Below are positions 1 to 64,000 of a DNA stretch of 64,000 nucleotides, piece after piece. Both the position numbers and the translations under genes were made by a program. Every line of letters begins with the position of its first letter. Within the stretch, counting starts at the first letter, position 1. The notes beneath the pieces were generated by a model, which saw only the letters and a program-made list of their open reading frames with translations, was not told the DNA's origin and searched no databases. Source of the DNA: Methanosarcina sp. 2.H.T.1A.6 (GTDB taxonomy: Archaea; Halobacteriota; Methanosarcinia; Methanosarcinales; Methanosarcinaceae); contig NZ_JJOY01000030.1 of NCBI RefSeq assembly GCF_000979455.1, forward strand, positions 248,001 through 312,000, in the 5' to 3' direction.

Positions 1-1
1 T

Positions 2-61
2 GCAGAAGAAATGGAAGAAATAACTGCAGAAGAAATGGAAGAAAAGGTAAGCCTCTTTTAA
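2..61 (+). CDS. C-terminal end of a Glu-rich protein (partial, cut by window edge)
   Basis: An open frame enters from the left edge and ends in TAA at 59-61. It encodes a repeated acidic octapeptide (AEEMEEIT, then AEEMEEK) followed by VSLF. The underlying DNA is a 24-nt direct repeat. It converges with the minus-strand gene ending at 58 and overlaps it by 4 nt. Too little is present to assign a function. Confidence 0.5.
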   Translation, partial: AEEMEEITAEEMEEKVSLF

Positions 62-1149
62 AGCCTTGCCCCGCTCATTTTTACGGCCGTATCGTAACCA
101 AGCAGTCCTCCTATGAGCCCCCCCGCACACGCGAATGCGAGCTGAAGCCCTATATACCAGGGTGCATAGGAGATTTTCCACTCAACAGGTGCATAGAGCA
201 TGTAAAAAACAAGAGTTGAGACCACACCTCTTGATACGCCGTAGATTACAGCAGTCAGGCGCCTATCGGCATAATCCATCCTGAACAGGAAGACCTGGAG
301 GTCAACAACAACCCCTTCGGCAAGGTAAAAACCCAGCCACATTATATGGGAACCCCAGACAACCATGCTGATGAGCAGGACACAGGTAAAGAGCAGGGTT
401 GCAGTCCCGGGCTTTCGGACCAGCTGCAGGGCCACAACCATAAGGACGACGGTGGGAATTGCAATGACCAGCCCGTCAAACCAGCCCAGGTTGATGAGCT
501 TGCTCAGGTACCGGAATACCACGGCAATAACGGCAGCGAGGAGTGCTATAGTTATCAGGTCAACGGTTGAAAAGAGGTCAAGAGCCCCGGAATGTTTTAT
601 TGCAGCTAAAATGCCGACAAAAAGCAGGAGGCTTGCCAGGATCGTAAAATAAGTCATCCAGGAGGGCGGGGGGATGATGCTGACCTTATGTTCACTTTTC
701 TGCACCCCTTCGGAGTAGACGGCTTGAAGCGTGAAAGCGACCTGTTTTTTGAACTCGATAGAGGCAGGAGGTTTTACGTCCAGAAGGAGGCTTGCACTTT
801 GTCCGGGAGCCAGGTCTCCGATTTCAGCCGTAATTTTCTGTCCTTCTTTTGTTATGAGATACGGCTGGGTAGAGAGGTCGGTTTCCAGGCCTTCCGGAAC
901 TTTGATGAATACGGTTATGTTGTATAGGGGCTCAGTTCCCGGATTCTCAATGTTTACCCGGGCCCTCTCCCAGGAATGTCCCGCTACAAGGACATCAGGA
1001 GCCAGGTTATTGTCAAGGGGAATCTCCAGGCTGCACCCGAGGGAGGAAGCAGATGAGCCTGAAACTGCCTCTGATGCAGAAACTCCGGGAGCCCAGGAAA
1101 CTGCCAGGACAAGCACAAGAATTAATATGAAAATCCGTCCGTATTTCAT
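58..1149 (-). CDS. Secreted-domain / multispanning membrane protein, function unknown
   Basis: 363 residues. The N-terminus is a signal peptide (residues 1-26). Residues 35-160 form a beta-rich extracellular domain of the NEW3/conserved-repeat type, with the pattern IENPGTEPLYNITVFIKVPEG, then a membrane-spanning half (about 165-360) with six or more helices. The membrane half resembles ECF-transporter substrate-binding subunits in length and hydrophobicity, but I see no diagnostic motif, so this is a weak suggestion. The start ATG follows an AGAGGT ribosome site. It is the last gene of a minus-strand run with a DUF3344 protein and a MacB-like permease, suggesting an envelope role. Confidence 0.7.
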   Translation of the reverse strand: MKYGRIFILILVLVLAVSWAPGVSASEAVSGSSASSLGCSLEIPLDNNLAPDVLVAGHSWERARVNIENPGTEPLYNITVFIKVPEGLETDLSTQPYLITKEGQKITAEIGDLAPGQSASLLLDVKPPASIEFKKQVAFTLQAVYSEGVQKSEHKVSIIPPPSWMTYFTILASLLLFVGILAAIKHSGALDLFSTVDLITIALLAAVIAVVFRYLSKLINLGWFDGLVIAIPTVVLMVVALQLVRKPGTATLLFTCVLLISMVVWGSHIMWLGFYLAEGVVVDLQVFLFRMDYADRRLTAVIYGVSRGVVSTLVFYMLYAPVEWKISYAPWYIGLQLAFACAGGLIGGLLGYDTAVKMSGARL

Positions 1150-1238
1150 GTTTTACCTCTTAATCATCCCTCTTTTTCATCACTCTCTTTTTCATCGCTC
1201 GCTTTTGAATTCAGGTCAGGAGGTTATTTCCTCAAACC

Positions 1239-2171
1239 TCATTTCCTCCTGAACCTCAGAACAACCGCCAGGCAGGCCAGAAGAGAGACAATGATTACTG
1301 GAAGAGGGACCTGTCCCCCTTTTGCGGTTTTTTGCTCATGGAGCTTGAGAAACTCGCTATCCGATTCCGAGTCGGAAACAAGGACTGCAACACAGGGATG
1401 GAGATAGCCTTCATCGCCCCGCTCGAAGCAGAGGGTGCTTTCCATACCTTTCGGGGAAACCAAAACCGAATACAGGTCAAAGTACTTGCCCTGGGCGGAA
1501 CTCCCCACATCGCTTCCGATGTTTACGGAATCGAAGTAAAGTTCATCCCTTTCTCCTTCGGTGCCTGCCACAAGCATGGCATAGAGGCTTGCATTTTTTC
1601 CGGGGGATGTGCCTTTAAAGGTGCTTGTCACACTGTCTTTTTTATTCGTATAGGTAAGGGCGTAGTTGCCTTCGTTTATCCAGAACCTGACCGGAGGCAG
1701 AGAGCTGTTTTCGGAAACGGATGCAAGGGTGATGCCGTAGGGTCCCCCTCCTGGGTTTTCAGATAGGACCGAGACTTCATTTAACCCGGCACGAAGGGAA
1801 GTATTGGCATCAAGGCAGTAGAGGGCTATCCCCCAGGCCGAAACGTAATCAGGCTCCTGCCTTATAGCAATTTCATTTCCATTGACCGTTACGCGGATAC
1901 TGTCCCCGCTGTCGTAGTTCCAGACAGGCACATAAAGCCTGGCATACCTTACCTCTCCGGAAGGCAGTTCGAAATACTGGAGGTAAGGGTTTTCCCCCGT
2001 ATACCCGTGCCCTCCATCAACATGTATCTCTCCCCTGACAACTCCTTCTGCTATTGTATATGGAGGGATGCCGTCGCCCTGCCAGCCCCCATTTCCTGAA
2101 AAAAAGGGAAGCAGGAACAGCACTCCGGCTCCAAGAAGCCCTGCTATTAAGATCTTGTTTCCGGTATTCAA
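1239..2171 (-). CDS. DUF3344-like anchored surface protein
   Basis: 310 residues starting at a TTG preceded by AGGAG. An N-terminal hydrophobic segment (7-26) acts as signal or anchor. The body is beta-rich with the DUF3344 pattern: ARLYVPVWNY near 78-87, DSIRVTVNGNEI, then YDLYSVL-like strands. A C-terminal helix (about 287-305) with basic RFRRK tail is a typical cell-surface anchor. DUF3344 proteins are archaeal secreted proteins of unknown function. Sandwiched between two membrane-protein genes on the same strand. Confidence 0.7.
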   Translation of the reverse strand: MNTGNKILIAGLLGAGVLFLLPFFSGNGGWQGDGIPPYTIAEGVVRGEIHVDGGHGYTGENPYLQYFELPSGEVRYARLYVPVWNYDSGDSIRVTVNGNEIAIRQEPDYVSAWGIALYCLDANTSLRAGLNEVSVLSENPGGGPYGITLASVSENSSLPPVRFWINEGNYALTYTNKKDSVTSTFKGTSPGKNASLYAMLVAGTEGERDELYFDSVNIGSDVGSSAQGKYFDLYSVLVSPKGMESTLCFERGDEGYLHPCVAVLVSDSESDSEFLKLHEQKTAKGGQVPLPVIIVSLLACLAVVLRFRRK

Positions 2172-2236
2172 GGTAGCTCATCTCCTGAGATTATATATCT
2201 CCCTTACAACCCCTTCTACAACTGACGATCTCCCTT

Positions 2237-3436
2237 TCAAAGCTGCCTTAAAGCCCTGACAGGATCCAGTTTGGAGGCCCTCCAGGCAGGATAGAGCCCT
2301 GAAAGCACGGAAACGAGTAAGGAGACCAGAATTCCGGCTGCAAGAATCTTGAAGTTTAAGGCAGTCAGATGTTCGATATTTCCTATTTCAAGCCTTGACA
2401 TTAGCAGAGACCTTCCGACCCTGTCTATGAGGGTTGCAAAAAGAACGCCTAAAAGGTCTCCTAAAACTCCTCCCACGGTTCCTATAAGCAGGCATTCGGC
2501 TAAAAACATCCGCAGGATGTCAGACTCCGAAGCCCCGAGGGCCTTAGAAATCCCGATTTCCCGGGTCCGTTCGTAGACCGAGACTACCATTGTGTTGACC
2601 ACCATCAGGCCGCCCACAAGCAGGGAAATACTTGAGAAAAAGGCAAGGACAAGGGTCACCCCGTTCATGATCCGGTTGACCGAGTCGATTTCGTCCTGGG
2701 CACTTGAAGAGGAAAGCCCGAGTTTTTCGACCTGCCCCCTTGTTTCGTGAACCTGCGAAGAACTCTCCACCTTTATCAGGACCCCATCATAATAGTCCTT
2801 TTTGCTGAGTTCTTTTGCATATCCAAGCTTCATGAAGGCCCCTGTATCTATTTCGTTTCCTGCAGGTTTCAGATGACCCACAGGAATAAAACTTATTTCC
2901 CTATCAAGAGGCTTACCGTCTTCGCCGTAAAGGCGCAGCCTTGTTGTTATTGGAGTTCCTATTCTGGCCCCGTCTATTTTTTCCAGTTTTTCCCACAGAT
3001 CACTTCCAAGTACTATCTGGCTCTGGCCACTATCGAACCAGCTCCCTTCGGCAAGTTCAAGCTCATTTGCAGTCCTGTAATCATCCTGGACCCCGAACAA
3101 TTCAAAATAGGTCCCTGAAGGGCTGACATAAGCATCCTTTACATAAGGGCATGCCACTTCCCCGTATTCTTTTATTTCCTCTACTTTTGAGTCGCTTATG
3201 AGGACAAGTCCGTCTTCCCTGAGCCCCGGGGATACCTCTATTAAAGTCAGGTCCCGGGACTTCTGTATCTCTTCGATTGCATTGATACGAAGGCCTTCTC
3301 CGAACGAGACGACGGCTACTACCGTTGCCACTCCGATAGCTATTCCGAGGAGAATAAGCAGGGTTCTGAGCTTTTTAAGGCGCAACTGCCGTATTGCCAT
3401 TGCGAACTCTTCAATCAAACCGTTCACCAATCCCAT
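2237..3436 (-). CDS. ABC transporter permease, MacB/FtsX (LolE-like) family
   Basis: About 399 residues from the ATG at 3436, chosen because an upstream AGGA fits and because the 14 extra residues of the longer frame (from 3478) are Cys/Pro-rich and unlike the family. One N-terminal transmembrane helix (LRTLLILLGIAIGVATVV) is followed by a large extracytoplasmic MacB_PCD domain (about 40-260) and an FtsX domain with three helices near the end. The motif YERTREIGISKALGAS marks the coupling region to the ATPase. The ATPase subunit is not in the window, so the partner must be encoded elsewhere. Members export peptides, lipids or lipoproteins; the substrate here is unknown. Confidence 0.88.
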   Translation of the reverse strand: MGLVNGLIEEFAMAIRQLRLKKLRTLLILLGIAIGVATVVAVVSFGEGLRINAIEEIQKSRDLTLIEVSPGLREDGLVLISDSKVEEIKEYGEVACPYVKDAYVSPSGTYFELFGVQDDYRTANELELAEGSWFDSGQSQIVLGSDLWEKLEKIDGARIGTPITTRLRLYGEDGKPLDREISFIPVGHLKPAGNEIDTGAFMKLGYAKELSKKDYYDGVLIKVESSSQVHETRGQVEKLGLSSSSAQDEIDSVNRIMNGVTLVLAFFSSISLLVGGLMVVNTMVVSVYERTREIGISKALGASESDILRMFLAECLLIGTVGGVLGDLLGVLFATLIDRVGRSLLMSRLEIGNIEHLTALNFKILAAGILVSLLVSVLSGLYPAWRASKLDPVRALRQL

Positions 3437-3838
3437 TTTCCAGTTCCTGCCACAGGTGCAGGGGTCTGACCCACGCATATGAATAGATATAAGCGTAAAA
3501 TATAAAGCTTAAAAATGTTGTAGACAACATTATTTCATAATACAATATTTAAATTAATTAACATAAATTATGGATATATAACTTTTTTGATTTTTAGCGG
3601 AAATGTCCCTGAAGCAAACTCTTCACCGGATATAGTATAGATACGTCTCTCCAGACAATACAAATGAAATTATCAAACAGCTTCAGGCCTTTATGCTGGC
3701 TGAATCTTGTGATATCTGACGGGAATTTGAATGATGCAGAAGCAGATGTCCCGAAATATTTAGGAAAAATTATTAAATTATTAATACAAAATTAATTCGA
3801 TGAGTATAATTAGTTTGACTATATTATGTTTTTAACAT
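3437..3838. other. Intergenic region between divergent genes
   Basis: A/T-rich spacer separating the minus-strand permease from the plus-strand DUF2117 gene. It should hold both promoters; TATA-like stretches occur near 3540-3580 and 3770-3830. No credible gene seen. Confidence 0.4.
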
Positions 3839-5014
3839 ATGCAGATTGGAATAGTGATTCATAACCTACAGCTTATGGATTCTCCCCAGACAGTTAAAGA
3901 CATTCTTACACTTATCTCCAGGGAAAATTGCATAAATGCCTGCCTCTGCGGCACCCTGGGAAAAGTTGCGGCGATTGATGCCGGCCTTGAAAGCTTGATT
4001 GATATCAAGCAGTTTCTGAAACCCAGCGCCTGTATCGAGTCTCTTTTCGAGTCAAACGACCTTGTGTGCCTTCTGAACCATGGCAGGGAGCTTCAAACCG
4101 GCCGGACTTTCGGAAGGATCGTGGTTTCGCATATACAAAATCCTGAAAAGAAACCCCTTATTCAGATTGAAAGGCCCGGATGCCTTGATGGGGAACTCAT
4201 TCCCTGGAACCGGGCTGCAGACCCTTACGCTAAAAAACTCTCCGGCCTTCTGAACCTTAAAATTTCCCCGCCTCCTATGCCAGTCAACACCATAGAAACC
4301 AGCAATCAGGGAAGGCATGTTCTGAGACGAATCTCAACCTTTCCGGGAGCAAACATAATGGTTGAAGGGATTGTGGTTGGAAAAGCTACTTCCTCTGAGG
4401 TCACCCTCGTATCCGAAAACGGCTTTCTGACTTCAATAGAAGGGGGAAACATAAAGGAGCAAGGTATCGAAATTCTCCATAAACATGGAGAACGAGTGCC
4501 TGTTGACCTGTCCGGGGCATGGGTAAAAACCACAGCTTCCCGAAAAAGTCCCGACGTCTGCAAAAGCCTGATGGAATGCAAAACCGAAGGGATAGCGAAA
4601 ACCACTTCTTTGAAAAAGAGTTTTTTGCAGGAGAAAACCCCGGAAGGGGGAGTTAAGGTCATTCTTATAGACCACTGCGCAGAGCATTCATTTGAGATGA
4701 TGAAAGGGACAGGTCTTGCCATTACTGTTGGGGATGACACAACAGAGCTTGCAGGAAATATCTTTTCCAGATTTGGAATCCCTATTCTGGGGATTACGGA
4801 CGGGGACTGCGACGAACTTGCAACTGCAGTGAGCTATGCCCCATGTTCTCTAGTCTTGCGTTTAAAGCCCGGAAAGGATGATGAGTTCGGGAAGAAGCTT
4901 CAGCAGGATATCTTTTCAGGAGAACATGCCGCTTTTTTTGAAGATATTGAGAGCCTGAAGCTGAGGATCATAAATCTTGCAGAAAATTCCCTGGAATCCA
5001 TCTCAGAATACTGA
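3839..5014 (+). CDS. DUF2117 family archaeal protein
   Basis: 391 residues, starting MQIGIVIHNLQLMDSP. The family is archaeal, especially methanogenic, and uncharacterised. The N-terminal third looks like an alpha/beta fold that detects a small molecule or nucleotide (IGIVIHNLQL strand, CLCGTLGKVAAID loop). A beta-rich middle (about 160-240) precedes a C-terminal alpha/beta part with GDDTTELAGNIFSRFGIPI and GITDGDCDE, acidic loops that could bind metal. Its promoter is probably the TATA-like AT stretch just upstream. Divergent from the ABC permease, so not obviously part of an operon. Confidence 0.8.
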   Translation: MQIGIVIHNLQLMDSPQTVKDILTLISRENCINACLCGTLGKVAAIDAGLESLIDIKQFLKPSACIESLFESNDLVCLLNHGRELQTGRTFGRIVVSHIQNPEKKPLIQIERPGCLDGELIPWNRAADPYAKKLSGLLNLKISPPPMPVNTIETSNQGRHVLRRISTFPGANIMVEGIVVGKATSSEVTLVSENGFLTSIEGGNIKEQGIEILHKHGERVPVDLSGAWVKTTASRKSPDVCKSLMECKTEGIAKTTSLKKSFLQEKTPEGGVKVILIDHCAEHSFEMMKGTGLAITVGDDTTELAGNIFSRFGIPILGITDGDCDELATAVSYAPCSLVLRLKPGKDDEFGKKLQQDIFSGEHAAFFEDIESLKLRIINLAENSLESISEY

Positions 5015-5458
5015 GCCTTTGCCTGCACGAACGGAAAATTCGGAAAAATCAGGAAAAACCCAAAAAAACGGAAAACCAAAAAAACGGAAAACCAAAAAAA
5101 CCGGAAAACTCGGAAAAACATCCTTTTGCCTTGTCGAAATTAATATTTTTTCGGATTACTGTGATCCTGAGGTGGAAAGGAACAGAATATTTTAGGGATA
5201 TATAGGGTTAATATGCCAAAAATAATTAACACAAAATATGCAATATATTCAATAACAAATTGTTATATTTTATAATAATAAAAACAAAAACAAATGATTT
5301 TAATATAAGAATATCAAAACGTGTGCTATTTAAAAATAAAATATCCATAATTCTAGCTCTTTTTATCAGGAAAATTAAGCTTCAGAATAGGACTCTAGGT
5401 GTAAAAATCATACATCAATCATGCATAAATAAGGATCAGAAAATATTGAGGTTTGCGA
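5015..5458. other. Spacer with A-rich short repeats and promoter region
   Basis: Positions 5035-5120 hold an imperfect repeat of a GGAAAA-CCAAAAAAA type unit directly after the DUF2117 stop. The rest (5200-5450) is very A/T-rich and precedes the PGF-pre-PGF gene, so it probably carries its promoter. No gene supported. Confidence 0.4.
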
Positions 5459-6616
5459 ATGAGAATGAAACTTGTGTTATTCATCATCGCTCTTATGGTC
5501 TCGGTGCAGGCGGCTACTGCTTCTGACATAGGCGTTGGAGTAAGCCCCGGAAACATGAGTTACAGGCTTGCTCCGGGAGCCTCGGCAGAGCAGTCGCTGT
5601 ATGTGATAAACACAGGGACTGAAACTGCAACATATAACGTTTTCGTAGACGACAACGCTTACGAGAGCTGGTTTACGTTTTCTGCATCTTCTTTTGAGCT
5701 GAGAGCAGGAGAAAATAAAGAAGTTAAAGTAACGCTCAAGGTTCCGGCTTCAGCTGAAGAGGATACGGACTGCAAGATAAAAATCCCATGTACCGTACCC
5801 GGAGGAGATGTCGGAACCGGGGTTATAATTCCTGTCCACATCGAGATTTCCACCTATGAGGGGAGTTCTTCCGGAGCGAGTTCTTCCGGCAGCAGTTCTT
5901 CTGGAGGGGGAGGGGGCTCCCCGGAACCTGCCAGCAACGTAGAAGTCAAAGAGCTCACACAACAGCATGTAGTAAGTGGCAGCCGTGCCAGGTTTAGTTT
6001 CACACAGGATGCCACCTGCGTAACGTATGTGGAGTTTGATGCAAAAAAAAGCCTGGGGAAGATCACAACAATTGTTGAGCTGCTGAAAGAGAAATCTACA
6101 CTTACCCCGGATATCCCCGGAGGTGAAGTATATAGCTACCTGAACATCTGGGCTGGAAACGATGGCATTGCAACTCCGGAAAATATCGAAAATGCTGTGG
6201 TCGGTTTCAAGGTGGACAAAACCTGGGCCAATGAAAACGAGTTTGACGCAAACTCAATCACCCTGGACTACTATGACGGCGAGAAATGGGAACCTCTGTC
6301 TGCAAAGAAAGTGAACGAGGATGAAGGGTATATCTATCTGGAAGCCAAAACTACGGGCTTTTCTCACTTTGCCATAATCGGTGAGAAATCGGACGAAGTT
6401 GAAGGGAATCCGGGGATGGCTCCAATCACAAGAGCAGGTGAAAAATTAAAAGAAACTGCTGAAACACTGGAGACAACTGCAGTCAAGAGCCTTGATGAAA
6501 AAGGTCATGGTGTTCTGGCAGAAATTGAAGGCTATGGAGAAAAACTTAGAGAGCTTTACCTGGATTTGATTCACTCCCTGGAGGAGAAAGGCTGGTTATC
6601 TCAGAGTTGCTTGTGA
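5459..6616 (+). CDS. PGF-pre-PGF domain surface protein without membrane anchor
   Basis: 385 residues from ATG 5459, chosen because GAGGT lies 6 nt upstream; a TTG two codons earlier is also in frame. Signal peptide (1-20), then a NEW3/COG1470-like beta domain (about 25-130), a Ser/Gly linker (about 137-158) and a PGF-pre-PGF domain (about 160-320; SNVEVKELTQQ, IENAVVGFKV, TTGFSHFAIIGE). In this family a PGF-CTERM or other transmembrane anchor usually follows. Here the last 65 residues are instead a charged helical tail (GEKLKETAETLETTAVK) with no hydrophobic segment, so the protein may be released or attached by another partner. Paralogue at 29835-31520. Confidence 0.85.
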   Translation: MRMKLVLFIIALMVSVQAATASDIGVGVSPGNMSYRLAPGASAEQSLYVINTGTETATYNVFVDDNAYESWFTFSASSFELRAGENKEVKVTLKVPASAEEDTDCKIKIPCTVPGGDVGTGVIIPVHIEISTYEGSSSGASSSGSSSSGGGGGSPEPASNVEVKELTQQHVVSGSRARFSFTQDATCVTYVEFDAKKSLGKITTIVELLKEKSTLTPDIPGGEVYSYLNIWAGNDGIATPENIENAVVGFKVDKTWANENEFDANSITLDYYDGEKWEPLSAKKVNEDEGYIYLEAKTTGFSHFAIIGEKSDEVEGNPGMAPITRAGEKLKETAETLETTAVKSLDEKGHGVLAEIEGYGEKLRELYLDLIHSLEEKGWLSQSCL

Positions 6617-6626
6617 AATGCCCTCA

Positions 6627-6694
6627 GGCTAAGGACCCGGAGGCTTTACGCTTCTTAATAAAATGATTCCCGAAAAGTTCTGGGGTCCTCAGCC
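6627..6694 (+). terminator. Long inverted repeat after the PGF-pre-PGF gene
   Basis: GGCTAAGGACCC (6627-6638) pairs with GGGTCCTCAGCC (6683-6694) with one mismatch, 10 nt after the stop codon. Loop about 44 nt. Probably a 3'-end structure, though no clear T-run follows immediately. Confidence 0.45.
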
Positions 6695-7019
6695 CTCGGA
6701 GAAAAACATCCCGCCCGGAAGGCCCAGAAAACCAGCATCAAAAAGAGTCCATTAACAAAAAGCCTTAACCCGAGTACAATGAGTCTTAACCTGAATCCAG
6801 TCCCAACCTGAACTGAAACAAAATCCGGGTATTAGTGAAAAGCTAAGGGCTGTTACCCGGATAAATGATTATAAATAAAAAAATGCGTATTTATTAATGT
6901 CGCTTCCGCCGACTCATAATCCACAAATATATGTCTCCAATTCTCTCTTTTTTCAGGCGGAAGCAGGACTTCTTAATTCTCAGATCCGTAAGGGAAAAGT
7001 GCATTACTTTTTCAAACAC
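6695..7019. other. Non-coding spacer between convergent genes
   Basis: No gene seen. The AT-rich ATGATTATAAATAAAA stretch near 6865-6885 resembles a promoter but has no assignable gene. Confidence 0.35.
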
Positions 7020-7982
7020 TCAGAAAAGTGTTACCGATCCGTCATTATGGGCATTATAGTAATCACTATAGTATACATTGTCCAGCCAATATTTTCCATA
7101 TGTGGTTCCGAAAAATCCGGTAACTTTGGTTTCTGTATTTTCATATCCATCTACCTGATGTCCCGGGATAATGAAAAAATTGTCATCATGGTGGGCATTT
7201 GAAACGACGTTCCCCCCTGGAATTTCCCAGAGCCGTGAATGGTAGCCCCCGGAAATCCTGTATTTGCTGTCGGCCACTCCGTCTCCCGCAACCCAGCTTC
7301 CATCAGGATACGGAAGATAATGGGTGTATTCTACAGGGTTATCAACCCATTTTTGAGCAATTATTACTTTTTTAACGTTGCTAAGACTTTTATCTTCCCA
7401 GACAAGGTTTATGGGGTCTTCCACTTTGTAGTAAGTCTTGAAGAAGTAAGTAAACTTAGAGTAAGTCCATTGGGGACAAGTTAAAGCAGTTGAAGAAACA
7501 GTTGAAGAAGCGGTTATAGAAGTGGTTGAGGAAGCAGTACCCCACCACTTATATGGGTCATCTTCAGTGGTAAGCAATATAGATTCCTGGGTCACGATTT
7601 CGGTCTGATCTCCAGGCTTTAGTTTCAAGCTCCCACTTTCGGCACTAACAGCAATCTCTTCTCCGTCCTCGACTGAAAAAGTCTGTGACCTTGTGAGTTT
7701 ATCTACCTTAAATTTGCCTTTAAGCTTCTCTCCGGAATAAGTTTCAGTGATTTTGAGTTTCCCGTCTTTTTTGTAGTCATAAACTGTTGTCACCTCAACT
7801 TCCACAGTATGAGCCTGTTTCCATTCACACCATTGTGAATCATCAACAGATTTCGGTTCATTACCTTCTTTTTCGGTGACTGTTTTTTCCGGAGTGGCAC
7901 TTGCCGCCGGAACAAGCATTATCCCAAAAAACAGGATCATCAAAAGCAAAACGATAAACTTTGATTTTTGATTTTTATTCAT
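7020..7982 (-). CDS. Secreted protein of unknown function
   Basis: 320 residues from the ATG at 7982, where GGAG sits 8 nt upstream; the longer frame begins at 8006. Signal peptide MNKNQKSKFIVLLLMILFFG with cleavage near ASA-TPE. The middle is beta-rich with Lys/Thr-rich strands, then a Ser/Thr/Ala-rich linker (TASSTTSITASSTVSSTA) and a C-terminal domain with SGGYHSRLWEIPGGNVVSNAHHDD and IPGHQVDGYENTET. The His/Asp cluster (HSRLW, AHHDD, GHQVD) could bind metal or form an active site, but I do not recognise the family. Ends in DGSVTLF with no membrane anchor, so probably released outside the cell. Confidence 0.75.
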   Translation of the reverse strand: MNKNQKSKFIVLLLMILFFGIMLVPAASATPEKTVTEKEGNEPKSVDDSQWCEWKQAHTVEVEVTTVYDYKKDGKLKITETYSGEKLKGKFKVDKLTRSQTFSVEDGEEIAVSAESGSLKLKPGDQTEIVTQESILLTTEDDPYKWWGTASSTTSITASSTVSSTALTCPQWTYSKFTYFFKTYYKVEDPINLVWEDKSLSNVKKVIIAQKWVDNPVEYTHYLPYPDGSWVAGDGVADSKYRISGGYHSRLWEIPGGNVVSNAHHDDNFFIIPGHQVDGYENTETKVTGFFGTTYGKYWLDNVYYSDYYNAHNDGSVTLF

Positions 7983-8128
7983 CTGTTCTACTCCTATTAA
8001 TTTCATAGAAATGGCGTGAATGCAGAGCTTTTCACTTATAGAAAAACCCAGGCACGTATATAACTTTACTAATTTATCATTTTATATATATTTTAAAATT
8101 AGCACCGATGACGGATCTTTTAACTATA

Positions 8129-8413
8129 GGACTTACGCACTTGAGATCTGATATCAAGTACAACAGACGTTGAAGTTAAATTCATCTGTTATACAGTTGA
8201 ATGTTTAATGCTATTGATTTCCAGTTCAACCGCGGAAGTCCTAACCTCTTTTAAAGGAACTTTTTCATTCTCATGCATTACACGAATTTCCTGCATAACT
8301 TTGAAAGAATCCGCAGCTAAAGGCAAATATAAATAAAACAGTGGCGTATCTTCATACATATCAGTAATAAGTATTTGCTGAATTATTCCTGAATTCTTGC
8401 ATGAAAAAGTCAA
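8129..8413 (-). mobile_element. Insertion-element relic (copy A): terminal repeat plus transposase tail
   Basis: Begins with GGACTTACGCACTTGAG, which looks like an element end, and contains a minus-strand frame of 74 codons (8189-8413) ending VPLKEVRTSAVELEINSIKH. A second degraded copy at 41152-41286 shares the end sequence, the segment TTTAATGCTATTGATTTC and the peptide VPLK...EINSIK. No intact transposase remains. The element family is not identified from sequence alone. Confidence 0.5.
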
Positions 8414-8455
8414 AAAATTTTCCTGAATATCGGATCAACTAAAGGGGGATTTTGT

Positions 8456-10396
8456 ATAAGGAAAGTTCTTATTATCTGTCTGATTTTGCTGGCATCGATT
8501 CAGATTGGGGCAGCCAGCCCAGTTGCAGAGTACCTGAAGCTCAGTACGGATGTAAACAACGGGTATGCAATTACCACTGTTGAAGAAAAGCTCAGCAACC
8601 CGGCTGAAACGGCTGTTGAAGACCAGTTCAGTTTTTTGATTCCTGAAGAAGCTTTCATTTCGGGCTTTACCCTGATTATTGATGGAAAAGAATACAGGGC
8701 TGACGTACTTCCAAAGAAAGAGGCTTCCGAAAGATTTGAGTCTGCCGCATCGGAAGGAAGGACAGCAGGCCTCCTCGAAACAAAGGATGAAAACCTTTTC
8801 GCCTATGCCCTGAGCTTTGAGCCCGGGCAGAGCATCATCGTGAAGCTGACCTATGAACAGGCGCTTAAGAAAACTCTTGGGGAATACGAACTCGTGCAGT
8901 TCCTGGAAAGCAGCCGTTCAGTGGCGAATTTTTCGGTAACCATAAACGTAAATTCTGCAAACCAGCTTATCCGCCTGGAAGCCCCTGCATTCCCGGAAGC
9001 TGAGGTGGAGTACCTTTCCTCAAACAGAGGGCAGGTACATTATAAGGCAGACTCGCTTCCCACCTCGGAACTCAGGGTAGTGTTTGAAACGGCAAACCCT
9101 CCGTTGAACGGGAACATGCTTTTTTACGAAAATGAAGGCCAGGGGTATATGATGCACATCTTTTCGCCTAGCGAAGAAGACCTCGGGACCTCAGCCATGA
9201 GCAAGGAAATAATCTTTGTCCTTGATAAGTCCGGCTCTATGCAGGGATACAAGCTCGAGCAGGTAAAGGATGCTTTTGGCAACATTATTGAGGACCTGCC
9301 ACCCGGAGATTACTTCAACATAATTTTCTTTGACAGTTCTATACAGAGCTATTCCGGAACCCTCATGGAAGCAAACGATGAGCAAAAAACCGGGGCTCTT
9401 GACTTTGTAAATAACCTTGAGGCAAACGGCGGCACAAACATAAATGAAGCCCTGCTTACAGCTCTTGGGATGTTCAACCCTGAGAGCGGAAAAGTGCCTA
9501 TAATTATATTCCTTACAGACGGAGAGCCAACTGAAGGCATTGTTTCCCCCTACGCAATCCGCCAGAACATTAAAGATGCCAACACCGCACATGTGTCTAT
9601 CTTTTCTATTGCCTTCGGGATTGAAGACGAAAATAACTATAGTTTCCTGAGAGCTATGAGCCTGGAAAACAACGGGACTGCAGAGAGGTTCGCTCCGGAC
9701 GATAATGCTTCTGAGGAAATAGGGGGCTTCTATAAAACGATTTCAACCCCCCTGGTCACGGACATGGACTTCTCCTACAGCAGTGGGATCTCCGAACTCG
9801 TAAACACCGGGGAAAAGAACCTCTTTGCAGGCTCTGATGCCATTGTCCTCGGGAAATACAGCTCTGAAACAGGCAAAATCCTGGCGGATGTTTCAGCCAG
9901 TACCAGGACAGGAGGCCGAATTTTCTCAAAAGAGTTTACTGTAAGCCCGAAAGGGGAAAATGCCTTTATTCCCAGGCTCTGGGCATATACCACCATCGAA
10001 TCCCTGCTGGACAGGATTGAAGTAGAAGGAGAAACTGAACCTCTGGTGTCTGCAGTAACGGACCTTGCCCTTGAATATGAATTTGTGACACCTTACACAT
10101 CCCTCTTCGTGGAGGTGCCTGAATTCTCCAGTCCGGGAACTGAAGGTGGCGAAGAAACGGTTCCAGAAATGCCTGCTGGAGAGCCAGCTACAAAAGACAA
10201 AATGGCTGCTCCTTTAAGTAGCCAGATACAGTCCTCCTCGGATTCTCGTAATGAGGGCGACGTGGTACTTGAAGAGTCGGTAGAAGGAGAAGTTGCAGAA
10301 AAGGTTGCAGAAAAAAGTACACCTGGATTCGGGGCGCTTTTCACTTTTAGCGGACTCACTGGAATTGCATATTTACTTCACAGGAAACAGAGATGA
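8456..10396 (+). CDS. VIT-VWA surface protein with PGF-CTERM anchor (apparent ATA start)
   Basis: A signal peptide (RKVLIICLILLASIQIGAAS) is followed by a VIT domain (about 20-145) and a von Willebrand A domain (about 230-400) with an intact MIDAS motif DKSGSM and FLTDGEPTEG. A beta-rich part follows. The C-terminus STPGFGALFTFSG plus a hydrophobic stretch and HRKQR is a PGF-CTERM sorting signal, cleaved by archaeosortase and lipid-anchored in this family. The signal peptide is only complete if translation starts at ATA 8456, 7 nt after GGGGG (8444-8448). No ATG, GTG or TTG precedes it in frame (in-frame TGA at 8402). A TTG at 8486 would cut the signal peptide in half. Confidence 0.85.
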   Translation: MRKVLIICLILLASIQIGAASPVAEYLKLSTDVNNGYAITTVEEKLSNPAETAVEDQFSFLIPEEAFISGFTLIIDGKEYRADVLPKKEASERFESAASEGRTAGLLETKDENLFAYALSFEPGQSIIVKLTYEQALKKTLGEYELVQFLESSRSVANFSVTINVNSANQLIRLEAPAFPEAEVEYLSSNRGQVHYKADSLPTSELRVVFETANPPLNGNMLFYENEGQGYMMHIFSPSEEDLGTSAMSKEIIFVLDKSGSMQGYKLEQVKDAFGNIIEDLPPGDYFNIIFFDSSIQSYSGTLMEANDEQKTGALDFVNNLEANGGTNINEALLTALGMFNPESGKVPIIIFLTDGEPTEGIVSPYAIRQNIKDANTAHVSIFSIAFGIEDENNYSFLRAMSLENNGTAERFAPDDNASEEIGGFYKTISTPLVTDMDFSYSSGISELVNTGEKNLFAGSDAIVLGKYSSETGKILADVSASTRTGGRIFSKEFTVSPKGENAFIPRLWAYTTIESLLDRIEVEGETEPLVSAVTDLALEYEFVTPYTSLFVEVPEFSSPGTEGGEETVPEMPAGEPATKDKMAAPLSSQIQSSSDSRNEGDVVLEESVEGEVAEKVAEKSTPGFGALFTFSGLTGIAYLLHRKQR

Positions 10397-10958
10397 AAAG
10401 GTGAACAGGAAGGGAGAGGACGTTTTACTGAAAAAAAGATCAAAATCCTCTTCCCTTTTAAGCTATTTTGAAAATCAAGAAAACATCATTTATAAGCCTG
10501 AATTTTTTTCCATCCTGCGTCCTATAATCCAGGGGAAAACGGGAGGAGTGGGGGAGGATGAGCTCCCGCCGGGATGAAAGATCTGTTCGATATGATTAAC
10601 GTGTCAAAAGTTACGCGTCAGGGTTAGCGGGAGCACAAACAATAGAGAAGATACAGCTTTATTATTTAATTCATGTTATTTTGCTAATAATTGTAAGTGT
10701 ACAGGATAAGAAAGAAAATTCAGAAAGAGTCTCAGGAGTTAAAGATTATCATCCTGGAATTAAGGTTTATTACCCGGACAAGCAGGTTAAAATCAATTAA
10801 TTGTATTTTTGCTTATGGTGCTTTCGCCTGCATTCTTTTCCAGTAACAGATGTTTCCGGAATAAGCCGCTTTTCTATAAGCGGAAGCAAAATCCAGAAAA
10901 ACCTGCAGTTCAGCCTGGAAGAGGAATAAGAACCTGGGAAACGTAACAAGTTAAATAA
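10397..10958. other. Gene-free spacer between convergent genes
   Basis: No gene supported. Contains a small hairpin CCGCTT/AAGCGG at 10866-10883 and a short open frame ending at 10800 (reading YHPGIKVYYPDKQVKIN) without a start, possibly a gene remnant. Confidence 0.35.
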
Positions 10959-11696
10959 TTAGAATCTTTGCTCGAGTTTAATAGTTTTGCTTAAACACCT
11001 GATTGTCCTGTCCGTGCTCTTATGCAGGATAGCTGTCCCTCCTGCTTCTTCCCATTCACGGATATTATCGGAGTTATCATCGATCAGGATCCTTGAGGTT
11101 CCGGACTGGAGAGCTTTTTCCGGGCGGAAACAGAGGATTGCATTGTTTGCGTATGGAGTTCCGAGTTCTTTTTTCAGCCACTCTATCTTTCCTTTTCTGG
11201 CATTAACCAGGGCAGTCTTTCGATCCGGGGTGGGGAGGGCAGAAAGGATTGTAGGATGTAAGCCGGAACCTTTAAGAAAGCCATGAAGTTCCTTCCCTCC
11301 AGCCATCCAGGGCATATCTGACCAGAACCTGGCTCCTGCAGCCGTAATATGCTTCCAGAAACGTTCCTTATCGGCAGTGTACCAGAACATCATATGTTCA
11401 CTTAATTTCTCGCATGCGCCTGTAAAATCCGTAAGTACTCCATCCATATCCAGAAAAACTTTAAGCCCCGAATACTGTCCGGAAAAGAGCGAGACAGGGG
11501 AATTTTCTGGAAGGGCAGGGTGAAAACTAAGAGAAGTGCCCTGAATCGGACTGCTCTGAACCGGATAGTCCTGAAAGGAACCATTTTGAGCTGGGCTACT
11601 CTGGACTGGATAACTCTGCACGTAATCAATAGGAGTTGAGTTGATCTTAATAGAACTTTTCTTTGCAGACCTGCGCTGTTCAACATAAGTGGACAT
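10959..11696 (-). CDS. HAD-superfamily hydrolase, 5'-nucleotidase-like, with low-complexity N-terminus
   Basis: 245 residues, ATG preceded by AAGGAA. The first 65 residues are a repetitive tail (YPVQSSPAQ, YPVQSSPIQ). The HAD domain starts near 75: motif I LDMDGVLTDF with both nucleophile and acid/base Asp, motif II ILSALPT, and motif III/IV LIDDNSDNI. The small cap between motifs I and II and the overall length match 5'(3')-deoxyribonucleotidase-like or NagD-unlike short HAD proteins. Likely a cytosolic phosphatase of unknown substrate. The repeat tail is unusual and may be a later extension. Confidence 0.75.
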   Translation of the reverse strand: MSTYVEQRRSAKKSSIKINSTPIDYVQSYPVQSSPAQNGSFQDYPVQSSPIQGTSLSFHPALPENSPVSLFSGQYSGLKVFLDMDGVLTDFTGACEKLSEHMMFWYTADKERFWKHITAAGARFWSDMPWMAGGKELHGFLKGSGLHPTILSALPTPDRKTALVNARKGKIEWLKKELGTPYANNAILCFRPEKALQSGTSRILIDDNSDNIREWEEAGGTAILHKSTDRTIRCLSKTIKLEQRF

Positions 11697-11992
11697 GTCA
11701 ACCGTTCCTTACTTTCTCTGGCGGCAAATAGTTTCCTACTTCTTTATGTAAGGAATCATAAAAGTATTTTATCACTATATAAATATTAAAACCTTTCTAC
11801 AGTAGTTGATTGGATTGAGATGAAAAAAGAGTAAAAAAGAGAAAAAGAACATAAAAAACTGAGCAAGGTAATTTTCTAGAATCCGAATTCGAACATCCGT
11901 AGTCTTCTGAGCTCAATATTCGGATTCATGCTCCAGAATTCAGAATAATCCCTGAGAACCAGTTTCTGAAGAATTTCTATGGCGCCTGATCT

Positions 11993-12292
11993 TCAACTTT
12001 TTATGAATGGGAGTTTAAAAGCTTCTTCAACGGTCATAATTGGAGATATCTTTCCGCTGTGGTGCGTCAGCATCGGTGGTCTTAAGAAATCAGAGATCGC
12101 ATTAAAGTTATCAGCTTCGAGAACAAAATAGAAAGTATGCTCATTAGGGCTGACATATGCCCCGTGTACTTTTATATCCAGTACTTCACCCAATTTCCTC
12201 ATTTCTTCAACCCATTTTTTTCCATCGGCCTGGTATTCATCTCTTGCGAAACAATGTTCTGGTGTATGCGAAAGGGTTGCCATAAATAACAT
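11993..12292 (-). CDS. Small protein with predicted alpha/beta-barrel (ferredoxin-like) fold
   Basis: 99 residues; GGGGGA lies 9 nt before the ATG. Pattern MATLSHTPEHC ... VHGAYVSPNEHTFYFVLEADNFNAISDFLRP suggests a dimeric alpha/beta-barrel fold as in DUF3303-like or muconolactone isomerase-like proteins. The protein has paired His residues (SHTPEHC, LTHHSGK). Function unknown; seems cytosolic. Confidence 0.65.
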   Translation of the reverse strand: MLFMATLSHTPEHCFARDEYQADGKKWVEEMRKLGEVLDIKVHGAYVSPNEHTFYFVLEADNFNAISDFLRPPMLTHHSGKISPIMTVEEAFKLPFIKS

Positions 12293-12382
12293 GTTTTCAT
12301 TCCCCCATTAATTCAATGTAATGAATGTATTTAAATGTGTTTATAAAAATTTGAGAATAAATATGGAGTCAGAAAAAAGAGT

Positions 12383-12775
12383 TCAATCCTCTCGAACGAG
12401 AACCAGAGTTTTTGCTATTTTATCATGCAGTCCCTGTTTGTTTTCAGTAAAAAGAATGGGCAAGAATCCTGCGAAGAAAGGAAGGAATGCCAGAATCTTT
12501 CCCACAAAGCGTTTTGTTGCACGCTCAAAGGAAATTCTGTTTCCGTTAAGATCAGTTACAATAATATTCATCGCCTGTTTCCCAACTGTTCCCTGCCTTA
12601 CTGAACTCTCCTGGTATGCAAAATAGTTCCAGGAAAGCAGGATTAAAAGAATATAAAAAAAGGCTCCGCCCATGGCTCCTGACATGAACTGAATAAAAGC
12701 CAGAAGAAGGATGATTATAAAAGAATCAATTATAGAGGCTATTAACCTCCTTAGAAAACCCGAATACGTTTGCAT
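12383..12775 (-). CDS. RDD family membrane protein
   Basis: 130 residues after a GAGGGG ribosome site 6 nt before the ATG. The RDD signature is visible as GFLRRLIASIIDSFII with Arg and Asp in the first helix, and TVGKQAMNIIVTDLNGNRISFERATKRFVGK after the second helix. Three transmembrane helices (about 10-32, 38-55, 92-108). RDD proteins are small membrane proteins, in some cases implicated in ion exchange; no specific role can be given here. Confidence 0.85.
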   Translation of the reverse strand: MQTYSGFLRRLIASIIDSFIIILLLAFIQFMSGAMGGAFFYILLILLSWNYFAYQESSVRQGTVGKQAMNIIVTDLNGNRISFERATKRFVGKILAFLPFFAGFLPILFTENKQGLHDKIAKTLVLVRED

Positions 12776-12875
12776 ATTTTTCCCCTCAAAGAGATTTTAT
12801 ACATTAAGCAGGACTGAATTATAAAATTACCCATTATGAACAAAACGTCTTGTTTAAATACAGGAAGTTTGGAAA

Positions 12876-13046
12876 ATGGTTGAGAAGGCTGGATTTCGTT
12901 TCCCGCTAGTACCCACGGATTTGATTGTGTATGTGAGATCAAGCCTGAGAATTCCAGTGCTCAAATGCCTGCTGGGAGTATTCGTTGGGGAATCCGTACT
13001 TAATGCATTTTACATCCTTTTGACAACATTGATCCTGAAAACTTGA
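12876..13046 (+). pseudogene. Probable remnant of a VTT-domain (TVP38/DedA-like) membrane protein
   Basis: A 56-codon frame reads FRFPLVPTDLIVYVRSSLRI followed by PVLKCLLGVFVGESVLNAFYILL. This matches the C-terminal part of VTT-domain proteins, whose hallmark is a proline-rich P-x-x-P-x-D-L-I segment followed by two helices and a Gly. The conserved Gly after YV (normally A/S-G-L) is replaced and the N-terminal two thirds are absent. Best read as a truncated gene, but a short expressed membrane peptide is possible. Confidence 0.35.
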
Positions 13047-13191
13047 AATTCGGTCTGGTTTTGCAAAAACATAAACAAATCGGGCAGTTGCCTGACGGAA
13101 TTTAAGGCAGATAAGATCTTAAATAATTATTAAATACTTTCGTTTTGTACTTCTTTTTAAAAAGTAAGCTAGAAGAGAAGGATAAAAACCT

Positions 13192-13554
13192 ATGAAAATC
13201 CGTTTTATTTTCCCCCTGTTTCTGATAATTTTCTGTATTTCTGTTACCATATCCGGCTGTACCGAAAGAACTGACAATAACAATGATGGATTAAATGAAA
13301 CCTCGAAAGGAGAGAGTCAGCAGATAGCTGAGAATTATGTAAGAGACCTTGACTCTTACAAAACCTACAATCTGACCGAACCGGTTTTTATTGAAACCAG
13401 AACTCTCAACTGTACCTCGTGCTGGCAGTTCGTCTACAAGTTTGATCTGATTTCTGAAAAAGATCCGGCTGTAATCGATACAGCTACAGTGACAGTCACA
13501 GTGACCGAAGGCGAGGTTGTCGATGCGGTCTATGCGCAGGGAATCCGATACTAA
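13192..13554 (+). CDS. Lipoprotein, unknown function
   Basis: 120 residues. Signal peptide with lipobox ISGC at residues 20-23, so Cys is probably lipid-modified and the protein is outer-face anchored. The mature part has a short polar linker, a helix (QIAENYVRDLDSYKTYN) and a beta-rich end with a CTSC pair and a TATVTVTVTEGEV strand, similar in outline to PepSY-like small domains. Methanosarcina genomes carry many such small lipoproteins. No function can be assigned. Confidence 0.75.
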   Translation: MKIRFIFPLFLIIFCISVTISGCTERTDNNNDGLNETSKGESQQIAENYVRDLDSYKTYNLTEPVFIETRTLNCTSCWQFVYKFDLISEKDPAVIDTATVTVTVTEGEVVDAVYAQGIRY

Positions 13555-13611
13555 CTGGAATTCAAACTAAATTAGTGGATACTGAATCCTTGAAAAAGCC
13601 AGAAACGAAAA

Positions 13612-13680
13612 TAAGAAAGAGAATAAAGAAAGAGAATAAAGAAAGAGAATAAAGAAAGAGAATAAAGAAAGAGAATAAAG
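13612..13680. repeat. Tandem repeat, 13-nt unit GAAAGAGAATAAA, about 5 copies
   Basis: Nearly perfect head-to-tail copies in the spacer between convergent genes at 13192 and 13747. Confidence 0.85.
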
Positions 13681-13746
13681 ACGAAGAAGACCTCCGCTTC
13701 CTCATCCTCGATCTCATTTGTTTCTATTTTTTCTTTTAAATTATCC

Positions 13747-14067
13747 TTAAATTTTATCCATTAACTTTTTGATATCTGCCTTGATCTCCGAGGCAAGCTT
13801 TTTCGCACTGTCTCCGGTCGAATCAACCAGCTTTTCGACTCTACCAGTAATGCTTTTTACCTCGTCCTTTACGTCAATAGACCTAATTTCCCCGGATAGG
13901 GACTTAATTTCTCCATTGATATTCTTTGAAAGTTTTGAGGCTTCGTCCCCAGTCTTTTTTGCAAGGCTATCAATATCATCCCCTAGCTTTCCAATTTTTT
14001 CCTGAATATTGAAACCTTTTTTACCGGCTCCGGTTTCTTTTGTTTCAGTCTCAATTGCTTTTGCCAT
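13747..14067 (-). CDS. Coiled-coil / LEA-like amphipathic helical protein
   Basis: 106 residues, AAAGGGG upstream of the ATG. Entirely helical with repeated 11-residue-type periodicity (IGKLGDDIDSLAKKTGDEAS, SKNINGEIKSLSGEIRS, SKKLASEIKADIKKL), charged and without Cys. This composition resembles apolipoprotein- or LEA-like proteins that bind membranes or protect proteins under stress. Function is inferred only from composition. Confidence 0.7.
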   Translation of the reverse strand: MAKAIETETKETGAGKKGFNIQEKIGKLGDDIDSLAKKTGDEASKLSKNINGEIKSLSGEIRSIDVKDEVKSITGRVEKLVDSTGDSAKKLASEIKADIKKLMDKI

Positions 14068-14574
14068 ATAAACCCCTTTAAATGTTCAATAATAAGAATA
14101 GATATCTCTCCTGAAGAGAGCCTGTTTTTAAACACTTATATATCGGCATCCAGAATTATAACACTATCCTTGAAAGTGAAGGTTTTTTCGGGATTTGTAA
14201 AAGAATAGTTATCATGTAAGATACCAGCAGCCGAAATTTATAAAACGAAGATAAAATATATATAGAGTTCATACCATGTAAAAGGGTCTGCCCATTTTAC
14301 AGAACTTCAAGTAGCTTGTGTGCGCAGTTCACTATATAAACCATCAATTGAAATAGTATACTTGTAAAGAGTAAGGAAGTTCAACAAATTCAAAGAGTGT
14401 ATCAGGTCAGGAATAAATTACCGGAAAGAAGGGGAAAGGACCGGCGAATATAAAAAACGGCTCCTGTAATGCATCCTCTGTAAGCTGATAAATCGGAAAC
14501 CTGATAAGATACCTTTTTCAGTAGATAACTGGATCTCCGGGACAGAATATCTCCATAAAAATGATAGAGGAGAC
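14068..14574. other. Spacer between divergent genes
   Basis: About 500 bases with no gene seen. AT-rich stretches near 14140-14160 and 14240-14270 (TATATATAGAG) are candidate promoters for the two divergent genes. Confidence 0.35.
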
Positions 14575-15711
14575 ATGCAGACCTTAGTTATATGCATAGA
14601 CAGGGATAACGACCTGGGCGAAAAAGCAAAAATGGGAACTCCCATCGTAGGGAGGGAGGCAAATGTTCAGGCAGCAGTTGCACTCGGGATTGCCGACCCT
14701 GAAGATTCGGACACAAATACGATTTTCGGAGGGATCCGGATCCTTGATGAACTTCGGGCAAAAGGAGTTGACGCTGAGATAGTCTCTTTTGCAGGTGATA
14801 AGAATGTCGGCGTGATCTCAGACCAGAAGATCGCCGAACAGCTCGAACTTTATCTCCAGATGAACGAAGTGCAGAGAGCTGTCTTTGTCTCGGATGGGGC
14901 AGAGGATGAAACTCTTGTCCCTATTGTGCAGTCCAGAATGAAAATTGACTCCGTAAAACGTATTGTCGTTATGCAGAGTGAAAACCTGGAAAGCACCTAT
15001 TATATCCTCAAACACGCCTTCAGTGACCCAAAGATTTCTCAGACTTTTTTTGTACCTATAGGTCTTGCTTTTCTTATTTATGCCATCTTCCTGCTTGCCC
15101 GCTATCCCGAAGGGGCAATTGTGGGAATTCTGGCAGCTGTCGGGCTTTACATGCTGTACAGGGGCTTCGGGCTCGATGATATTGTTGCCCTCGAAAAAGA
15201 AAGGCTCTGGGATGCTTTCCTTGAGCAGAGGATGGTCTTTATCAGCTACACTGCTGCCCTGCTTACCAGCCTTGTAGCCACTGTATACGGAGCTATGGAG
15301 GTATGGAAACTCTACTCCGCGGAAGGGGTCTGGTATCACGGCACCTTGACTCTTATTTCGGTCTTTATCAATGTATCTGTCTGGTGGTATGCAGCAGCCC
15401 TCCTGCTTGCGGACATGGGAAAAATTTTCGATCTCAGGATGGATGGCAGGCCCATATATAGAAGTGTCTCCCTCTCCCTCTTCGTGATCGCAACCGGCCT
15501 TCTTTTCTGGGGGGCAAGCACATACATCCTGGCAGTAGCCTCCATATCGGACGGGGTCTTAAGCGATCCTTCCCTTGCGCTGCAGTACTTCGTATATTCG
15601 ATTGCAATTGCAATCCTCATTGCACTTGCAGGGATAAAGTATTCCCTGTCAAACCAGACTCCGGAAAGCGAGAAGAGAGTGAGAGGAAGAAGAAATAAAA
15701 AAAGCGCATGA
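14575..15711 (+). CDS. DUF373 family membrane protein
   Basis: 378 residues. The N-terminal cytosolic domain (1-150) has the DUF373 pattern LVICIDRDNDLGEKAKMGTP, GREANVQAAVALGIADPEDSD and VFVSDGAEDETL, with clustered Asp residues that could bind metal and nucleotide. The C-terminal half has about six transmembrane helices (from 152). The family is widespread in archaea and uncharacterised. Lies 69 nt upstream of the MTA/MTI phosphorylase on the same strand, so the two may be co-transcribed. Confidence 0.88.
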   Translation: MQTLVICIDRDNDLGEKAKMGTPIVGREANVQAAVALGIADPEDSDTNTIFGGIRILDELRAKGVDAEIVSFAGDKNVGVISDQKIAEQLELYLQMNEVQRAVFVSDGAEDETLVPIVQSRMKIDSVKRIVVMQSENLESTYYILKHAFSDPKISQTFFVPIGLAFLIYAIFLLARYPEGAIVGILAAVGLYMLYRGFGLDDIVALEKERLWDAFLEQRMVFISYTAALLTSLVATVYGAMEVWKLYSAEGVWYHGTLTLISVFINVSVWWYAAALLLADMGKIFDLRMDGRPIYRSVSLSLFVIATGLLFWGASTYILAVASISDGVLSDPSLALQYFVYSIAIAILIALAGIKYSLSNQTPESEKRVRGRRNKKSA

Positions 15712-15780
15712 ACTTCGGAGAAACAAATCAGTTGAAAATTAATACGTTCACTATTAAAACGCGGAAAAGGAGATATAAAA

Positions 15781-16557
15781 ATGGAGAAGGCAGCTGAAAT
15801 TGCAGAGATTGCAGTGCTTGGAGGTGTGGGTTTCAGCTCATACAGAGACTGCGAAAGCCAGTTGGTGAAAACCCCCTATGGAGAGGTTACCGCATATCTA
15901 ACCAGCATAAAAGGAAAACGCGTTGCAATAATTCCCAGGCATGCCGAAGAAATTCATATCCCGCCGCATAGAGTTAACTACAGGGCAAATATCTGGGCCG
16001 TACACTCCCTCGGAGTAAAACGCGTAATATCCACAAACTCGGTCGGATCAATGCGAGGGCATCCCATAGGCAGTTTTGTCGTGCTTGACGATTTCATTGA
16101 TTTTACCCGCAGCAGGCCCTCTTCCTTTTATGACGATAAAACTGTTCACGTTGATGTTACTGAGCCCTATTGCCCTGAAATAAAGGCAGCCATTAAGTCT
16201 GCCCTGGGAAAACAGGGACTTTCCTATACCGAGGGAATTTATGCCTGTACTGAAGGTCCCCGCTTTGAGACCCGGGCTGAAATTCGAATGATGAGCCAGT
16301 TTGCAGATGTCGTTGGCATGACTGGTGTGCCGGAAGTCGTCCTTGCAAAGGAACTCAGTCTCTGTTACGCTTCCCTTGCCATCGTTACAAATCAGGCATG
16401 TGGGATGACCACGCAGAAATTAACAGCAGATGAAGTCACAGAAGTTGTTGGGAAGGCTCAGGACTCAATCTTCGAAATTCTCTCGGATGCTATCGGAAAA
16501 ATTCCCGAGGTTCAGAGCTGCATGTGCAGGTTTGCAAAGGAAGGAGCCTGCCTTTAA
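15781..16557 (+). CDS. mtnP: Methylthio-purine nucleoside phosphorylase (MTAP/MTIP family)
   Basis: 258 residues, the usual length. Phosphate-binding and sugar-binding motifs are seen: IPRHAEEIHIPPHRVNYRAN, STNSVGSM and GIYACTEGPRFETRAEIR, then DVVGMTGVPEVVLAKEL. It cleaves a methylthio-nucleoside with phosphate in methionine/polyamine salvage. The base-recognition segment reads VTNQACGM. In adenine-specific MTAPs this position is Asp, while Asn favours 6-oxopurines, so by family knowledge it may prefer methylthioinosine or inosine over methylthioadenosine. An archaeal deaminase route supplying MTI is known in methanogens. Confidence 0.88.
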   Translation: MEKAAEIAEIAVLGGVGFSSYRDCESQLVKTPYGEVTAYLTSIKGKRVAIIPRHAEEIHIPPHRVNYRANIWAVHSLGVKRVISTNSVGSMRGHPIGSFVVLDDFIDFTRSRPSSFYDDKTVHVDVTEPYCPEIKAAIKSALGKQGLSYTEGIYACTEGPRFETRAEIRMMSQFADVVGMTGVPEVVLAKELSLCYASLAIVTNQACGMTTQKLTADEVTEVVGKAQDSIFEILSDAIGKIPEVQSCMCRFAKEGACL

Positions 16558-16576
16558 AATTTATATAAAGGGTGTG

Positions 16577-16648
16577 TGAGGAAAGTAGCAACTGAAAGAA
16601 AGTAGCAACTGAAAGAAAGTAGCAACTGAAAGAAAGTAGCAACTGAAA
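16577..16648. repeat. Tandem repeat, 17-nt unit AGTAGCAACTGAAAGAA, 4 copies
   Basis: Head-to-tail copies starting 20 nt after the phosphorylase stop codon. The remaining spacer to 17156 is non-coding, with AT-rich promoter-like sequence near 16850-16890. Confidence 0.85.
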
Positions 16649-17156
16649 ATATAAAACTCTCTCTTCAGCCCCCTCTTACCACCTTTTTATTCAACCAGGC
16701 TGCTGCTCAACTAAACTTCTCTATTTAACCCGATATCTTTATCCAGCTTAATTTCAGGTTCAGCTGAACCTGTATGCTAGCTCAACCGAAGACCCTGTGT
16801 TCTGAAAATCAGGATTTTCATTGTCATGAAACAGCCCAATACGGGTATTATATAATAGATATGTAATAAAATATAAATACGATAGGTACTATATAAGTGG
16901 GTACGGAGATACCTAAGGAGATGCTCTGAAAAAAGTACTCCGGAAGGCATACACTACACGAAAAATCAGGTTGTATGCCCTGAAAAATGTTTATACTCTG
17001 AAAGAGTTACTGAAAAACGTAACCTCGTTTTTTACCCTAATTTTCACAGGCGATGCTGCGGTATTATTGGATATAGACGAAAAGACAGCAGAGTACTATC
17101 ATTTTTCGACCGCCGAAAGGAAGCTTACTTATACCATTCACATATCAGGATAAACA

Positions 17157-19637
17157 ATGACGCTCTGGGTCCTAAGCTATGCTGAAAAATCAAAAATTGT
17201 AGTGATGACCATAAAGGACCGGATGAAACAGCCGCTTTCCATGGCTGAGCTCCATATAAAAGACAGTTATAAAGGTCCACGACCTCATAAAATCCGGCTT
17301 CTTACCGGCAAAAAAAATGAGGAATTCATTCCTCCCCAGCAGTTCATAGAGCTTTTGCGCAGTGCAAACAGGATTATGCTCAACGAAGGAGGGGACCCTG
17401 CAAATGAAGAGGCTTTTCTTGAAATGCTCAAGGGCTTTCAACTCAGTTCTGATAGGGTAAAGATCTGCAAACACTGCTGGATCAATAAACGTTTTAACTT
17501 TGTAAACAGCAAGTCCATCAAGTACCACGATGAGCTCATCTGTGAAGACTGTGCAAAAGAAGAATTGCTTCGGGCAGTCCGTTCAGCAGGAGCACCGTAT
17601 GGGGAAAAATCAGTTGATTTCCTTGAGCAGGTTCTCCACAAAACAAGAGACCTTGACAGGACAATCCGTATGCTGAGCCCTGAGAGGCTGGACCCCGAAT
17701 TCACACGTTATGATACTATCAGGACAAACCCCTCCGAATCCACTTTCAGGGTAAAGAACCTCCCCCTTGCAAAAAAGTTTAAAGAATTGCTTCTCCAGAA
17801 ATCCGAGACCCTGCTTCCCGTGCAGGCATTGTCTGTAGAATCCGGGCTTCTGGAAGGAAAAAACCAGTTTGTGGTTTCTGCAACCGCAACCGGGAAAACT
17901 TTGATTGGGGAGATGGCAGGTATTCAGAACCTGCTGGATAAAAAAGGGAAAATGCTCTACCTGGTTCCCCTTGTAGCTCTTGCAAACCAGAAGTACGACC
18001 AGTTCACGGAACGCTATTCAAAGCTCGGGCTTACAACCTCCATTAAAATTGGCGCAATTCTCATAAAGACCTCTCAGCGCGTGAAAATGCGGACAAGCCC
18101 GAATGCGGACATAATTGTGGGAACCTATGAAGGCGTAGACCACATGCTCCGCTCAGGAAATGCTGATTTTCTTGGCAAAATCGGGACTGTTGTTATAGAT
18201 GAGGTACATATCCTCGAAGACCAGGAAAGGGGACACAGGCTGGACGGGCTTATAGGAAGGCTTCGTTATGCGACACCTGAAGCCCAGTTCATCTACCTCT
18301 CAGCAACCGTTGCAAACCCCGAAGCCTATGCAAAGAAACTCGGAGCCCGGCTTATCCGCTATGAACACCGGCCTGTTCCCCTTGACAGGCATCTCCTTTT
18401 CTGCCAGGAAAACGAAAAGTCAAAACTGATTTCCCAGCTTGCAAAAGAAGAGTATTCAATGTCCTCTTCGAAAAAGCACAGGGGACAGACAATAGTCTTT
18501 ACGAATTCAAGGAGAAACTGCCATAAGCTTGCAGGATCTCTTTCAATCCAGGCTTCTCCTTACCATGCAGGGCTTTCGCAGTATGAAAGAAAAAAAGTGG
18601 AAACCCATTTTGCAAAAGGGGAGCTTCCGGTAGTCGTGACCACTGCTGCCCTTGCAGCTGGAGTGGATTTTCCGGCTTCCCAGGTTATATTCGAATCCCT
18701 TGCAATGGGTATAGACTGGATTTCGGTCCAGGACTTCTTGCAGATGAGCGGAAGGGCAGGCAGACCTGATTATCACGATAGGGGTATTATCGTGCTCATG
18801 CCCGTGCCAGGGAAGTCCTATTCAAGCTCGCAGTCCGATACTGAAGAAGAGGTTGCAATCAAGTTACTGCAGGGTGAGATGCTCTCTGCAGGAGTCGAGT
18901 ACGGGGAAGCCGAACAGCTTGAAGAGGTTCTTGCATCAGTTGCTGTTACCTCTTCGGTCCAGGACTTAAGGAAGATCCATTCCCTTATGTTTGGGGGCTT
19001 TGACCTGGATAAACTGGTTTCCCGTCTCCAGAGCTACAGATTCCTTGAGAAAAAGGGAAATAAAGTAACACTTACTCTATTCGGAAAAATTATTGCAGCC
19101 CATTTCCTTCCGGTCTCCAAAGCTTTCCTGATTCGAGACGCTGTGCTTGCGGAAAACAGTCCCATTAAAATTGTAACCAATCTGGAGTTTTTTGATGCTG
19201 CATACTTCAAATATTCAAACCAGATCGGAAGCTCTCTGCACGTGAACATGCCTTCGAGGGTTTTTCAAGGAGCCGCCCTTGATATTGTCTTTGACGGAGA
19301 ATCTCTGTCCCATCTGGATCAAAAAATAAGGGTACTTATGCTGAACTTTGCCTCGGATTTTTTGACCTGCGCGTGCAGAGACTCACCTTACTGCGGATGC
19401 GCAGAACAGAAGTTTTCGGAGAAGATTATCCGGCTGCGTATGGAAGGTATGGACCCTTCCCAGATAATTAAGGTACTTGAGGATAAGTACGGTATTTCAG
19501 CATACCAGGGCGATGTTTTTGGGTATCTGGACAGTGCGGTACGCAACCTTGATGCTGTAGAACTGATCGCAAGAGTCCATTCGAAAAAGGGAGTCGCAGA
19601 AGAAGCAAAGAAGCTTAAGAAGAAAGTCCAGGGCTGA
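17157..19637 (+). CDS. Archaeal superfamily II DNA/RNA helicase with zinc-finger N-terminus
   Basis: 826 residues (COG1202-like, archaea-specific). ATG 17157 has AGGAT 7 nt upstream; a second ATG at 17205 lacks one. The N-terminal 150 residues hold a zinc-ribbon-like pair CKHC ... CEDC. The helicase core follows: motif I ATATGKT, Ia VPLVALANQK, II DEVH, III SATVANP, IV TIVFTNSRRNC, V TTAALAAGVDFP, VI QMSGRAGRP. The C-terminal domain has CACRDSPYCGC, a second Cys cluster, and a helical tail. Related to Hel308/Ski2-type enzymes. Probably acts in DNA repair or RNA processing. Confidence 0.9.
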   Translation: MTLWVLSYAEKSKIVVMTIKDRMKQPLSMAELHIKDSYKGPRPHKIRLLTGKKNEEFIPPQQFIELLRSANRIMLNEGGDPANEEAFLEMLKGFQLSSDRVKICKHCWINKRFNFVNSKSIKYHDELICEDCAKEELLRAVRSAGAPYGEKSVDFLEQVLHKTRDLDRTIRMLSPERLDPEFTRYDTIRTNPSESTFRVKNLPLAKKFKELLLQKSETLLPVQALSVESGLLEGKNQFVVSATATGKTLIGEMAGIQNLLDKKGKMLYLVPLVALANQKYDQFTERYSKLGLTTSIKIGAILIKTSQRVKMRTSPNADIIVGTYEGVDHMLRSGNADFLGKIGTVVIDEVHILEDQERGHRLDGLIGRLRYATPEAQFIYLSATVANPEAYAKKLGARLIRYEHRPVPLDRHLLFCQENEKSKLISQLAKEEYSMSSSKKHRGQTIVFTNSRRNCHKLAGSLSIQASPYHAGLSQYERKKVETHFAKGELPVVVTTAALAAGVDFPASQVIFESLAMGIDWISVQDFLQMSGRAGRPDYHDRGIIVLMPVPGKSYSSSQSDTEEEVAIKLLQGEMLSAGVEYGEAEQLEEVLASVAVTSSVQDLRKIHSLMFGGFDLDKLVSRLQSYRFLEKKGNKVTLTLFGKIIAAHFLPVSKAFLIRDAVLAENSPIKIVTNLEFFDAAYFKYSNQIGSSLHVNMPSRVFQGAALDIVFDGESLSHLDQKIRVLMLNFASDFLTCACRDSPYCGCAEQKFSEKIIRLRMEGMDPSQIIKVLEDKYGISAYQGDVFGYLDSAVRNLDAVELIARVHSKKGVAEEAKKLKKKVQG

Positions 19638-19814
19638 ACAAATCGTAAAAGTTTTTGCAGACAAGTGATTTATAACTGATGAAGAGGTAAATATTCCTAT
19701 TCACACCGGGAAAAATAACTTACAAGGAATAATCTGCCAGTATATGAATAACTGGCAAAAACCAGAGCCCGGATACATGGGTTCTCACGAGAGCAAAGCA
19801 CAGAGGTAATTTTT

Positions 19815-20213
19815 ATGGCCGAAGATGTCGAATCCAGGGAAAATATTGAAAGCGCAGCTTCCAAAAAAGGGAAAAAGAGTATTACAATCGAGTTTGTAAA
19901 GCCTGAAGACTTCCGGCAGATATATGCAATAGGAGCTGCAGGCGGGCACAGCCCTTACGATTTCAGGATCGGTTTTTACAACGATACCCCCAAGATGTTT
20001 GGGGATGCCTCCGAATCCAGGGTTATTGAAAGGCGCGTTGAAGCCGAAGTGATACTCTCGCCGGTTGCTGCCCTTGAACTGAACCGCTGGCTTACCCAGC
20101 ATATTAATGAATACGAATCCGTTTTCGGCCCCATTGCAAGAGCGATCCCCCGGCCCAGGAAAGAAAATATAAAACCTGTTGAAGACAGCACGGAGATCCA
20201 GGGTTATATCTGA
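19815..20213 (+). CDS. DUF3467-like protein
   Basis: 132 residues, GAGGT upstream of ATG. The core HSPYDFRIGFYNDTP ... RVEAEVILSPVAALELNRWLTQHINEYESVFGPI matches the DUF3467 layout, in which a beta-sheet is followed by a helix with RWL. Charged N-terminal tail (1-30). Function unknown; follows the helicase by 177 nt on the same strand. Confidence 0.75.
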   Translation: MAEDVESRENIESAASKKGKKSITIEFVKPEDFRQIYAIGAAGGHSPYDFRIGFYNDTPKMFGDASESRVIERRVEAEVILSPVAALELNRWLTQHINEYESVFGPIARAIPRPRKENIKPVEDSTEIQGYI

Positions 20214-20296
20214 ACCCGGGATGAAGTATTACTAAAGCTCACTGGCTGAAGCTAAAATGAAGCTTAAAATTAAGTTTTAAAGGAAACTTGAAGTTT

Positions 20297-20318
20297 GAGC
20301 CTCTTAATTGAGAGGCTC
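20297..20318 (+). terminator. Hairpin terminator-like structure
   Basis: GAGCCTCT (20297-20304) pairs exactly with AGAGGCTC (20311-20318), loop 6 nt, 84 nt after the DUF3467 stop. A short TC-rich run follows. Confidence 0.5.
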
Positions 20319-20922
20319 TCTCAAAAATTCTGAGGATAGATTTGCACATTCATCCTTCAGATGCTTTTTCTGGAAAATTGAAGAATGCCCAGGTTATAAT
20401 TTTTGCGACAACGCCAGGCAACCGATGGACATATTATGAACAGCTGATGGACATCCGTTAGAAATAAGATGGAAAACCAATGGATTGTTTTTCCTGAGCT
20501 TTAAGAAACATTGCAGTGGAACCCTGTCAGACTACTTGAAAAATGACAAGTAGCCAGGAATCAAAGATTGAATGCTTGCAAAGATCAAATTACCAAAATC
20601 CGGCATTTTTTCGTTTCAATATTTTATTTATACTTTGTGCTTAAAATATGGCTATTTTCAATAGTTGTATATATATTTTGCTTATTATTGTGAAGCTCTG
20701 TACGTCAGTTATATAATATATTATATATATTAACCACCTGGCGTAAAGTTTAAATGTCTGAACGTTTCGTACGTTTTTGATATTTATAATAATGGCGAAA
20801 ATAAATATTAAAACAAAAATGGCAAAATAAGTGTGTATCTGCCTCTTCCAGGGGTTACTGTTCTGAAAAACGTCATGGAGAATCTGTCGGAACACACTAT
20901 TAAAAAAATACGGAGCACATCC
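20319..20922. other. Spacer upstream of the APC permease operon
   Basis: No gene seen over about 600 bases. The TATAATATATTATATATATT stretch near 20712-20731 is a likely promoter for the permease operon. No operator recognised. Confidence 0.4.
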
Positions 20923-21021
20923 ATGGATATCTGGACGCTTGTAAACGGCTTGATCTACCTCATGGCCTTTGCCCTATTCGGCTGGGTTTTGTTAGATGCA
21001 AGCAAGGTTTCCAAAAAATAA
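20923..21021 (+). CDS. Tiny single-helix membrane protein preceding the APC permease
   Basis: 32 residues from ATG 20923, which has CGGAG 7 nt upstream; an in-frame ATG at 20875 has no comparable site. One transmembrane helix (LVNGLIYLMAFALFGWVLLD) and a basic end KVSKK. It lies 52 nt before the permease and is probably co-translated with it. Likely a small accessory subunit; no known family recognised. Confidence 0.6.
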   Translation: MDIWTLVNGLIYLMAFALFGWVLLDASKVSKK

Positions 21022-21073
21022 TTTTGTATTTTCGAGATATAGACTGGATTTTTGAAAACGGAGGTATAAAAAA

Positions 21074-22495
21074 ATGGCAGAATCGAATTCAGATGCCTCA
21101 CATGCCGGAGGCCTTGTAAAAACCCTCAGGCCATACCATGTCTGGGCCCTTGGCGTAGGCATCGTGCTTGTAGGGGAGTACATGGGCTGGAACTTCACCA
21201 TCGCAAAAGGAGGTGTATTAGGGTCTCTTTTTGCAATGCTTGTGGCAGGTACCATGTACACTATAATCTCCCTCTGTGCAAGTGAGTTAGGCTCGGCAAC
21301 AAAGCTTGCAGGAGGACCTTATGACTGGGCAAGGCTTTTTGTCGGCCCGGGGGCTGCGGCGATTGTGGGGCTTGCAGTATACATGGAATTTATCGCCCTT
21401 GAAGCCGCAGATGCGATTGTTGTTGCTTTCATCGCAACCGAAATTTTTCCTCAGCTTCAGGTTTTTCCCGTAACTTTGCTTGTGATTGCACTTTTGACCT
21501 TTATCAACTATCGCGGAGTCGTTGGAGCTCTTACCCTTAACTTCGCCCTTACAATGCTGGCTTTCTTTGCAATCATTACCTTCTTCTTTGCAACTGCCTT
21601 TGGAGTGGTTGAGACCCACCCAGGATACCTGCTTGAAGGAGCTATGCCAAACGGGCTTATCGGGCTTTTTGCAGCTCTTCAGTTTGGGCCCTGGTTCTTC
21701 TTAGGAATCGAAGGTGCGGCAATGTGCGCCGAGGAATGCAAACACCCCTCAAGGGCTGTGCCTCTTGGCCAGCAGGCAGGGATGATCACCCTGCTTGTGG
21801 GTGCTGCAATGACGATTTTCCTTTGCTCCATGCTGATCCCCACAGATACGCTTGGTGTTTCGGTATACCCACTCTTTGAAGCTGCCCAGAACGGCGGGAT
21901 TTTCATATTTATAGCCCTTCTCGGCCTTGGGACCTTTTTGACCTGCATCGCCAGCGCCAACGGGTGCGTCTGTGATGCCTCACGCTCCTGGTATGCCCTC
22001 TCAAGGGACGAATACGTTTCCCCCTGGTTTGCCGCAGTGCACCCGAAGTACAGCACCCCTTATAGAGCAGTGATCTTTACGGCCCCTATTGCCGTAGCCT
22101 TTGCTTTCAGCGGTTACCTGGACCAGGTCATCACCTTTTCCATCATATCGGGCCTGCTCTGTTACGTGCTGATCCCCTTCTCTCTGATACGCTTCAGGAA
22201 GCTCTTCCCTGCTAGCACAAGCAAGGTAAGGCCCTTTGCAGGCCCGCTTCAGCCCTATATTGCATACTTTGCAATCGGGATTGCCCTGCTGATAATGTCA
22301 ACCCTTTTCTGGGGTTACAAGTATAACCTGCTCTTCGGGCTCCTTTTCTACACAATTGCGTACTTTTACTTTTCTTCCAAGCGCAAGAAAAGCTCAGGAA
22401 ACGAGCCAATCTGGAGTGAACTTGGCTGGCCGGACCCCGAAACAGCAGGCAGCCAGCACATAAAGGAGGTGACCGGTATTGAGTGCAGCAGGTAA
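21074..22495 (+). CDS. APC-superfamily permease (amino acid / amine type)
   Basis: 473 residues with about 12 transmembrane helices. Starts with a polar tail, then LRPYHVWALGVGIVLVGEYMGWNFTIAKGG, the glycine-rich first helix of APC transporters. The SELGSATKLAGGPYDWAR and GIEGAAMCAEECKHPSRAVP motifs resemble the ethanolamine permease branch, whose substrates are amines and small amino acids. GGAGGT precedes the ATG by 6 nt. A methylamine substrate would fit a methylotrophic methanogen, but this is inference only. Its 3' end overlaps the next gene by 17 nt, so the four genes form one operon. Confidence 0.88.
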   Translation: MAESNSDASHAGGLVKTLRPYHVWALGVGIVLVGEYMGWNFTIAKGGVLGSLFAMLVAGTMYTIISLCASELGSATKLAGGPYDWARLFVGPGAAAIVGLAVYMEFIALEAADAIVVAFIATEIFPQLQVFPVTLLVIALLTFINYRGVVGALTLNFALTMLAFFAIITFFFATAFGVVETHPGYLLEGAMPNGLIGLFAALQFGPWFFLGIEGAAMCAEECKHPSRAVPLGQQAGMITLLVGAAMTIFLCSMLIPTDTLGVSVYPLFEAAQNGGIFIFIALLGLGTFLTCIASANGCVCDASRSWYALSRDEYVSPWFAAVHPKYSTPYRAVIFTAPIAVAFAFSGYLDQVITFSIISGLLCYVLIPFSLIRFRKLFPASTSKVRPFAGPLQPYIAYFAIGIALLIMSTLFWGYKYNLLFGLLFYTIAYFYFSSKRKKSSGNEPIWSELGWPDPETAGSQHIKEVTGIECSR

Positions 22496-22784
22496 TACGA
22501 CCGTTAGTTCAGCAGGCAATACATCCCTGAATGCCAAATACAAAAGCAAGCTAAACATGGACTCGGCCCTGATTGCGCTTATGCTTTCCCTCCTTTACGG
22601 GGTGCAGCTTTTCCTGGTCTACTCGGTCTTTTCGGCAACAAAGCCCGTGCTCCTGGAATTCTCAGGGCTTGTCCCTGTTTACCTGCTCTTCGTGGGCCTG
22701 ATGTTTTTCATAGAGACCGTAGGCTGCCTGAAAGTCCGCCAATCTATAAAGCAGCACATGCACGAATTCCGCTATTATGACTGA
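22479..22784 (+). CDS. Small two-helix membrane protein of the permease operon
   Basis: 101 residues from a TTG start preceded by GGAGGTG at 22464-22470; the start lies inside the permease gene. Ser/Thr/Asn-rich N-terminal 25 residues, then two helices (about 28-50 and 60-82) and a basic-His tail (RQSIKQHMHEFRYYD). I do not recognise the family. The tight overlap argues for stoichiometric production with the permease. Confidence 0.75.
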   Translation: MSAAGNTTVSSAGNTSLNAKYKSKLNMDSALIALMLSLLYGVQLFLVYSVFSATKPVLLEFSGLVPVYLLFVGLMFFIETVGCLKVRQSIKQHMHEFRYYD

Positions 22785-22795
22785 GGAGGCATTTC

Positions 22796-23116
22796 ATGAG
22801 CGCAAATAAAAAGAGTGCAAATAATAATTGTGCAAGTAGAAGTAGTTCAAGTAGAAGTGGTGCAAGCAGAAAGGCAAACAACAAAGAAAGGAGCCTGCTC
22901 ATGCAGGTCCTTGACATAGCCTTCATCTTCGTGCTGGCCTTTGTCTGCCTTGTGGTCCCTACAACCCTACAGGGTGCAGTCCTGGTTTCCTGGGAAGAAG
23001 GCGGAGCCGGGATAGGCTTTGTCTGGGACCCGGTAGGTTACTTTGGGCTCATGCTTGTTATTGTAGGCTTTTTTGCCTTCATCCTCTTCCATTCGGTGAA
23101 GAATTACAGGGTTTGA
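22796..23116 (+). CDS. Small two-helix membrane protein of the permease operon
   Basis: 106 residues; GGAGG directly follows the preceding stop and lies 8 nt before the ATG. The first 30 residues are a Ser/Asn/Arg/Lys-rich low-complexity tail. Two helices follow (about 38-60 and 78-98), with VSWEEGGAGIGFVWDP between. Together with 20923-21021 and 22479-22784 it frames the permease with three small membrane partners. Family not recognised. Confidence 0.75.
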   Translation: MSANKKSANNNCASRSSSSRSGASRKANNKERSLLMQVLDIAFIFVLAFVCLVVPTTLQGAVLVSWEEGGAGIGFVWDPVGYFGLMLVIVGFFAFILFHSVKNYRV

Positions 23117-23188
23117 TGCCTGCAAAAAATCTTAATTCTGAGCCTGCAGAAAAATCTTAATCCCTAAATCCGGGCTCTGGATAGTTAG

Positions 23189-23235
23189 GGTCTGCCACAA
23201 GATACATCCGGCAGACCTTCTTTTTATTTTCATTA
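23189..23235 (+). terminator. Terminator of the APC permease operon
   Basis: GGTCTGCC (23189-23196) and GGCAGACC (23210-23217) pair exactly with a 13-nt loop and are followed by TTCTTTTTATTTTC. Lies 73 nt after the last operon stop. Confidence 0.75.
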
Positions 23236-23640
<405 letters not shown>

Positions 23641-23865
23641 TTGTTCCCAAATAAAAAAGTTCAGAAAATTGTTGGATCAAGGATCCAGGTAGAAATGAAA
23701 GGCGACCTTAATTTGCTTGAAGGCACTCTGAAGAGTGTGGACGACTATATGAATCTTCATCTTGTGGATACAATGGAGATAGTAAGAGGGGAAAAAGTCC
23801 GCTCCCTTGGTTCTGTAGTGCTTCGAGGCAATAATATCATACTGATCACTCCTGTCGAAGACTGA
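23641..23865 (+). CDS. Sm-like (LSm) RNA-binding protein
   Basis: 74 residues from a TTG start with GAGGG 8 nt upstream. Sm1 motif: VEMKGDLNLLEGTLKSVDDYMNL with the Asp/Asn ligand positions intact (DDYMNL); Sm2 motif: SVVLRGNNIILI, with the RNA-contacting RGN. Archaeal LSm proteins form heptameric or hexameric rings that bind U-rich RNA and act in RNA metabolism. It is directly upstream (27 nt) of a winged-helix gene. Confidence 0.93.
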   Translation: MFPNKKVQKIVGSRIQVEMKGDLNLLEGTLKSVDDYMNLHLVDTMEIVRGEKVRSLGSVVLRGNNIILITPVED

Positions 23866-23892
23866 AACGTCTGAAGAAGGAACCTCATTAGT

Positions 23893-24306
23893 GTGGAAGC
23901 AGGCATGGATCTTGAAGACGAAGCATACAATATAATAAGAAGACATAAAGACGGCGTTTTCCAGAATGTTATCTGGAAAGAGCTGGATATCGACAGCAGG
24001 AAATGCTCCAGAATCATAAAAAAGCTTCTGGACAAGGACCTGATTATCCGTGAGGTGGGAGTCTCAAACGGAGCAAGGACATACCTCCTGAAAGCAAAAG
24101 AGGAGGTTAAAGAGAAATACGACCTTCTGCTCTCCAGGGACCTGTTTTCAGCCTGTACTGGTTGTACCGGGGATTGCGAGCCCGAGTACTGCGGAAGACT
24201 CAGCGAATGGATCGAAAACCTTATGGTAGAAAATGCTGAGGAACCTGGAGAAGCCGAAGAAGACATGGATATCGAAGATGATGACGAAATCGGAGAAGAG
24301 ATCTGA
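23893..24306 (+). CDS. Winged-helix protein with Cys cluster (RPC34/TFE-beta-like)
   Basis: 137 residues from a GTG start (an in-frame ATG lies four codons on). Residues 1-70 are a winged helix with the order DEAYNIIRRHKDGVFQNVIWKELDIDSRKCSRIIKKLLDKDLIIRE. A Cys-rich segment FSACTGCTGDCEPEYCG (about 88-104) follows, then an acidic tail (EEDMDIEDDDE). The combination of a winged helix and four to five Cys resembles the RPC34/RPC39 family, whose archaeal members (TFE-beta) carry an Fe-S cluster and help open promoters. This is a motif-based suggestion; a redox-sensing MarR-like repressor is the alternative. Downstream of LSm by 27 nt. Confidence 0.75.
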   Translation: MEAGMDLEDEAYNIIRRHKDGVFQNVIWKELDIDSRKCSRIIKKLLDKDLIIREVGVSNGARTYLLKAKEEVKEKYDLLLSRDLFSACTGCTGDCEPEYCGRLSEWIENLMVENAEEPGEAEEDMDIEDDDEIGEEI

Positions 24307-24438
24307 AAGAAAAGTTGAGATCAATAAAAAACTTTGGTAAAGTCTAAAGAAACCTGAAAGGTCTAAAAAGATCTGGTAAGATCTTAACTAATACATCCTC
24401 AGAAGCTATCCGCAATAGATAACTATTTATAAGAGAGC

Positions 24439-24468
24439 CCCTTATTGAAGATCCCCCTTCAATAAGGG
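24439..24468 (+). other. Strong 12-bp hairpin upstream of tRNA-Glu
   Basis: CCCTTATTGAAG (24439-24450) pairs perfectly with CTTCAATAAGGG (24457-24468), loop 6 nt. It lies 130 nt after the winged-helix gene and 30 nt before the tRNA. No T-run follows, so a processing site or small RNA is as plausible as a terminator. Confidence 0.5.
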
Positions 24469-24498
24469 AAATAAAACTCACTTAAGTACAACCAAAAT

Positions 24499-24576
24499 GC
24501 TCCGGTAGTGTAGTCCGGCCAATCATTCCGGCCTTTCGAGCCGAAGACTCGGGTTCAAATCCCGGCCGGAGCACCA
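24499..24576 (+). tRNA. tRNA-Glu (TTC), copy 1
   Basis: 78 nt including genomically encoded CCA. Acceptor GCTCCGG pairs with CCGGAGC. The anticodon loop CTTTCGA gives anticodon TTC; T-stem TCGGG pairs with CCCGG around TTCAAAT. The anticodon stem CCGGC/GCCGA has a C-A mismatch at 27-43. Identical to the copy at 25118-25195. Confidence 0.97.
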
Positions 24577-24702
24577 TACTATTATTAACTGTTCGGTAAG
24601 CTTTTTATTATTACTTCCATTTTTCCATTATATCACTTCTATTACTATTTTCTTTACCTTCTCCCTTACTATTCCCTATCATCTTTTTGTTGTATCCTTT
24701 AC

Positions 24703-24796
24703 TTTTACATCCTTTACTGTTACATCCTTTACTGTTACATCCTTTACTGTTACATCCTTTACTGTTACATCCTTTACTGTTACATCCTTTACTGTT
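24703..24796. repeat. Tandem repeat, 15-nt unit TACATCCTTTACTGT, about 6 copies
   Basis: Head-to-tail copies between the two tRNA-Glu genes. The open frame across it is a product of the repeat, not a gene. The rest of the 541-nt spacer holds nothing recognisable. Confidence 0.9.
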
Positions 24797-25117
24797 ACTT
24801 TCCTCTTTTTACTTTCATTTGACTTTTATCGTATATTTGTTAATCGAGTTTGCTTCTCGCATCTTTGTTACTCGAGTTTGATTTACTAATTCCCCCCTGT
24901 TACCGCGCTTCCCTAAATTTCTGAACCCTGAAGAGGGGTTTCTAACTAAACATTTTTCAGTCAGTTATGTGGTAATTTATAAAAAATTACAGCCACTGCC
25001 TTAAATATATGACCAGATTAACTGTGTTTGATCGGCAAACTGCACCCAAAGCCAGGGGGAAGGGACAGATTTATATATTACAAAGGATATTGTTGGATTC
25101 GCTGTGAGATGCAATGT

Positions 25118-25195
25118 GCTCCGGTAGTGTAGTCCGGCCAATCATTCCGGCCTTTCGAGCCGAAGACTCGGGTTCAAATCCCGGCCGGAGCACCA
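25118..25195 (+). tRNA. tRNA-Glu (TTC), copy 2
   Basis: 78 nt, base-for-base identical to copy 1, with encoded CCA. The flanks differ, so the duplication is limited to the gene or has been homogenised by gene conversion. Confidence 0.97.
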
Positions 25196-25499
25196 AATTC
25201 CAATTCCTTTTTCTAATATGTTTTAAATTCTTTTTCTAAGATGTTTTTGTGTAATGTGAAAAATAGATTTTTGGACATTTTTATTGTAATATTTCTTCCA
25301 GATTATTTTGCCTGAGGGTGAGCTATGAAGTTGAAACCATGTCTGAAAAACTGCATTCTGTGCCCGTATTCTATTTAAAGATCTCTTAATATCCGGAGTT
25401 TACATTTGATCCAGAACCGTGTGACCTGCCTGAAGTTCCTTCAGGTCCAGAGTTTTTACACTCATCTTTTTCCTCCTCCTTTTTTACAGGTCAACTTTT

Positions 25500-25553
25500 T
25501 GTCAATCAATTACTGTCAATCAATTACTGTCAATCAATTACTGTCAATCAATT
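25500..25553. repeat. Tandem repeat, 14-nt unit GTCAATCAATTACT, about 4 copies
   Basis: Overlaps the stop codon of the minus-strand gene at 25548, so the last repeat forms its 3' end. The 25196-25499 spacer has no gene. Confidence 0.85.
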
Positions 25554-26459
25554 TCTTCTAAGGATACGCTGGTGGAACTCCTTTATTTCCTGGATTCTTT
25601 CCAGGTTTTGTGCTTCATCGAGGACTCCTGCTGTACTTAGCGATTCCAGTGCCAGCTTCCCTGCAGCAACAGCAGTTTCCATCCCATATTCCAGCGCAAG
25701 GATCCGGAGGGTTTCCAGAGCCCATACAGTTTGAACAAGTGCACTTTTAGAACCCTGCCGGGAAAGATCCTTTCCCAGCTTTCCAAGTGCCTGGATCACA
25801 TCCTCTACCTGAGGCTCATTCCTTTTCCTTACAGCAGCAGTACCCAGTTCCTCAAGGAGGATCGCAGCCCCAACCGCACTATCCTCCAATTCCTTCCCGG
25901 CTGAAGAAGCCCCTATTTCTCCGAGGAGGTTTACGGCAGCAGCCAGGGTCTCGGAGAGGTTTTCTTCCATTGCTTTCATGGATAACTGCATAAGATATAT
26001 CTCGGAAAGGCTTGCCAGAACCTCCATTTTTTCCCTTGAAGAGTTTTTCCCGAAGTTTCCCAGGGATTCGGCTGCACTTCTTGCCACAGCATCCATGCCC
26101 TTTCCTGCAAACTCCAGGGCAAGACTCCCCAGACCGGAAAGTGCTTTTAATGCAAGTGACTCTCTTTTCTGATCTGCAGCCTCAACAGCCACTTCCCCAA
26201 GAGAACGGACTGAGGCTACGGATGCAATCTCCATTCCTTTTTCGGCAGTCGCTCTGCCTATGTCCCCCATAGCAATTATCAGAGCTTTTGCATCAAGCTC
26301 GTATTCTGCAATAATATCCATATGTATCAGCTGCACTGTGAAATCCCTCAGGCTGCTAAAAGCATCTACCACCCCTTTAGCATCCCCATCATAGGCTTTC
26401 CTGAAGCCCTCTTCAATCATCCTGACTTCAGCCAGCTCACGTTCATCCACCGAAGACAT
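25548..26459 (-). CDS. Helical-repeat (HEAT/ARM-like) protein, unknown function
   Basis: 303 residues from ATG 26459, where GGGGTG lies 5 nt upstream; the frame is open to 26528. Almost entirely helical, with repeated GLGSLALEFAGKGMD, LGNFGKNSS, NLLGEIGASSAGK, ALGKLGKDLSRQG units at about 38-45 residue spacing, each helix-turn-helix with conserved Gly in the turn. This matches HEAT-like or PBS-lyase-like solenoids that bind proteins. No catalytic motif, signal peptide or membrane helix. Methanosarcina genomes encode similar proteins; partner unknown. Confidence 0.75.
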   Translation of the reverse strand: MSSVDERELAEVRMIEEGFRKAYDGDAKGVVDAFSSLRDFTVQLIHMDIIAEYELDAKALIIAMGDIGRATAEKGMEIASVASVRSLGEVAVEAADQKRESLALKALSGLGSLALEFAGKGMDAVARSAAESLGNFGKNSSREKMEVLASLSEIYLMQLSMKAMEENLSETLAAAVNLLGEIGASSAGKELEDSAVGAAILLEELGTAAVRKRNEPQVEDVIQALGKLGKDLSRQGSKSALVQTVWALETLRILALEYGMETAVAAGKLALESLSTAGVLDEAQNLERIQEIKEFHQRILRRN

Positions 26460-26878
26460 GCAACACCCCGGAATAGTCTTTGTTAATCTTATGTCCTGTC
26501 TCATAATCAGTTTTCCTATCAGAGCCATTTTCCTATCGGAAGCTCTCCGTGGCTGTAAGAAATTCCTCAGGGCTATATCAAAAACGGAGTATTTTCTGAA
26601 CAGATTTATGGGCAGATATGGAAAGGTGCGGGTAAAGGCGCAGAAAAAAGCGCAAAAATAGGTTGATAAAGCGTAAAGTACATATAATAATGTACAATAT
26701 TATGCCCTGGTGTACTATGATGTGGAGTGCATTTATTATGTTGATCAATTTACTATGTTTAATTGATTGCTGTGTTAATTGATTGCTGTGTTAACTGATT
26801 TATGATCTTGGACTGATTTGTGGCATTTATGAACTCAGGAAAGTTCTCCTAAAAAACTGATGCAGGAAGATGGTTTTA
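26460..26878. other. Spacer between divergent genes
   Basis: AT-rich, with a partial repeat TTGATTGCTGTGTTAA near 26761-26795. Expected to hold the promoter of the ECF operon. No gene seen. Confidence 0.35.
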
Positions 26879-27403
26879 ATGAAATCTCAGGATATTGCTA
26901 TTGTTGGAATTTTACTCGCAGTCGGTGCAATTGTGCGCTATTTATCCCTTGTTATCCCGGGACCCATAGTCTCGAATCTCGTAATAGCCTTTTACTGTCT
27001 TGCAATTATCCTTGTCGTACCCAAATTCACGGAAGTAATAGGGATAGGGATCGTAGCAGGCATTGTATGTGCCCTTCTCAGCCATTCTATTTTCCCACCT
27101 GCAAACCTAATCAGCGAACCAATAGGGGCAGTCACATGCCTGTTCACATATAAAGCTCTCAGTAACAAGCTATCGGTCTCTCCGGCCCTTTCAACTCTGC
27201 TAGGGACCCTTGCCAGCGGGACAAGCTTTGTAATCATTGCAATGCTTCTTGTTGCCCCTACAATCATGTCAAAGTTTGAGACCATGGGAGCTTTTGTAGG
27301 TGCTATAATCCCCATCGTAGTGTTGACTGCAATTGCTAACGCCGTTATTGTCCAGATCCTTTATGTTCCAGCTTCAAAGGTACTTGCCCGGGGGAAAGCA
27401 TAA
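26879..27403 (+). CDS. ECF transporter substrate-binding (S) component
   Basis: 174 residues from ATG 26879 (GGAAG upstream; ATG 26870 is also in frame). Five to six transmembrane helices. The first helix starts DIAIVGILLAVGAIVRYLS, the usual S-component beginning, and FPPANLISEPIGAVTC lies in a loop. S components capture a vitamin or metal and pair with the A and T subunits encoded immediately downstream. The substrate cannot be read from sequence. Confidence 0.8.
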   Translation: MKSQDIAIVGILLAVGAIVRYLSLVIPGPIVSNLVIAFYCLAIILVVPKFTEVIGIGIVAGIVCALLSHSIFPPANLISEPIGAVTCLFTYKALSNKLSVSPALSTLLGTLASGTSFVIIAMLLVAPTIMSKFETMGAFVGAIIPIVVLTAIANAVIVQILYVPASKVLARGKA

Positions 27404-27406
27404 ATC

Positions 27407-28879
27407 ATGATTGAACTCAAAGACTTCTCGTATACCTATGGCACACCTGGAAACCCGGCTCTGGATCGCATCAACCTTGAAATCCCGGCCGGGGAACTGC
27501 TCCTGGTCACCGGACACAGCGCAGCAGGAAAATCAACACTTGCCTTTGCAATGGCAGGGATTCTCCACCATGAAATAGGGGGCCGGATCGAAGGAGACCT
27601 CTCTTTTAAAGGAAAGGATATCCGGGGCTTTGACGGCATGAAGGAACTGAGCCGGTATATAGGGATGGTTTTTGATGATGCTGAGTCCCAGCTGATTTTC
27701 ACCACCGTCGAAGAAGAAATCCGCTCAGGGCTCGAAAACCGCTTCCACTCCGAAGCCGAAATAGGGCGCAGGTTAAAAGAGGTAATGGAACTCTGTGAAA
27801 TCAGCCACCTGAAACACCGGGCTCCTCACGCTCTGTCGGGCGGGCAGAAGCAAAAAGTTGCCCTTGCAGCAACCCTTGCTCTGGATACGGAAGTTCTGAT
27901 CCTTGACGAAGCTACCGCCGAACTGGATACAAAAGCTGCAAGAAAAGTATTTTCCATCCTGAAGCGCTTAAAAGAAGCCGGAAAGACGATTATAATCGTC
28001 GACCACAATATAGAGGACTTCCTGGAAATAGGGGATCGAGTCGTGCTTCTTGAAAAGGGTAAAATAAAGGCCATAAAAAGCCCCTCGGACTTTACAGCAA
28101 CCTCTCACACACATGAGGAAGGTACAACAGGCCTTCCCCTTTCAAGAAAAGATGAACAGCCGATTATTTCCGTAAAGAAACTCACCCAGCGTTATGGAGA
28201 AGTCCTGGCGCTCGATAGCATTGACCTTGATATTTACCCCGGGGAACTCGTTGCTATCCTGGGAGAAAACGGCTCGGGAAAGACTACTCTTGTGAAACAT
28301 TTCAACGGCCTTCTGCGCCCTTACTCCGGAAACGTAACCTTAAAGGGTCTAGATGCCTCCGCAGTTCCCATAAACGAGCTCGTGAAGCACACAGGCCTGG
28401 TCTTCCAGAACCCGGACAACATGCTCTTTGAAGATACCGTGGAAGCCGAAATTAATTTCGGGCTGAATAATATTGGAGTAAAAGGGCCTGAAGCAGCAAG
28501 AGCAATCCTCCATTCCCTGGAACTCGTAAACCTGAGTGAAAAGCAAAAAGTATTCCCCCGCCATCTTAGCCGCGGAGAAAGGCAGAGGCTGGCTGTTGCC
28601 TGCGTAGTTGCAATGAAACCTGAACTGATAGTGCTTGACGAGCCCACCACAGGCCTGGACGCCGAAGAGTCAGACAGGATGATGCAGCTCATGCGAAAGC
28701 TCCAGCAGGAAGGCCACACCATAGTTATGGTGACTCATAACCTGCAGATCGTAAGAGACCATGCAGAAAGGGTTATTCGTATGGAGTCAGGAAAAATTGT
28801 GGAAGATTCAGTTAACAGGAAATTTTCCAGTAAAGAATGTGTCAGTAAAGAATGTGTAAGAGGAGGCACATGCGCATGA
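27407..28879 (+). CDS. ecfA: ECF transporter ATPase, two fused ATP-binding domains
   Basis: 490 residues: two complete ABC ATPase domains in one chain. Domain 1 has Walker A GHSAAGKST, signature LSGGQKQK and Walker B VLILDEATAELD; domain 2 has GENGSGKTT, LSRGERQR and LIVLDEPTTGLD. All catalytic residues are present in both halves. It powers import by the ECF complex, binding the T subunit through its helical domain. The start lies 3 nt after the S-component stop, and it overlaps the T gene by ATGA. Confidence 0.95.
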   Translation: MIELKDFSYTYGTPGNPALDRINLEIPAGELLLVTGHSAAGKSTLAFAMAGILHHEIGGRIEGDLSFKGKDIRGFDGMKELSRYIGMVFDDAESQLIFTTVEEEIRSGLENRFHSEAEIGRRLKEVMELCEISHLKHRAPHALSGGQKQKVALAATLALDTEVLILDEATAELDTKAARKVFSILKRLKEAGKTIIIVDHNIEDFLEIGDRVVLLEKGKIKAIKSPSDFTATSHTHEEGTTGLPLSRKDEQPIISVKKLTQRYGEVLALDSIDLDIYPGELVAILGENGSGKTTLVKHFNGLLRPYSGNVTLKGLDASAVPINELVKHTGLVFQNPDNMLFEDTVEAEINFGLNNIGVKGPEAARAILHSLELVNLSEKQKVFPRHLSRGERQRLAVACVVAMKPELIVLDEPTTGLDAEESDRMMQLMRKLQQEGHTIVMVTHNLQIVRDHAERVIRMESGKIVEDSVNRKFSSKECVSKECVRGGTCA

Positions 28880-29661
28880 AAGAGATTATGCAGTACATAA
28901 ACAGGGACAGCTTTTTACACCGCATGAACCCGCTTTCGAAGATCGCTGCAGTAACGGGCATAATAGCCCTGAGCGTGTTCACAACAAACCCCGAAGTCCT
29001 TGCCTTTATGGTGCTTGGGATTTTTCTGGCTTCCTTAAGAGCCGGGCTCCAGCAGGAACTCCTCAAGCAGCTAAAACTCCTGGTCTTCCTGAGCGTCACC
29101 CTGATCCTGCTCACCATCTTCACCCTGAAAAACGGGGAAACTGTCGGTTACCTGGTCCCCACCGGCACCCTGACGGCCGGAGGGCTTGTCCCGATCACAA
29201 CCGGAGCCCTGGACTTTGGAACCGTCCTTTCCCTCCGTTTCTTTGCAATGCTTTTTGCGTTCCAGCTCCTGGTGGTCACCACAAAACCAAGTGACCTCAT
29301 GAAAGCCCTCCTGGCAATCCACATCCCTGTGGACTACGTGCTCATGTTCGTAATCGCCCTCCGCTTCATCCCTAGCCTCCAGATAGAAGGCCAGCGCATC
29401 CACGAAGCCCAGCTTGCAAGGGGCTACAACCCCGGTAAAGGCCTCCGTGGAAAAATTATGAGTGTAAAGCCGATCCTGGTGCCCCTGGTCGCAAATTCTC
29501 TCGGAAGGACCCAGGTACTCGGCCTGACTATGGACATGAGGGGCTACAGGAGCCGACAGAGCGTTGAGAAAAATCAGCTTACCTGGAATAAGACCGATAT
29601 AGCAGCTGTGGGCGGTGTGGCTGCTATGGGGCTGGGAGTAGTGCTGGGCGGGTTGATGTAA
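28876..29661 (+). CDS. ecfT: ECF transporter transmembrane (T) component
   Basis: About 261 residues. ATG 28876 overlaps the ATPase stop as ATGA; AGGAGG at 28861-28866 lies 9 nt upstream. Five to six transmembrane helices. The two coupling motifs are seen as EAQLARGYNPGK (AxRARG type) and DMRGYRSR near the C-terminus, which contact the two ATPase domains. Completes a three-gene operon with an ATPase of double length, so the module needs no second A subunit. Confidence 0.92.
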   Translation: MKEIMQYINRDSFLHRMNPLSKIAAVTGIIALSVFTTNPEVLAFMVLGIFLASLRAGLQQELLKQLKLLVFLSVTLILLTIFTLKNGETVGYLVPTGTLTAGGLVPITTGALDFGTVLSLRFFAMLFAFQLLVVTTKPSDLMKALLAIHIPVDYVLMFVIALRFIPSLQIEGQRIHEAQLARGYNPGKGLRGKIMSVKPILVPLVANSLGRTQVLGLTMDMRGYRSRQSVEKNQLTWNKTDIAAVGGVAAMGLGVVLGGLM

Positions 29662-29696
29662 GCTCGTCCTGACTTATCCATTTGAAACTCAGAAAA

Positions 29697-29766
29697 ACCT
29701 TCAGAAAAGAACTAAACTGCAGAAAAGAACTGAACTACAGAAAAAAGAACTGAACTGCAGAAAAGA
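29697..29766. repeat. Tandem repeat, about 18-nt unit AGAAAAGAACTGAACTGC, 3-4 imperfect copies
   Basis: Lies in the 173-nt spacer between the convergent EcfT and PGF-pre-PGF genes, starting about 36 nt after EcfT. Confidence 0.8.
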
Positions 29767-29834
29767 ATGAAATTATCAAAATCCATAAAAAAGAAGCAGA
29801 AGAATCAAAAAAGAGAAAAACAGGAAGTGAAGCC

Positions 29835-31520
29835 TTAACTTCTCTTCCTTGAAATCACATAGCCAACCAGAATTACTGCAGCAAGCATAACCACTGGCAG
29901 TAATACTTTTTTCAGGCTTCCGGAATTATTCTTCCCGGCTGCAGAATCGGTTACATCAGATTCATTCTCGCCTGAAGCTCCGGAAACTGCCTTGAAATCC
30001 TTTTCATCGACAGAATTCCCCAGGGGCAAGGATACCCCTGAAACGTCCTCTTCCGGATAAAGGGCCATTATTGAGAAAGCCGAGAACCCGGGAGTATCTG
30101 CTTCATAATAGACGTAGTCATCGTCTTCACTGGTCTGGCTGGTAGAGAGTTCTACCCACTTTCCGTTGTCAAACTTACAAAGCCTGACGGAAGCCGAATC
30201 AATGCCATTTGAATTAATCCAGGCTTTCTCGACCTTGAAGCCGACAACTGCGTTTTCAATGTTATCCGGGCTTGCAGTCCCTTCATTTCCTACCCAGATA
30301 TTAGTGTTTTCATAAACTTTCCCGGAGGGCAGTTCCGTTACCAGGGTGGATTTTCCCTTAAGCGTTTCGACAATAGTTGTAGTTTTTCCGACGGTCTTTT
30401 TGGGATCGAATTCAATGTACGCTATTGAGGTTACATTTTTTGCGAATACGAATTTAGCATGGTTGCCGTTGCTGATAAACTGCTGGGCTAGTTCTTTTAC
30501 CTCAACATTGCTGGCAAGTTCGGGAGAGCCACCGGCACCTCCGGAGCTTGAAGAAGAAGACGAACCGGAAGAAGAGGTCGTGAAACTTATCACTTTAAAT
30601 ATCCCTGATTTTTCGTTATTCTCTTCATTAAACTCGAAAAACTGGCCCTCCGCATCTACAACTACCTTTAAGTCCATGCTTCCCGGACTGGTTGGGACCC
30701 AGTTGAATGTAAAGGAAGTTTTCGAACCCTCCTCAAGCCCGGCAACCGGGGAAAAAGAGATTTCATTTCCATTCAAGTAGCATTTTACACTGCAATTTCC
30801 AGATGGTGCAAGACCCACATTCATCAGCGTAACTTTAAATGTCACATTTTCGTTTTCACAGGGATTTGCCGGTTCCCAGGAAATATCCTCGATTATCAAA
30901 TCGGGATAGCCGGATACGCCTATCAGGTTTTTATAAACGTACCACCCTTGCTGGTCCACATCACTCGATGTTTCGGGATACCTCTCATAATTTCCGGTTG
31001 CATCATTCTTCAATGCCACTCTTACCAGGAATACAACCTCATCGGACCCCTTATTTGGCTTGACCTTCAGGTTAATGGTTTCGTTTTTCCCCGTTTCCCA
31101 GCCGGACTTTACCAGGTCGACAAAAAGATACTCAGATGAATCAATGTTTATCCCGTTTTTTCCCTCAATAGAACTTCCACGCGGATAGAGTTTTACACTG
31201 TCCCCGCTTCCTTCCATACTCAATATTTCCTCATTATTCGGAAACGAAACAGTAATATGGCCTTCACTCGATTTTTCTCCGTTGTTTTTTGTTGTTACGG
31301 AGATAAGAGCGTATTCATTATTGTAAAGTTTCTTCTCTATATAAACAGCTGTGCCGAAGGTTTCGGAAACCAGGGAATCTGCGGGTCCTGTTCCGGAAAG
31401 GTCGAAATCAGCCTCAGCAAGTTCAACATCTGAATTTGTTTCAGATGCTGCAGTATTAGATGGCATCAACAATACGAAAAACAAAAGCAAGAAACATGAT
31501 ACTGTTAAATATATCCTCAT
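29835..31520 (-). CDS. CARDB and PGF-pre-PGF surface protein with C-terminal anchor
   Basis: 561 residues from ATG 31520 (GGAG just upstream; the frame extends to 31556). Signal peptide (1-22), an N-terminal beta domain, a CARDB domain (about 205-315; PDLIIEDISWEPANPCENENVTF), a Ser/Gly linker and a PGF-pre-PGF domain (about 335-495; SNVEVKELAQQ, IENAVVGFKVEK, TPGFSAFSIMAL). A hydrophobic helix with RKRS tail follows (about 538-558). Probably an S-layer-associated protein. Close paralogue of 5459-6616, which lacks this anchor. Confidence 0.88.
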   Translation of the reverse strand: MRIYLTVSCFLLLFFVLLMPSNTAASETNSDVELAEADFDLSGTGPADSLVSETFGTAVYIEKKLYNNEYALISVTTKNNGEKSSEGHITVSFPNNEEILSMEGSGDSVKLYPRGSSIEGKNGINIDSSEYLFVDLVKSGWETGKNETINLKVKPNKGSDEVVFLVRVALKNDATGNYERYPETSSDVDQQGWYVYKNLIGVSGYPDLIIEDISWEPANPCENENVTFKVTLMNVGLAPSGNCSVKCYLNGNEISFSPVAGLEEGSKTSFTFNWVPTSPGSMDLKVVVDAEGQFFEFNEENNEKSGIFKVISFTTSSSGSSSSSSSGGAGGSPELASNVEVKELAQQFISNGNHAKFVFAKNVTSIAYIEFDPKKTVGKTTTIVETLKGKSTLVTELPSGKVYENTNIWVGNEGTASPDNIENAVVGFKVEKAWINSNGIDSASVRLCKFDNGKWVELSTSQTSEDDDYVYYEADTPGFSAFSIMALYPEEDVSGVSLPLGNSVDEKDFKAVSGASGENESDVTDSAAGKNNSGSLKKVLLPVVMLAAVILVGYVISRKRS

Positions 31521-31761
31521 AACTCCTTCCCCCAAAATGCATAACCGAAAGATCAAATATTAAGACGATTCTCAATGTTTCATTAGTAAAGAATATTCAA
31601 ACAACCATATAATTTAATGGAAATGTAATTCCTAATAAAAATTATGAAACTAAAGTAATCTAATTAAAAAAATTATAAAAATACGATTTTAAAAAATGAA
31701 GAGCTGCTAATTAGAACTCTATTAATTTCTACTGAATCACGTTAATAGATCTCTATGTCCC

Positions 31762-32145
31762 TCATGCTTTCCTTTCTTCGTTTCTTCTTTCTGCGGCTTT
31801 TCCGGTTTCACAGAAGTACAGGCTTTGTAACCTGTATTTATTGTAAATGGGACATACAGGGCAGTTGCAGCTCTTTTTCAAAACCATTTCGGATGAACAC
31901 CCGCGCGCACAAAAAAGGAAAGGTTCAGGTGGAAAGGGAAGACTCGGGCATGTGCCGCAGTGTTCCATACAGATGCGAAGGTTTTCAGGAGTGTAAGCTA
32001 CTACAGACCGGAACTGTTTCCCGGCCTCACTGATTTGAGAAGACTCCGTAAGCTCGGATTTATGCTGTATCTTTTGTTTATGTCCCCTGGTTTGAGCAGT
32101 TTTTTGGAAAAATAATTCATTTCTGGATTTATCATCTGAGACCAT
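31762..32145 (-). CDS. DUF2769 cysteine-rich protein
   Basis: 127 residues from ATG 32145, which has GGGGA 5 nt upstream; ATG 32157 does not. Cys pattern: LRICMEHCGTCPSLP, FLFCARGCSSE, KSCNCPVCPIYN, YFCETG, at least nine Cys in 70 residues, typical of DUF2769 and suggestive of zinc or Fe-S binding. The first 55 residues are polar. Methanogen family of unknown function. Confidence 0.8.
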   Translation of the reverse strand: MVSDDKSRNELFFQKTAQTRGHKQKIQHKSELTESSQISEAGKQFRSVVAYTPENLRICMEHCGTCPSLPFPPEPFLFCARGCSSEMVLKKSCNCPVCPIYNKYRLQSLYFCETGKAAERRNEERKA

Positions 32146-32647
32146 AAGATTCCCCATAGAAGAGTTAGATTGATAATAATAAAACCACTGGCAAAATTCG
32201 ATTCCAAAACGAGATGTTAAAACATAAAATAAAAATTATATAAGTTTCACGGGGATCAGGATAACCAGCCCATCGAGAATTAAAAATAAGAGCTACAGAA
32301 AAATGTCAAAAAACGTAACATTAAAAGTGAGATTGAACACGCAAAAGAAAGTTCCAGAAACAGACTTAAAGTGACAAAAAAATTGTAATAGTATGAAATA
32401 TCAATACGGCAACGACATGGTTTTTTTATACCAGTCCGGTGTGAAGTTTTTATACTGGTCATATATCAAAGAACTTATATATCATAGAATAGTAGGATAA
32501 TTATTAGAAGGATTTATCAAGGGTCAAATTAACATCCGGGGCAATTATATAACTAAAAACTCTATTTAATGGTGGATTTTCCATCTATACCATGCCATAT
32601 TAGTTGGCATTTATTTAAAAAAGTTAGTTGAAATATCAGGTGTTGGT

Positions 32648-32731
32648 GATTGATTGAGAGCCCGTTATTATGATCCCTTGGGCTCTCAATCGGATGAAAC
32701 CCCCTTTAAAGAATACTCCCACATATTCTTT
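32648..32731. ncRNA. Structured element, copy 1 (candidate small RNA)
   Basis: GATTGAGAGCCC (32652-32663) pairs perfectly with GGGCTCTCAATC (32680-32691), 12 bp, loop 16 nt. A second hairpin, 8 bp (AAAGAATA/TATTCTTT), lies at 32708-32731. A homologous copy starts exactly 130 nt further. Strand undetermined; the structure forms on either. Confidence 0.5.
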
Positions 32732-32777
32732 ACACAACTGTAAGAGAAAGCAATAAAGATTTGCTGTTGTTTGTGGC

Positions 32778-32859
32778 GATTGATTGAGAGCCCGTTATTA
32801 TGATCCCTTGGGCTCTCAATCGGATGAAACCCCTATTGATGAATACTCCCCAAGTATTC
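32778..32859. ncRNA. Structured element, copy 2 (candidate small RNA)
   Basis: The first 56 nt are identical to copy 1, including the 12-bp stem (32782-32793 with 32810-32821). The second hairpin (32841-32859) has a 7-bp stem GAATACT/AGTATTC with loop CCCCA; flanking bases differ from copy 1 but pairing is kept. Confidence 0.5.
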
Positions 32860-33534
32860 GATGTACAAACATGCACTAATGTGCCTCTCTTACAATTACA
32901 ATCTTTCTAATGCTGAAATTCTATATATAATAAATTATGTTAAATATTCAATGATTTATTAATTTTGTTTGCTTATTAACATTTGATCGAGGCATTATTT
33001 TATAACCTGCTGAAAAGTATAGTTTATCTCTAAAATATAGGTAGGTTTTAATTTTTTAATCCAATTGAAATTTTCAAGTAAAGCAAAACACGGACTAAAC
33101 TAAATTTCAAGTAACAATTTAGCCACTGATAAAAAAGTATGTTTTTTGATTTTTGACAGTGTTCATTTTTCCAGAAGATGCTGTGCCGACACAATGCGTT
33201 TTTTAAGGAAAAAATACTGTATTAATTAGTAGAACATGTTAAAGTCAGGATAAAATTAAAGCTGCATATTACCCCCTCTATACGAGTTACAAATCAGAAC
33301 CTATTAAAAAGGCCCTCTCGTAGAAATAAGATTCGAACAAAAACTCCGCAACTGTCGCTTTAAAAATCCCATTCACGAGATCAAGAAATATCTGCAGAGC
33401 ATGGGACTAAGAGCAGATTCTGATACACTGCATAAGACCAGCAAAATAACCAATTCTTTTCTCATCATCTCCCCACGCAAAAATCAGAGAATTTATAATT
33501 AATCCTATATTTGGCAGGTCGACATTAGATATTG

Positions 33535-33708
33535 AATATTTTTGATGATGGCGTTTTTCAAATATTAGGTAAATAAGAAGTGGGTTTGAAACAGGTTAAC
33601 ATATGACCCAAATCTCACGACATATATAAACAATGAGCCGTTTTTGCAATAATGTTTAGTATCAAGGATAATGTGTTTTCCAGCAAAAACGCCATCAGTA
33701 AAAATATT
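33535..33708. mobile_element. MITE-like element or long hairpin with 24-nt inverted ends
   Basis: AATATTTTTGATGATGGCGT plus TTTT at 33535-33558 is the inverse of 33685-33708 with two mismatches. The 126-nt centre has no coding frame. The ends do not match the relic at 8129. Confidence 0.45.
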
Positions 33709-33868
33709 GTGAAAAAAACAAGTTACCTGCCGAAAGCAGGATTAATGGTTTGATTTTATAATAGTTCCTGCCAGCTTCTGAACATAGTACTTCTTATGAT
33801 TTAGAGTATGGATCAGAAATTTGAAAGACAGATATAGTCAATTCAAAGCACTCTTATTCTCTCGGGTT

Positions 33869-34144
33869 TTACCATTTCCGGAATGACAGAAGGCTCTTAA
33901 AAATAAGACTATTTGAAATGGATTCAGTAACTTGAGAACCAGGAAAAGAATAAATTTGGCTTAATTGATAGAAAAACGATATCGTTTTAATTGCATACTT
34001 AAAAGCTGCATATTCCAACCTGAAAAATAAGAGCTGTTTTTGAAAGACTTTCCCAATTAAATTAAGATTTCCGGACAAGCCCCCTATTTCAAATACGATC
34101 CTTAAAACAGAGAATTCAATAAACTCTTTGACAATCTTGTTCAT
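33869..34144 (-). CDS. Doubtful short gene
   Basis: 91 codons from ATG 34144. The GGAGG upstream is about 19 nt away, too far to be a normal ribosome site. Composition is aromatic and hydrophobic (LLFFRLEYAAFKYAIK). No family recognised; may be chance or a remnant in a decaying region. Confidence 0.2.
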   Translation of the reverse strand: MNKIVKEFIEFSVLRIVFEIGGLSGNLNLIGKVFQKQLLFFRLEYAAFKYAIKTISFFYQLSQIYSFPGSQVTESISNSLIFKSLLSFRKW

Positions 34145-34418
34145 CTTTTATAGATCTATAATCCTCCAATGAAATAACCCATCATAACCGTTTTAAATAA
34201 CCATTCAAGACCGGATGGACCGAATAAAGGCATTCATAGATGCCTTTTCGAGAAAAAGATCTTAGATGTATCTTATTCTGCTTATTGGACTTAAATGCTG
34301 TAGCTGCACCTTCATTTGTTTTTGAAAACCCTCATTCGCCCATATTACGATATTACCTGATATTATACTGTAATCGGTTAGAATTAAAAGCTGTGTTTTG
34401 AACTGCCGCTTCCACTAT

Positions 34419-34772
34419 TTATTTGTTAGGAGTTACCTGGATTACTCCAGTCCTTTCTGTGGTGGTTGCAGTTTCAGTATCTTCTTCCTCTGCGGCTGTC
34501 ATTTCCTCTTCAGCTATAATTTCCTCTTCGACTGCACCTCCTTCTTCGGTTACAGTTTCGGTTTCAGTTGCATTCATTTCTTCAGTCGCAGTTACCTCTT
34601 CAGTCGCAGGCACCTCTTCAGTTGCAGGCACCTCTTCAGTTACAGGCATCTCTTCGGTTACAGGCATCTCTTCAGTTGGAGTTCCTGTTTCATTCGGCTG
34701 TTCGGTACCTGCGCATCCTATTGCCAGGAACACGCTGAACAGAACTAGTAAAACAAGCAGTGCTTTTCTCAT
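34419..34772 (-). CDS. Glu/Thr-repeat lipoprotein
   Basis: 117 residues. Signal peptide with lipobox AIGC (residues 17-20); Cys 20 is probably lipid-anchored. The mature part is almost entirely imperfect acidic repeats (EEMPVT, EEVPAT, EEVTAT, then EEEMTAAEEED) ending TGVIQVTPNK. It resembles a cell-surface spacer or mucin-like chain, possibly glycosylated on Thr. The repeats probably vary in number between strains. Function unknown. Confidence 0.75.
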   Translation of the reverse strand: MRKALLVLLVLFSVFLAIGCAGTEQPNETGTPTEEMPVTEEMPVTEEVPATEEVPATEEVTATEEMNATETETVTEEGGAVEEEIIAEEEMTAAEEEDTETATTTERTGVIQVTPNK

Positions 34773-35027
34773 ATTTTTCCCCCATGTAAAATTGAGTGCT
34801 TTATAATTAATATTCCGGTTTTATAATTGTTACTACCAGCTTCTGAACACAGTTTCGTTATTTAGTTAATTTTGAATCTACCGGATGAAATCTGAGATCA
34901 TCTCGGAAACAGATATCGGAAAGCAAGTCAGAGCATTTTTTTCCATTTAAGAGTCTTACCTGCCCTTAAATTATAATAGCGGGAATTCCAATAATACTAA
35001 AGGACTCTTTTTGGGTGGGGGCAAGTC

Positions 35028-36392
35028 ATGAAAATCAAATCCGTTAATCCTTATACTGAAGAAGTGAACTGGACTTACGATGCATTATCTTTCGGGGACT
35101 GCGAAGACCAGATTGAAAAGTCCAAGTCTGCTTTTTCATCATGGGGTTCTTTTTCAGTTGAGGAAAGAACGACGTATATCGCGCGGGCAGCTGAGGTGCT
35201 CAGGCAGAACAAAAGGGCATATGCCGAGATAATTACAAAAGAAATGGGAAAGCCAATAAGGCAGTCACTTGGAGAAATTGAAAAATGCGCATGTCTCTGT
35301 GACTATTATACGGAAAATGCAGCAGATTTTCTGAAAGACGAAGTTGTGGAAACAGAAGCTGAAAAAAGCTATGTCACCTTTGAACCCCTTGGAATAATTC
35401 TCGGGATAATGCCCTATAATTACCCTTTCTTGCAGGTTTTCAGGTTTGCAGTGCCCGCACTGATTGCAGGAAACGTGTGCCTGCTAAAGCATGCGTCCAA
35501 CGTGCCCGGGTCGGCTCTTGAAATAGAAAAGGTCTTTACCGGAGCAGGACTGCCTGAGGATGTATTTAAGACCCTGCTGATAGACTCTAAAGCTGCCATG
35601 GAAATTCTTGATGAAGACCTTGTGGACGGGGTTTCACTTACCGGAAGCGTAGTAGCAGGGTCTGAGATAGGAGAGCTTGCCGGGAGAATGATCAAGCCTT
35701 TTGTGCTGGAACTTGGGGGGTCTGACCCTTTCATAGTGCTTGAGGATGCAAATATAGACCGAGCTGCGCAGGTCGCAGTAAAGTCCCGTTTTCTCAATAC
35801 CGGGCAGAGCTGTACTGCTGCCAAGAGGTTCATTGTCATTGAAGATGTTGTTGTGGATTTCATCGAGGCATTCGAACTGCATATGCAGGAACTGAAAATC
35901 GGGGACCCCATGGATGAGGAAACTGACATAGGGCCGGTGGCAAAAAAAGAATTTGTTGACAGCCTTGAAAAGATCCTGAAGGATGCAAAAAAGAAAGGGG
36001 CGGAACCCCACATTTACGGGGAGAAACCGGAGAACGGCTTTTTCTTTATGCCAACCCTTATCCCTGCAGCCAGTACGGACATGAAGGTCTGCAATGTTGA
36101 GGTATTCGGGCCTATTGCACCCATAATCATGGCAAAGGATGAGGATGAAGCTGTGGAGATTGCAAACTCCACGGAGTTCGGGCTCGGAGCCGAGGTCTGG
36201 TCTGCAGACCTGAAGAGAGCCGAGCGGCTGGCAAAAAGAATCAGGTCAGGTTTTGTAACCATCAATGGAAGGGTAAAATCCGATCCAAGGCTGCCTTTTG
36301 GAGGGGTCAAGAAATCAGGAATCGGAAGGGAGCTTTCATATTACGGGATAAAGGAATTTGTAAACGTAAAGACCATCGTGGTTAACAAATAA
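35028..36392 (+). CDS. NAD(P)-dependent aldehyde dehydrogenase (succinate-semialdehyde type)
   Basis: 454 residues, GGTGGGGG upstream. Shows the family motifs: oxyanion Asn in GIMPYNYPF, the cofactor loop SLTGSVVAGSEIGELAG, general base ELGGSDPFIVL and nucleophile NTGQSCTAAKRF. The C-terminal LPFGGVKKSGIGRELSYYGIKEFVN is typical of succinate-semialdehyde/lactaldehyde dehydrogenases. It oxidises an aldehyde to an acid. The next gene encodes a thiamine-diphosphate enzyme, so the pair may handle a 2-oxoacid-derived aldehyde; that link is inference. Confidence 0.92.
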   Translation: MKIKSVNPYTEEVNWTYDALSFGDCEDQIEKSKSAFSSWGSFSVEERTTYIARAAEVLRQNKRAYAEIITKEMGKPIRQSLGEIEKCACLCDYYTENAADFLKDEVVETEAEKSYVTFEPLGIILGIMPYNYPFLQVFRFAVPALIAGNVCLLKHASNVPGSALEIEKVFTGAGLPEDVFKTLLIDSKAAMEILDEDLVDGVSLTGSVVAGSEIGELAGRMIKPFVLELGGSDPFIVLEDANIDRAAQVAVKSRFLNTGQSCTAAKRFIVIEDVVVDFIEAFELHMQELKIGDPMDEETDIGPVAKKEFVDSLEKILKDAKKKGAEPHIYGEKPENGFFFMPTLIPAASTDMKVCNVEVFGPIAPIIMAKDEDEAVEIANSTEFGLGAEVWSADLKRAERLAKRIRSGFVTINGRVKSDPRLPFGGVKKSGIGRELSYYGIKEFVNVKTIVVNK

Positions 36393-36396
36393 AAAT

Positions 36397-36545
36397 AGAT
36401 CGAGTAAGATTTAGAATAAAGTAATATTTAGAATCGAGTAAGATTTAGAATCAAGTAAGATTTAGAATCAAGTAAGATTTAGAATCAAGTAAGATTTAGA
36501 ATCAAGTAAGATTTAGAATCAAGTAAGATTTAGAATCGAGTAATA
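36397..36545. repeat. Tandem repeat, 17-nt unit ATTTAGAATCAAGTAAG, about 8 copies
   Basis: Fills the spacer between the aldehyde dehydrogenase and acetolactate synthase-like genes. Nearly perfect copies; end copies have GAGTAA in place of CAAGTAA. Confidence 0.9.
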
Positions 36546-36558
36546 CTTGAGGTTTTTT

Positions 36559-38196
36559 ATGAAAGCTTCGGACCTTTTTGTTGCCCAGCTTAAAGAGGAA
36601 GGCGTGGAATATATTTTCGGACTTCCTGGAGAAGAAAATCTTGACTTTCTCGAATCTCTGCGAAACTCGAACATCAAATTGATCATAACAAGGCATGAAC
36701 AGGCTGCGGCATTTATGGCTGCAGCTTACGGGAGGCTGACAGGAAAACCGGGGGTTTGTTTTTCAACCCTCGGTCCGGGAGCGACTAACCTTGTTACAGG
36801 CGTTGCCCAGGCACAGCTTACAGGAGCTCCCTTTATCTCAATCTCCGGACAAAAGGCGCTGATTGACAACTGGCAGGCCCGTTTCCAGCTTGTAGATGTT
36901 GTCAGGATGATGGAACCGCTCTGCAAAAAGGCTGTATCCATCACCGACCCGGGGATGATCCCTACAGTAATCCGAAACGCCTTCAAGCACGCGGAAGCCG
37001 AAAGGCCGGGAGCTGTACACATTGAGCTTCCTGAGGATGTGGCTGAAGAAGAGACAGACGCAGTTGTGCAGAAGCGAAGCGAGATCAAAATTCCCCTTCC
37101 TGATCCTGAAGCTGTTAAAATGGCAGCAAGTATGATCCACGGGGCTAAAAATCCCCTTATCATAGTCTCTTCCGGAGCTAACCGGAAGGCGGTCACTGAA
37201 GAACTAGAATATTTTTCCAGAAAGACCGGCATATACCTTGTGCACACACAAATGGGAAAAGGTGTAGTCCCTGATGACTGTCCTTATAGCCTCTTTGCTA
37301 CCGGAATCCATGCAAGAGATTACATAAACTGTGGAATTGACGGGGCAGATCTGATAATAACAGTGGGTTACGATATCGTAGAATACCCTCCCTACCTCTG
37401 GAACGAGCAGCTGGATAAAAAGATCATAAATATAGATTTCGTGGATTCCGTACCTGACAGGTATTTCAATCCTACGATAGAAATCATTGGAGATATTGTC
37501 TCTTCAATCAGAGAACTTGCCGCAAACATCCCGGTAAAGCGAGAATTTCCGATCTTTGAGCATACCAGGAGTTTCATAGAGGAAAAAATAAGTGCTCCTG
37601 CCAGGAAAAGTTACCCTCCCCTTCCGCAGGCAGTAGTTCAGAATGTCAGGAAAGTGCTTGGGAGAGAAGATATAATCACGCTGGACAACGGGATTTATAA
37701 ACTCTGGTTCTCCCGCCTTTACAAGACCTATGCTCCGAACACTGTGCTCCTTGACAATGCTCTTGCAACTATGGGTGCAGGACTCTCGTCCGGAATTACC
37801 GCAAAACTTCTTCATCCGGAACGCCGCGTACTTGCAATCTGCGGGGACGGGGGTTTTATGATGAACTGCCAGGAACTCGAGACCGCAATCCGCCATGGAA
37901 TCTCTGTGGTTGTCCTGATTCTCAATGACAATGCCTTTGGCTTTATTAAATGGAAGCAGAAAAAAAGGCATTTTGAGGACTTCGCCCTGGACTATGGAAA
38001 CCCTGATTTTTCACTCTTTGCCGAGAGTTTCGGGGCTGCAGGTATCAAAGTCAAAGAAGACGATGACCTTGCAGAAGTTCTGGAAAAAGCTTTTGCCATG
38101 AATAAAGTAGTTGTTATCGAATGTCCTATCGACTATTCCGTAAACTATGAGACCTTCTCGATAGAACTGAGAAACCTTACATGTAAATTCGAATAA
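36559..38196 (+). CDS. Acetolactate synthase-like thiamine-diphosphate enzyme (catabolic type)
   Basis: 545 residues from ATG 36559 (GAGG 6 nt upstream; a TTG at 36547 is also in frame). Catalytic Glu in TRHEQAAAFMAAAYGR; FAD-like region; thiamine-diphosphate binding GDGGFMMNCQELET ... LNDNAFGFIKW. VGYDIVEYPPYLWN is typical of catabolic AlsS enzymes. Condenses or decarboxylates 2-oxoacids. No small regulatory subunit gene follows, supporting a catabolic rather than IlvBN type. Confidence 0.88.
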   Translation: MKASDLFVAQLKEEGVEYIFGLPGEENLDFLESLRNSNIKLIITRHEQAAAFMAAAYGRLTGKPGVCFSTLGPGATNLVTGVAQAQLTGAPFISISGQKALIDNWQARFQLVDVVRMMEPLCKKAVSITDPGMIPTVIRNAFKHAEAERPGAVHIELPEDVAEEETDAVVQKRSEIKIPLPDPEAVKMAASMIHGAKNPLIIVSSGANRKAVTEELEYFSRKTGIYLVHTQMGKGVVPDDCPYSLFATGIHARDYINCGIDGADLIITVGYDIVEYPPYLWNEQLDKKIINIDFVDSVPDRYFNPTIEIIGDIVSSIRELAANIPVKREFPIFEHTRSFIEEKISAPARKSYPPLPQAVVQNVRKVLGREDIITLDNGIYKLWFSRLYKTYAPNTVLLDNALATMGAGLSSGITAKLLHPERRVLAICGDGGFMMNCQELETAIRHGISVVVLILNDNAFGFIKWKQKKRHFEDFALDYGNPDFSLFAESFGAAGIKVKEDDDLAEVLEKAFAMNKVVVIECPIDYSVNYETFSIELRNLTCKFE

Positions 38197-38233
38197 GCAG
38201 ATTTAAGCAGATTTTTCTTCAAGGGTTTGCAGG

Positions 38234-38500
38234 TTGATATTATGCAAACCCTCCATTGTTGAAATCAAACACCGGGAGAAACAATTGGGAGATGCAGAGA
38301 AAAAAGCAGGGTATCCCATCCATTCACATGACGTAGTCATAGTTGGAGCCGGACTGACTGGCCTCCGGGCAGCAATTGAGACTGTAAACAGGGGACTTGA
38401 TACAGCCATCATTTCCAGGGTGCACCCTCTCCCGCCCCCATTCCGTAGCAGCTCAAGGTGGGATAAATACAGCCCCTGGTGGGGACAGGTACAGGGATTA
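38234..38500 (+). pseudogene. Truncated fumarate reductase/succinate dehydrogenase flavoprotein
   Basis: HDVVIVGAGLTGLRAAIETV is the FAD-binding start of SdhA/FrdA/TfrA. ISRVHP follows, then the frame shifts near 38430-38436, where an extra C appears, into SVAAQGGINTAPG, the expected next motif. Nothing of the remaining 450 or so residues is found. Clearly a decayed fragment. Confidence 0.8.
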
Positions 38501-38509
38501 CCTTAAGCT

Positions 38510-38680
38510 AAATCCTATTCTGATAACCTTCCTTGCTCCAAAGATCGGTATATTAAGGCAGCAGAGATCGCAAAAGAGGTGCTGGAGAAGAAAATGTCTG
38601 TTAAGGAAGTTGTATTAATGAAAGGAATTTTGAGTAAAGAGGAAGCTGATGAACTGCTCAAAATTGAAAAGCTATTATAA
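38510..38680 (+). pseudogene. C-terminal fragment of a fumarase/aspartase-family lyase
   Basis: The frame from 38552 reads IKAAEIAKEVLEKKMSVKEV then VLMKGILSKEEADELL and stops at 38680. It matches the C-terminal domain of class II fumarase/aspartase, where IGY-x-A-A-x-IAK-A and the L-x-x-x-G-L-L-x-x-E-E pattern are conserved. The upstream KIGI is in another frame. Fused to the flavoprotein fragment in one short piece. Confidence 0.65.
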
Positions 38681-39127
38681 GTGCTTAATTCCAGAGCATA
38701 TTGCTATTTTATGCTTTCTAAAGTACTTATGTTTTATAAAGTACTATAATGAGATAATTGGAAAAATGAGATATTTGAATACAGAAAAACCGATATTTGA
38801 AACGTTGATATTTAAAACGTGGATATTTAAAACGTTGACAGTTAAAAAGCAGACCGTAAGAAAGTCAATAGTGAGACAGTTTTCCCACATTAATCCGCAG
38901 GTTATTTGTGGGATTTTTAATTAAAAGTTTTTAGTTATATTGTCTCGGTCGTTTTCAATCTGAATTTCAAGCTTTTTAACTTATAAATTTTAATTTGCGC
39001 TTCCTAATTTGTAGATATAATATTGCAATTATTCAAAATACATTGCAATTATTCAAAACCACTGGCTGATTGAGGCTACAGGTTAAGGTAGTGCTATACA
39101 AAGCGAATAAGGACTGTTTAAGGTATC
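38681..39127. other. Spacer with short repeats
   Basis: 15-nt imperfect repeats (ATATTTAAAACGTTG type, about 3 copies) at 38786-38845. The rest is AT-rich with no gene and separates convergent transcripts. Confidence 0.45.
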
Positions 39128-39481
39128 TTAATTAAGGTACCCTTTTCTTTCAAGCCATTCGATCTGGGGTCTTGTGTATTTCCAGGTAACATCAGCTTTT
39201 GAGTCCTGAACTTCCCAGGGGTTGGCTATGACAACATCGCCTTCGCGGATCCACATTCTCTTTTTCTTGGAACCGGGAATACGGCCCATGCGGACAACGC
39301 CGTCCATACACTGTAGTGTAACTCTTTTTGATCCAAGTAAACTTGCTACTGTTGCCAGTACTTCGTTTCTGTCCTTACGTGGAGTTCTCACCCTTGTTAC
39401 TTCCTGGGCGCCGTTTCCTGGTCCTACTGGTTTATTAGATCCTGCCTGTCTTTTTCTTATAGTGCTTCTGTAATTAGCCAG
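39128..39481 (-). CDS. eif1A: Translation initiation factor aIF1A, paralogue 1 (apparent CTG start)
   Basis: 117 residues if translation starts at CTG 39481: [14 protein letters not shown], basic tail, [18 protein letters not shown], then the OB-fold ([19 protein letters not shown]) and [13 protein letters not shown]. aIF1A binds the small ribosomal subunit A site and helps start selection. GGAGG lies exactly 7 nt before the CTG. An in-frame TAA lies 15 codons upstream with no ATG, GTG or TTG between. A GTG at 39391 would remove the basic N-terminal tail that contacts the ribosome. Same layout in the paralogue at 41685. Confidence 0.9.
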
Positions 39482-39759
39482 ATTAATTCCTCCTCTGCTG
39501 ATTTTGATCTTAATAATTTCAATTTAATTGGATTTGTTGATTTTCATTCCAGATTCCGTTTGTTTTTCCTTCTTTTATGGATGCCATCAAAGACATTTGC
39601 TGTTTTGAACAGATGTAATTAAATTGTTATGTTTTTGATTTCTGAACCCGTCCATAAAAACAAAAGGCGAAAAACAAAGAAAATAAAAAAACGAATAGTG
39701 AAAATGAATTGGGTGTTAATCCAATAAATAATTAAATTAACACTCAAGTCAGATTATCA

Positions 39760-39975
39760 TTAGAACTTCCTGTGGTTAGGAAGGCAATCTCTGCAGTAAA
39801 CCGGCCGTCCTTCTGTTGGTTTGAACGGAACTTCGGTCTCAACACCGCAGTCAGAACAGGTTACTTTAGTCATTTCTCTGGGGCCACTGTTGCCGCCTCT
39901 GAAACCACCACTTCCACCACGGTTGCCGTCTCTGCTGCCACCACGGTAAGAGTTTCCTCTGTCATTAAAACCCAT
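39760..39975 (-). CDS. RG-rich CxxC-x17-CxxC zinc-ribbon protein, copy 1
   Basis: 71 residues. Residues 1-32 are an Arg/Gly-rich tail (GGSRDGNRGGSGGFRGG) of the kind that binds RNA; the rest is a four-Cys zinc ribbon CSDC-x17-CRDC. The family is typical of Methanosarcina. It is probably an RNA-binding protein, by composition. Differs from copy 3 at only two positions (G17S, T36H). It has its own TATA-like promoter and the shared two-hairpin leader. Confidence 0.88.
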   Translation of the reverse strand: MGFNDRGNSYRGGSRDGNRGGSGGFRGGNSGPREMTKVTCSDCGVETEVPFKPTEGRPVYCRDCLPNHRKF

Positions 39976-39983
39976 TTTTGTTT

Positions 39984-40124
39984 CACCTCCGCTTATAGCG
40001 GGTATCTATAGAGTAAAAACAAGATTGTATAAAATTTATTGATTAAAAACAAAAATTGGTTTTTAATAACAATTATACGTCTCTTTATTTTCAACTACTC
40101 CTACATAGGAGTTTAATTATATAA
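39984..40124 (-). promoter_or_regulatory. Structured leader of zinc-ribbon gene 1
   Basis: The ribosome site GGAGGTG (39984-39990) overlaps by 2 nt a 5-bp hairpin CCGCT-ATA-AGCGG (39989-40001). A second 9-bp hairpin joins ATTAAAAAC and GTTTTTAAT (40042-40050 with 40059-40067). TATA-like TTATATAATTAA lies near 40112-40124. Shared by all four copies. Confidence 0.7.
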
Positions 40125-40133
40125 AAGTATCCA

Positions 40134-40434
40134 TCAAGAAATATAGAGTAGTGTCCGTGAGTTATTGATTATGCCTGGCAAAAAGGACACATCTACCTTC
40201 TTTGATCGGATTTGAGAATATCCCATAGGCATGCGATTTTCATTAACTAACCCCCACAAACAAATAGAGTAACAGAATAAAATAAGTTCAATTATAAAAA
40301 AGAGGATCGAAAGAAAGCTCAAATTTTGAGTAAATGAAAAGTGTAGCAACATAATCATTTAATAAAGTACATTATAAAAAGAAGTAGTCCGTTTGGCCTG
40401 CTCAAGCTAAGCAAAACGGACATAATCTGTCAAG
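40134..40434. other. Spacer with two inverted repeats
   Basis: GTGTCC (about 40147) pairs with GGACAC (about 40186), and GTCCGTTT (about 40388) with AAACGGAC (about 40416). Both begin GTAGT and end in ACAT, so they may be related transcription-end or insertion remnants. The short open frame here is not convincing. Confidence 0.35.
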
Positions 40435-40459
40435 TGAAATATTCCGAATGAATTCGAAA

Positions 40460-40660
40460 TTAGTAGCGGTTCTCTCTGGGCTTCCTGTGGTTAGGAAGGC
40501 AGTCTCTGCAGTAGACCGGTCTGTCGGGATCAGGTTTGAAAGGAACCTGAGTTTCAGCGCCGCAGTCGGAACAGGTTGCGTTGTGCATTTCCTTCGGGGC
40601 TCCGAAACCTCCCCGGTTACTGTCTCTTCCCCGGAAGGAGTTTCTGTCATTAAAAGCCAT
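40460..40660 (-). CDS. RG-rich CxxC-x17-CxxC zinc-ribbon protein, copy 2
   Basis: 66 residues. Short RG-rich N-terminus (FRGRDSNRGGFG), zinc ribbon CSDC-x17-CRDC and a basic tail PNHRKPRENRY not present in copies 1 and 3. Most diverged of the four. Confidence 0.87.
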   Translation of the reverse strand: MAFNDRNSFRGRDSNRGGFGAPKEMHNATCSDCGAETQVPFKPDPDRPVYCRDCLPNHRKPRENRY

Positions 40661-40668
40661 TTTCTTTT

Positions 40669-40753
40669 CACCTCCGCTTACAACGGATAGTCATTTGCTT
40701 AAAAATAAGATTGTATAGAGCTCTTTGATTAAAAACAGAAATTAGTTTTTAAT
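40669..40753 (-). promoter_or_regulatory. Structured leader of zinc-ribbon gene 2
   Basis: Ribosome site GGAGGTG (40669-40675) overlaps the hairpin CCGTT-GTA-AGCGG (40674-40686). The stem sequence differs from the other copies but a G-U pair keeps it. The 9-bp ATTAAAAAC/GTTTTTAAT stem is at 40728-40753. TATA-like sequence near 40800-40812. Confidence 0.7.
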
Positions 40754-40980
40754 AACAGATTATACATCTCTTTATTTTTAATGTTTCCACTATACAATCA
40801 AATTATATAAATCTTGCCAATACGGATTAAAAGACTATAAAAATATAATTTATCTGAAGCCACCTGAATTTAAATCCAATCATCCAGCTCCCTTTACTAC
40901 GGATCAAACGACCGATATTTAAACTCCACAGGCTTTTTGACCACTACTTTTCAGAAAATAATGGAACCGGACTTTTTTAA

Positions 40981-41124
40981 TTACTCAATTTCTCTTTTAA
41001 GGTAGTGCCAGAAAGCCCATACACAGACCAGTTCCCAGCCCTCAGCACCAAATCTATTGAGGTCTTCTGTAGTTCCTCGTCCCATTTTCAGGATTGGAAC
41101 ACACTTATATTCAAATTTTCTCAC
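40981..41124 (-). CDS. DUF4177-like small protein next to an insertion relic
   Basis: 47 residues from GTG 41124 (MRKFEYKCVPILKMG ... LNRFGAEGWELVCVWAFWHYLKREIE). The LN-x-x-GAEGWEL core and KRE end match DUF4177. A longer in-frame start at 41181 would read through the end of the insertion relic, so the upstream part is probably foreign. No ribosome site is visible, and the gene may have lost its promoter. Confidence 0.6.
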   Translation of the reverse strand: MRKFEYKCVPILKMGRGTTEDLNRFGAEGWELVCVWAFWHYLKREIE

Positions 41125-41151
41125 GCAATATATCCCGGATTTAATGTTATT

Positions 41152-41286
41152 AAGACTTACGCACTTGAGGTACAAAATCAAGTTTATTATAACACTGTTG
41201 TTTAAATGTTCATTTTGAATAGTTGGGGAGTTTAATGCTATTGATTTCTCAGTTCAACTGCATAATTCCTGGTTTTTTCAAAGGAA
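41152..41286 (-). mobile_element. Insertion-element relic (copy B)
   Basis: Starts with AGACTTACGCACTTGAG and shares TTTAATGCTATTGATTTC, CAGTTCAAC and CAAAGGAAC with the relic at 8129. Reverse translation gives VPLKK ... EINSIK with an in-frame stop. More decayed than copy A. Ends 28 nt upstream of the DUF4177-like start. Confidence 0.5.
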
Positions 41287-41684
41287 CATTCTGGTCTTAA
41301 GTAGAAATGGTACAAAACCTTCCACTGTCGCCAGTGGCACTATCCGAAAGCAGGAGTATAATGCATGTATGCATGTTAAGCCGGGTAATACATGAAATAG
41401 CAAACTCTGCAAGCAAGTACAATCAGCATACCAGTAAAATAGTGCAATCTGAGAAAAGATAAAGCAGGATTGTTGAAAAACCGGAAAAAGATAAAGCAGG
41501 ATTGTTGAAAAGCTGGGAAAGGACAGAAGCAGGAGATTAAAAGGGCAGAAAACTCTAGATAGCTCTGAATAATGCAGAATTATTGAAAAGAGGAATGAGA
41601 GGTTTAAACCGTGGTAATGGTTAAAACCAAAGAATATTAAGAGAGTTGTATTTTGTGAATTGAGCCTTATAATTTATCAGGCAG
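41287..41684. other. Spacer without genes
   Basis: Non-coding; includes an imperfect direct repeat GATAAAGCAGGATTGTTGAAAA near 41457-41510. Nothing else seen. Confidence 0.35.
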
Positions 41685-42029
41685 TTATTTAAGGTAGCCT
41701 TTGCGCTCGAGCCACTCTATCTGAGGCCTTGTGTATTTCCATATAACATCGGCTTTGGAATCCTGAATATCCCATGGAGTGGCAATTACGACATCACCTT
41801 CACGAATCCACATTTTCTTGTTCTTGGATCCGGGGATTCGGCCCATTCGGACAACACCATCCATGCACTGTAAATTGACCCTCTTTGAGCCTAAGAGACT
41901 TCCTACCGTTGCCAGTACTTCATGATTTTCCTTGCGCGGGGTACGCACCCTTGTTACTTCCTGAGTAGTTGGTGCGGCAGTTCCAGTTCCTGCTTTTCTC
42001 TTTCTTATATTACTTCTATAGTTTGCCAG
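41685..42029 (-). CDS. eif1A: Translation initiation factor aIF1A, paralogue 2 (apparent CTG start)
   Basis: 114 residues from CTG 42029: [52 protein letters not shown] and [18 protein letters not shown] lies 7 nt before the CTG, the same spacing as in paralogue 1, with GAGGAATYAA-CTGGC conserved. An ATG at 42074 is in frame but has no ribosome site and would add [15 protein letters not shown], which paralogue 1 lacks. Differs from paralogue 1 mainly in the N-terminal tail, so the two are probably functional variants. Confidence 0.9.
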
Positions 42030-42074
42030 TTTGATTCCTCGTTGTATTATTACTTTTGAGTCGTTTATTCGCAT

Positions 42075-42489
42075 TTATTTTATCAGATCATATTTTTTCG
42101 AACTTACTGTGTTCAACAATTCCTTTAGGTATTTTGGTGTGAAGGTTCATAAATGGATAGGAAGTAAAAAACCTCTGAAAAATCTAGAACCTCTGAGAAT
42201 CCAATATCTCAGGAGAATCTCCTATTTGGAAGGTGGAGTAAATCAGTTCATAACCCATGACTTAGAGTTTACTTCAAAATTCTTCAGAGCAATTCCAGAT
42301 CCCGCCATATAAATATTAACTGAGATGTAATCAATGAAAATTTATGATATGACATGATAAATAAACATATAAAGACATAAGAGTTTCGATGCCCTTCACC
42401 CAAAGATAAGGTAAAAACACAGAATAAAAAGTGGATTAAGTGTTGATGTAATCAGTTACAGCGCAACACTTTACGCGATAAATTCGAAT
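42075..42489. other. Spacer without genes
   Basis: AT-rich upstream region of the aIF1A paralogue 2 transcript and 3' region of zinc-ribbon gene 3. No gene supported. Confidence 0.35.
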
Positions 42490-42705
42490 TTAGAACTTCC
42501 TGTGGTTAGGAAGGCAGTCTCTGCAGTAAACCGGCCGTCCTTCGGTTGGTTTGAAAGGAACTTCTGTCTCGACACCGCAGTCAGAACAGGTAACCTTGTG
42601 CATTTCTCTGGGGCCGCTGTTGCCGCCTCTGAAACCACCACTTCCACCACGGTTGCTGTCTCTGCTGCCACCCCGGTAAGAGTTTCCTCTGTCATTAAAA
42701 CCCAT
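42490..42705 (-). CDS. RG-rich CxxC-x17-CxxC zinc-ribbon protein, copy 3
   Basis: 71 residues, 69 of them identical to copy 1. RG-rich tail (1-32) and zinc ribbon CSDC-x17-CRDC. This near identity, together with the paired aIF1A genes, indicates a recent segmental duplication or gene conversion. Confidence 0.88.
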   Translation of the reverse strand: MGFNDRGNSYRGGSRDSNRGGSGGFRGGNSGPREMHKVTCSDCGVETEVPFKPTEGRPVYCRDCLPNHRKF

Positions 42706-42712
42706 TTTAATT

Positions 42713-42799
42713 CACCTCCGCTTATAGCGGATATACAGATATCATAAAAATATGATAAGATATAATTTATTATTTAAAAACAAAAAAAGGAGTTTTTAA
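42713..42799 (-). promoter_or_regulatory. Structured leader of zinc-ribbon gene 3
   Basis: Ribosome site GGAGGTG (42713-42719) overlaps hairpin CCGCT-ATA-AGCGG (42718-42730). The second stem TTAAAAAC/GTTTTTAA is at 42774-42799. TATA-like ATTTTATATAAC at about 42849-42860. Confidence 0.7.
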
Positions 42800-42924
42800 T
42801 AACAGATTATGTCTCATTATTTTTACTAATTGTAAAAACCTCTTATGTTATATAAAATTAATCCACGTGAGCCGGAAGACATATAAAAGCGTCTTCCTCA
42901 AACATAAGAATCAGAGTAACGAAT

Positions 42925-43042
42925 CAAACATTAGAAATAAGACATTAGAAATAAGACATTAGAAATAAGACATTAGAAATAAGACATTAGAAATAAGACA
43001 TTAGAAATAAGACATTAGAAATAAGACATTAAAAATAAGAAT
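42925..43042. repeat. Tandem repeat, 14-nt unit ATTAGAAATAAGAC, about 8 copies
   Basis: Between zinc-ribbon gene 3 and gene 4, near-perfect copies with a final variant ATTAAAAATAAGAA. Confidence 0.9.
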
Positions 43043-43113
43043 ATATGGAAAACCTGCTGTCAAAAGGTTTCCATTGATAATAATAAAAATCAAAAGATTC
43101 AGAATTTCTGGAA

Positions 43114-43356
43114 TTAGAATTTCCGGTGTTTTGGGAGACAGTCCCTGCAGTAAACTGGTCTTCCTTCAGTTGGCTTGAATGGAACCTGGGTCTCAACGCC
43201 ACAGTCAGAACACACTACCGGGTACAGTTCTCTGGGGCCGCTGCTGCCACCTCTGAAACCACCACGGTTGTTGTCTCTGCTTCCCCGGTTGTTGTCTCTG
43301 CTTCCCCGGTTGCTTTCTCTTCCCCTGAAAGAATTCCCTCTGTCATTAAAACTCAC
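43114..43356 (-). CDS. RG-rich CxxC-x17-CxxC zinc-ribbon protein, copy 4
   Basis: 80 residues from a GTG start. The RG/RDNN tail is longer (RGRESNRGSRDNNRGSRDNN) with an internal duplication of GSRDNNR. Zinc ribbon CSDC-x17-CRDC. The paralogue with the largest RNA-binding-like tail. Confidence 0.87.
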   Translation of the reverse strand: MSFNDRGNSFRGRESNRGSRDNNRGSRDNNRGGFRGGSSGPRELYPVVCSDCGVETQVPFKPTEGRPVYCRDCLPKHRKF

Positions 43357-43364
43357 TCTTGTTT

Positions 43365-43455
43365 CACCTCCGCTTATAGCGGATATCCTCTAGGTTGCTA
43401 TAAAAATAAGGTCCTATACAATTCTTTTATTAAAAACAAAAATGAAGTTTTTAAT
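43365..43455 (-). promoter_or_regulatory. Structured leader of zinc-ribbon gene 4
   Basis: Ribosome site GGAGGTG (43365-43371) overlaps hairpin CCGCT-ATA-AGCGG (43370-43382). Second stem ATTAAAAAC/GTTTTTAAT at 43429-43455. TATA-like TATATGTTATAAT upstream near 43505-43517. Confidence 0.7.
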
Positions 43456-43839
43456 AACAGATCATATGATTCTTTATTTTTACTGCCAATATTTCTCAAG
43501 ACATTATAACATATAAATTTATCTCAAGTGAAAAGGAAAAATAAAAAGAATCATTTTAAGACCTCTAAAACCTCATTACACCTTAGAATAGACCGCTTTT
43601 TCGGAGATAGAAATTAGAATCAAATTTTTCGGATTTGTGCCTGATTTCTCATATTTATGCCTGAAATTTCTAATATATTTGTTAAATTTCAGTGTACTTT
43701 CAAAAGAAAGAGCCTGATACTTGAGAATATATTGATAAACTTGTCAAACTGGACAAGATAAATAGACGGATGATATCCTGAAGCTAGGAAACTAATGAAC
43801 CAGGAACTGATTAATAAATAGAAGTAAAATAATCCATTA
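43456..43839. other. Spacer between divergent genes
   Basis: Promoter region for zinc-ribbon gene 4 on one side and the SMR gene on the other. No gene seen. Confidence 0.35.
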
Positions 43840-44166
43840 ATGAACTATTATTACCTGCTGTTACTGGCAATAGCATTTGAAGTATGCGGAACTACCTGCA
43901 TGAAATTATCCGAAGGCTTTTCAAAGTTGCTCCCTTCAGTTTTGATATTCGTATTTTACGCCATTAGTTTCTTTTTCTTTACCCTTGCCCTTAAAGGAAT
44001 AGATGTGAGCATTGCATACGCAATATGGGCCGGGCTCGGGACTGCTCTTATCACAGTAGTCGGAATTTTTGGGTTCAGGGAACCTGCCACTGCCCTAAAG
44101 ATGATTTCTCTTGCCATTGTAATTGCAGGAGTTATCGGGCTTCACCTGAGTGATAGGGTAACATAA
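43840..44166 (+). CDS. Small multidrug resistance (SMR) family exporter
   Basis: 108 residues, four transmembrane helices. The essential Glu in the first helix is in AIAFEVCGTTCMKLSEGFS (Glu 14), as in EmrE/SugE. The second and third helices carry YAISFFFFTLALKGIDVSIAYAIWAGLGTALI, and the fourth GVIGLHLSD. Antiporter of quaternary or aromatic cations for protons. No ribosome site is seen before the ATG, so it may be leaderless or weakly translated. Confidence 0.92.
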   Translation: MNYYYLLLLAIAFEVCGTTCMKLSEGFSKLLPSVLIFVFYAISFFFFTLALKGIDVSIAYAIWAGLGTALITVVGIFGFREPATALKMISLAIVIAGVIGLHLSDRVT

Positions 44167-44292
44167 TTGACCAGACTGACCAGATTTACCTGACTGATCA
44201 GATTTACCTGATTGAAATAGCTTTGTGCAAGCCGAAGCTAAGGCTTTGAGGTTTTTCAGTACCTGGCAGAAAGAATGCCAGCAGCCCGAGGT

Positions 44293-44976
44293 TCAGAGCT
44301 TTTTAGCCACAACTACAAACCCGTTAATTTTGTTACCTGTCCTGGTTTTGAGCTCTTCAACCCTGAAATAATCAATATCAAACCCGCAGTCTACAAGCAG
44401 GAACACAAGCTCTTTTTCGGAGAAATGGTGTGCAATATATTCAACCTCTCCTGTTTCAGGGTTCAGGGCAAGGAAAGAACCTTCTTCTTTTGTAACAGGG
44501 AAGTCCTGAAGGTAGCGATTTCTGTAAAGATTGAGGTGCCAGTTCTGCCCGAATTCCACAAGATAAAGATAACCCCCGGGTTTCAGGACTCTGAAAACTT
44601 CCAGAATTATCCTGGCTCTTTCCTGCGGGTCCGGCACAGAGGTCAAAAAAGCCTGCATGACTGCAAAATCGAAACTTGATTCGTGGAAAGGAAGATCAGA
44701 AGCATCCACAACCTTAAATTCGGCTCTCCCTTTAATCTCTAGATCCGGACCCAGGTTTTTTGCAGCAGCTTTTGAAAGCTTGACAGCTTCAGTGTTTATA
44801 TCTATCCCTGTTACCGAATATCCCAGGGAAGCAAGCTCAAGGCTAATTTTTCCAAACCCACATCCGACATCGAGAATATTATAACCTTCCTGTAGATAAC
44901 TGTGAATCACGGGGTAAAGCTCAAGACTTGAGGGTATGTTCTTTCCGGGAACCATTTCCCAGTATGATTTTGACAT
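44293..44976 (-). CDS. Class I SAM-dependent methyltransferase
   Basis: 227 residues. SAM-binding motif I NILDVGCGFGKISLELA, motif II VTGIDINTEAV, and VVDASDLPFHESSFDFAVMQAFLTSVPD typical of the UbiE/COQ5-like methyltransferases, with VLKPGGYLYLVEF. Substrate unknown. Stands alone between the SMR and MFS genes on the opposite strand. Confidence 0.88.
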   Translation of the reverse strand: MSKSYWEMVPGKNIPSSLELYPVIHSYLQEGYNILDVGCGFGKISLELASLGYSVTGIDINTEAVKLSKAAAKNLGPDLEIKGRAEFKVVDASDLPFHESSFDFAVMQAFLTSVPDPQERARIILEVFRVLKPGGYLYLVEFGQNWHLNLYRNRYLQDFPVTKEEGSFLALNPETGEVEYIAHHFSEKELVFLLVDCGFDIDYFRVEELKTRTGNKINGFVVVAKKL

Positions 44977-46234
44977 AGAGAAACAGAATACAGGTAAAGG
45001 ATAAAGAACATTTCGAAACCCATAAAATACTCTGAGATGCCAGCCTTACGGAATATGGACAAACTGAGCTGAAAAAAATAAAAAGGGGGGGGGTAGATAA
45101 ATGAATAATCTGGAAATCAATAAAACAATATGGAAATAAAATAATATGGAAATAAAACAATAAAGATATTTCAGGCAACTCCTGAGTCCGCCCTCAGTTG
45201 CTGCCTGAAAAATTCTTATTGTTAAGGGTTAACCCCGTTAACACGGACTTTGACACCGCCTCAGTACCGTTTAATTCAGGGTTTTAATCCCGCAGCGATC
45301 CTGTGACAACCTGTCCAGGTAGCAATTCACGGGATAACACAGTGGCTTCTGCTGCAAGGTTCCGGAAGGAATCGGATCGTTGACATCAATGTGGATGCAA
45401 CAGATACCACCGTTTCAGGATGGAAATGCCCTTAACATTCAGGTTTTTCTCAATGTTTTTGGAGTACTTACTCTTTGGAGATTAGTTCCTTTCTGTTTTT
45501 TGAGACCTTTATTCCTTCACGTTTTTAAAGACCTTTATTTCATTCACTTTCTTAAAGATCTTTTAATTCCCATAGATTGTTTCAAAGCTTTTAGTTTCAT
45601 TTTGCCTGGAAAACAACTTGGGGTTAGAATTTCATATTGTAAAATTAGAATATAAGTATACTTTTTTTAATAGTTTTGTTACCTTACAGAATTGATGCTT
45701 TTAAAACTTGATAATACTTTATTTTCCTTGATAAAAGATCTGCGCAATTCACATTCAATAAAGAGAATACATAAACCCCTTTATCAAACATACAAGGGCT
45801 GCATAAAAAAAGAAACAACTATTGATCCTTTCTTATTCTTTGATGTACCGTTAAATATGAAAAATAAGCTGTATTAATAATGAAGATAATTTAAACGTCT
45901 TAAAAAGCTTTAAATTCCCTTATCAGGATTTAAAACCCGAAAGAACCTGGCAAGCTATTTGCACTCAGCATAATCCGGTGAAAGAGCAAAATACTTGCGG
46001 AAGAGCTCATGATAAAGAATAATGTAAGCTAAGGCATTTTAGAGAAACACAGGGAAACTTCGTGATTATGATGTAGAGGCTGTGGAAAGAGAGATGTGGT
46101 CATTTTTTAGTTAACTGCAGCCACAGTGTTGTAGCAGATTTGAAATAAATCAGATTTGAATAAATCAAGATCAAAATTCTCGAAATTCTGGAAGAGAAAT
46201 ACTATAAGGCATAGAACAAGCATATTATCCAGGG
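44977..46234. other. Gene-poor region (1.25 kb)
   Basis: No convincing gene. It has an AATATGGAAATAAAACAAT-type repeat at about 45115-45160 and a stable hairpin at 45169-45210. The short open frame at 45692-45877 has weak coding character. A fragment near 45330-45430 (DINVDATDTTVSGW) may be a remnant of a surface-protein gene. Confidence 0.4.
45169..45210. other. Stable hairpin with bulge
   Basis: TTTCAGGCAACT (45169-45180) pairs with AGTTGCTGCCTGAAA (45196-45210) with a small bulge, loop about 15 nt. No gene ends near it on the plus strand. Possible small RNA or terminator. Confidence 0.4.
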
Positions 46235-47596
46235 ATGGAATCGGAGTCGGGGACTTCCTCTACAGATGGTAAGGCACTTTTTCCTCTGTATACCATAACG
46301 TTTATCGGAACCCTCGGGTTTGGCATCATACTTACTTTTCTTGTATTTCTTGTGACAAAATACGGAGGCAATGCCCTTGTCTACGGCATACTCGCCTCAA
46401 CCTACCCTGCTTTTCAGCTTATTGGAGCTCCTATTCTGGGCCGGTGGTCTGACCTTTACGGAAGGAAGAAGATTTTGTTATTGAGCCAGATTGGGACCCT
46501 TATTGCCTGGGTTATTTTTCTTGTCGCCCTGTTCTTTCCCGTAACCCCCCTGATAGAAGTCAGGTCTGACCTGCTGGGCGTTTTTACGATCACTCTTCCC
46601 CTGCTTGCACTCTTTTTTGCAAGGGCCCTTGACGGGATTACAGGAGGAAATGTATCTGTTGCCAACGCATATCTCGCTGACCTCACCTCCGAAGAAGAGA
46701 GAAATAAAAACTATGGCCGGATGTCTGTTGCCTCAAATATGGGATACGTCTTTGGCCCTGCCCTTGCCGGCCTCCTTGGAACAACAGTCTATGGCGAACT
46801 TCTGCCCGTATCTGTAGCCCTTCTGATCTCAGTCATAGGGACTCTTATCGTGCTTTTTCTGCTCCCGGATTCACGGCCCTGCGCCATTGAGGAATACCCG
46901 GAGTCCACTGGCATCAGAAAAGTTCTCGGACAGGAACAAAAAGAGTGCTATCAGATCGAGGTAGGAAGAAAAATCACCTTCCGTGAGATCTTCAGTCTTG
47001 AATACATCCCTTTTATGCTGGTTGTTTACTTCCTTATCTTTCTGGGCTTCAATATATATTATACTGCATTCCCGGTCTTTGCTGTTGTTGCTCTTGAATG
47101 GAGCCCTGCCGAACTGGGTATTTATTTTTCAGTAATCAGCATACTTATGGCTTTTGTGCAGGGCCCGGTCCTCGCAAAACTTGCCAAAAGATATTGGGAA
47201 TCGATTCTGGTTGTTGTCGGGGGCTTTGTTCTGGGCCTGCAGTTCATTCTGATAATCCCTGGAAACCTCTTTCTCTTATACCTGGCAGCGATCTGCTTTG
47301 CGTTTGGAAACGGAATCATGTGGCCCTCTATTCTCTCGATCCTCTCGAAATTCGCAGGAAAAAAATATCAGGGATCGGTACAGGGCTTTGCGATGAGCGC
47401 GAGCAGCCTTGCAAGTATAATAGGGCTGCTTTCCGGAGGCCTACTTTATACGCAGCTGGGGGTCATCTCCTTCCTGATCGCAGCTGCAATCATATATCTT
47501 GTCGTCTTCCTCTCGTTCAGACTTGTAAGAATTGAAAAAGAGAGGTTGGAGGGAATGGCAGTTGCGAAAACATCAGCTGAAGCCCCCGAAAAATGA
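46235..47596 (+). CDS. Major facilitator superfamily transporter (TetA-like drug exporter)
   Basis: 453 residues, 12 transmembrane helices. Motif A is at GRWSDLYGRKKILLLSQIG between helices 2 and 3, and the TetA-like motif FARALDGITGGNVSVANAYLADLT with RNKNYG lies in helices 4-5. The central cytosolic loop (about 215-250) is Glu/Lys-rich. Probably exports a small molecule. No neighbour suggests the substrate. Confidence 0.9.
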   Translation: MESESGTSSTDGKALFPLYTITFIGTLGFGIILTFLVFLVTKYGGNALVYGILASTYPAFQLIGAPILGRWSDLYGRKKILLLSQIGTLIAWVIFLVALFFPVTPLIEVRSDLLGVFTITLPLLALFFARALDGITGGNVSVANAYLADLTSEEERNKNYGRMSVASNMGYVFGPALAGLLGTTVYGELLPVSVALLISVIGTLIVLFLLPDSRPCAIEEYPESTGIRKVLGQEQKECYQIEVGRKITFREIFSLEYIPFMLVVYFLIFLGFNIYYTAFPVFAVVALEWSPAELGIYFSVISILMAFVQGPVLAKLAKRYWESILVVVGGFVLGLQFILIIPGNLFLLYLAAICFAFGNGIMWPSILSILSKFAGKKYQGSVQGFAMSASSLASIIGLLSGGLLYTQLGVISFLIAAAIIYLVVFLSFRLVRIEKERLEGMAVAKTSAEAPEK

Positions 47597-47713
47597 TTTT
47601 TGTTAAACTCTCTCTTTTTGAAGAGACACTAAAGAAAAAATAAACCATTTTCAATTAGAACTTATAGGATGAATTCCAGAAAATAATCAATTCTGAATCA
47701 GGAGTGAAACAAT

Positions 47714-48262
47714 ATGGAATGGCCTGTAACTTCCGGGAACTACGTAATAGGAGACACGAATTCGAGCGTAGCTGTGGTAACTCTTGCCTCTGACTACACG
47801 GCATGGGGACTTAAGAACTATGCAATCTGCGGAACATGTTTTACTGAAAACTTCGGGATTGAAAAGATAATAACCAATGTGCTTGCAAACCCGAACATAA
47901 ACTGTCTGATCGTCTGCGGAGCAGAAAGCGCCCACCTTGCAGGCCAGTCCCTGATTTCACTTGCCGAAAACGGAGTTTCCACAATGGCAGGCTCAAAAAA
48001 AATAGCCGGCTCAAACTCCCCTCTGCCCTACTTAAATGAAATTCCCATGACTGCAATCTCCCGCTTCCTCAGGGGAATTAAAATTATAGACCTTGTCGGA
48101 AACAAAGACCCTGCCTCCATCCAGAAAGCAATCGACTCCTGCACCGGCCCGAAAAGAAGCGAAGCTCACATCATCTCAATGCCCGAAATCGATGAAAATA
48201 GCTGGAAAAAGTACGAAAAACTGGTAAAGCAGAATGTAATGTCTAAGATTAAAAAAGGATGA
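47714..48262 (+). CDS. mtrA: Soluble MtrA-like corrinoid protein (H4MPT S-methyltransferase subunit A homologue)
   Basis: 182 residues, GGAGTG upstream. Matches the cytosolic domain of MtrA: EWPVTSGNYVIGD, VAVVTLASD, GTCFTENFGIEKIITNVLANPNI, LIVCGAESAHLAGQSLISLAENGV. The His in AESAHLAGQ is at the position of the cobalt-ligating His of MtrA. True MtrA ends with a membrane helix; this protein has none and ends NVMSKIKKG, and no other mtr genes are here. Likely carries a corrinoid and accepts or donates methyl groups in a separate reaction. Confidence 0.85.
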   Translation: MEWPVTSGNYVIGDTNSSVAVVTLASDYTAWGLKNYAICGTCFTENFGIEKIITNVLANPNINCLIVCGAESAHLAGQSLISLAENGVSTMAGSKKIAGSNSPLPYLNEIPMTAISRFLRGIKIIDLVGNKDPASIQKAIDSCTGPKRSEAHIISMPEIDENSWKKYEKLVKQNVMSKIKKG

Positions 48263-48452
48263 TCTGGAGAAGCCGTGGAAAGGATAATCATATTTCTTAA
48301 TATTTTTCGATTAAACCGGAATCCATTATTTTCTTGTTCAAGCTGCTAACCATAAGGAAAATGACGCAGGATGGGATATAATCTGGTCTGTAATCGAAAA
48401 ATCATATTAAAAACAAAAATGTTAAATTCATTAATAACGTTTCAAAGTTAGG

Positions 48453-48632
48453 ATGTATCCTGCCGGCCCGGACCTTCTGGAATTCGTAATAGACAATTTC
48501 AACACTGAAAATCTGCCCAGAAAAATAAAAAATTTATTATACTTTACAATTGGTGTGTTTGCTTCTGCAATTATCTTTTTTAGTATTTTCCGCCTGTTTA
48601 GAATAGCTTTTTTATCAATATGTCATCAGTAG
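48453..48632 (+). CDS. Possible small one-helix membrane protein
   Basis: 59 residues: polar start (MYPAGPDLLEFVIDNFN), then a hydrophobic helix (LLYFTIGVFASAIIFFSIF) with a basic flank. AGG lies just before the ATG, a weak site. Codon use looks coding. Family unknown; otherwise the 48263-48664 spacer has nothing. Confidence 0.4.
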   Translation: MYPAGPDLLEFVIDNFNTENLPRKIKNLLYFTIGVFASAIIFFSIFRLFRIAFLSICHQ

Positions 48633-48664
48633 CTGCTGTTTAAAAAGGAATGAATCACAGCTTT

Positions 48665-48859
48665 TTAATAGATTTCCTTAACTCTCCCAACCTGCCCATC
48701 CGCTAATTGAACTTTTATCCCATGCGGATGAGTTGAAGAATTGGTTAAAATTCTCTTTACAACGCCCTGGGTAATTTTCCCGGTTCGCTGGTCCTGCTTC
48801 AGGACAATTCCCACTTTTAGTCCTTCTTTGATATTTGCTCTGATACTTCCATTGTTCAT
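48665..48859 (-). CDS. ywbE: YwbE family protein (DUF2196)
   Basis: 64 residues from ATG 48859, the start expected for the family; the open frame extends to 48952. The whole length matches YwbE: RANIKEGLKVGIVLKQDQRTG, TQGVVKRILTNSSTHPHGIK and DGQVGRVKEI. Conserved across bacteria and archaea; SH3-like fold, function unknown. Confidence 0.9.
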   Translation of the reverse strand: MNNGSIRANIKEGLKVGIVLKQDQRTGKITQGVVKRILTNSSTHPHGIKVQLADGQVGRVKEIY

Positions 48860-48917
48860 GGCAGAAGGTAAATTCATAGATATATAAATCAGTACGTTTT
48901 TAAAAAATTGAGATTCA

Positions 48918-49169
48918 TTACTTATTTGTTTCTCTGCTTTCAAGCCAGTCAATTACCTTAGGCCAGAGGGACAATGAGATAATCATGGTAATCACAAAAA
49001 CGAAAATAGAACCCGCAGCGATATCTACCAGAGTGTAGGCTGTTTCCCCCAGGTACATGTTGGTCAATAAAGCCCCAAACAGGAAGAGATTCATTAGCAC
49101 TATCGAGGTGGCAATACTTGAGAGAAGCACGACTCTGGTCCTTTTGTCTTTGGATCCAAATTTTACCAT
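48918..49169 (-). CDS. Small membrane protein, unknown function
   Basis: 83 residues from ATG 49169 (GGTGA 7 nt upstream; the frame is open to 49232). Two to three transmembrane helices (VLLSSIATSIVLMNLFLFGALL; IAAGSIFVFVITMIISLSLW) and a C-terminal polar tail. No family recognised. Confidence 0.65.
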   Translation of the reverse strand: MVKFGSKDKRTRVVLLSSIATSIVLMNLFLFGALLTNMYLGETAYTLVDIAAGSIFVFVITMIISLSLWPKVIDWLESRETNK

Positions 49170-49350
49170 ATAATTCACCAGCAACAACCAAGTGTTCAGA
49201 ATTCCCGAAAACCTAACCTTCAAAAAGTTCATCCGGAGAGTTTTTTAAGTACGCATGCAGGAAAGTTTTGTTAGCAACCTCTCACGCATGCGGCGTTCAT
49301 TTTTTGACATTTACCTTAAATTATAAGCTTCAAAAGTATCTGCTCTGAAC

Positions 49351-52236
49351 TTATTTAATCCTGCTTCTTTTCATTAGCAGGGAATTGGTTGTAACAGAAA
49401 CTGAACTCAATGCCATGAAAGCGGCGGCAAGTTCCGGTGTAATCATTATCCTGAAGAAAATGGGGTACAGGATTCCTGCTGCAATAGGGATGCCCAGCAT
49501 ATTGTATCCGAAGGCCCAGGCCAGATTTTGCTTAATCTTATTAATGGTAAGCCGGCTCAGTTTAAGCGCTGCGACCACATCTCTCAGGTCATTTTTGATA
49601 AGCACTATTTTTGCAGATTCCATTGCTACATCCGTACCAGCTCCCATAGCGATTCCCACATCGGACTGAATGAGGGCAGGTGCATCATTAATGCCGTCAC
49701 CTACCATGCCAACAAGCTTGCCTTCCTTCTGAAGCTTTTTGATTTCGTTTGCTTTGTCTTCGGGAAGCACCTCCGCAAGCACTCTCGGGATCCCTACTTC
49801 TGCTGCAATTGCTCCGGCCGTAATTGCATTGTCTCCGGTTATCATAACTACTTCGATGCCCATTTTTATCAGAGTCTCAATTGCCTCTTTAGAGTTCTCC
49901 TTCAGAGTATCGGCAACAGCAACAAGACCTATGATTTCACCCCCATGGGCTACAAGCATTGCAGTTTTCCCGTTTTCCTCAAATTCGTGCATTTTAACTT
50001 CCAGCCCCTCGAAAGAAATCATGTTTTCTTCCATAAGTTTGCGCGTACCGAGCAGAATTTTCTTTTCTTCAAGGTATGCCTCAATACCTTTTCCGGGAAT
50101 AGAACGGAAGTTTTTTGCCTCTGCAAGGCTTATTTTCCTTTCATCCGCACCTCTTACAATGGCTTCTCCCAGTGGGTGCTCTGACCCTTTTTCAGCCGTT
50201 GCAGCAATAAAAAGCACTTCGCTTTCTTCGCGGCCAGAGACTGCAAATACATCTGTAAGTTTCGGAGTACCTTCAGTAAGGGTTCCTGTTTTGTCAAACA
50301 CGATAGTATCAAGTTTATGCGCCCTCTCAAGGGCTTCCCCGCCTTTGATCAGAATTCCGTTTTCAGCACCTTTGCCAGTACCAACCATAATGGCTGCAGG
50401 AGTTGCAAGCCCAACTGCGCACGGACATGAGATTACAAGGACAGTAATAGCTATGAGCAGGGAAAAAAGGAAAGGGCTTATTCCTCCGAGTTCTGCGGAT
50501 TCCCCTACCCCGTAACGCCAGTAACCGATGAAAAACCAGAAGAAAAAAGCCAGAAGGGCAATTATATGTACGGCTACGATGAAGTTGCCAGCAAAAACAT
50601 CTGCGACCCTCTGGATGGGAGCCTTGGTTGTCTGGGCTGCTTCTACAAGCCTGATTATCTGGGCAAGGGCAGTATCAGCTCCGACCTTTGTAGCCCTGAA
50701 CCTGAAAGACCCTGTCTTGTTAAGGGTAGCCCCGATAACCGTGTCCCCTGCACCTTTCTCAACAGGGATGCTCTCGCCGGTAATCATGGACTCGTCTATT
50801 GCAGAGCTTCCTTCAACCACAACCCCGTCAACAGGTATCTTTTCACCCGGACGGACCACAACAATGTCTCCAACGACTACCTCTTCTACAGGAACCTCTT
50901 TTTCCACGCCGTCTACAAGGATCCTTGAGGTTTTAGCCCTTAACCCCATCAATTTTCGGATGGCTTCCGAGGTTTTGCCCCGGGCTCTTGCTTCGAGGTA
51001 CCTGCCAAAGACGATGAAAATAATCAGAAACGCTACAGTGTCATAGTAGAGGACATCATATCCCGGTCCCAGGTCAAGGAAAGTTGCTGCTACACTGATA
51101 AGATAAGCTGATCCGGTTCCTGCAGCAATCAAGAGATTCATGTCGGTTACGCCGTGCTTGAAGCCTTTGAAAGTCCCGACAAAAAACTGCCTGCCCGGAA
51201 AAAGAAGGACAAGGGTAGACATTATAAAAAGTACAATGTGATTGGAAAAGATTGAGGGCACAAACGACAGGAAAGGAAACATCATGCTCATGTTTCCGAG
51301 GGATATGGGAATGCCCAGCAAAAGGGCAACAATAAGGTTATTTCTCTGCCTGCGGATCTCAGCGTCCCTTGACATCTGCTCTCGGTCTTCATACTCAACC
51401 GTTTCAGCAGGGACCGATGCCCCATACCCGATTCCCTGAACTGCAGCAATAATTTCCCTGACAGAAATGAGGGAGGAGTTAAATTCCACAACGGCTTTTT
51501 CAAGCGGAAAATTCACGGAAACCGAGATTACGCCTTCGGTTTTAGTGAGGATCTTCTCAATATTTGCAGCACAGGACGCACAGCTCATGCCCTGGAGATT
51601 CAGGGTTACTTTATCTTTCTCGACTTTATACCCTATGGATTCAATAGCTTCTTCAATTTCCTGAGGAGAGATAAGGGAAGGCTCAAAGCTAACCTTTGCC
51701 CTGCCAAGCTCCAGATTAACGGCTACGGAATCCACACCCTCCTTTTTCTTCAGGACCTTCTCGATATTCAGGGCGCATGCCGAGCAGGTCATCCCGGAAA
51801 CTCCGAGGGTGATTTCTTTGGGGCCTGCTTTTTGCCCGGACAGCCGAGTTACTTCTTTTTCCGCCAGTTTGCACGCTTCATCAAGGGTGCAGGAAATTCC
51901 CGCCGCCTCCTCACTCACAACGGTTCCCGAACCCTTTGATTCAGCTTCTTTATCAGCAACTTCCGGAGCTTCTGCTGTCTTTCCGGTGCTTTCGGAGGTT
52001 TCTGCCTGGATCTCCTCCTCAGTTTCTCCTTCGCGTTCTGTAGAATACCCCGCCTTCAGGACGGCTACCTTAATATCGTCAAGGCTTACCTTTTCAGGAT
52101 CAAAAATAACAGTTGCACTTTCGGCTTCAAGATTGACATCTACAGACTCCACGCCCTTAAGAGAAGAAATAGCATCCGCTACACTTTTCTGGCAGTGACC
52201 ACAGGTCATGCCATAAACTCCGATCGTAATTTCCAT
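49351..52236 (-). CDS. copA: Copper-translocating P1B-type ATPase with three metal-binding domains
   Basis: 961 residues. Three HMA domains: GMTCGHC (about 9-14), GMTCSAC (about 150) and GMSCASC (about 215), the first separated by an acidic linker of about 70 residues. Transmembrane metal site [11 protein letters not shown] (CPC), phosphorylation site DKTGTLTEG, nucleotide site HP in SEHPLGEA and hinge GDGINDAP. Exports Cu(I) by ATP hydrolysis. Two small HMA proteins lie upstream on the same strand, so this is a copper-export island. Confidence 0.96.
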
Positions 52237-52277
52237 TGGATATGCCGCCTATCCAGATTTTCAGACTGCCTTACCGC

Positions 52278-52505
52278 TTAAAATGCGTTTAAAGATTCTC
52301 TGATGTTCTTATAACCCGCTTCGAGCAGGGTCATCCTTATGACATGTGCATCGGTTATCCGGCTGTCATAGGTTACATTTACCGTCCTTTCAAGGACGTT
52401 TACGTTTACACGGGAAACCCCGTTAATAGAGGCAATGAGCCTGGTAACCGTGTCTTTGCAGTACCTGCAAATCATATCATCTACTACAAGCGTTGTCTCC
52501 CCGAT
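52278..52505 (-). CDS. Heavy-metal-associated (HMA) domain protein (apparent ATC start)
   Basis: 75 residues: GETTLVVDDMICRYCKDTVT then a full HMA fold ending LLEAGYKNIRESL. CxxC is CRYC in place of the usual CGHC/CSAC. GGGGGTG lies 7 nt before an ATC at 52505, and no ATG, GTG or TTG occurs between the upstream region and the ATG at the MICRYC motif, which would delete the first beta-strand. Probably a copper chaperone or sensor beside CopA. Confidence 0.75.
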   Translation of the reverse strand: MGETTLVVDDMICRYCKDTVTRLIASINGVSRVNVNVLERTVNVTYDSRITDAHVIRMTLLEAGYKNIRESLNAF

Positions 52506-52657
52506 GTCTTCACCCCCAGATCATCAGCTGCTTATAAACAGACGCTTTACCCATATTATAAAAGTCTGTACCTTTTACTATATAATGAATTCCTCGAACC
52601 CAAAAAATTGAGTCTTTTGAGACTCATTATTTCGAGATTTAAACGCCTTATTCAAGA

Positions 52658-52864
52658 TCAGACGGGCTCGTAGCCTGTTTCCTTTATCGCAGCTTTGATT
52701 TTCTCGACGCTGGTTGTTCCCTCGTCGAACTCAACAACAGCCTGTTTGTTCTCAAGGCTCACATCTACTTTCTTTACGCCCTGCATACCTTCAATTGCCT
52801 TTTTGACTCTCATTACACAGTGCCCGCAGGACATGCCTTCAACTTTTATGGTTTCCTGAGTAAT
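52658..52864 (-). CDS. copZ: CopZ-like copper chaperone (apparent ATT start)
   Basis: 68 residues, an entire HMA domain: TQETIKVEGMSCGHCVMRVK ... VDVSLENKQAVVEFDEGTTS ... AAIKETGYEPV. GGAGG lies 8 nt before an ATT; an in-frame TAA is two codons upstream of ATT, so no ATG, GTG or TTG precedes it. The first ATG is the Met of EGMSC, inside the metal site. Below normal ORF-calling limits, so easily missed. Likely delivers Cu(I) to CopA. Confidence 0.85.
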   Translation of the reverse strand: MTQETIKVEGMSCGHCVMRVKKAIEGMQGVKKVDVSLENKQAVVEFDEGTTSVEKIKAAIKETGYEPV

Positions 52865-53060
52865 TGTTTAAACCTCCACTGCTTTTACTGATTTATTTAA
52901 CATAATAATTTTATGGACTACTGCATGATTAAATAGATATATGTCCGGTCTGCTGCATAATCCTTTGCGCTCTAAAACCGGCTAGGCAGGAAAAAGTTTC
53001 CTTCTCATTTAACCTGAGAGGGTAAAAAAGTAGAAGTGGGAAAAATCAAAAGCCTGCTTT

Positions 53061-53256
53061 AAAGGGGCTCATACCCTGCTTCATTTATCGCAGCTTTGAT
53101 TTTCTCGACATCAGTCTTTCCCTCGTCGAACTCAACAAAGCCTGTTTGTTCTCAAGGCTCACATCTACTCTCTTTATGCCCTGTATATATTGCCTTTTTG
53201 ACCCTCATTACATTGCCCGCAGGACATGCCTTCAACTTTTTGGTTTCCTGAGTAAA
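53061..53256 (-). pseudogene. Decayed copZ duplicate
   Basis: About 85% identical to 52658-52864 over the whole length, including TACTCAGGAAACC at the start and GAAAATCAAAGCTGCGATAAA near the end. Several one- and two-base deletions break the frame (for example the CGHC codons become GGGCAATG). The first codon is TTT in place of ATT. Clearly a nonfunctional duplicate 200 nt upstream of copZ. Confidence 0.85.
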
Positions 53257-53282
53257 AGAATCCAAAACTAAGTTCTTCGGTT

Positions 53283-53513
53283 TCATCTGGAGAATCCGAA
53301 CTGAGACTTCACCCACCACCAATTCGTATAGATGTGCACAAATATGAGCACAGCCAGGCCGAAGCCCGTTACCAGGTGCAGGTTCATAAAAGTCTGGGAA
53401 TCCTCCCATCCCAACAACTCGACGAACCACAGCCTTGTGCCTGCTAACAGCTGCAGCAGGAGCAGGAGAAAAAGTGAAACATTAAGAATCCGAAGCTTGA
53501 GTTGTTTGGCCAT
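53283..53513 (-). CDS. Two-helix membrane protein (DUF4405-like)
   Basis: 76 residues. Helix 1 LNVSLFLLLLLQLLAGTRLW, helix 2 LHLVTGFGLAVLIFVHIYTN, with His in LHLV and VHIY placed one helical face apart, a pattern seen in DUF4405/cytochrome-b-like subunits that bind haem. Starts 12 nt before the upstream dehydrogenase stop boundary, so probably co-transcribed. A relic copy lies at 63535. Confidence 0.75.
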   Translation of the reverse strand: MAKQLKLRILNVSLFLLLLLQLLAGTRLWFVELLGWEDSQTFMNLHLVTGFGLAVLIFVHIYTNWWWVKSQFGFSR

Positions 53514-53524
53514 CTGCTGACTCG

Positions 53525-54484
53525 TTAACCCTTTAACACCAGAGGATTCACCACATTCTGGAGCTTGCCCTTCGTAAACATCTCCACGTTCTCAATACTG
53601 ACATAAGTACACTCATCCAAAGATTCTTCAGATAGAAAGGCAATGTGTGGAGTTAACACAACATTATTCATCACTAGAAGTGGACTATTCGTTGGCAGTG
53701 GCTCTTTTTCGAAAACATCCAGCCCTGCTCCGGCAATCTTTTTTTCCTTAAGAGCTTCTATGAGTGCCACTTCGTCAACCACTTTTCCCCTGGCAGTGTT
53801 AATCAATATAGCAGTTGGTTTCATCTTTGCCAGCTCCCGGGAGCCTATCATATGCTCTGTTTCGGGTGTAAGAGGCACATGCAGTGTAACTATATCGCTC
53901 TCTGAGAGCAGAGTGTCCAGATCGACGAACTTTACTCCAAGAGCCTTTGCCCTCTCAGGACTGGGGTGAGCCGTTACAGAGAGCACATTCATGTTGAACC
54001 CGTGTGCGATCTGTATTACCCTCTTACCTATTTCACCTGTTCCCAGCACGCCTATGGTCTTGCTCATGAGCTGGTTGCCCACATAGTACCTCCAATCGAA
54101 TAATCCTTCTCGCAGGTTCATATCTGCCAGATGGACTTTTCTGAGCAAATTAAGGGCTAAAGCAAAGACAAACTCCGCCACCGACTCAAAGGCATAACTT
54201 GGGACGTTCGAAACAATCACTCCATGATCAGTGGCCGCCTCCAGATCTACATTGTCAAAGCCTGTCTGCCACAGACAGATCAGCTTTAGCTTGGGCGCAG
54301 AACTTATAGCCCTGGCGTCAACTCCGTACCTTCCTACTATTACAACTTCAGCATCCATTATTCTCTCAATGAATTCGTCATGAGAGAAAGGCACATTTTT
54401 GTAAATTTCGAGTTCACCCAACGCTTCGAGCCTCTTTCTGTACTCATCCGTCAGAAATATAGGATCTGCTACTACTATCTTCAT
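53525..54484 (-). CDS. D-isomer-specific 2-hydroxyacid dehydrogenase
   Basis: 319 residues. NAD-binding GVLGTGEIGKRV (about 150), catalytic Arg in NTARGKVVDEVAL, Glu in GLDVFEKEPLP and His in LTPHIAFLS. Reduces a 2-oxoacid or oxidises a D-2-hydroxyacid with NAD(P)H. The length is that of glyoxylate/hydroxypyruvate reductases rather than phosphoglycerate dehydrogenase with ACT domain. Start codon overlaps the stop of the YHS-like gene as ATGA. Confidence 0.93.
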   Translation of the reverse strand: MKIVVADPIFLTDEYRKRLEALGELEIYKNVPFSHDEFIERIMDAEVVIVGRYGVDARAISSAPKLKLICLWQTGFDNVDLEAATDHGVIVSNVPSYAFESVAEFVFALALNLLRKVHLADMNLREGLFDWRYYVGNQLMSKTIGVLGTGEIGKRVIQIAHGFNMNVLSVTAHPSPERAKALGVKFVDLDTLLSESDIVTLHVPLTPETEHMIGSRELAKMKPTAILINTARGKVVDEVALIEALKEKKIAGAGLDVFEKEPLPTNSPLLVMNNVVLTPHIAFLSEESLDECTYVSIENVEMFTKGKLQNVVNPLVLKG

Positions 54485-54636
54485 ACGCCACCCCGGAAAT
54501 TAAAATACTGCACTGGATTCCCGTCAAATTTTCTGCAGGAAAAGTTGAAAAAACAGTAAGTTTTGCCTTTGTGCTTTGACCTGAAGACAGCTAACTTGCC
54601 TTCACATCCTATCTTGCCCGGGTCCGAGTTCCTCAT
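54481..54636 (-). CDS. Small divergent YHS-like protein
   Basis: 51 residues: MRNSDPGKIGCEGKLAVFRS, KHKGKTYCFFNFSCRKFDGNPVQYF. The spacing DP ... G-x-Y-x-F-x-x-x-C-x-x-F-x-x-NP-x-x-Y is that of the YHS domain, although the usual DPVCGM Cys is displaced. Overlaps the dehydrogenase start by ATGA, so translation is probably coupled. Too short for standard gene callers. Confidence 0.6.
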   Translation of the reverse strand: MRNSDPGKIGCEGKLAVFRSKHKGKTYCFFNFSCRKFDGNPVQYFNFRGGV

Positions 54637-54647
54637 ACCTGCCACCC

Positions 54648-54797
54648 TCAGGACTTGATATACTTCTCCGGATTTTCATCAAACTTCTTTTTATCCGAAA
54701 GGGCACAGAAGTAGTACATTTTTCCTTTGTATTCACTCTTGAACCTTGCATCCTTCTCGTCCAGCTTCATCTTACAAACAGGATCAACTACCGTCAT
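54648..54797 (-). CDS. YHS domain protein
   Basis: 49 residues: MTVVDPVCKMKLDEKDARF, SEYKGKMYYFCALSDKKKFDENPEKYI. A complete YHS domain; DPVCKM and YFC supply the two Cys expected to bind metal. GGGGG lies before the ATG. Lies 11 nt upstream of the YHS-like gene, so the two arose from a tandem duplication. Shares the copper/redox island with CopA. Confidence 0.85.
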   Translation of the reverse strand: MTVVDPVCKMKLDEKDARFKSEYKGKMYYFCALSDKKKFDENPEKYIKS

Positions 54798-55010
54798 AAT
54801 AACCCCCATTGATTAAAGATGCGTCAATTTATTTCTATTTTGTCACCCGATGCTTAAATATAAAGTCGGAATTCTCAATCATTCAGAGCACAGGATAAAT
54901 TCTGAAATTTCAGTCATGCAGCCGGGATATACTTCTCCAGACTCTACCAGACATTTTTACTTACATTTTACCAGAAAAACATAACTCCAGATCAGGCTTA
55001 AAAACCGATC

Positions 55011-55328
55011 TCATTCCATTAGGAAGCGAGCGGTTAACTCTGCGAGAATTCCCAATATCATGAGCAGAGTCACAGCCATCAGTGCAGTCGACCACAAACC
55101 TGCATCGTAAACCCTCAGGGACTTTCTCACACTCTTCGAGCCCAGCAGAAGCCCGGAAGAGAGCACGAATAATATTAGCGTTATTATGCTCACAGATATC
55201 CAGTGATGACCCGTAAGTTCTGCCAACGATTGTCTAAAACCCGCTGACAAATCATGGGTGATGATGATGCAACCGGTTAAAAATATAGTAATTGAGGCCG
55301 ATGTGATGAATGTTGCCGATTCCTTCAT
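55011..55328 (-). CDS. Small multi-helix membrane protein, unknown function
   Basis: 105 residues from ATG 55328 (GGAGGT 5 nt upstream; the frame is open to 55358). Three transmembrane helices (ATFITSASITIFLTGCIII; VSIITLILFVLSSGLLLG; ALMAVTLLMILGILAELT) with His in THDL and TGHHW. Starts 1 nt after the stop of the cytochrome-like gene, so the two form an operon and may be subunits of one complex. Confidence 0.75.
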   Translation of the reverse strand: MKESATFITSASITIFLTGCIIITHDLSAGFRQSLAELTGHHWISVSIITLILFVLSSGLLLGSKSVRKSLRVYDAGLWSTALMAVTLLMILGILAELTARFLME

Positions 55329-55329
55329 T

Positions 55330-56307
55330 TCAAACCTCCGTTCCCGTCTTTCCAGCATTTGATATAATCGCTCCCATCAGGAATATGAGTAACACCATAA
55401 AAAGCGCCAGGGAGGCAACCATCATCAGGGCGCGCCTGGACTTCGCTTCGCCCAGAAAAGCATCTCTATCGAAGATGTAGAGGGTAATGGAAAGAGCAAA
55501 AAAGATTACTGGAAGGAAAACAAAGATGTGCTCTTTTGCCTCCATCACAATCTCATGCACCCAGGGGTGCGGCCCTGTAAGGATCACAGGTTTTACCTGA
55601 GAGCCATAGGCCGTTAGATAGTTGTAGCCTCCTGCTATCCAGCACCCTGCAGCTACCAGAAATGCCGCAAGGTAACTTGCTATTCTTGCCCTAGCAAGTG
55701 ACTTATCTGTGGCATATAGTATTTCCAGAAAGATCCAGACAAGAGCAAGGGCAGCCAGGCCTCCAGATATCGAATGCAAGAGGACCAGACTACTCTTTGT
55801 CCCGGTAGCAACACCATTATACAGGCCCCAGCTGGCATCAATGAACAGAATTGGAGCCAGGGAGTATCCCATCATTTTGTGCAATCCTCTGTAGCTGGCT
55901 CGGTTCTTTAAAACCAGACTTGGGATCACCTGCAGAATTACAATAAGAACTATAATCAGACCCAGTTTTCCGTGAATGGATACTAATATAGGCTCTCCGT
56001 GCTGCAAACTCATCAATAAACCATAGGTAAACGAGCCCAGGATAAAGGCTCCAAAGTAAATACCACTTCTTCTATGAAGTCTGAAAATATTCCCCGGCTT
56101 TCTTTTTATTCTTCCTTTGAGCATAGCTCCGGTTGCGAGAGCGTAGATAATCAGTAAAAGGCTGATAAGAACTATCAGGGCATGGCCTATCCAGCTTTCA
56201 TACAACATAGCAACGCCGCTTATGACCAGAAGCAAAACCAGACCTATGTATATGTCCGAGATTTTTTCATCCGATGTCTTTTGCCTGCGCTTTGATTCCT
56301 CAGGAAT
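55330..56307 (-). CDS. Cytochrome b561-like multi-helix membrane protein (apparent ATT start)
   Basis: 325 residues if translation begins at ATT 56307. Nine or so helices. Paired His at HRRSGIYFG, SIHGKLG, LHKMMGY and LLHSISGG are candidate haem ligands, as in b561/DUF4079-like proteins. GGGGGG (56314-56319) lies 6 nt before ATT, and TAA directly precedes it in frame. The later TTG at 56235 would delete 24 residues and half of the first helix (IYIGLVLLLVISGVAMLY). Possibly a quinone-reactive or methanophenazine-reactive electron carrier. Confidence 0.75.
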   Translation of the reverse strand: MPEESKRRQKTSDEKISDIYIGLVLLLVISGVAMLYESWIGHALIVLISLLLIIYALATGAMLKGRIKRKPGNIFRLHRRSGIYFGAFILGSFTYGLLMSLQHGEPILVSIHGKLGLIIVLIVILQVIPSLVLKNRASYRGLHKMMGYSLAPILFIDASWGLYNGVATGTKSSLVLLHSISGGLAALALVWIFLEILYATDKSLARARIASYLAAFLVAAGCWIAGGYNYLTAYGSQVKPVILTGPHPWVHEIVMEAKEHIFVFLPVIFFALSITLYIFDRDAFLGEAKSRRALMMVASLALFMVLLIFLMGAIISNAGKTGTEV

Positions 56308-56706
56308 TTAGAACCCCCCAGTACTGCCTGTATTCAAAGCTTCTCAAATATTCCATATCCCAGCACTAAAAATGTCTTTTTTTACCTCTGAATGTATGTT
56401 CAGAACCGTTTTTATCTGCAAAACTATTCGACATACAAACTCCAATTCAATAGTGCCTTATAACATGAACTGCCCCAAAGGACACTTTCATGGACATCAT
56501 TTTCTAACAAAAATATAGCCATGACAAAATATGTTCACATCAGTAAGATATCGCGATAACAATAAAATATGATAATATAATTGTCATGATTGGTATAATA
56601 CTTTATTATATCCTTTAAAAAAGCCTAAACCCCAACGGGCACTTCTTTTAGATCTGGATCTGACCCCGAAAACATAATGCCTTAATGCAGTCAATATAAC
56701 AAAAGT
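56308..56706. other. Spacer between divergent genes
   Basis: AT-rich promoter region. No gene supported; the short open frame at 56584-56865 is antisense to TauE. Confidence 0.35.
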
Positions 56707-57438
56707 ATGCTTGCATATCAGGAAATTATTTTCATAGCCCTGCTCACACTGCTGGCAAGCGTGATCGGGACTCTGGCCGGATTCGGGATATCCACAATTA
56801 TGGTGCCCGTTCTCCTGATGGTATTTCCTCTGCCTCAGACCCTGCTTCTGGTGGGCATAATTCACTGGTTTAACGATATCTGGAAAATGCTCTTATTCCG
56901 GAAAGGCATAAGATGGAAGCTTTTCCTTGCCTTCGGCCTTCCCGGCATCTTCACAAGTTTCATAGGATCATCTTTGTCCTTGAGAATCTCCCAGGAGGTC
57001 CTTTCAAGAGCTTTAGGATTGTTCCTCCTGGCTTATGTTCTTTTCATCACCTTCAACCAGACCTTTAAGCTTAGCCAGAGATTATCGGTGGCAATATCCG
57101 GCGGAGCCCTTACCGGATTTTTTGCAGGTATTTTCGGCATAGGAGGGGAAATAAATGCAGTAGCCCTAAGCGCTTTTAACCTCGAGAAAGCTGTTTATAT
57201 CGCAACTGCAGGTGCCATATCTTTTATGATCGACTCTACAAGGATAGCAACGTATATCAAAGGAGATACCGGGTTAGATCCTGTCATTTTATCAGGCTTT
57301 TTGATCTTCATACCCGCATCTTTAATCGGAGCAATGATCGGGAAAAAAGGAGTTGAAAAAATACCCCAGGGAAAATTCAGGAACTTCGTAGCAGTATTCA
57401 TATTTTTATTGGGACTAAAACTGGTGCTGTTTCCATAG
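56707..57438 (+). CDS. TauE/SafE family membrane transporter
   Basis: 243 residues, eight transmembrane helices. Duplicated TauE/SafE pattern: LASVIGTLAGFGISTIMVPVLL in the first half and SGGALTGFFAGIFGIGGEINAVALSAF in the second. Members export sulfite, sulfoacetate or related anions. No ribosome site is evident before the ATG, so leaderless initiation is possible. Confidence 0.9.
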   Translation: MLAYQEIIFIALLTLLASVIGTLAGFGISTIMVPVLLMVFPLPQTLLLVGIIHWFNDIWKMLLFRKGIRWKLFLAFGLPGIFTSFIGSSLSLRISQEVLSRALGLFLLAYVLFITFNQTFKLSQRLSVAISGGALTGFFAGIFGIGGEINAVALSAFNLEKAVYIATAGAISFMIDSTRIATYIKGDTGLDPVILSGFLIFIPASLIGAMIGKKGVEKIPQGKFRNFVAVFIFLLGLKLVLFP

Positions 57439-57640
57439 CTTGATGGTTCTTTTGCTCTGTGATTCCTGTGAATTTTTCGTGACCTTGCGCCTCTTATCGG
57501 GCTAATAGTGAATGGATAATGTGACAGAACAATTCGGAGATGAATACAGGGAAATAAATGCGGAACACGGGATTTTTGGTTCCAAAGTTGAGCATCCTGG
57601 ATAACAAAAATAAAATTTAGTTAAATTAAGCTCTTCAATT

Positions 57641-59440
57641 TCAAAGATATGCCTCGGTGATATACCTTCGCATCATTCTATGGCTGTTGAAATAATAGGC
57701 GGTCTTGGAAATAGAACTTCTCATCATCTCTCTCCACCCGTCCCTGTCATGATAAAATTTGGGGATGATCAGATATTCCATCTTGTTGTAAAGATCTTTA
57801 ATCTCAATTCTCCTCCTTTCATTTTCTCCTATGGGTACCATGGGATAAGGCCCGATGGCCCAGCCGTTGACGCCCTCAATGCAGCCCTCTATCCACCAGC
57901 CGTCCAGGACACTGAAATTGATAACTCCGTTGCAGGCGGCCTTCATCCCACTTGTGCCCGAAGCTTCCATTGGGGGTAGGGGCGTGTTCAGCCACACGTC
58001 CACGCCGGAAACCATCCTTGCCGCCAGATCCATATCATAATTCTCCAGGTAAACAGCCTCGATCTCTCCTCTCAGCCCGGCCATGTAATTGTAAATCTCT
58101 TTAATGACGCGCTTTCCGGCATCATCTTTAGGATGCGCCTTGCCCGCAAATATAAACTGCAACTTTCCAGTTCGGTTGATCTCTTTTAACCTCTCCAGGT
58201 CAGAAAATAACAGTGTGGCGCGTTTATAAGCCGTGGCCCGGCGGGCAAATCCCAGAGTTAGGACGTTGATATCCATAATGACGCCAGTTTTCTCAACGAT
58301 ATGGTCTAATAGAGCCTTCTTGGCTTTCAGATGAGCGTTCCAGATCTCCCCGTACGGGACCTCATCCATCCTTACCAGAAGTTCAGGCTCATTCGCCCAT
58401 CCTGGAATGTACCTGTCGAACAGTTCCCTGAAAAATTCACATGTCCATCTACAGGGGTGAACTCCGTTGGTTATTCCCCGAAGGTGGTATCCGGGAAAGA
58501 GCTTTCTGGAATATTCCATATGCGCATTGGTCACACCGTTCACATATTTGCTCAGATTCAGGGCCAGATATGTAGCGTTTAGGTTATCCACTCCTGCGTA
58601 CTTTTTTATATCCCCCGGAGGAAACTCTTCTCCCAGTAATTTTTGTACGTCCGCGTAAGAGAACTTATCAAAAGCAGCTGCTACCGGCGTATGGGTAGTG
58701 AAAACGCATAAATCCCTGGTCCTGTCCGCGTCCGTGCCGTTTCTCTTCAAAAGCTCCAGGGTGAGCAGGCTCGAATGTCCTTCATTCATGTGATACTTGC
58801 GGATCTTGAAGTTCAGGGCTTCGAGCATTCTAACGCCTCCGATGCCCAGGACTATCTCCTGCTTCAGCCTGTATCTGTTGTCGCCTCCGTAGAGGAAGCT
58901 GGTAATCTCTCTGTCATCTAGAGAGTTTTCCTGTAAATCTGTATCCAGGAAGAGGACTGGAACCAGTCCACCGGTAGGGCTCTGGTGGTCGTAGATCCAG
59001 GATTTGATCTTTACCTCATTGCCTTCAATCCTGACATTCACTGCTTCCGGCAGCGGTCTCAGGAATCTCGATGGGTTCCAGTCTTCCGGATACTCCAGCT
59101 GATCGCCACTATCCGTTATCTTTTGTTTCAGGTACCCTTTTCGGCTCAGTAAAGTGACCGCGACAAGAGGAATTTTCAGGTCTGCACTGGATCTTATAGT
59201 GTCTCCTGCCAACACGCCAAGTCCACCGCTGTAGGTGGGCATTTCACTCTTCAGGCCCACTTCCATGGAGAAATAGGCGATTCTCGGGCTCTCCAGAAAG
59301 CTGCGTTTATGCTCCTCGTTGCAGAAGTAATATGAGCTGCCCCTAATTTTTGCCTTAAACTGCGCTTTTTCCGTGTCTATGGGCATTCCACAAATGGGGT
59401 CTATCTGGATCATATGTTGATTAATAATGGGCTCATCCAT
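57641..59440 (-). CDS. glgP: Alpha-glucan (glycogen) phosphorylase with N-terminal YHS domain
   Basis: 599 residues. Residues 10-55 form a YHS domain (IDPICGMPIDTEKAQFKAKI, SYYFCNEEHKRSFLESP), fused to a GT35 phosphorylase (ARIAYFSMEVGLKSEMPTYS... from 56). The phosphorylase core has HMNEGHSSLL, TTHTPVAAAFDKF, RATAYKRA, and the pyridoxal-phosphate lysine region PPMEASGTSGMKAACNGVIN. It releases glucose-1-phosphate from glycogen. The YHS fusion is not the usual architecture and may respond to metal or redox state. It follows the TauE gene in opposite orientation, alone. Confidence 0.92.
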   Translation of the reverse strand: MDEPIINQHMIQIDPICGMPIDTEKAQFKAKIRGSSYYFCNEEHKRSFLESPRIAYFSMEVGLKSEMPTYSGGLGVLAGDTIRSSADLKIPLVAVTLLSRKGYLKQKITDSGDQLEYPEDWNPSRFLRPLPEAVNVRIEGNEVKIKSWIYDHQSPTGGLVPVLFLDTDLQENSLDDREITSFLYGGDNRYRLKQEIVLGIGGVRMLEALNFKIRKYHMNEGHSSLLTLELLKRNGTDADRTRDLCVFTTHTPVAAAFDKFSYADVQKLLGEEFPPGDIKKYAGVDNLNATYLALNLSKYVNGVTNAHMEYSRKLFPGYHLRGITNGVHPCRWTCEFFRELFDRYIPGWANEPELLVRMDEVPYGEIWNAHLKAKKALLDHIVEKTGVIMDINVLTLGFARRATAYKRATLLFSDLERLKEINRTGKLQFIFAGKAHPKDDAGKRVIKEIYNYMAGLRGEIEAVYLENYDMDLAARMVSGVDVWLNTPLPPMEASGTSGMKAACNGVINFSVLDGWWIEGCIEGVNGWAIGPYPMVPIGENERRRIEIKDLYNKMEYLIIPKFYHDRDGWREMMRSSISKTAYYFNSHRMMRRYITEAYL

Positions 59441-59615
59441 AATGAGTTCATCCCAGAACCCGTTTCCTCGTTAGCAGTAGTAGTCTTCAGGCTTATTAAA
59501 AATGCGAAAGAAATACCAAAAATAACGGAAAAGCCCATTGAAAATACCTGACTCTGAGAAACTTTATGTTTCATTAATCCAGATGACTATAATAGTTAAA
59601 AGTGGGGGGAAATAA

Positions 59616-59861
59616 ATGGAACAGCAATTAAAACCATTAGCACTTGGCTTAGCTGCAGCAATAGTCTCTGCAATTATCATGGGTATGCTCGGGATACTTG
59701 GAAATTTAGGGATTTACACTGGTGCTGTTGAGATGATGAGACAGTGGCATATGTTCTTCTCGTTAACTCTAACCGGCATAATTGCTGGAATGATCGAAGC
59801 TGCAATCATTTCTTTTATTTTCGCATACTTGTTCGGAATATTCTATAACAAATTTGCTTGA
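59616..59861 (+). CDS. Small three-helix membrane protein, unknown
   Basis: 81 residues with GGGGGG 6 nt before the ATG. Helices at about 8-32, 47-68 (FFSLTLTGIIAGMIEAAIIS) and the C-terminal FIFAYLFGIFYNKF. Glu/His near MRQWHM. Family not recognised. Confidence 0.75.
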   Translation: MEQQLKPLALGLAAAIVSAIIMGMLGILGNLGIYTGAVEMMRQWHMFFSLTLTGIIAGMIEAAIISFIFAYLFGIFYNKFA

Positions 59862-59915
59862 CCCGGATGTAAGTAAGAGTTTCATAACTTGAGGCCTCAA
59901 TCCGCATTTAACTTG

Positions 59916-60074
59916 TCAAGGAATTCTATTTATTATGATTATTAGAGCAACTGCGATGCCAGTCGATATCCACGTTCCTAATCCGCGTCCGCTGCCAATA
60001 CCATCACTGCGGCATCCGCCATGAATGAGATCAATGAAGTAAAGAGTTTCCCCGGTTAGAATTATTATGTGATC
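59916..60074 (-). other. Open frame without a start; possible relic
   Basis: A 52-codon minus-strand frame reads LTGETLYFIDLIHGGCRSDG then GIGSGRGLGTWISTGIAV with a hydrophobic end ALIIIINRIP. It has no ATG, GTG or TTG. Amino-acid use looks coding, so it may be a gene fragment, or another non-standard start, but GGGGA is 14 nt before the nearest ATT. Confidence 0.25.
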
Positions 60075-60131
60075 TTAAGATGAAATGAGAACTTTTGGTA
60101 GTAAGTGGTAAAGTAAGTGACCAAGTAAAAT

Positions 60132-61766
60132 TCAGGAACGAATAATCGAGTATATACCTGCCAGAAGCCCGCCGGCAAATCCAAAAATACCCAGTAAAAC
60201 AATATTTTCCTCTCCCCTGATTATCAGATATGCGGAAGAGATGAGCAATACAGCTAAAAATAGATTTTTTGACATTTCATCAAGCAAGCGAGATTTTTTA
60301 ATAACATCGCCTTTGCCCTGTAGTTTCTCTATCCTGTATCCGCGTATGGTTTTGATGACATCATCGATACCAATAGGAATATTTTTAAGTGTATTTACAT
60401 ATTCGTCAGCTTCAAACTGGATACCTTCCACCAGCTTTCCCGGAGAGTAACGCTCTTTCATTGCTTCAGAGATTAATGTTTTTGCTTCATTCATAATACT
60501 ATAGTCAGGATCAAGTTTGAGGCATACAGCTTCAATAAGCAAAACGGCACGTTCAAGCGTGGAAAACTCAGCCGGCAGAGAGATATCATGTTTCAGAGCA
60601 AGTATCGCATATCTATCGCTTTTCCGCCCCCCGGCTCCATAGTGTTGGTCTGCTATCAGATCATCCATATCTCGCATAAGGTTATGAACGTTAACGTCTT
60701 CTTCTGCAAGGTTACCAAGTTTTAAAAAAGAATCAGTTGCCATATCAACATTCTTTTTATATACGGCATAAAAGAAGTTCAACATATTCCGCTTTAATTC
60801 ACCGTCAATCGTTCCAACAGCTCCAAAATCAATGAATGCGATGGACCTGTTCCGGGCTATAATGTTTCCACTATGCGGGCCCGCATGATAAAACCCATCC
60901 AGGTATACCTGCTTTAGATAACTCGAACCTATGAGTTGTGCATATCTGGATTTTGTTTCCTGATCAACACCAGCTAAATCCTTAATTTGAGTGCCTTCTA
61001 TGTAATCCATAACAAGGACATTTTCGCGACAGTAATCCATGTATGCATCCGGAATTATCACATCCCTAATATCTTTGAAGTTTTCCTTCATCCTTTTCAT
61101 ATTTATGGCTTCAAACCTGTAATCAAGTTCTCGATGCAGCATTTCTCTAAATTCATACAGGAAAGCATCAAAATTGAAATTTTCACCCGTTCCGATTATT
61201 TTAACCAGAATCGGTTTCATATCCTCGAGAATAGCAAGGTCCAGATTGATCGTATCAATAAGATTCGGACGAGCAATCTTTACGGCAACTTTCTTGCCTT
61301 TCAAAGTACCTTTGTAAACCTGTCCGATTGATGCACTTGCAATAGGTTTTGTGTCGAAATCATCAAATATGTCCAGTATGTCATGGCAGTGGTAACAAAC
61401 CGGACTATGTTCGTGTTCCCCTCCTGAGATTCCACAAATGCATTCAGTTTCAAAGGATTCTCTCATCTTTTCAAAATCAAGAGGTGGGACCTTATCCTGC
61501 AGTTTTTCCAGTTCCTGGATATAGATAGGAGGAAGCAGATCAGAACGTTTGCTTAACGTCTGGCCAAGTTTGATAAAAGTGGGACCAAGCTCTTCAAAAG
61601 CAAGTCGAAGTTTTACGGCATTGCTCCGGTTTTTTAAATCAATGGAACATGTACATTTTTTGTTTGAGATATAATCCCTGTGAATATCTTTATACAAAAG
61701 CGGAAACAAATTATACTTTAAAAATACCTTTGCAATGGTAAAATATCTTTTTGTTTTTTCAAACAT
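60132..61766 (-). CDS. AarF/UbiB-family kinase-like protein lacking the catalytic Asp
   Basis: 544 residues from ATG 61766 (GGGGAG about 7-10 nt upstream; frame open to 61865). The UbiB signature KxGQ region (FIKLGQTLSKRSDLLPP) and Ala-rich loop ASASIGQVYKG are intact, as is DFG (IDFGAVG). The catalytic loop reads HAGPHSGN, where the family has H-A-D-P-H-P-G-N, so the Asp is Gly (GGC). A Cys/His insert (CICGISGGEHEHSPVCYHCH, about 136-155) sits in the N-lobe. Two C-terminal helices anchor it. UbiB proteins are ATPases for quinone synthesis. Likely a divergent or scaffold member. Ends 102 nt after the permease gene. Confidence 0.85.
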   Translation of the reverse strand: MFEKTKRYFTIAKVFLKYNLFPLLYKDIHRDYISNKKCTCSIDLKNRSNAVKLRLAFEELGPTFIKLGQTLSKRSDLLPPIYIQELEKLQDKVPPLDFEKMRESFETECICGISGGEHEHSPVCYHCHDILDIFDDFDTKPIASASIGQVYKGTLKGKKVAVKIARPNLIDTINLDLAILEDMKPILVKIIGTGENFNFDAFLYEFREMLHRELDYRFEAINMKRMKENFKDIRDVIIPDAYMDYCRENVLVMDYIEGTQIKDLAGVDQETKSRYAQLIGSSYLKQVYLDGFYHAGPHSGNIIARNRSIAFIDFGAVGTIDGELKRNMLNFFYAVYKKNVDMATDSFLKLGNLAEEDVNVHNLMRDMDDLIADQHYGAGGRKSDRYAILALKHDISLPAEFSTLERAVLLIEAVCLKLDPDYSIMNEAKTLISEAMKERYSPGKLVEGIQFEADEYVNTLKNIPIGIDDVIKTIRGYRIEKLQGKGDVIKKSRLLDEMSKNLFLAVLLISSAYLIIRGEENIVLLGIFGFAGGLLAGIYSIIRS

Positions 61767-61867
61767 TAAAGTACACTCCCCATTACTAAATATCGGTTGC
61801 CTGTAATCCAGTCTTCCTTTTTTATTCATTGTGAACTTATTCTTCACCTGTAAAGCCAGGTTCAATA

Positions 61868-63178
61868 TTAAATCTGCTTATGGTCGTTCCCAGCCGGGTT
61901 TGAGCGTAAGAATATTTTTTCTCCAAGAAAAATAAGCACCATCATTATCAGTGCCATGACAACTAAAAACATATCAGTGGATGCTTTCGATAAAAGGAGA
62001 GCACTGAGAATAACTGCATCAAGAACGATTGCTGTAATGATGATATAAGGCCTTACATCGATTTCTTCACGCATATGACGTAAAAGTCCCCAGTGCATAA
62101 TAATGTCCATAACTAAATAAAAAATTGCACCAAGAGAGGCAATCCTGCTCAAATCAAAAAAGATTGTTAATAGAATAGCAACAACAATCGTGTAAACAAG
62201 GGTGTGTTTCTGGATATCTCCCGGCATGCCAAAATGCCTGTGTGGTATTATATTCATATCTGTTAACATGGCAAGCATGCGGGATACGGCAAAGACACTG
62301 GCAATTATACCGGAAATTGTTGCAATAATCGCTAACCCTACGGTAAACCACAAACCGTAATTGCCAAAAACCGGTCTCGCTGCCTCTGCCAGTGCAAAAT
62401 TCTTTGCCTCGATAATTTCAGGGAGGGTAAGGCTGCCTGCTACTGCTAATGATACTAGAAAGTAAATAACCGTACAAATTGCTATGGAAATAATTATTGC
62501 TCTTCCCACATTCTGATGGGGATCGACAATCTCCGAGCCGCTGTTGGTAATTGTTGTAAAACCCTTGTAAGCAAGCACGGACAATGCTACGGCTGCAAGA
62601 TACCCTTCGATTGTAGTCTCCACCGCACCCGAAGAAGTGCTGGCAAAAGAAAAATCAGCAAGCCATAAGCCAACAATCCCGAAGATGGAAATGCCGGTGA
62701 TTTTGACCAGAGCCATGAAAAACGAAAATTTTTCTATTATGCGGTTTCCGGAAATATTTACCCCAAAGGCAAAGACCAGCAACCCGACACCCAGAAGCGG
62801 CACAAGGAAGCTTCCCTGTTCTATATTGAAAAGTTGTATTGTGTAGGTCCCGAAAGTGCGGGCAACAAGGCTTTCGTTAATAACCATGGAAAAAGCCATA
62901 AGCAATCCACCAAAACCGGTCATTACCCCTTTTCCATATGCCTTTTCCAGGTACATGGCAATTCCTCCGGCTGAAGGATAGGTGTTGGAAAATTTAACAT
63001 AAGAATACGCGCTGAAGGCGGTTACAACCGCACCTACAAGAAATATAACTGGAAATAAAATTCCCGCCAGTTCAGCGACCTGTCCAAGCAGTGCAAAAAT
63101 GCCCGCACCAATCATCACCCCGGTGCCTAAAGATACAGCGCCTGTAAGTGTCAAACTCTCTGGTTCATATCGATTCAT
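61868..63178 (-). CDS. APC-superfamily amino acid permease
   Basis: 436 residues with about 12 transmembrane helices. First helix: GAVSLGTGVMIGAGIFALLGQ, the Gly-rich APC signature; later YPSAGGIAMYLEKAYGKG, the classic substrate loop. Resembles the CAT/YfnA-type cationic or broad amino acid transporters. Its C-terminal end (RSNPAGNDHKQI) is short. Followed within about 100 nt by the UbiB-like gene on the same strand, so possibly co-transcribed. Confidence 0.9.
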   Translation of the reverse strand: MNRYEPESLTLTGAVSLGTGVMIGAGIFALLGQVAELAGILFPVIFLVGAVVTAFSAYSYVKFSNTYPSAGGIAMYLEKAYGKGVMTGFGGLLMAFSMVINESLVARTFGTYTIQLFNIEQGSFLVPLLGVGLLVFAFGVNISGNRIIEKFSFFMALVKITGISIFGIVGLWLADFSFASTSSGAVETTIEGYLAAVALSVLAYKGFTTITNSGSEIVDPHQNVGRAIIISIAICTVIYFLVSLAVAGSLTLPEIIEAKNFALAEAARPVFGNYGLWFTVGLAIIATISGIIASVFAVSRMLAMLTDMNIIPHRHFGMPGDIQKHTLVYTIVVAILLTIFFDLSRIASLGAIFYLVMDIIMHWGLLRHMREEIDVRPYIIITAIVLDAVILSALLLSKASTDMFLVVMALIMMVLIFLGEKIFLRSNPAGNDHKQI

Positions 63179-63534
63179 ATCTATTCATACCGATTGATTT
63201 CCGGCTCCGTCTTAATTCCTATGTTTTTCTTGCAAATATTCAAATGGAATACATAAGCAGCAAATCTACTGGTTTTTACAGAAGATTTTTACTGGACTAA
63301 TTTTTCTCTTTCAGTGCATAACAATTCATACCTGAAATTTATTAATTCATCTTCAACGCTGAGTCTGTTCAATTTCAAGGGCAACTCTTTTCGGAAGCTG
63401 TAGATTAAAGATGAAATCAATCATTGTAGTACAGCAGAACAACAAATGGAAAATTTTGAAATATTTTAACGTGTTTTCCCCAAAAAGAAGAAGAAGACGC
63501 CACCAGATCTTTTGGTCTTATTTGAGAACTGGAA
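63179..63534. other. Spacer without genes
   Basis: AT-rich upstream region of the APC permease. The 63411-63623 open frame is Lys/Arg-rich and crosses into the relic; not believed to be a gene. Confidence 0.35.
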
Positions 63535-63780
63535 CTGGGGCTTTACCCACACCAATTTATAGAAAGATGCACAGGCACAAGCACAACCAGAAAGAGGCTA
63601 GTTACCAGGTGCAGGTTCATTAAGGTCTGGGAATAATTCCTTCCTGACAAATCGACGAATCACAGCCTCATGCCTGTTAACGGCTGTACCAGGAGTAAAG
63701 GAAAAGTACAACGTTCAAGATCTAAAGTCACAGCTGTTTAGCCATTTGTCGATCTCCTCAACCCTTTACCGCCGAGAGGT
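63535..63780 (-). pseudogene. Relic copy of the DUF4405 / dehydrogenase-end region
   Basis: Aligns with 53293-53556: TTACCAGGTGCAGGTTCAT is identical, and flanking CCCTTTA-CCGCCGAGAGG matches the end of the dehydrogenase. Indels and substitutions destroy the DUF4405 frame. A decayed duplicate of the intact locus 10 kb away. Confidence 0.75.
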
Positions 63781-63804
63781 CAATTTTATACCCACATTTC
63801 CCTC

Positions 63805-63993
63805 TCAGACCAGGCGCTTTTTAATTTCTTCAAATTCTTCTTCAGTAATTTCACCTTTCGCATACCTTTCCTTTGCAATATCCAGCGCAGACTTCTCTTC
63901 ACCACCACGGGTTTTGTTCTGTTCAACAAGCCATTTGATTAGCAGATAAGCTACCACAATTATAAGAATCCAGAAAATAATTCCGAAAAACAT
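63805..63993 (-). CDS. SHOCT-domain small membrane protein
   Basis: 62 residues. An N-terminal helix ([19 protein letters not shown]) and a SHOCT domain ([27 protein letters not shown]), in which G-E-I-T/S-x-E-E-F/Y-E is the hallmark. SHOCT proteins probably bind other proteins or nucleic acids near membranes. Confidence 0.85.
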
Positions 63994-64000
63994 ACCTCCA

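Follow-up and report, generated by a model that had tools for sequence, protein, structure and literature searches.

A tandem RNA on the minus strand of a Methanosarcina genome, predicted to be a stand-alone gene and a member of a wider G-loop RNA family

The window, by which we mean the whole 64,000-nt stretch of Methanosarcina sp. 2.H.T.1A.6 DNA that was analyzed, carries a tandem repeat of two ungapped 77-nt copies (32644-32720 and 32774-32850) that are 94% identical. Their spacing is exactly 130 nt, the value given by a first-pass annotation of this DNA, and comparison of the copies bears out what else that annotation described, namely 56 identical nucleotides (32648-32703 is the same as 32778-32833), a perfect 12-bp stem in each copy (32652-32663 with 32680-32691 and 32782-32793 with 32810-32821), a second hairpin in which the arms differ and pairing is retained (8 bp at 32708-32731 versus 6 bp at 32841-32859), and surroundings free of coding frames, with no ORF of at least 50 amino acids within 32463-33868. 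The repeat was thus seen correctly, but the promoter, the 5' strand of a helix termed P1 and the terminator were missed, and the element is longer than was described. Based on the sequence and its predicted fold, we propose that the locus is almost certainly a stand-alone gene for a non-coding structured RNA on the minus strand, with the following features in the direction of transcription:

32922-32934, minus strand: TATA box TTTATTATATATA, found in near-identical form in 26 of 26 Methanosarcina orthologues
32905-32921, minus strand: stretch between TATA box and start (GAATTTCAGCATTAGAA / TTCAGCATTAG), conserved genus-wide and without a second copy in the genome
32613-32899, minus strand: predicted transcript of ~287 nt, its start inferred from TATA spacing
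32886-32898, minus strand: 5' strand of helix P1, forming 13 pairs with 32735-32747 (99.1% of alignment cells paired)
32841-32859, minus strand: module A hairpin 1 with GGGG in the loop, from sequence and fold (loop GGG in 26 of 26)
32823-32833, minus strand: module A single-stranded linker GGGGUUUCAUC, unpaired and nearly invariant (GGG in 26 of 26)
32782-32821, minus strand: module A hairpin 2, 12 bp with loop AAGGGAUCAUAAUAAC (99.0% of cells paired, four pairs changed on both sides)
32735-32747, minus strand: 3' strand of helix P1 in the inter-module linker, pairing with 32886-32898 as an inverted repeat
32708-32731, minus strand: module B hairpin 1 with loop GUGGGAGU (97.9% of cells paired, two pairs changed on both sides)
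32693-32704, minus strand: module B single-stranded linker GGGGGUUUCAUC, unpaired and nearly invariant (GGG in 26 of 26)
32652-32691, minus strand: module B hairpin 2, 12 bp (99.4% of cells paired, three pairs changed on both sides)
32617-32622, minus strand: T6 run after the last hairpin, a probable terminator from its sequence

The start of the transcript is placed near 32899 because of the position of the TATA box and the spacing customary between TATA box and start in archaea, and the start so inferred coincides exactly with the beginning of helix P1. Measured in 25 orthologues, the interval that separates the TATA box from the first helix strand stays at 34-36 nt, and the inner length varies from 230 to 256 nt. 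The longer promoter motif TTTATTATATATASNATTTNNRCRTTARAA occurs only once in the genome, even when three mismatches are allowed. Within the genus, the stretch at 32905-32921 is better conserved than most of the RNA, and it is possibly a transcription-factor site. At the other end, close orthologues have a T-run at a similar distance, and U/A-rich stretches are seen in the remaining ones.

The folding energy of 32613-32899 is 7 SD below that of dinucleotide shuffles on either strand, with z = -7.3 for the minus strand. The structure was fitted to an alignment of 26 orthologues (A1) as five helices with 49 pairs, and standard pairs occupy 98.9% of its cells, compared with 37-49% when the partner is slid by 1-3 columns. 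Covariation is seen in every major helix and 11 of the 49 pairs show compensatory changes on both sides, exact counts that are to be read with care because the structure was derived from the same sequences and the shuffle control ignores relatedness. The solid part of the covariation evidence consists of the slide control together with clade-wide exchanges, in which G-C in 15 sequences is replaced by A-U in 10 (columns 4/192, in helix P1, an exchange in 10 of the 26 sequences) and G-C in 13 by A-U in 11 (columns 198/221, one of the double changes in module B hairpin 1). The first-pass annotation had left the strand open. The A1 cells contain 112 G-U pairs versus only four A-C, and the RNA is therefore assigned to the minus strand. 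An RNA from the plus strand would have an equally stable fold, yet the A-C mismatches and the orientation of the promoter exclude it. Through helix P1 the 5' end is paired with the inter-module linker, so that module A is placed within a closed domain and module B after it. The stem of module A hairpin 1 is shorter in many species.

When 60 related genomes were searched at the nucleotide level, most of those belonging to the same genus proved to carry the tandem, which spans a block of ~180-217 nt. A covariance model of one module, trained on the window-type RNA only (R1), has matches in 26 of the 31 Methanosarcina genomes, in both of the g2 genus and in three of the four from genus g21, and no meaningful score elsewhere in the family or order. 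In the 26 Methanosarcina genomes the promoter, both modules and helix P1 are all kept, at one syntenic locus per genome rather than scattered. The annotation had suggested, as one reading, a duplicated structured small RNA, and this reading is supported by the covariance-model search, which at the level of sequence returned homologues with compensating changes in those 26 genomes and in two other genera. Four of the five Methanosarcina genomes that lack the tandem are incomplete or fragmented. The fifth, G005 (L154, G005:C103), has probably lost the gene, because it is 99% complete and retains the neighboring acyl-CoA synthetase locus without the RNA.

The arrangement outside the genus bears on the origin of the tandem. 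Genus g21 (L111, L112) has three single-module genes, spaced by ~650 nt and each preceded by a TATA box of its own, that occupy the syntenic position of the Methanosarcina tandem gene, with genes for an HTH-cupin regulator, a thioesterase and an AMP-binding acyl-CoA synthetase upstream and DUF2769 downstream. In Methanosarcina both modules lie under one shared promoter whereas the genes outside the genus are single units, and the duplication is therefore judged to be old in the genus. In genus g2 (L114; 4919-5022 and 5579-5682) we observed a single-module relative of the window RNA and, ~560 nt downstream of it, an RNA that belongs to the other family type. The near-identity of the two copies reported by the annotation holds for the window but is confined to this genome: its copies A and B share 97% identity, no orthologous copy A is more than 91% identical to the copy A found here, and most other species show ~12-25% divergence between A and B. 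The 56-nt identity fits, as expected, a recent gene conversion in the lineage of the window genome.

The annotation was also correct in counting two copies, although from the window it could not see that these are modules of one transcript within a multi-copy RNA family. Among the matches listed for R1, nine are weak ones beyond the known loci in other Methanosarcina genomes, and six of these, from six genomes, mark a single orthologous intergenic locus that defines family 2. The other three (G028, G002, G029) fall outside family 2 and look like chance. Family 2 is present in 30 of the 31 Methanosarcina genomes (e.g. G000:C33:153818-153945; L178, L185), is conserved even more than the tandem RNA, and has as neighbors a gene for a winged-helix-like regulator on one side and an FmdE-like gene on the other, both named by reading their sequences. 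Its layout is a GGGG-loop hairpin, the linker AGGGGUUGAAUCAC and a hairpin AAUUGGGAGCC..GGCUCCCAAUU. A covariance model trained on family 2 only (R2) independently detects both modules in the window, at 21.2 and 17.3 bits, together with many further family members. In an alignment of 36 R2 matches (A4), 23 of 28 pairs show changes on both sides, a count favored by the fitting of A4 to the R2 structure. A general model (R3) scores the window modules at 36.0 and 25.2 bits, with module B among its training sequences. At E<=0.001 it returns 207 matches, which come from three genera and 36 genomes: Methanosarcina accounts for 172 of them (30 genomes), g21 for 30 and g2 for five. The search also covered 202 other genomes of the class, and these gave no match. 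Model matches range from 1 to 13 per genome, and tandem pairs spaced by ~97 nt occur among those of R3, for example G022:C1:2802152 and 2802248.

The members of this wider family are scattered over many unrelated intergenic regions. TATATA lies upstream in 32 of 35 members versus 7% of background windows, in almost every case 11-18 nt ahead of the start of the model, and a T5 run follows in 24 of 36 members versus 29% of background. GGG is present in loop 1 in 26 of 26 and 25 of 26 window-type modules, in 25 of 27 family 2 sequences and in 34 of 36 in A4, and the corresponding counts for the linker GGG are 26 of 26, 26 of 26, 26 of 27 and 35 of 36. Loop 2 usually carries GGG too. We refer to these as G-loop RNAs, recognized by a two-hairpin fold with GGG loops, a GGGGUU..AUC linker and covariation support, all of which were found in the window RNA. 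By these sequence features and model matches, the tandem RNA is a tandem-fused form of the wider Methanosarcina G-loop RNA family, a link that is weak though recurrent, with model scores of ~17-31 bits. A further set of loci, family 3 (L190-L209, e.g. L194, L205, L208), has the form AGAUUGAGAG..UCUCAAUCU, GGGUUGGAUC, GGUAGGG..CCCUACC, and its members are often in tandem or clustered ~400-800 nt apart.

A search of the whole window against Rfam 15 gave two tRNAs as the sole matches. These are two tRNA-Glu (TTC) genes (24499-24576 and 25118-25195), ~620 nt apart and equal in length and score. With the element alone and E up to 10, nothing came near a gathering score and only chance matches of the microRNA type appeared, and no match above threshold was obtained for the family 2 and single-unit loci. 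A CRISPR array, with its regular short repeats and unique spacers, was considered and rejected, as there are only two copies and they lie inside a conserved transcript. Elsewhere near the gene, nested inverted repeats of 22-24 nt that are 82-92% complementary (33535-33558 with 33685-33708 and 33498-33519 with 33725-33746) lie ~0.6-0.8 kb upstream, where the upstream synteny departs from that of relatives, and are possibly a mobile-element remnant.

An RNA-seq study of M. mazei in 2009 reportedly listed 248 sRNA candidates, and some G-loop RNAs are probably among them. Hence it is the family and its structure that we regard as new, and not every transcript. Two described sRNAs of M. mazei invite comparison. 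sRNA154 is an intergenic, structured RNA of ~130 nt with two loops that is conserved in the genus, one loop of which can mask a ribosome binding site (PMC5867862, PMC3177094), and it resembles the window RNA in being intergenic, structured and conserved in the genus. It differs in its transcription under nitrogen limitation from a promoter with GGTA-N6-TACC (PMC3177094). This NrpR operator is absent upstream of the G-loop RNAs in all 89 aligned rows (0 of 26, 0 of 27 and 0 of 36), and on this ground sRNA154, known here by its description, is set apart. The sRNA162/sRNA171 pair are duplicated stem-loop sRNAs of 191 nt restricted to Methanosarcina, and sRNA162 adjoins an ArsR regulator and has a 39-nt linker and three stem-loops (PMC3510493). 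The G-loop RNAs share with them duplication, stem-loops and genus. No ArsR-like neighbor was recognized by eye at the inspected family loci of the M. mazei-like genome G026, and sRNA162, also known here by its description, is set apart tentatively, by neighborhood only.

We now put forward a hypothetical mode of action for the tandem RNA. The best explanation overall, to which we assign a probability of roughly 0.6 on the basis of the sequence comparisons, is that a stand-alone tandem G-loop RNA acts as a trans regulatory RNA via its exposed G-runs. Each module would present a hairpin with a G-rich loop, the single-stranded GGGGUUUCAUC linker and a 12-bp hairpin with, as a rule, a further GGG in its loop, and the 13-bp helix P1 would close off module A and protect the 5' end. 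We propose that the RNA is multivalent and that, in a manner like that of Yfr2, its exposed G-runs would pair with mRNAs or other small RNAs at C/U-rich sites. Binding sites would be multiplied by the doubling of the module in each transcript and by the presence of several genes in a genome. Natural partners may be the sRNAs by which ribosome binding sites are masked in M. mazei (PMC3510493, PMC5867862). That the G-runs work by RNA pairing rather than by protein binding is, in our estimation, an even call. Apart from the RNA gene itself, most genomes hold one to five exact complements of the GGGGUUUCAUC linker, about as many as the reversed control gives, and no target emerged from this search. 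The loop of family 2 hairpin 2 shows GAGGUGG, and the GAGGUG in it is presumably complementary to the 3' end of 16S rRNA, the anti-Shine-Dalgarno. Such pairing was dropped as the mechanism of the family because GAGGUG is limited to family 2 and is not common to the other families.

Repeated exposed sites of this kind have counterparts in bacteria. The LhrC-type sRNAs of Listeria are encoded by several near-identical genes, in tandem and elsewhere, and have repeated interaction sites. These are C/U-rich and bind Shine-Dalgarno regions, whereas the exposed sites of the window RNA are G-rich. CsrB, RsmY and RsmZ also have repeated hairpins exposing G-rich motifs, with several sites per molecule, but are bacterial and bind CsrA/RsmA at GGA. 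In Methanosarcina itself, sRNA41 is subject to nitrogen-dependent regulation and targets the ribosome binding sites of ACDS. The cyanobacterial Yfr2 RNA binds sRNAs that have a complementary UCCU motif, competes with their mRNA targets, and sequesters the complementary sRNAs Yfr1/Yfr10 (PMC6778093). Like the G-loop RNAs, Yfr2 is a multi-copy, phylogenetically restricted group of sRNAs at dispersed loci with a conserved exposed motif, but its members are bacterial, single-module RNAs and the resemblance is in the way of working only. By analogy, it is conceivable, albeit a long shot, that Methanosarcina and two sister genera have an archaeal Yfr1/Yfr2 counterpart, a lineage-specific network in which G-run sRNAs, including the tandem, would titrate C/U-rich anti-RBS sRNAs of the sRNA154/sRNA41 kind and pair with their mRNA targets.

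The repeated hairpins with G-rich loops could be a decoy or scaffold that titrates an RNA-binding protein, as CsrB/RsmZ do for CsrA, a possibility that we regard as doubtful but real and as the chief competitor of the pairing hypothesis. It agrees with the repeated modules per transcript, the several genes per genome, and the invariance of the loop and linker G-runs while the stems vary, and those G-runs could equally serve as a protein site. To our knowledge, however, CsrA is not an archaeal protein and no candidate protein is known, and the long conserved linker beyond the G-run (GGGGUUUCAUC, and AGGGGUUGAAUCAC in family 2) suggests base-pairing or tertiary contacts and not a bare GGA-type site. 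A small mRNA or dual-function RNA encoding a peptide, as proposed for sRNA154, is very unlikely. Short frames are present in each copy, and about a fifth of the newly found small ORFs of M. mazei sit in previously listed sRNAs (PMC11456600). Yet the longest frames differ between species in frame, start codon and length, loop lengths shift by 1-2 nt between species, and no conserved reading frame was found across the aligned orthologues; the RNA is judged not to be coding because the frames differ.

The synteny of the locus, with an acyl-CoA synthetase gene upstream and DUF2769 downstream in part of the genus and in g21, might point to a cis element, in which case the RNA would be the synthetase gene's 3' UTR or would serve the DUF2769 gene as a leader or tandem riboswitch. 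This is highly improbable. The RNA has its own promoter and T-run, the next gene is ~0.45-0.7 kb away where DUF2769 follows, and the downstream genes vary by species (DUF2769, an EcfT-like gene on the other strand, a response regulator); its own promoter, the distance and the changing neighbors are why it is not considered a leader. The upstream gene in the window genome is not an acyl-CoA synthetase, and the wider family lies in many unrelated intergenic regions. Near-identical tandem copies, homogenized in the window genome, would also be produced by a DNA-level repeat lacking RNA function, such as a mobile element, a CRISPR-like array or a recombination site, but this is barely credible given the strand-specific G-U pairs, the covariation, the conserved promoter, the single syntenic locus per genome with no scatter, and just two units with a long non-repeated linker. 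The protein-binding site that the first-pass annotation had offered as an alternative, if taken as a site on DNA, is likewise disfavored by the strand-specific G-U pairs and the conserved promoter.

The significance of the tandem G-loop RNA lies in the family to which it is assigned. Archaeal small RNAs have seldom been assigned to families, and most were discovered individually, from transcript data. Here, a covariation-supported family of ~200 members in 36 genomes is described in a genus with working genetics, and the covariance models and exact loci let existing RNA-seq data be compared at once. The invariant exposed G-runs lead to a concrete hypothesis, that they serve in RNA pairing or in protein titration. 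The tandem fusion and the helix predicted between its 5' end and linker illustrate how a multivalent molecule may arise when single-unit sRNA genes are joined.
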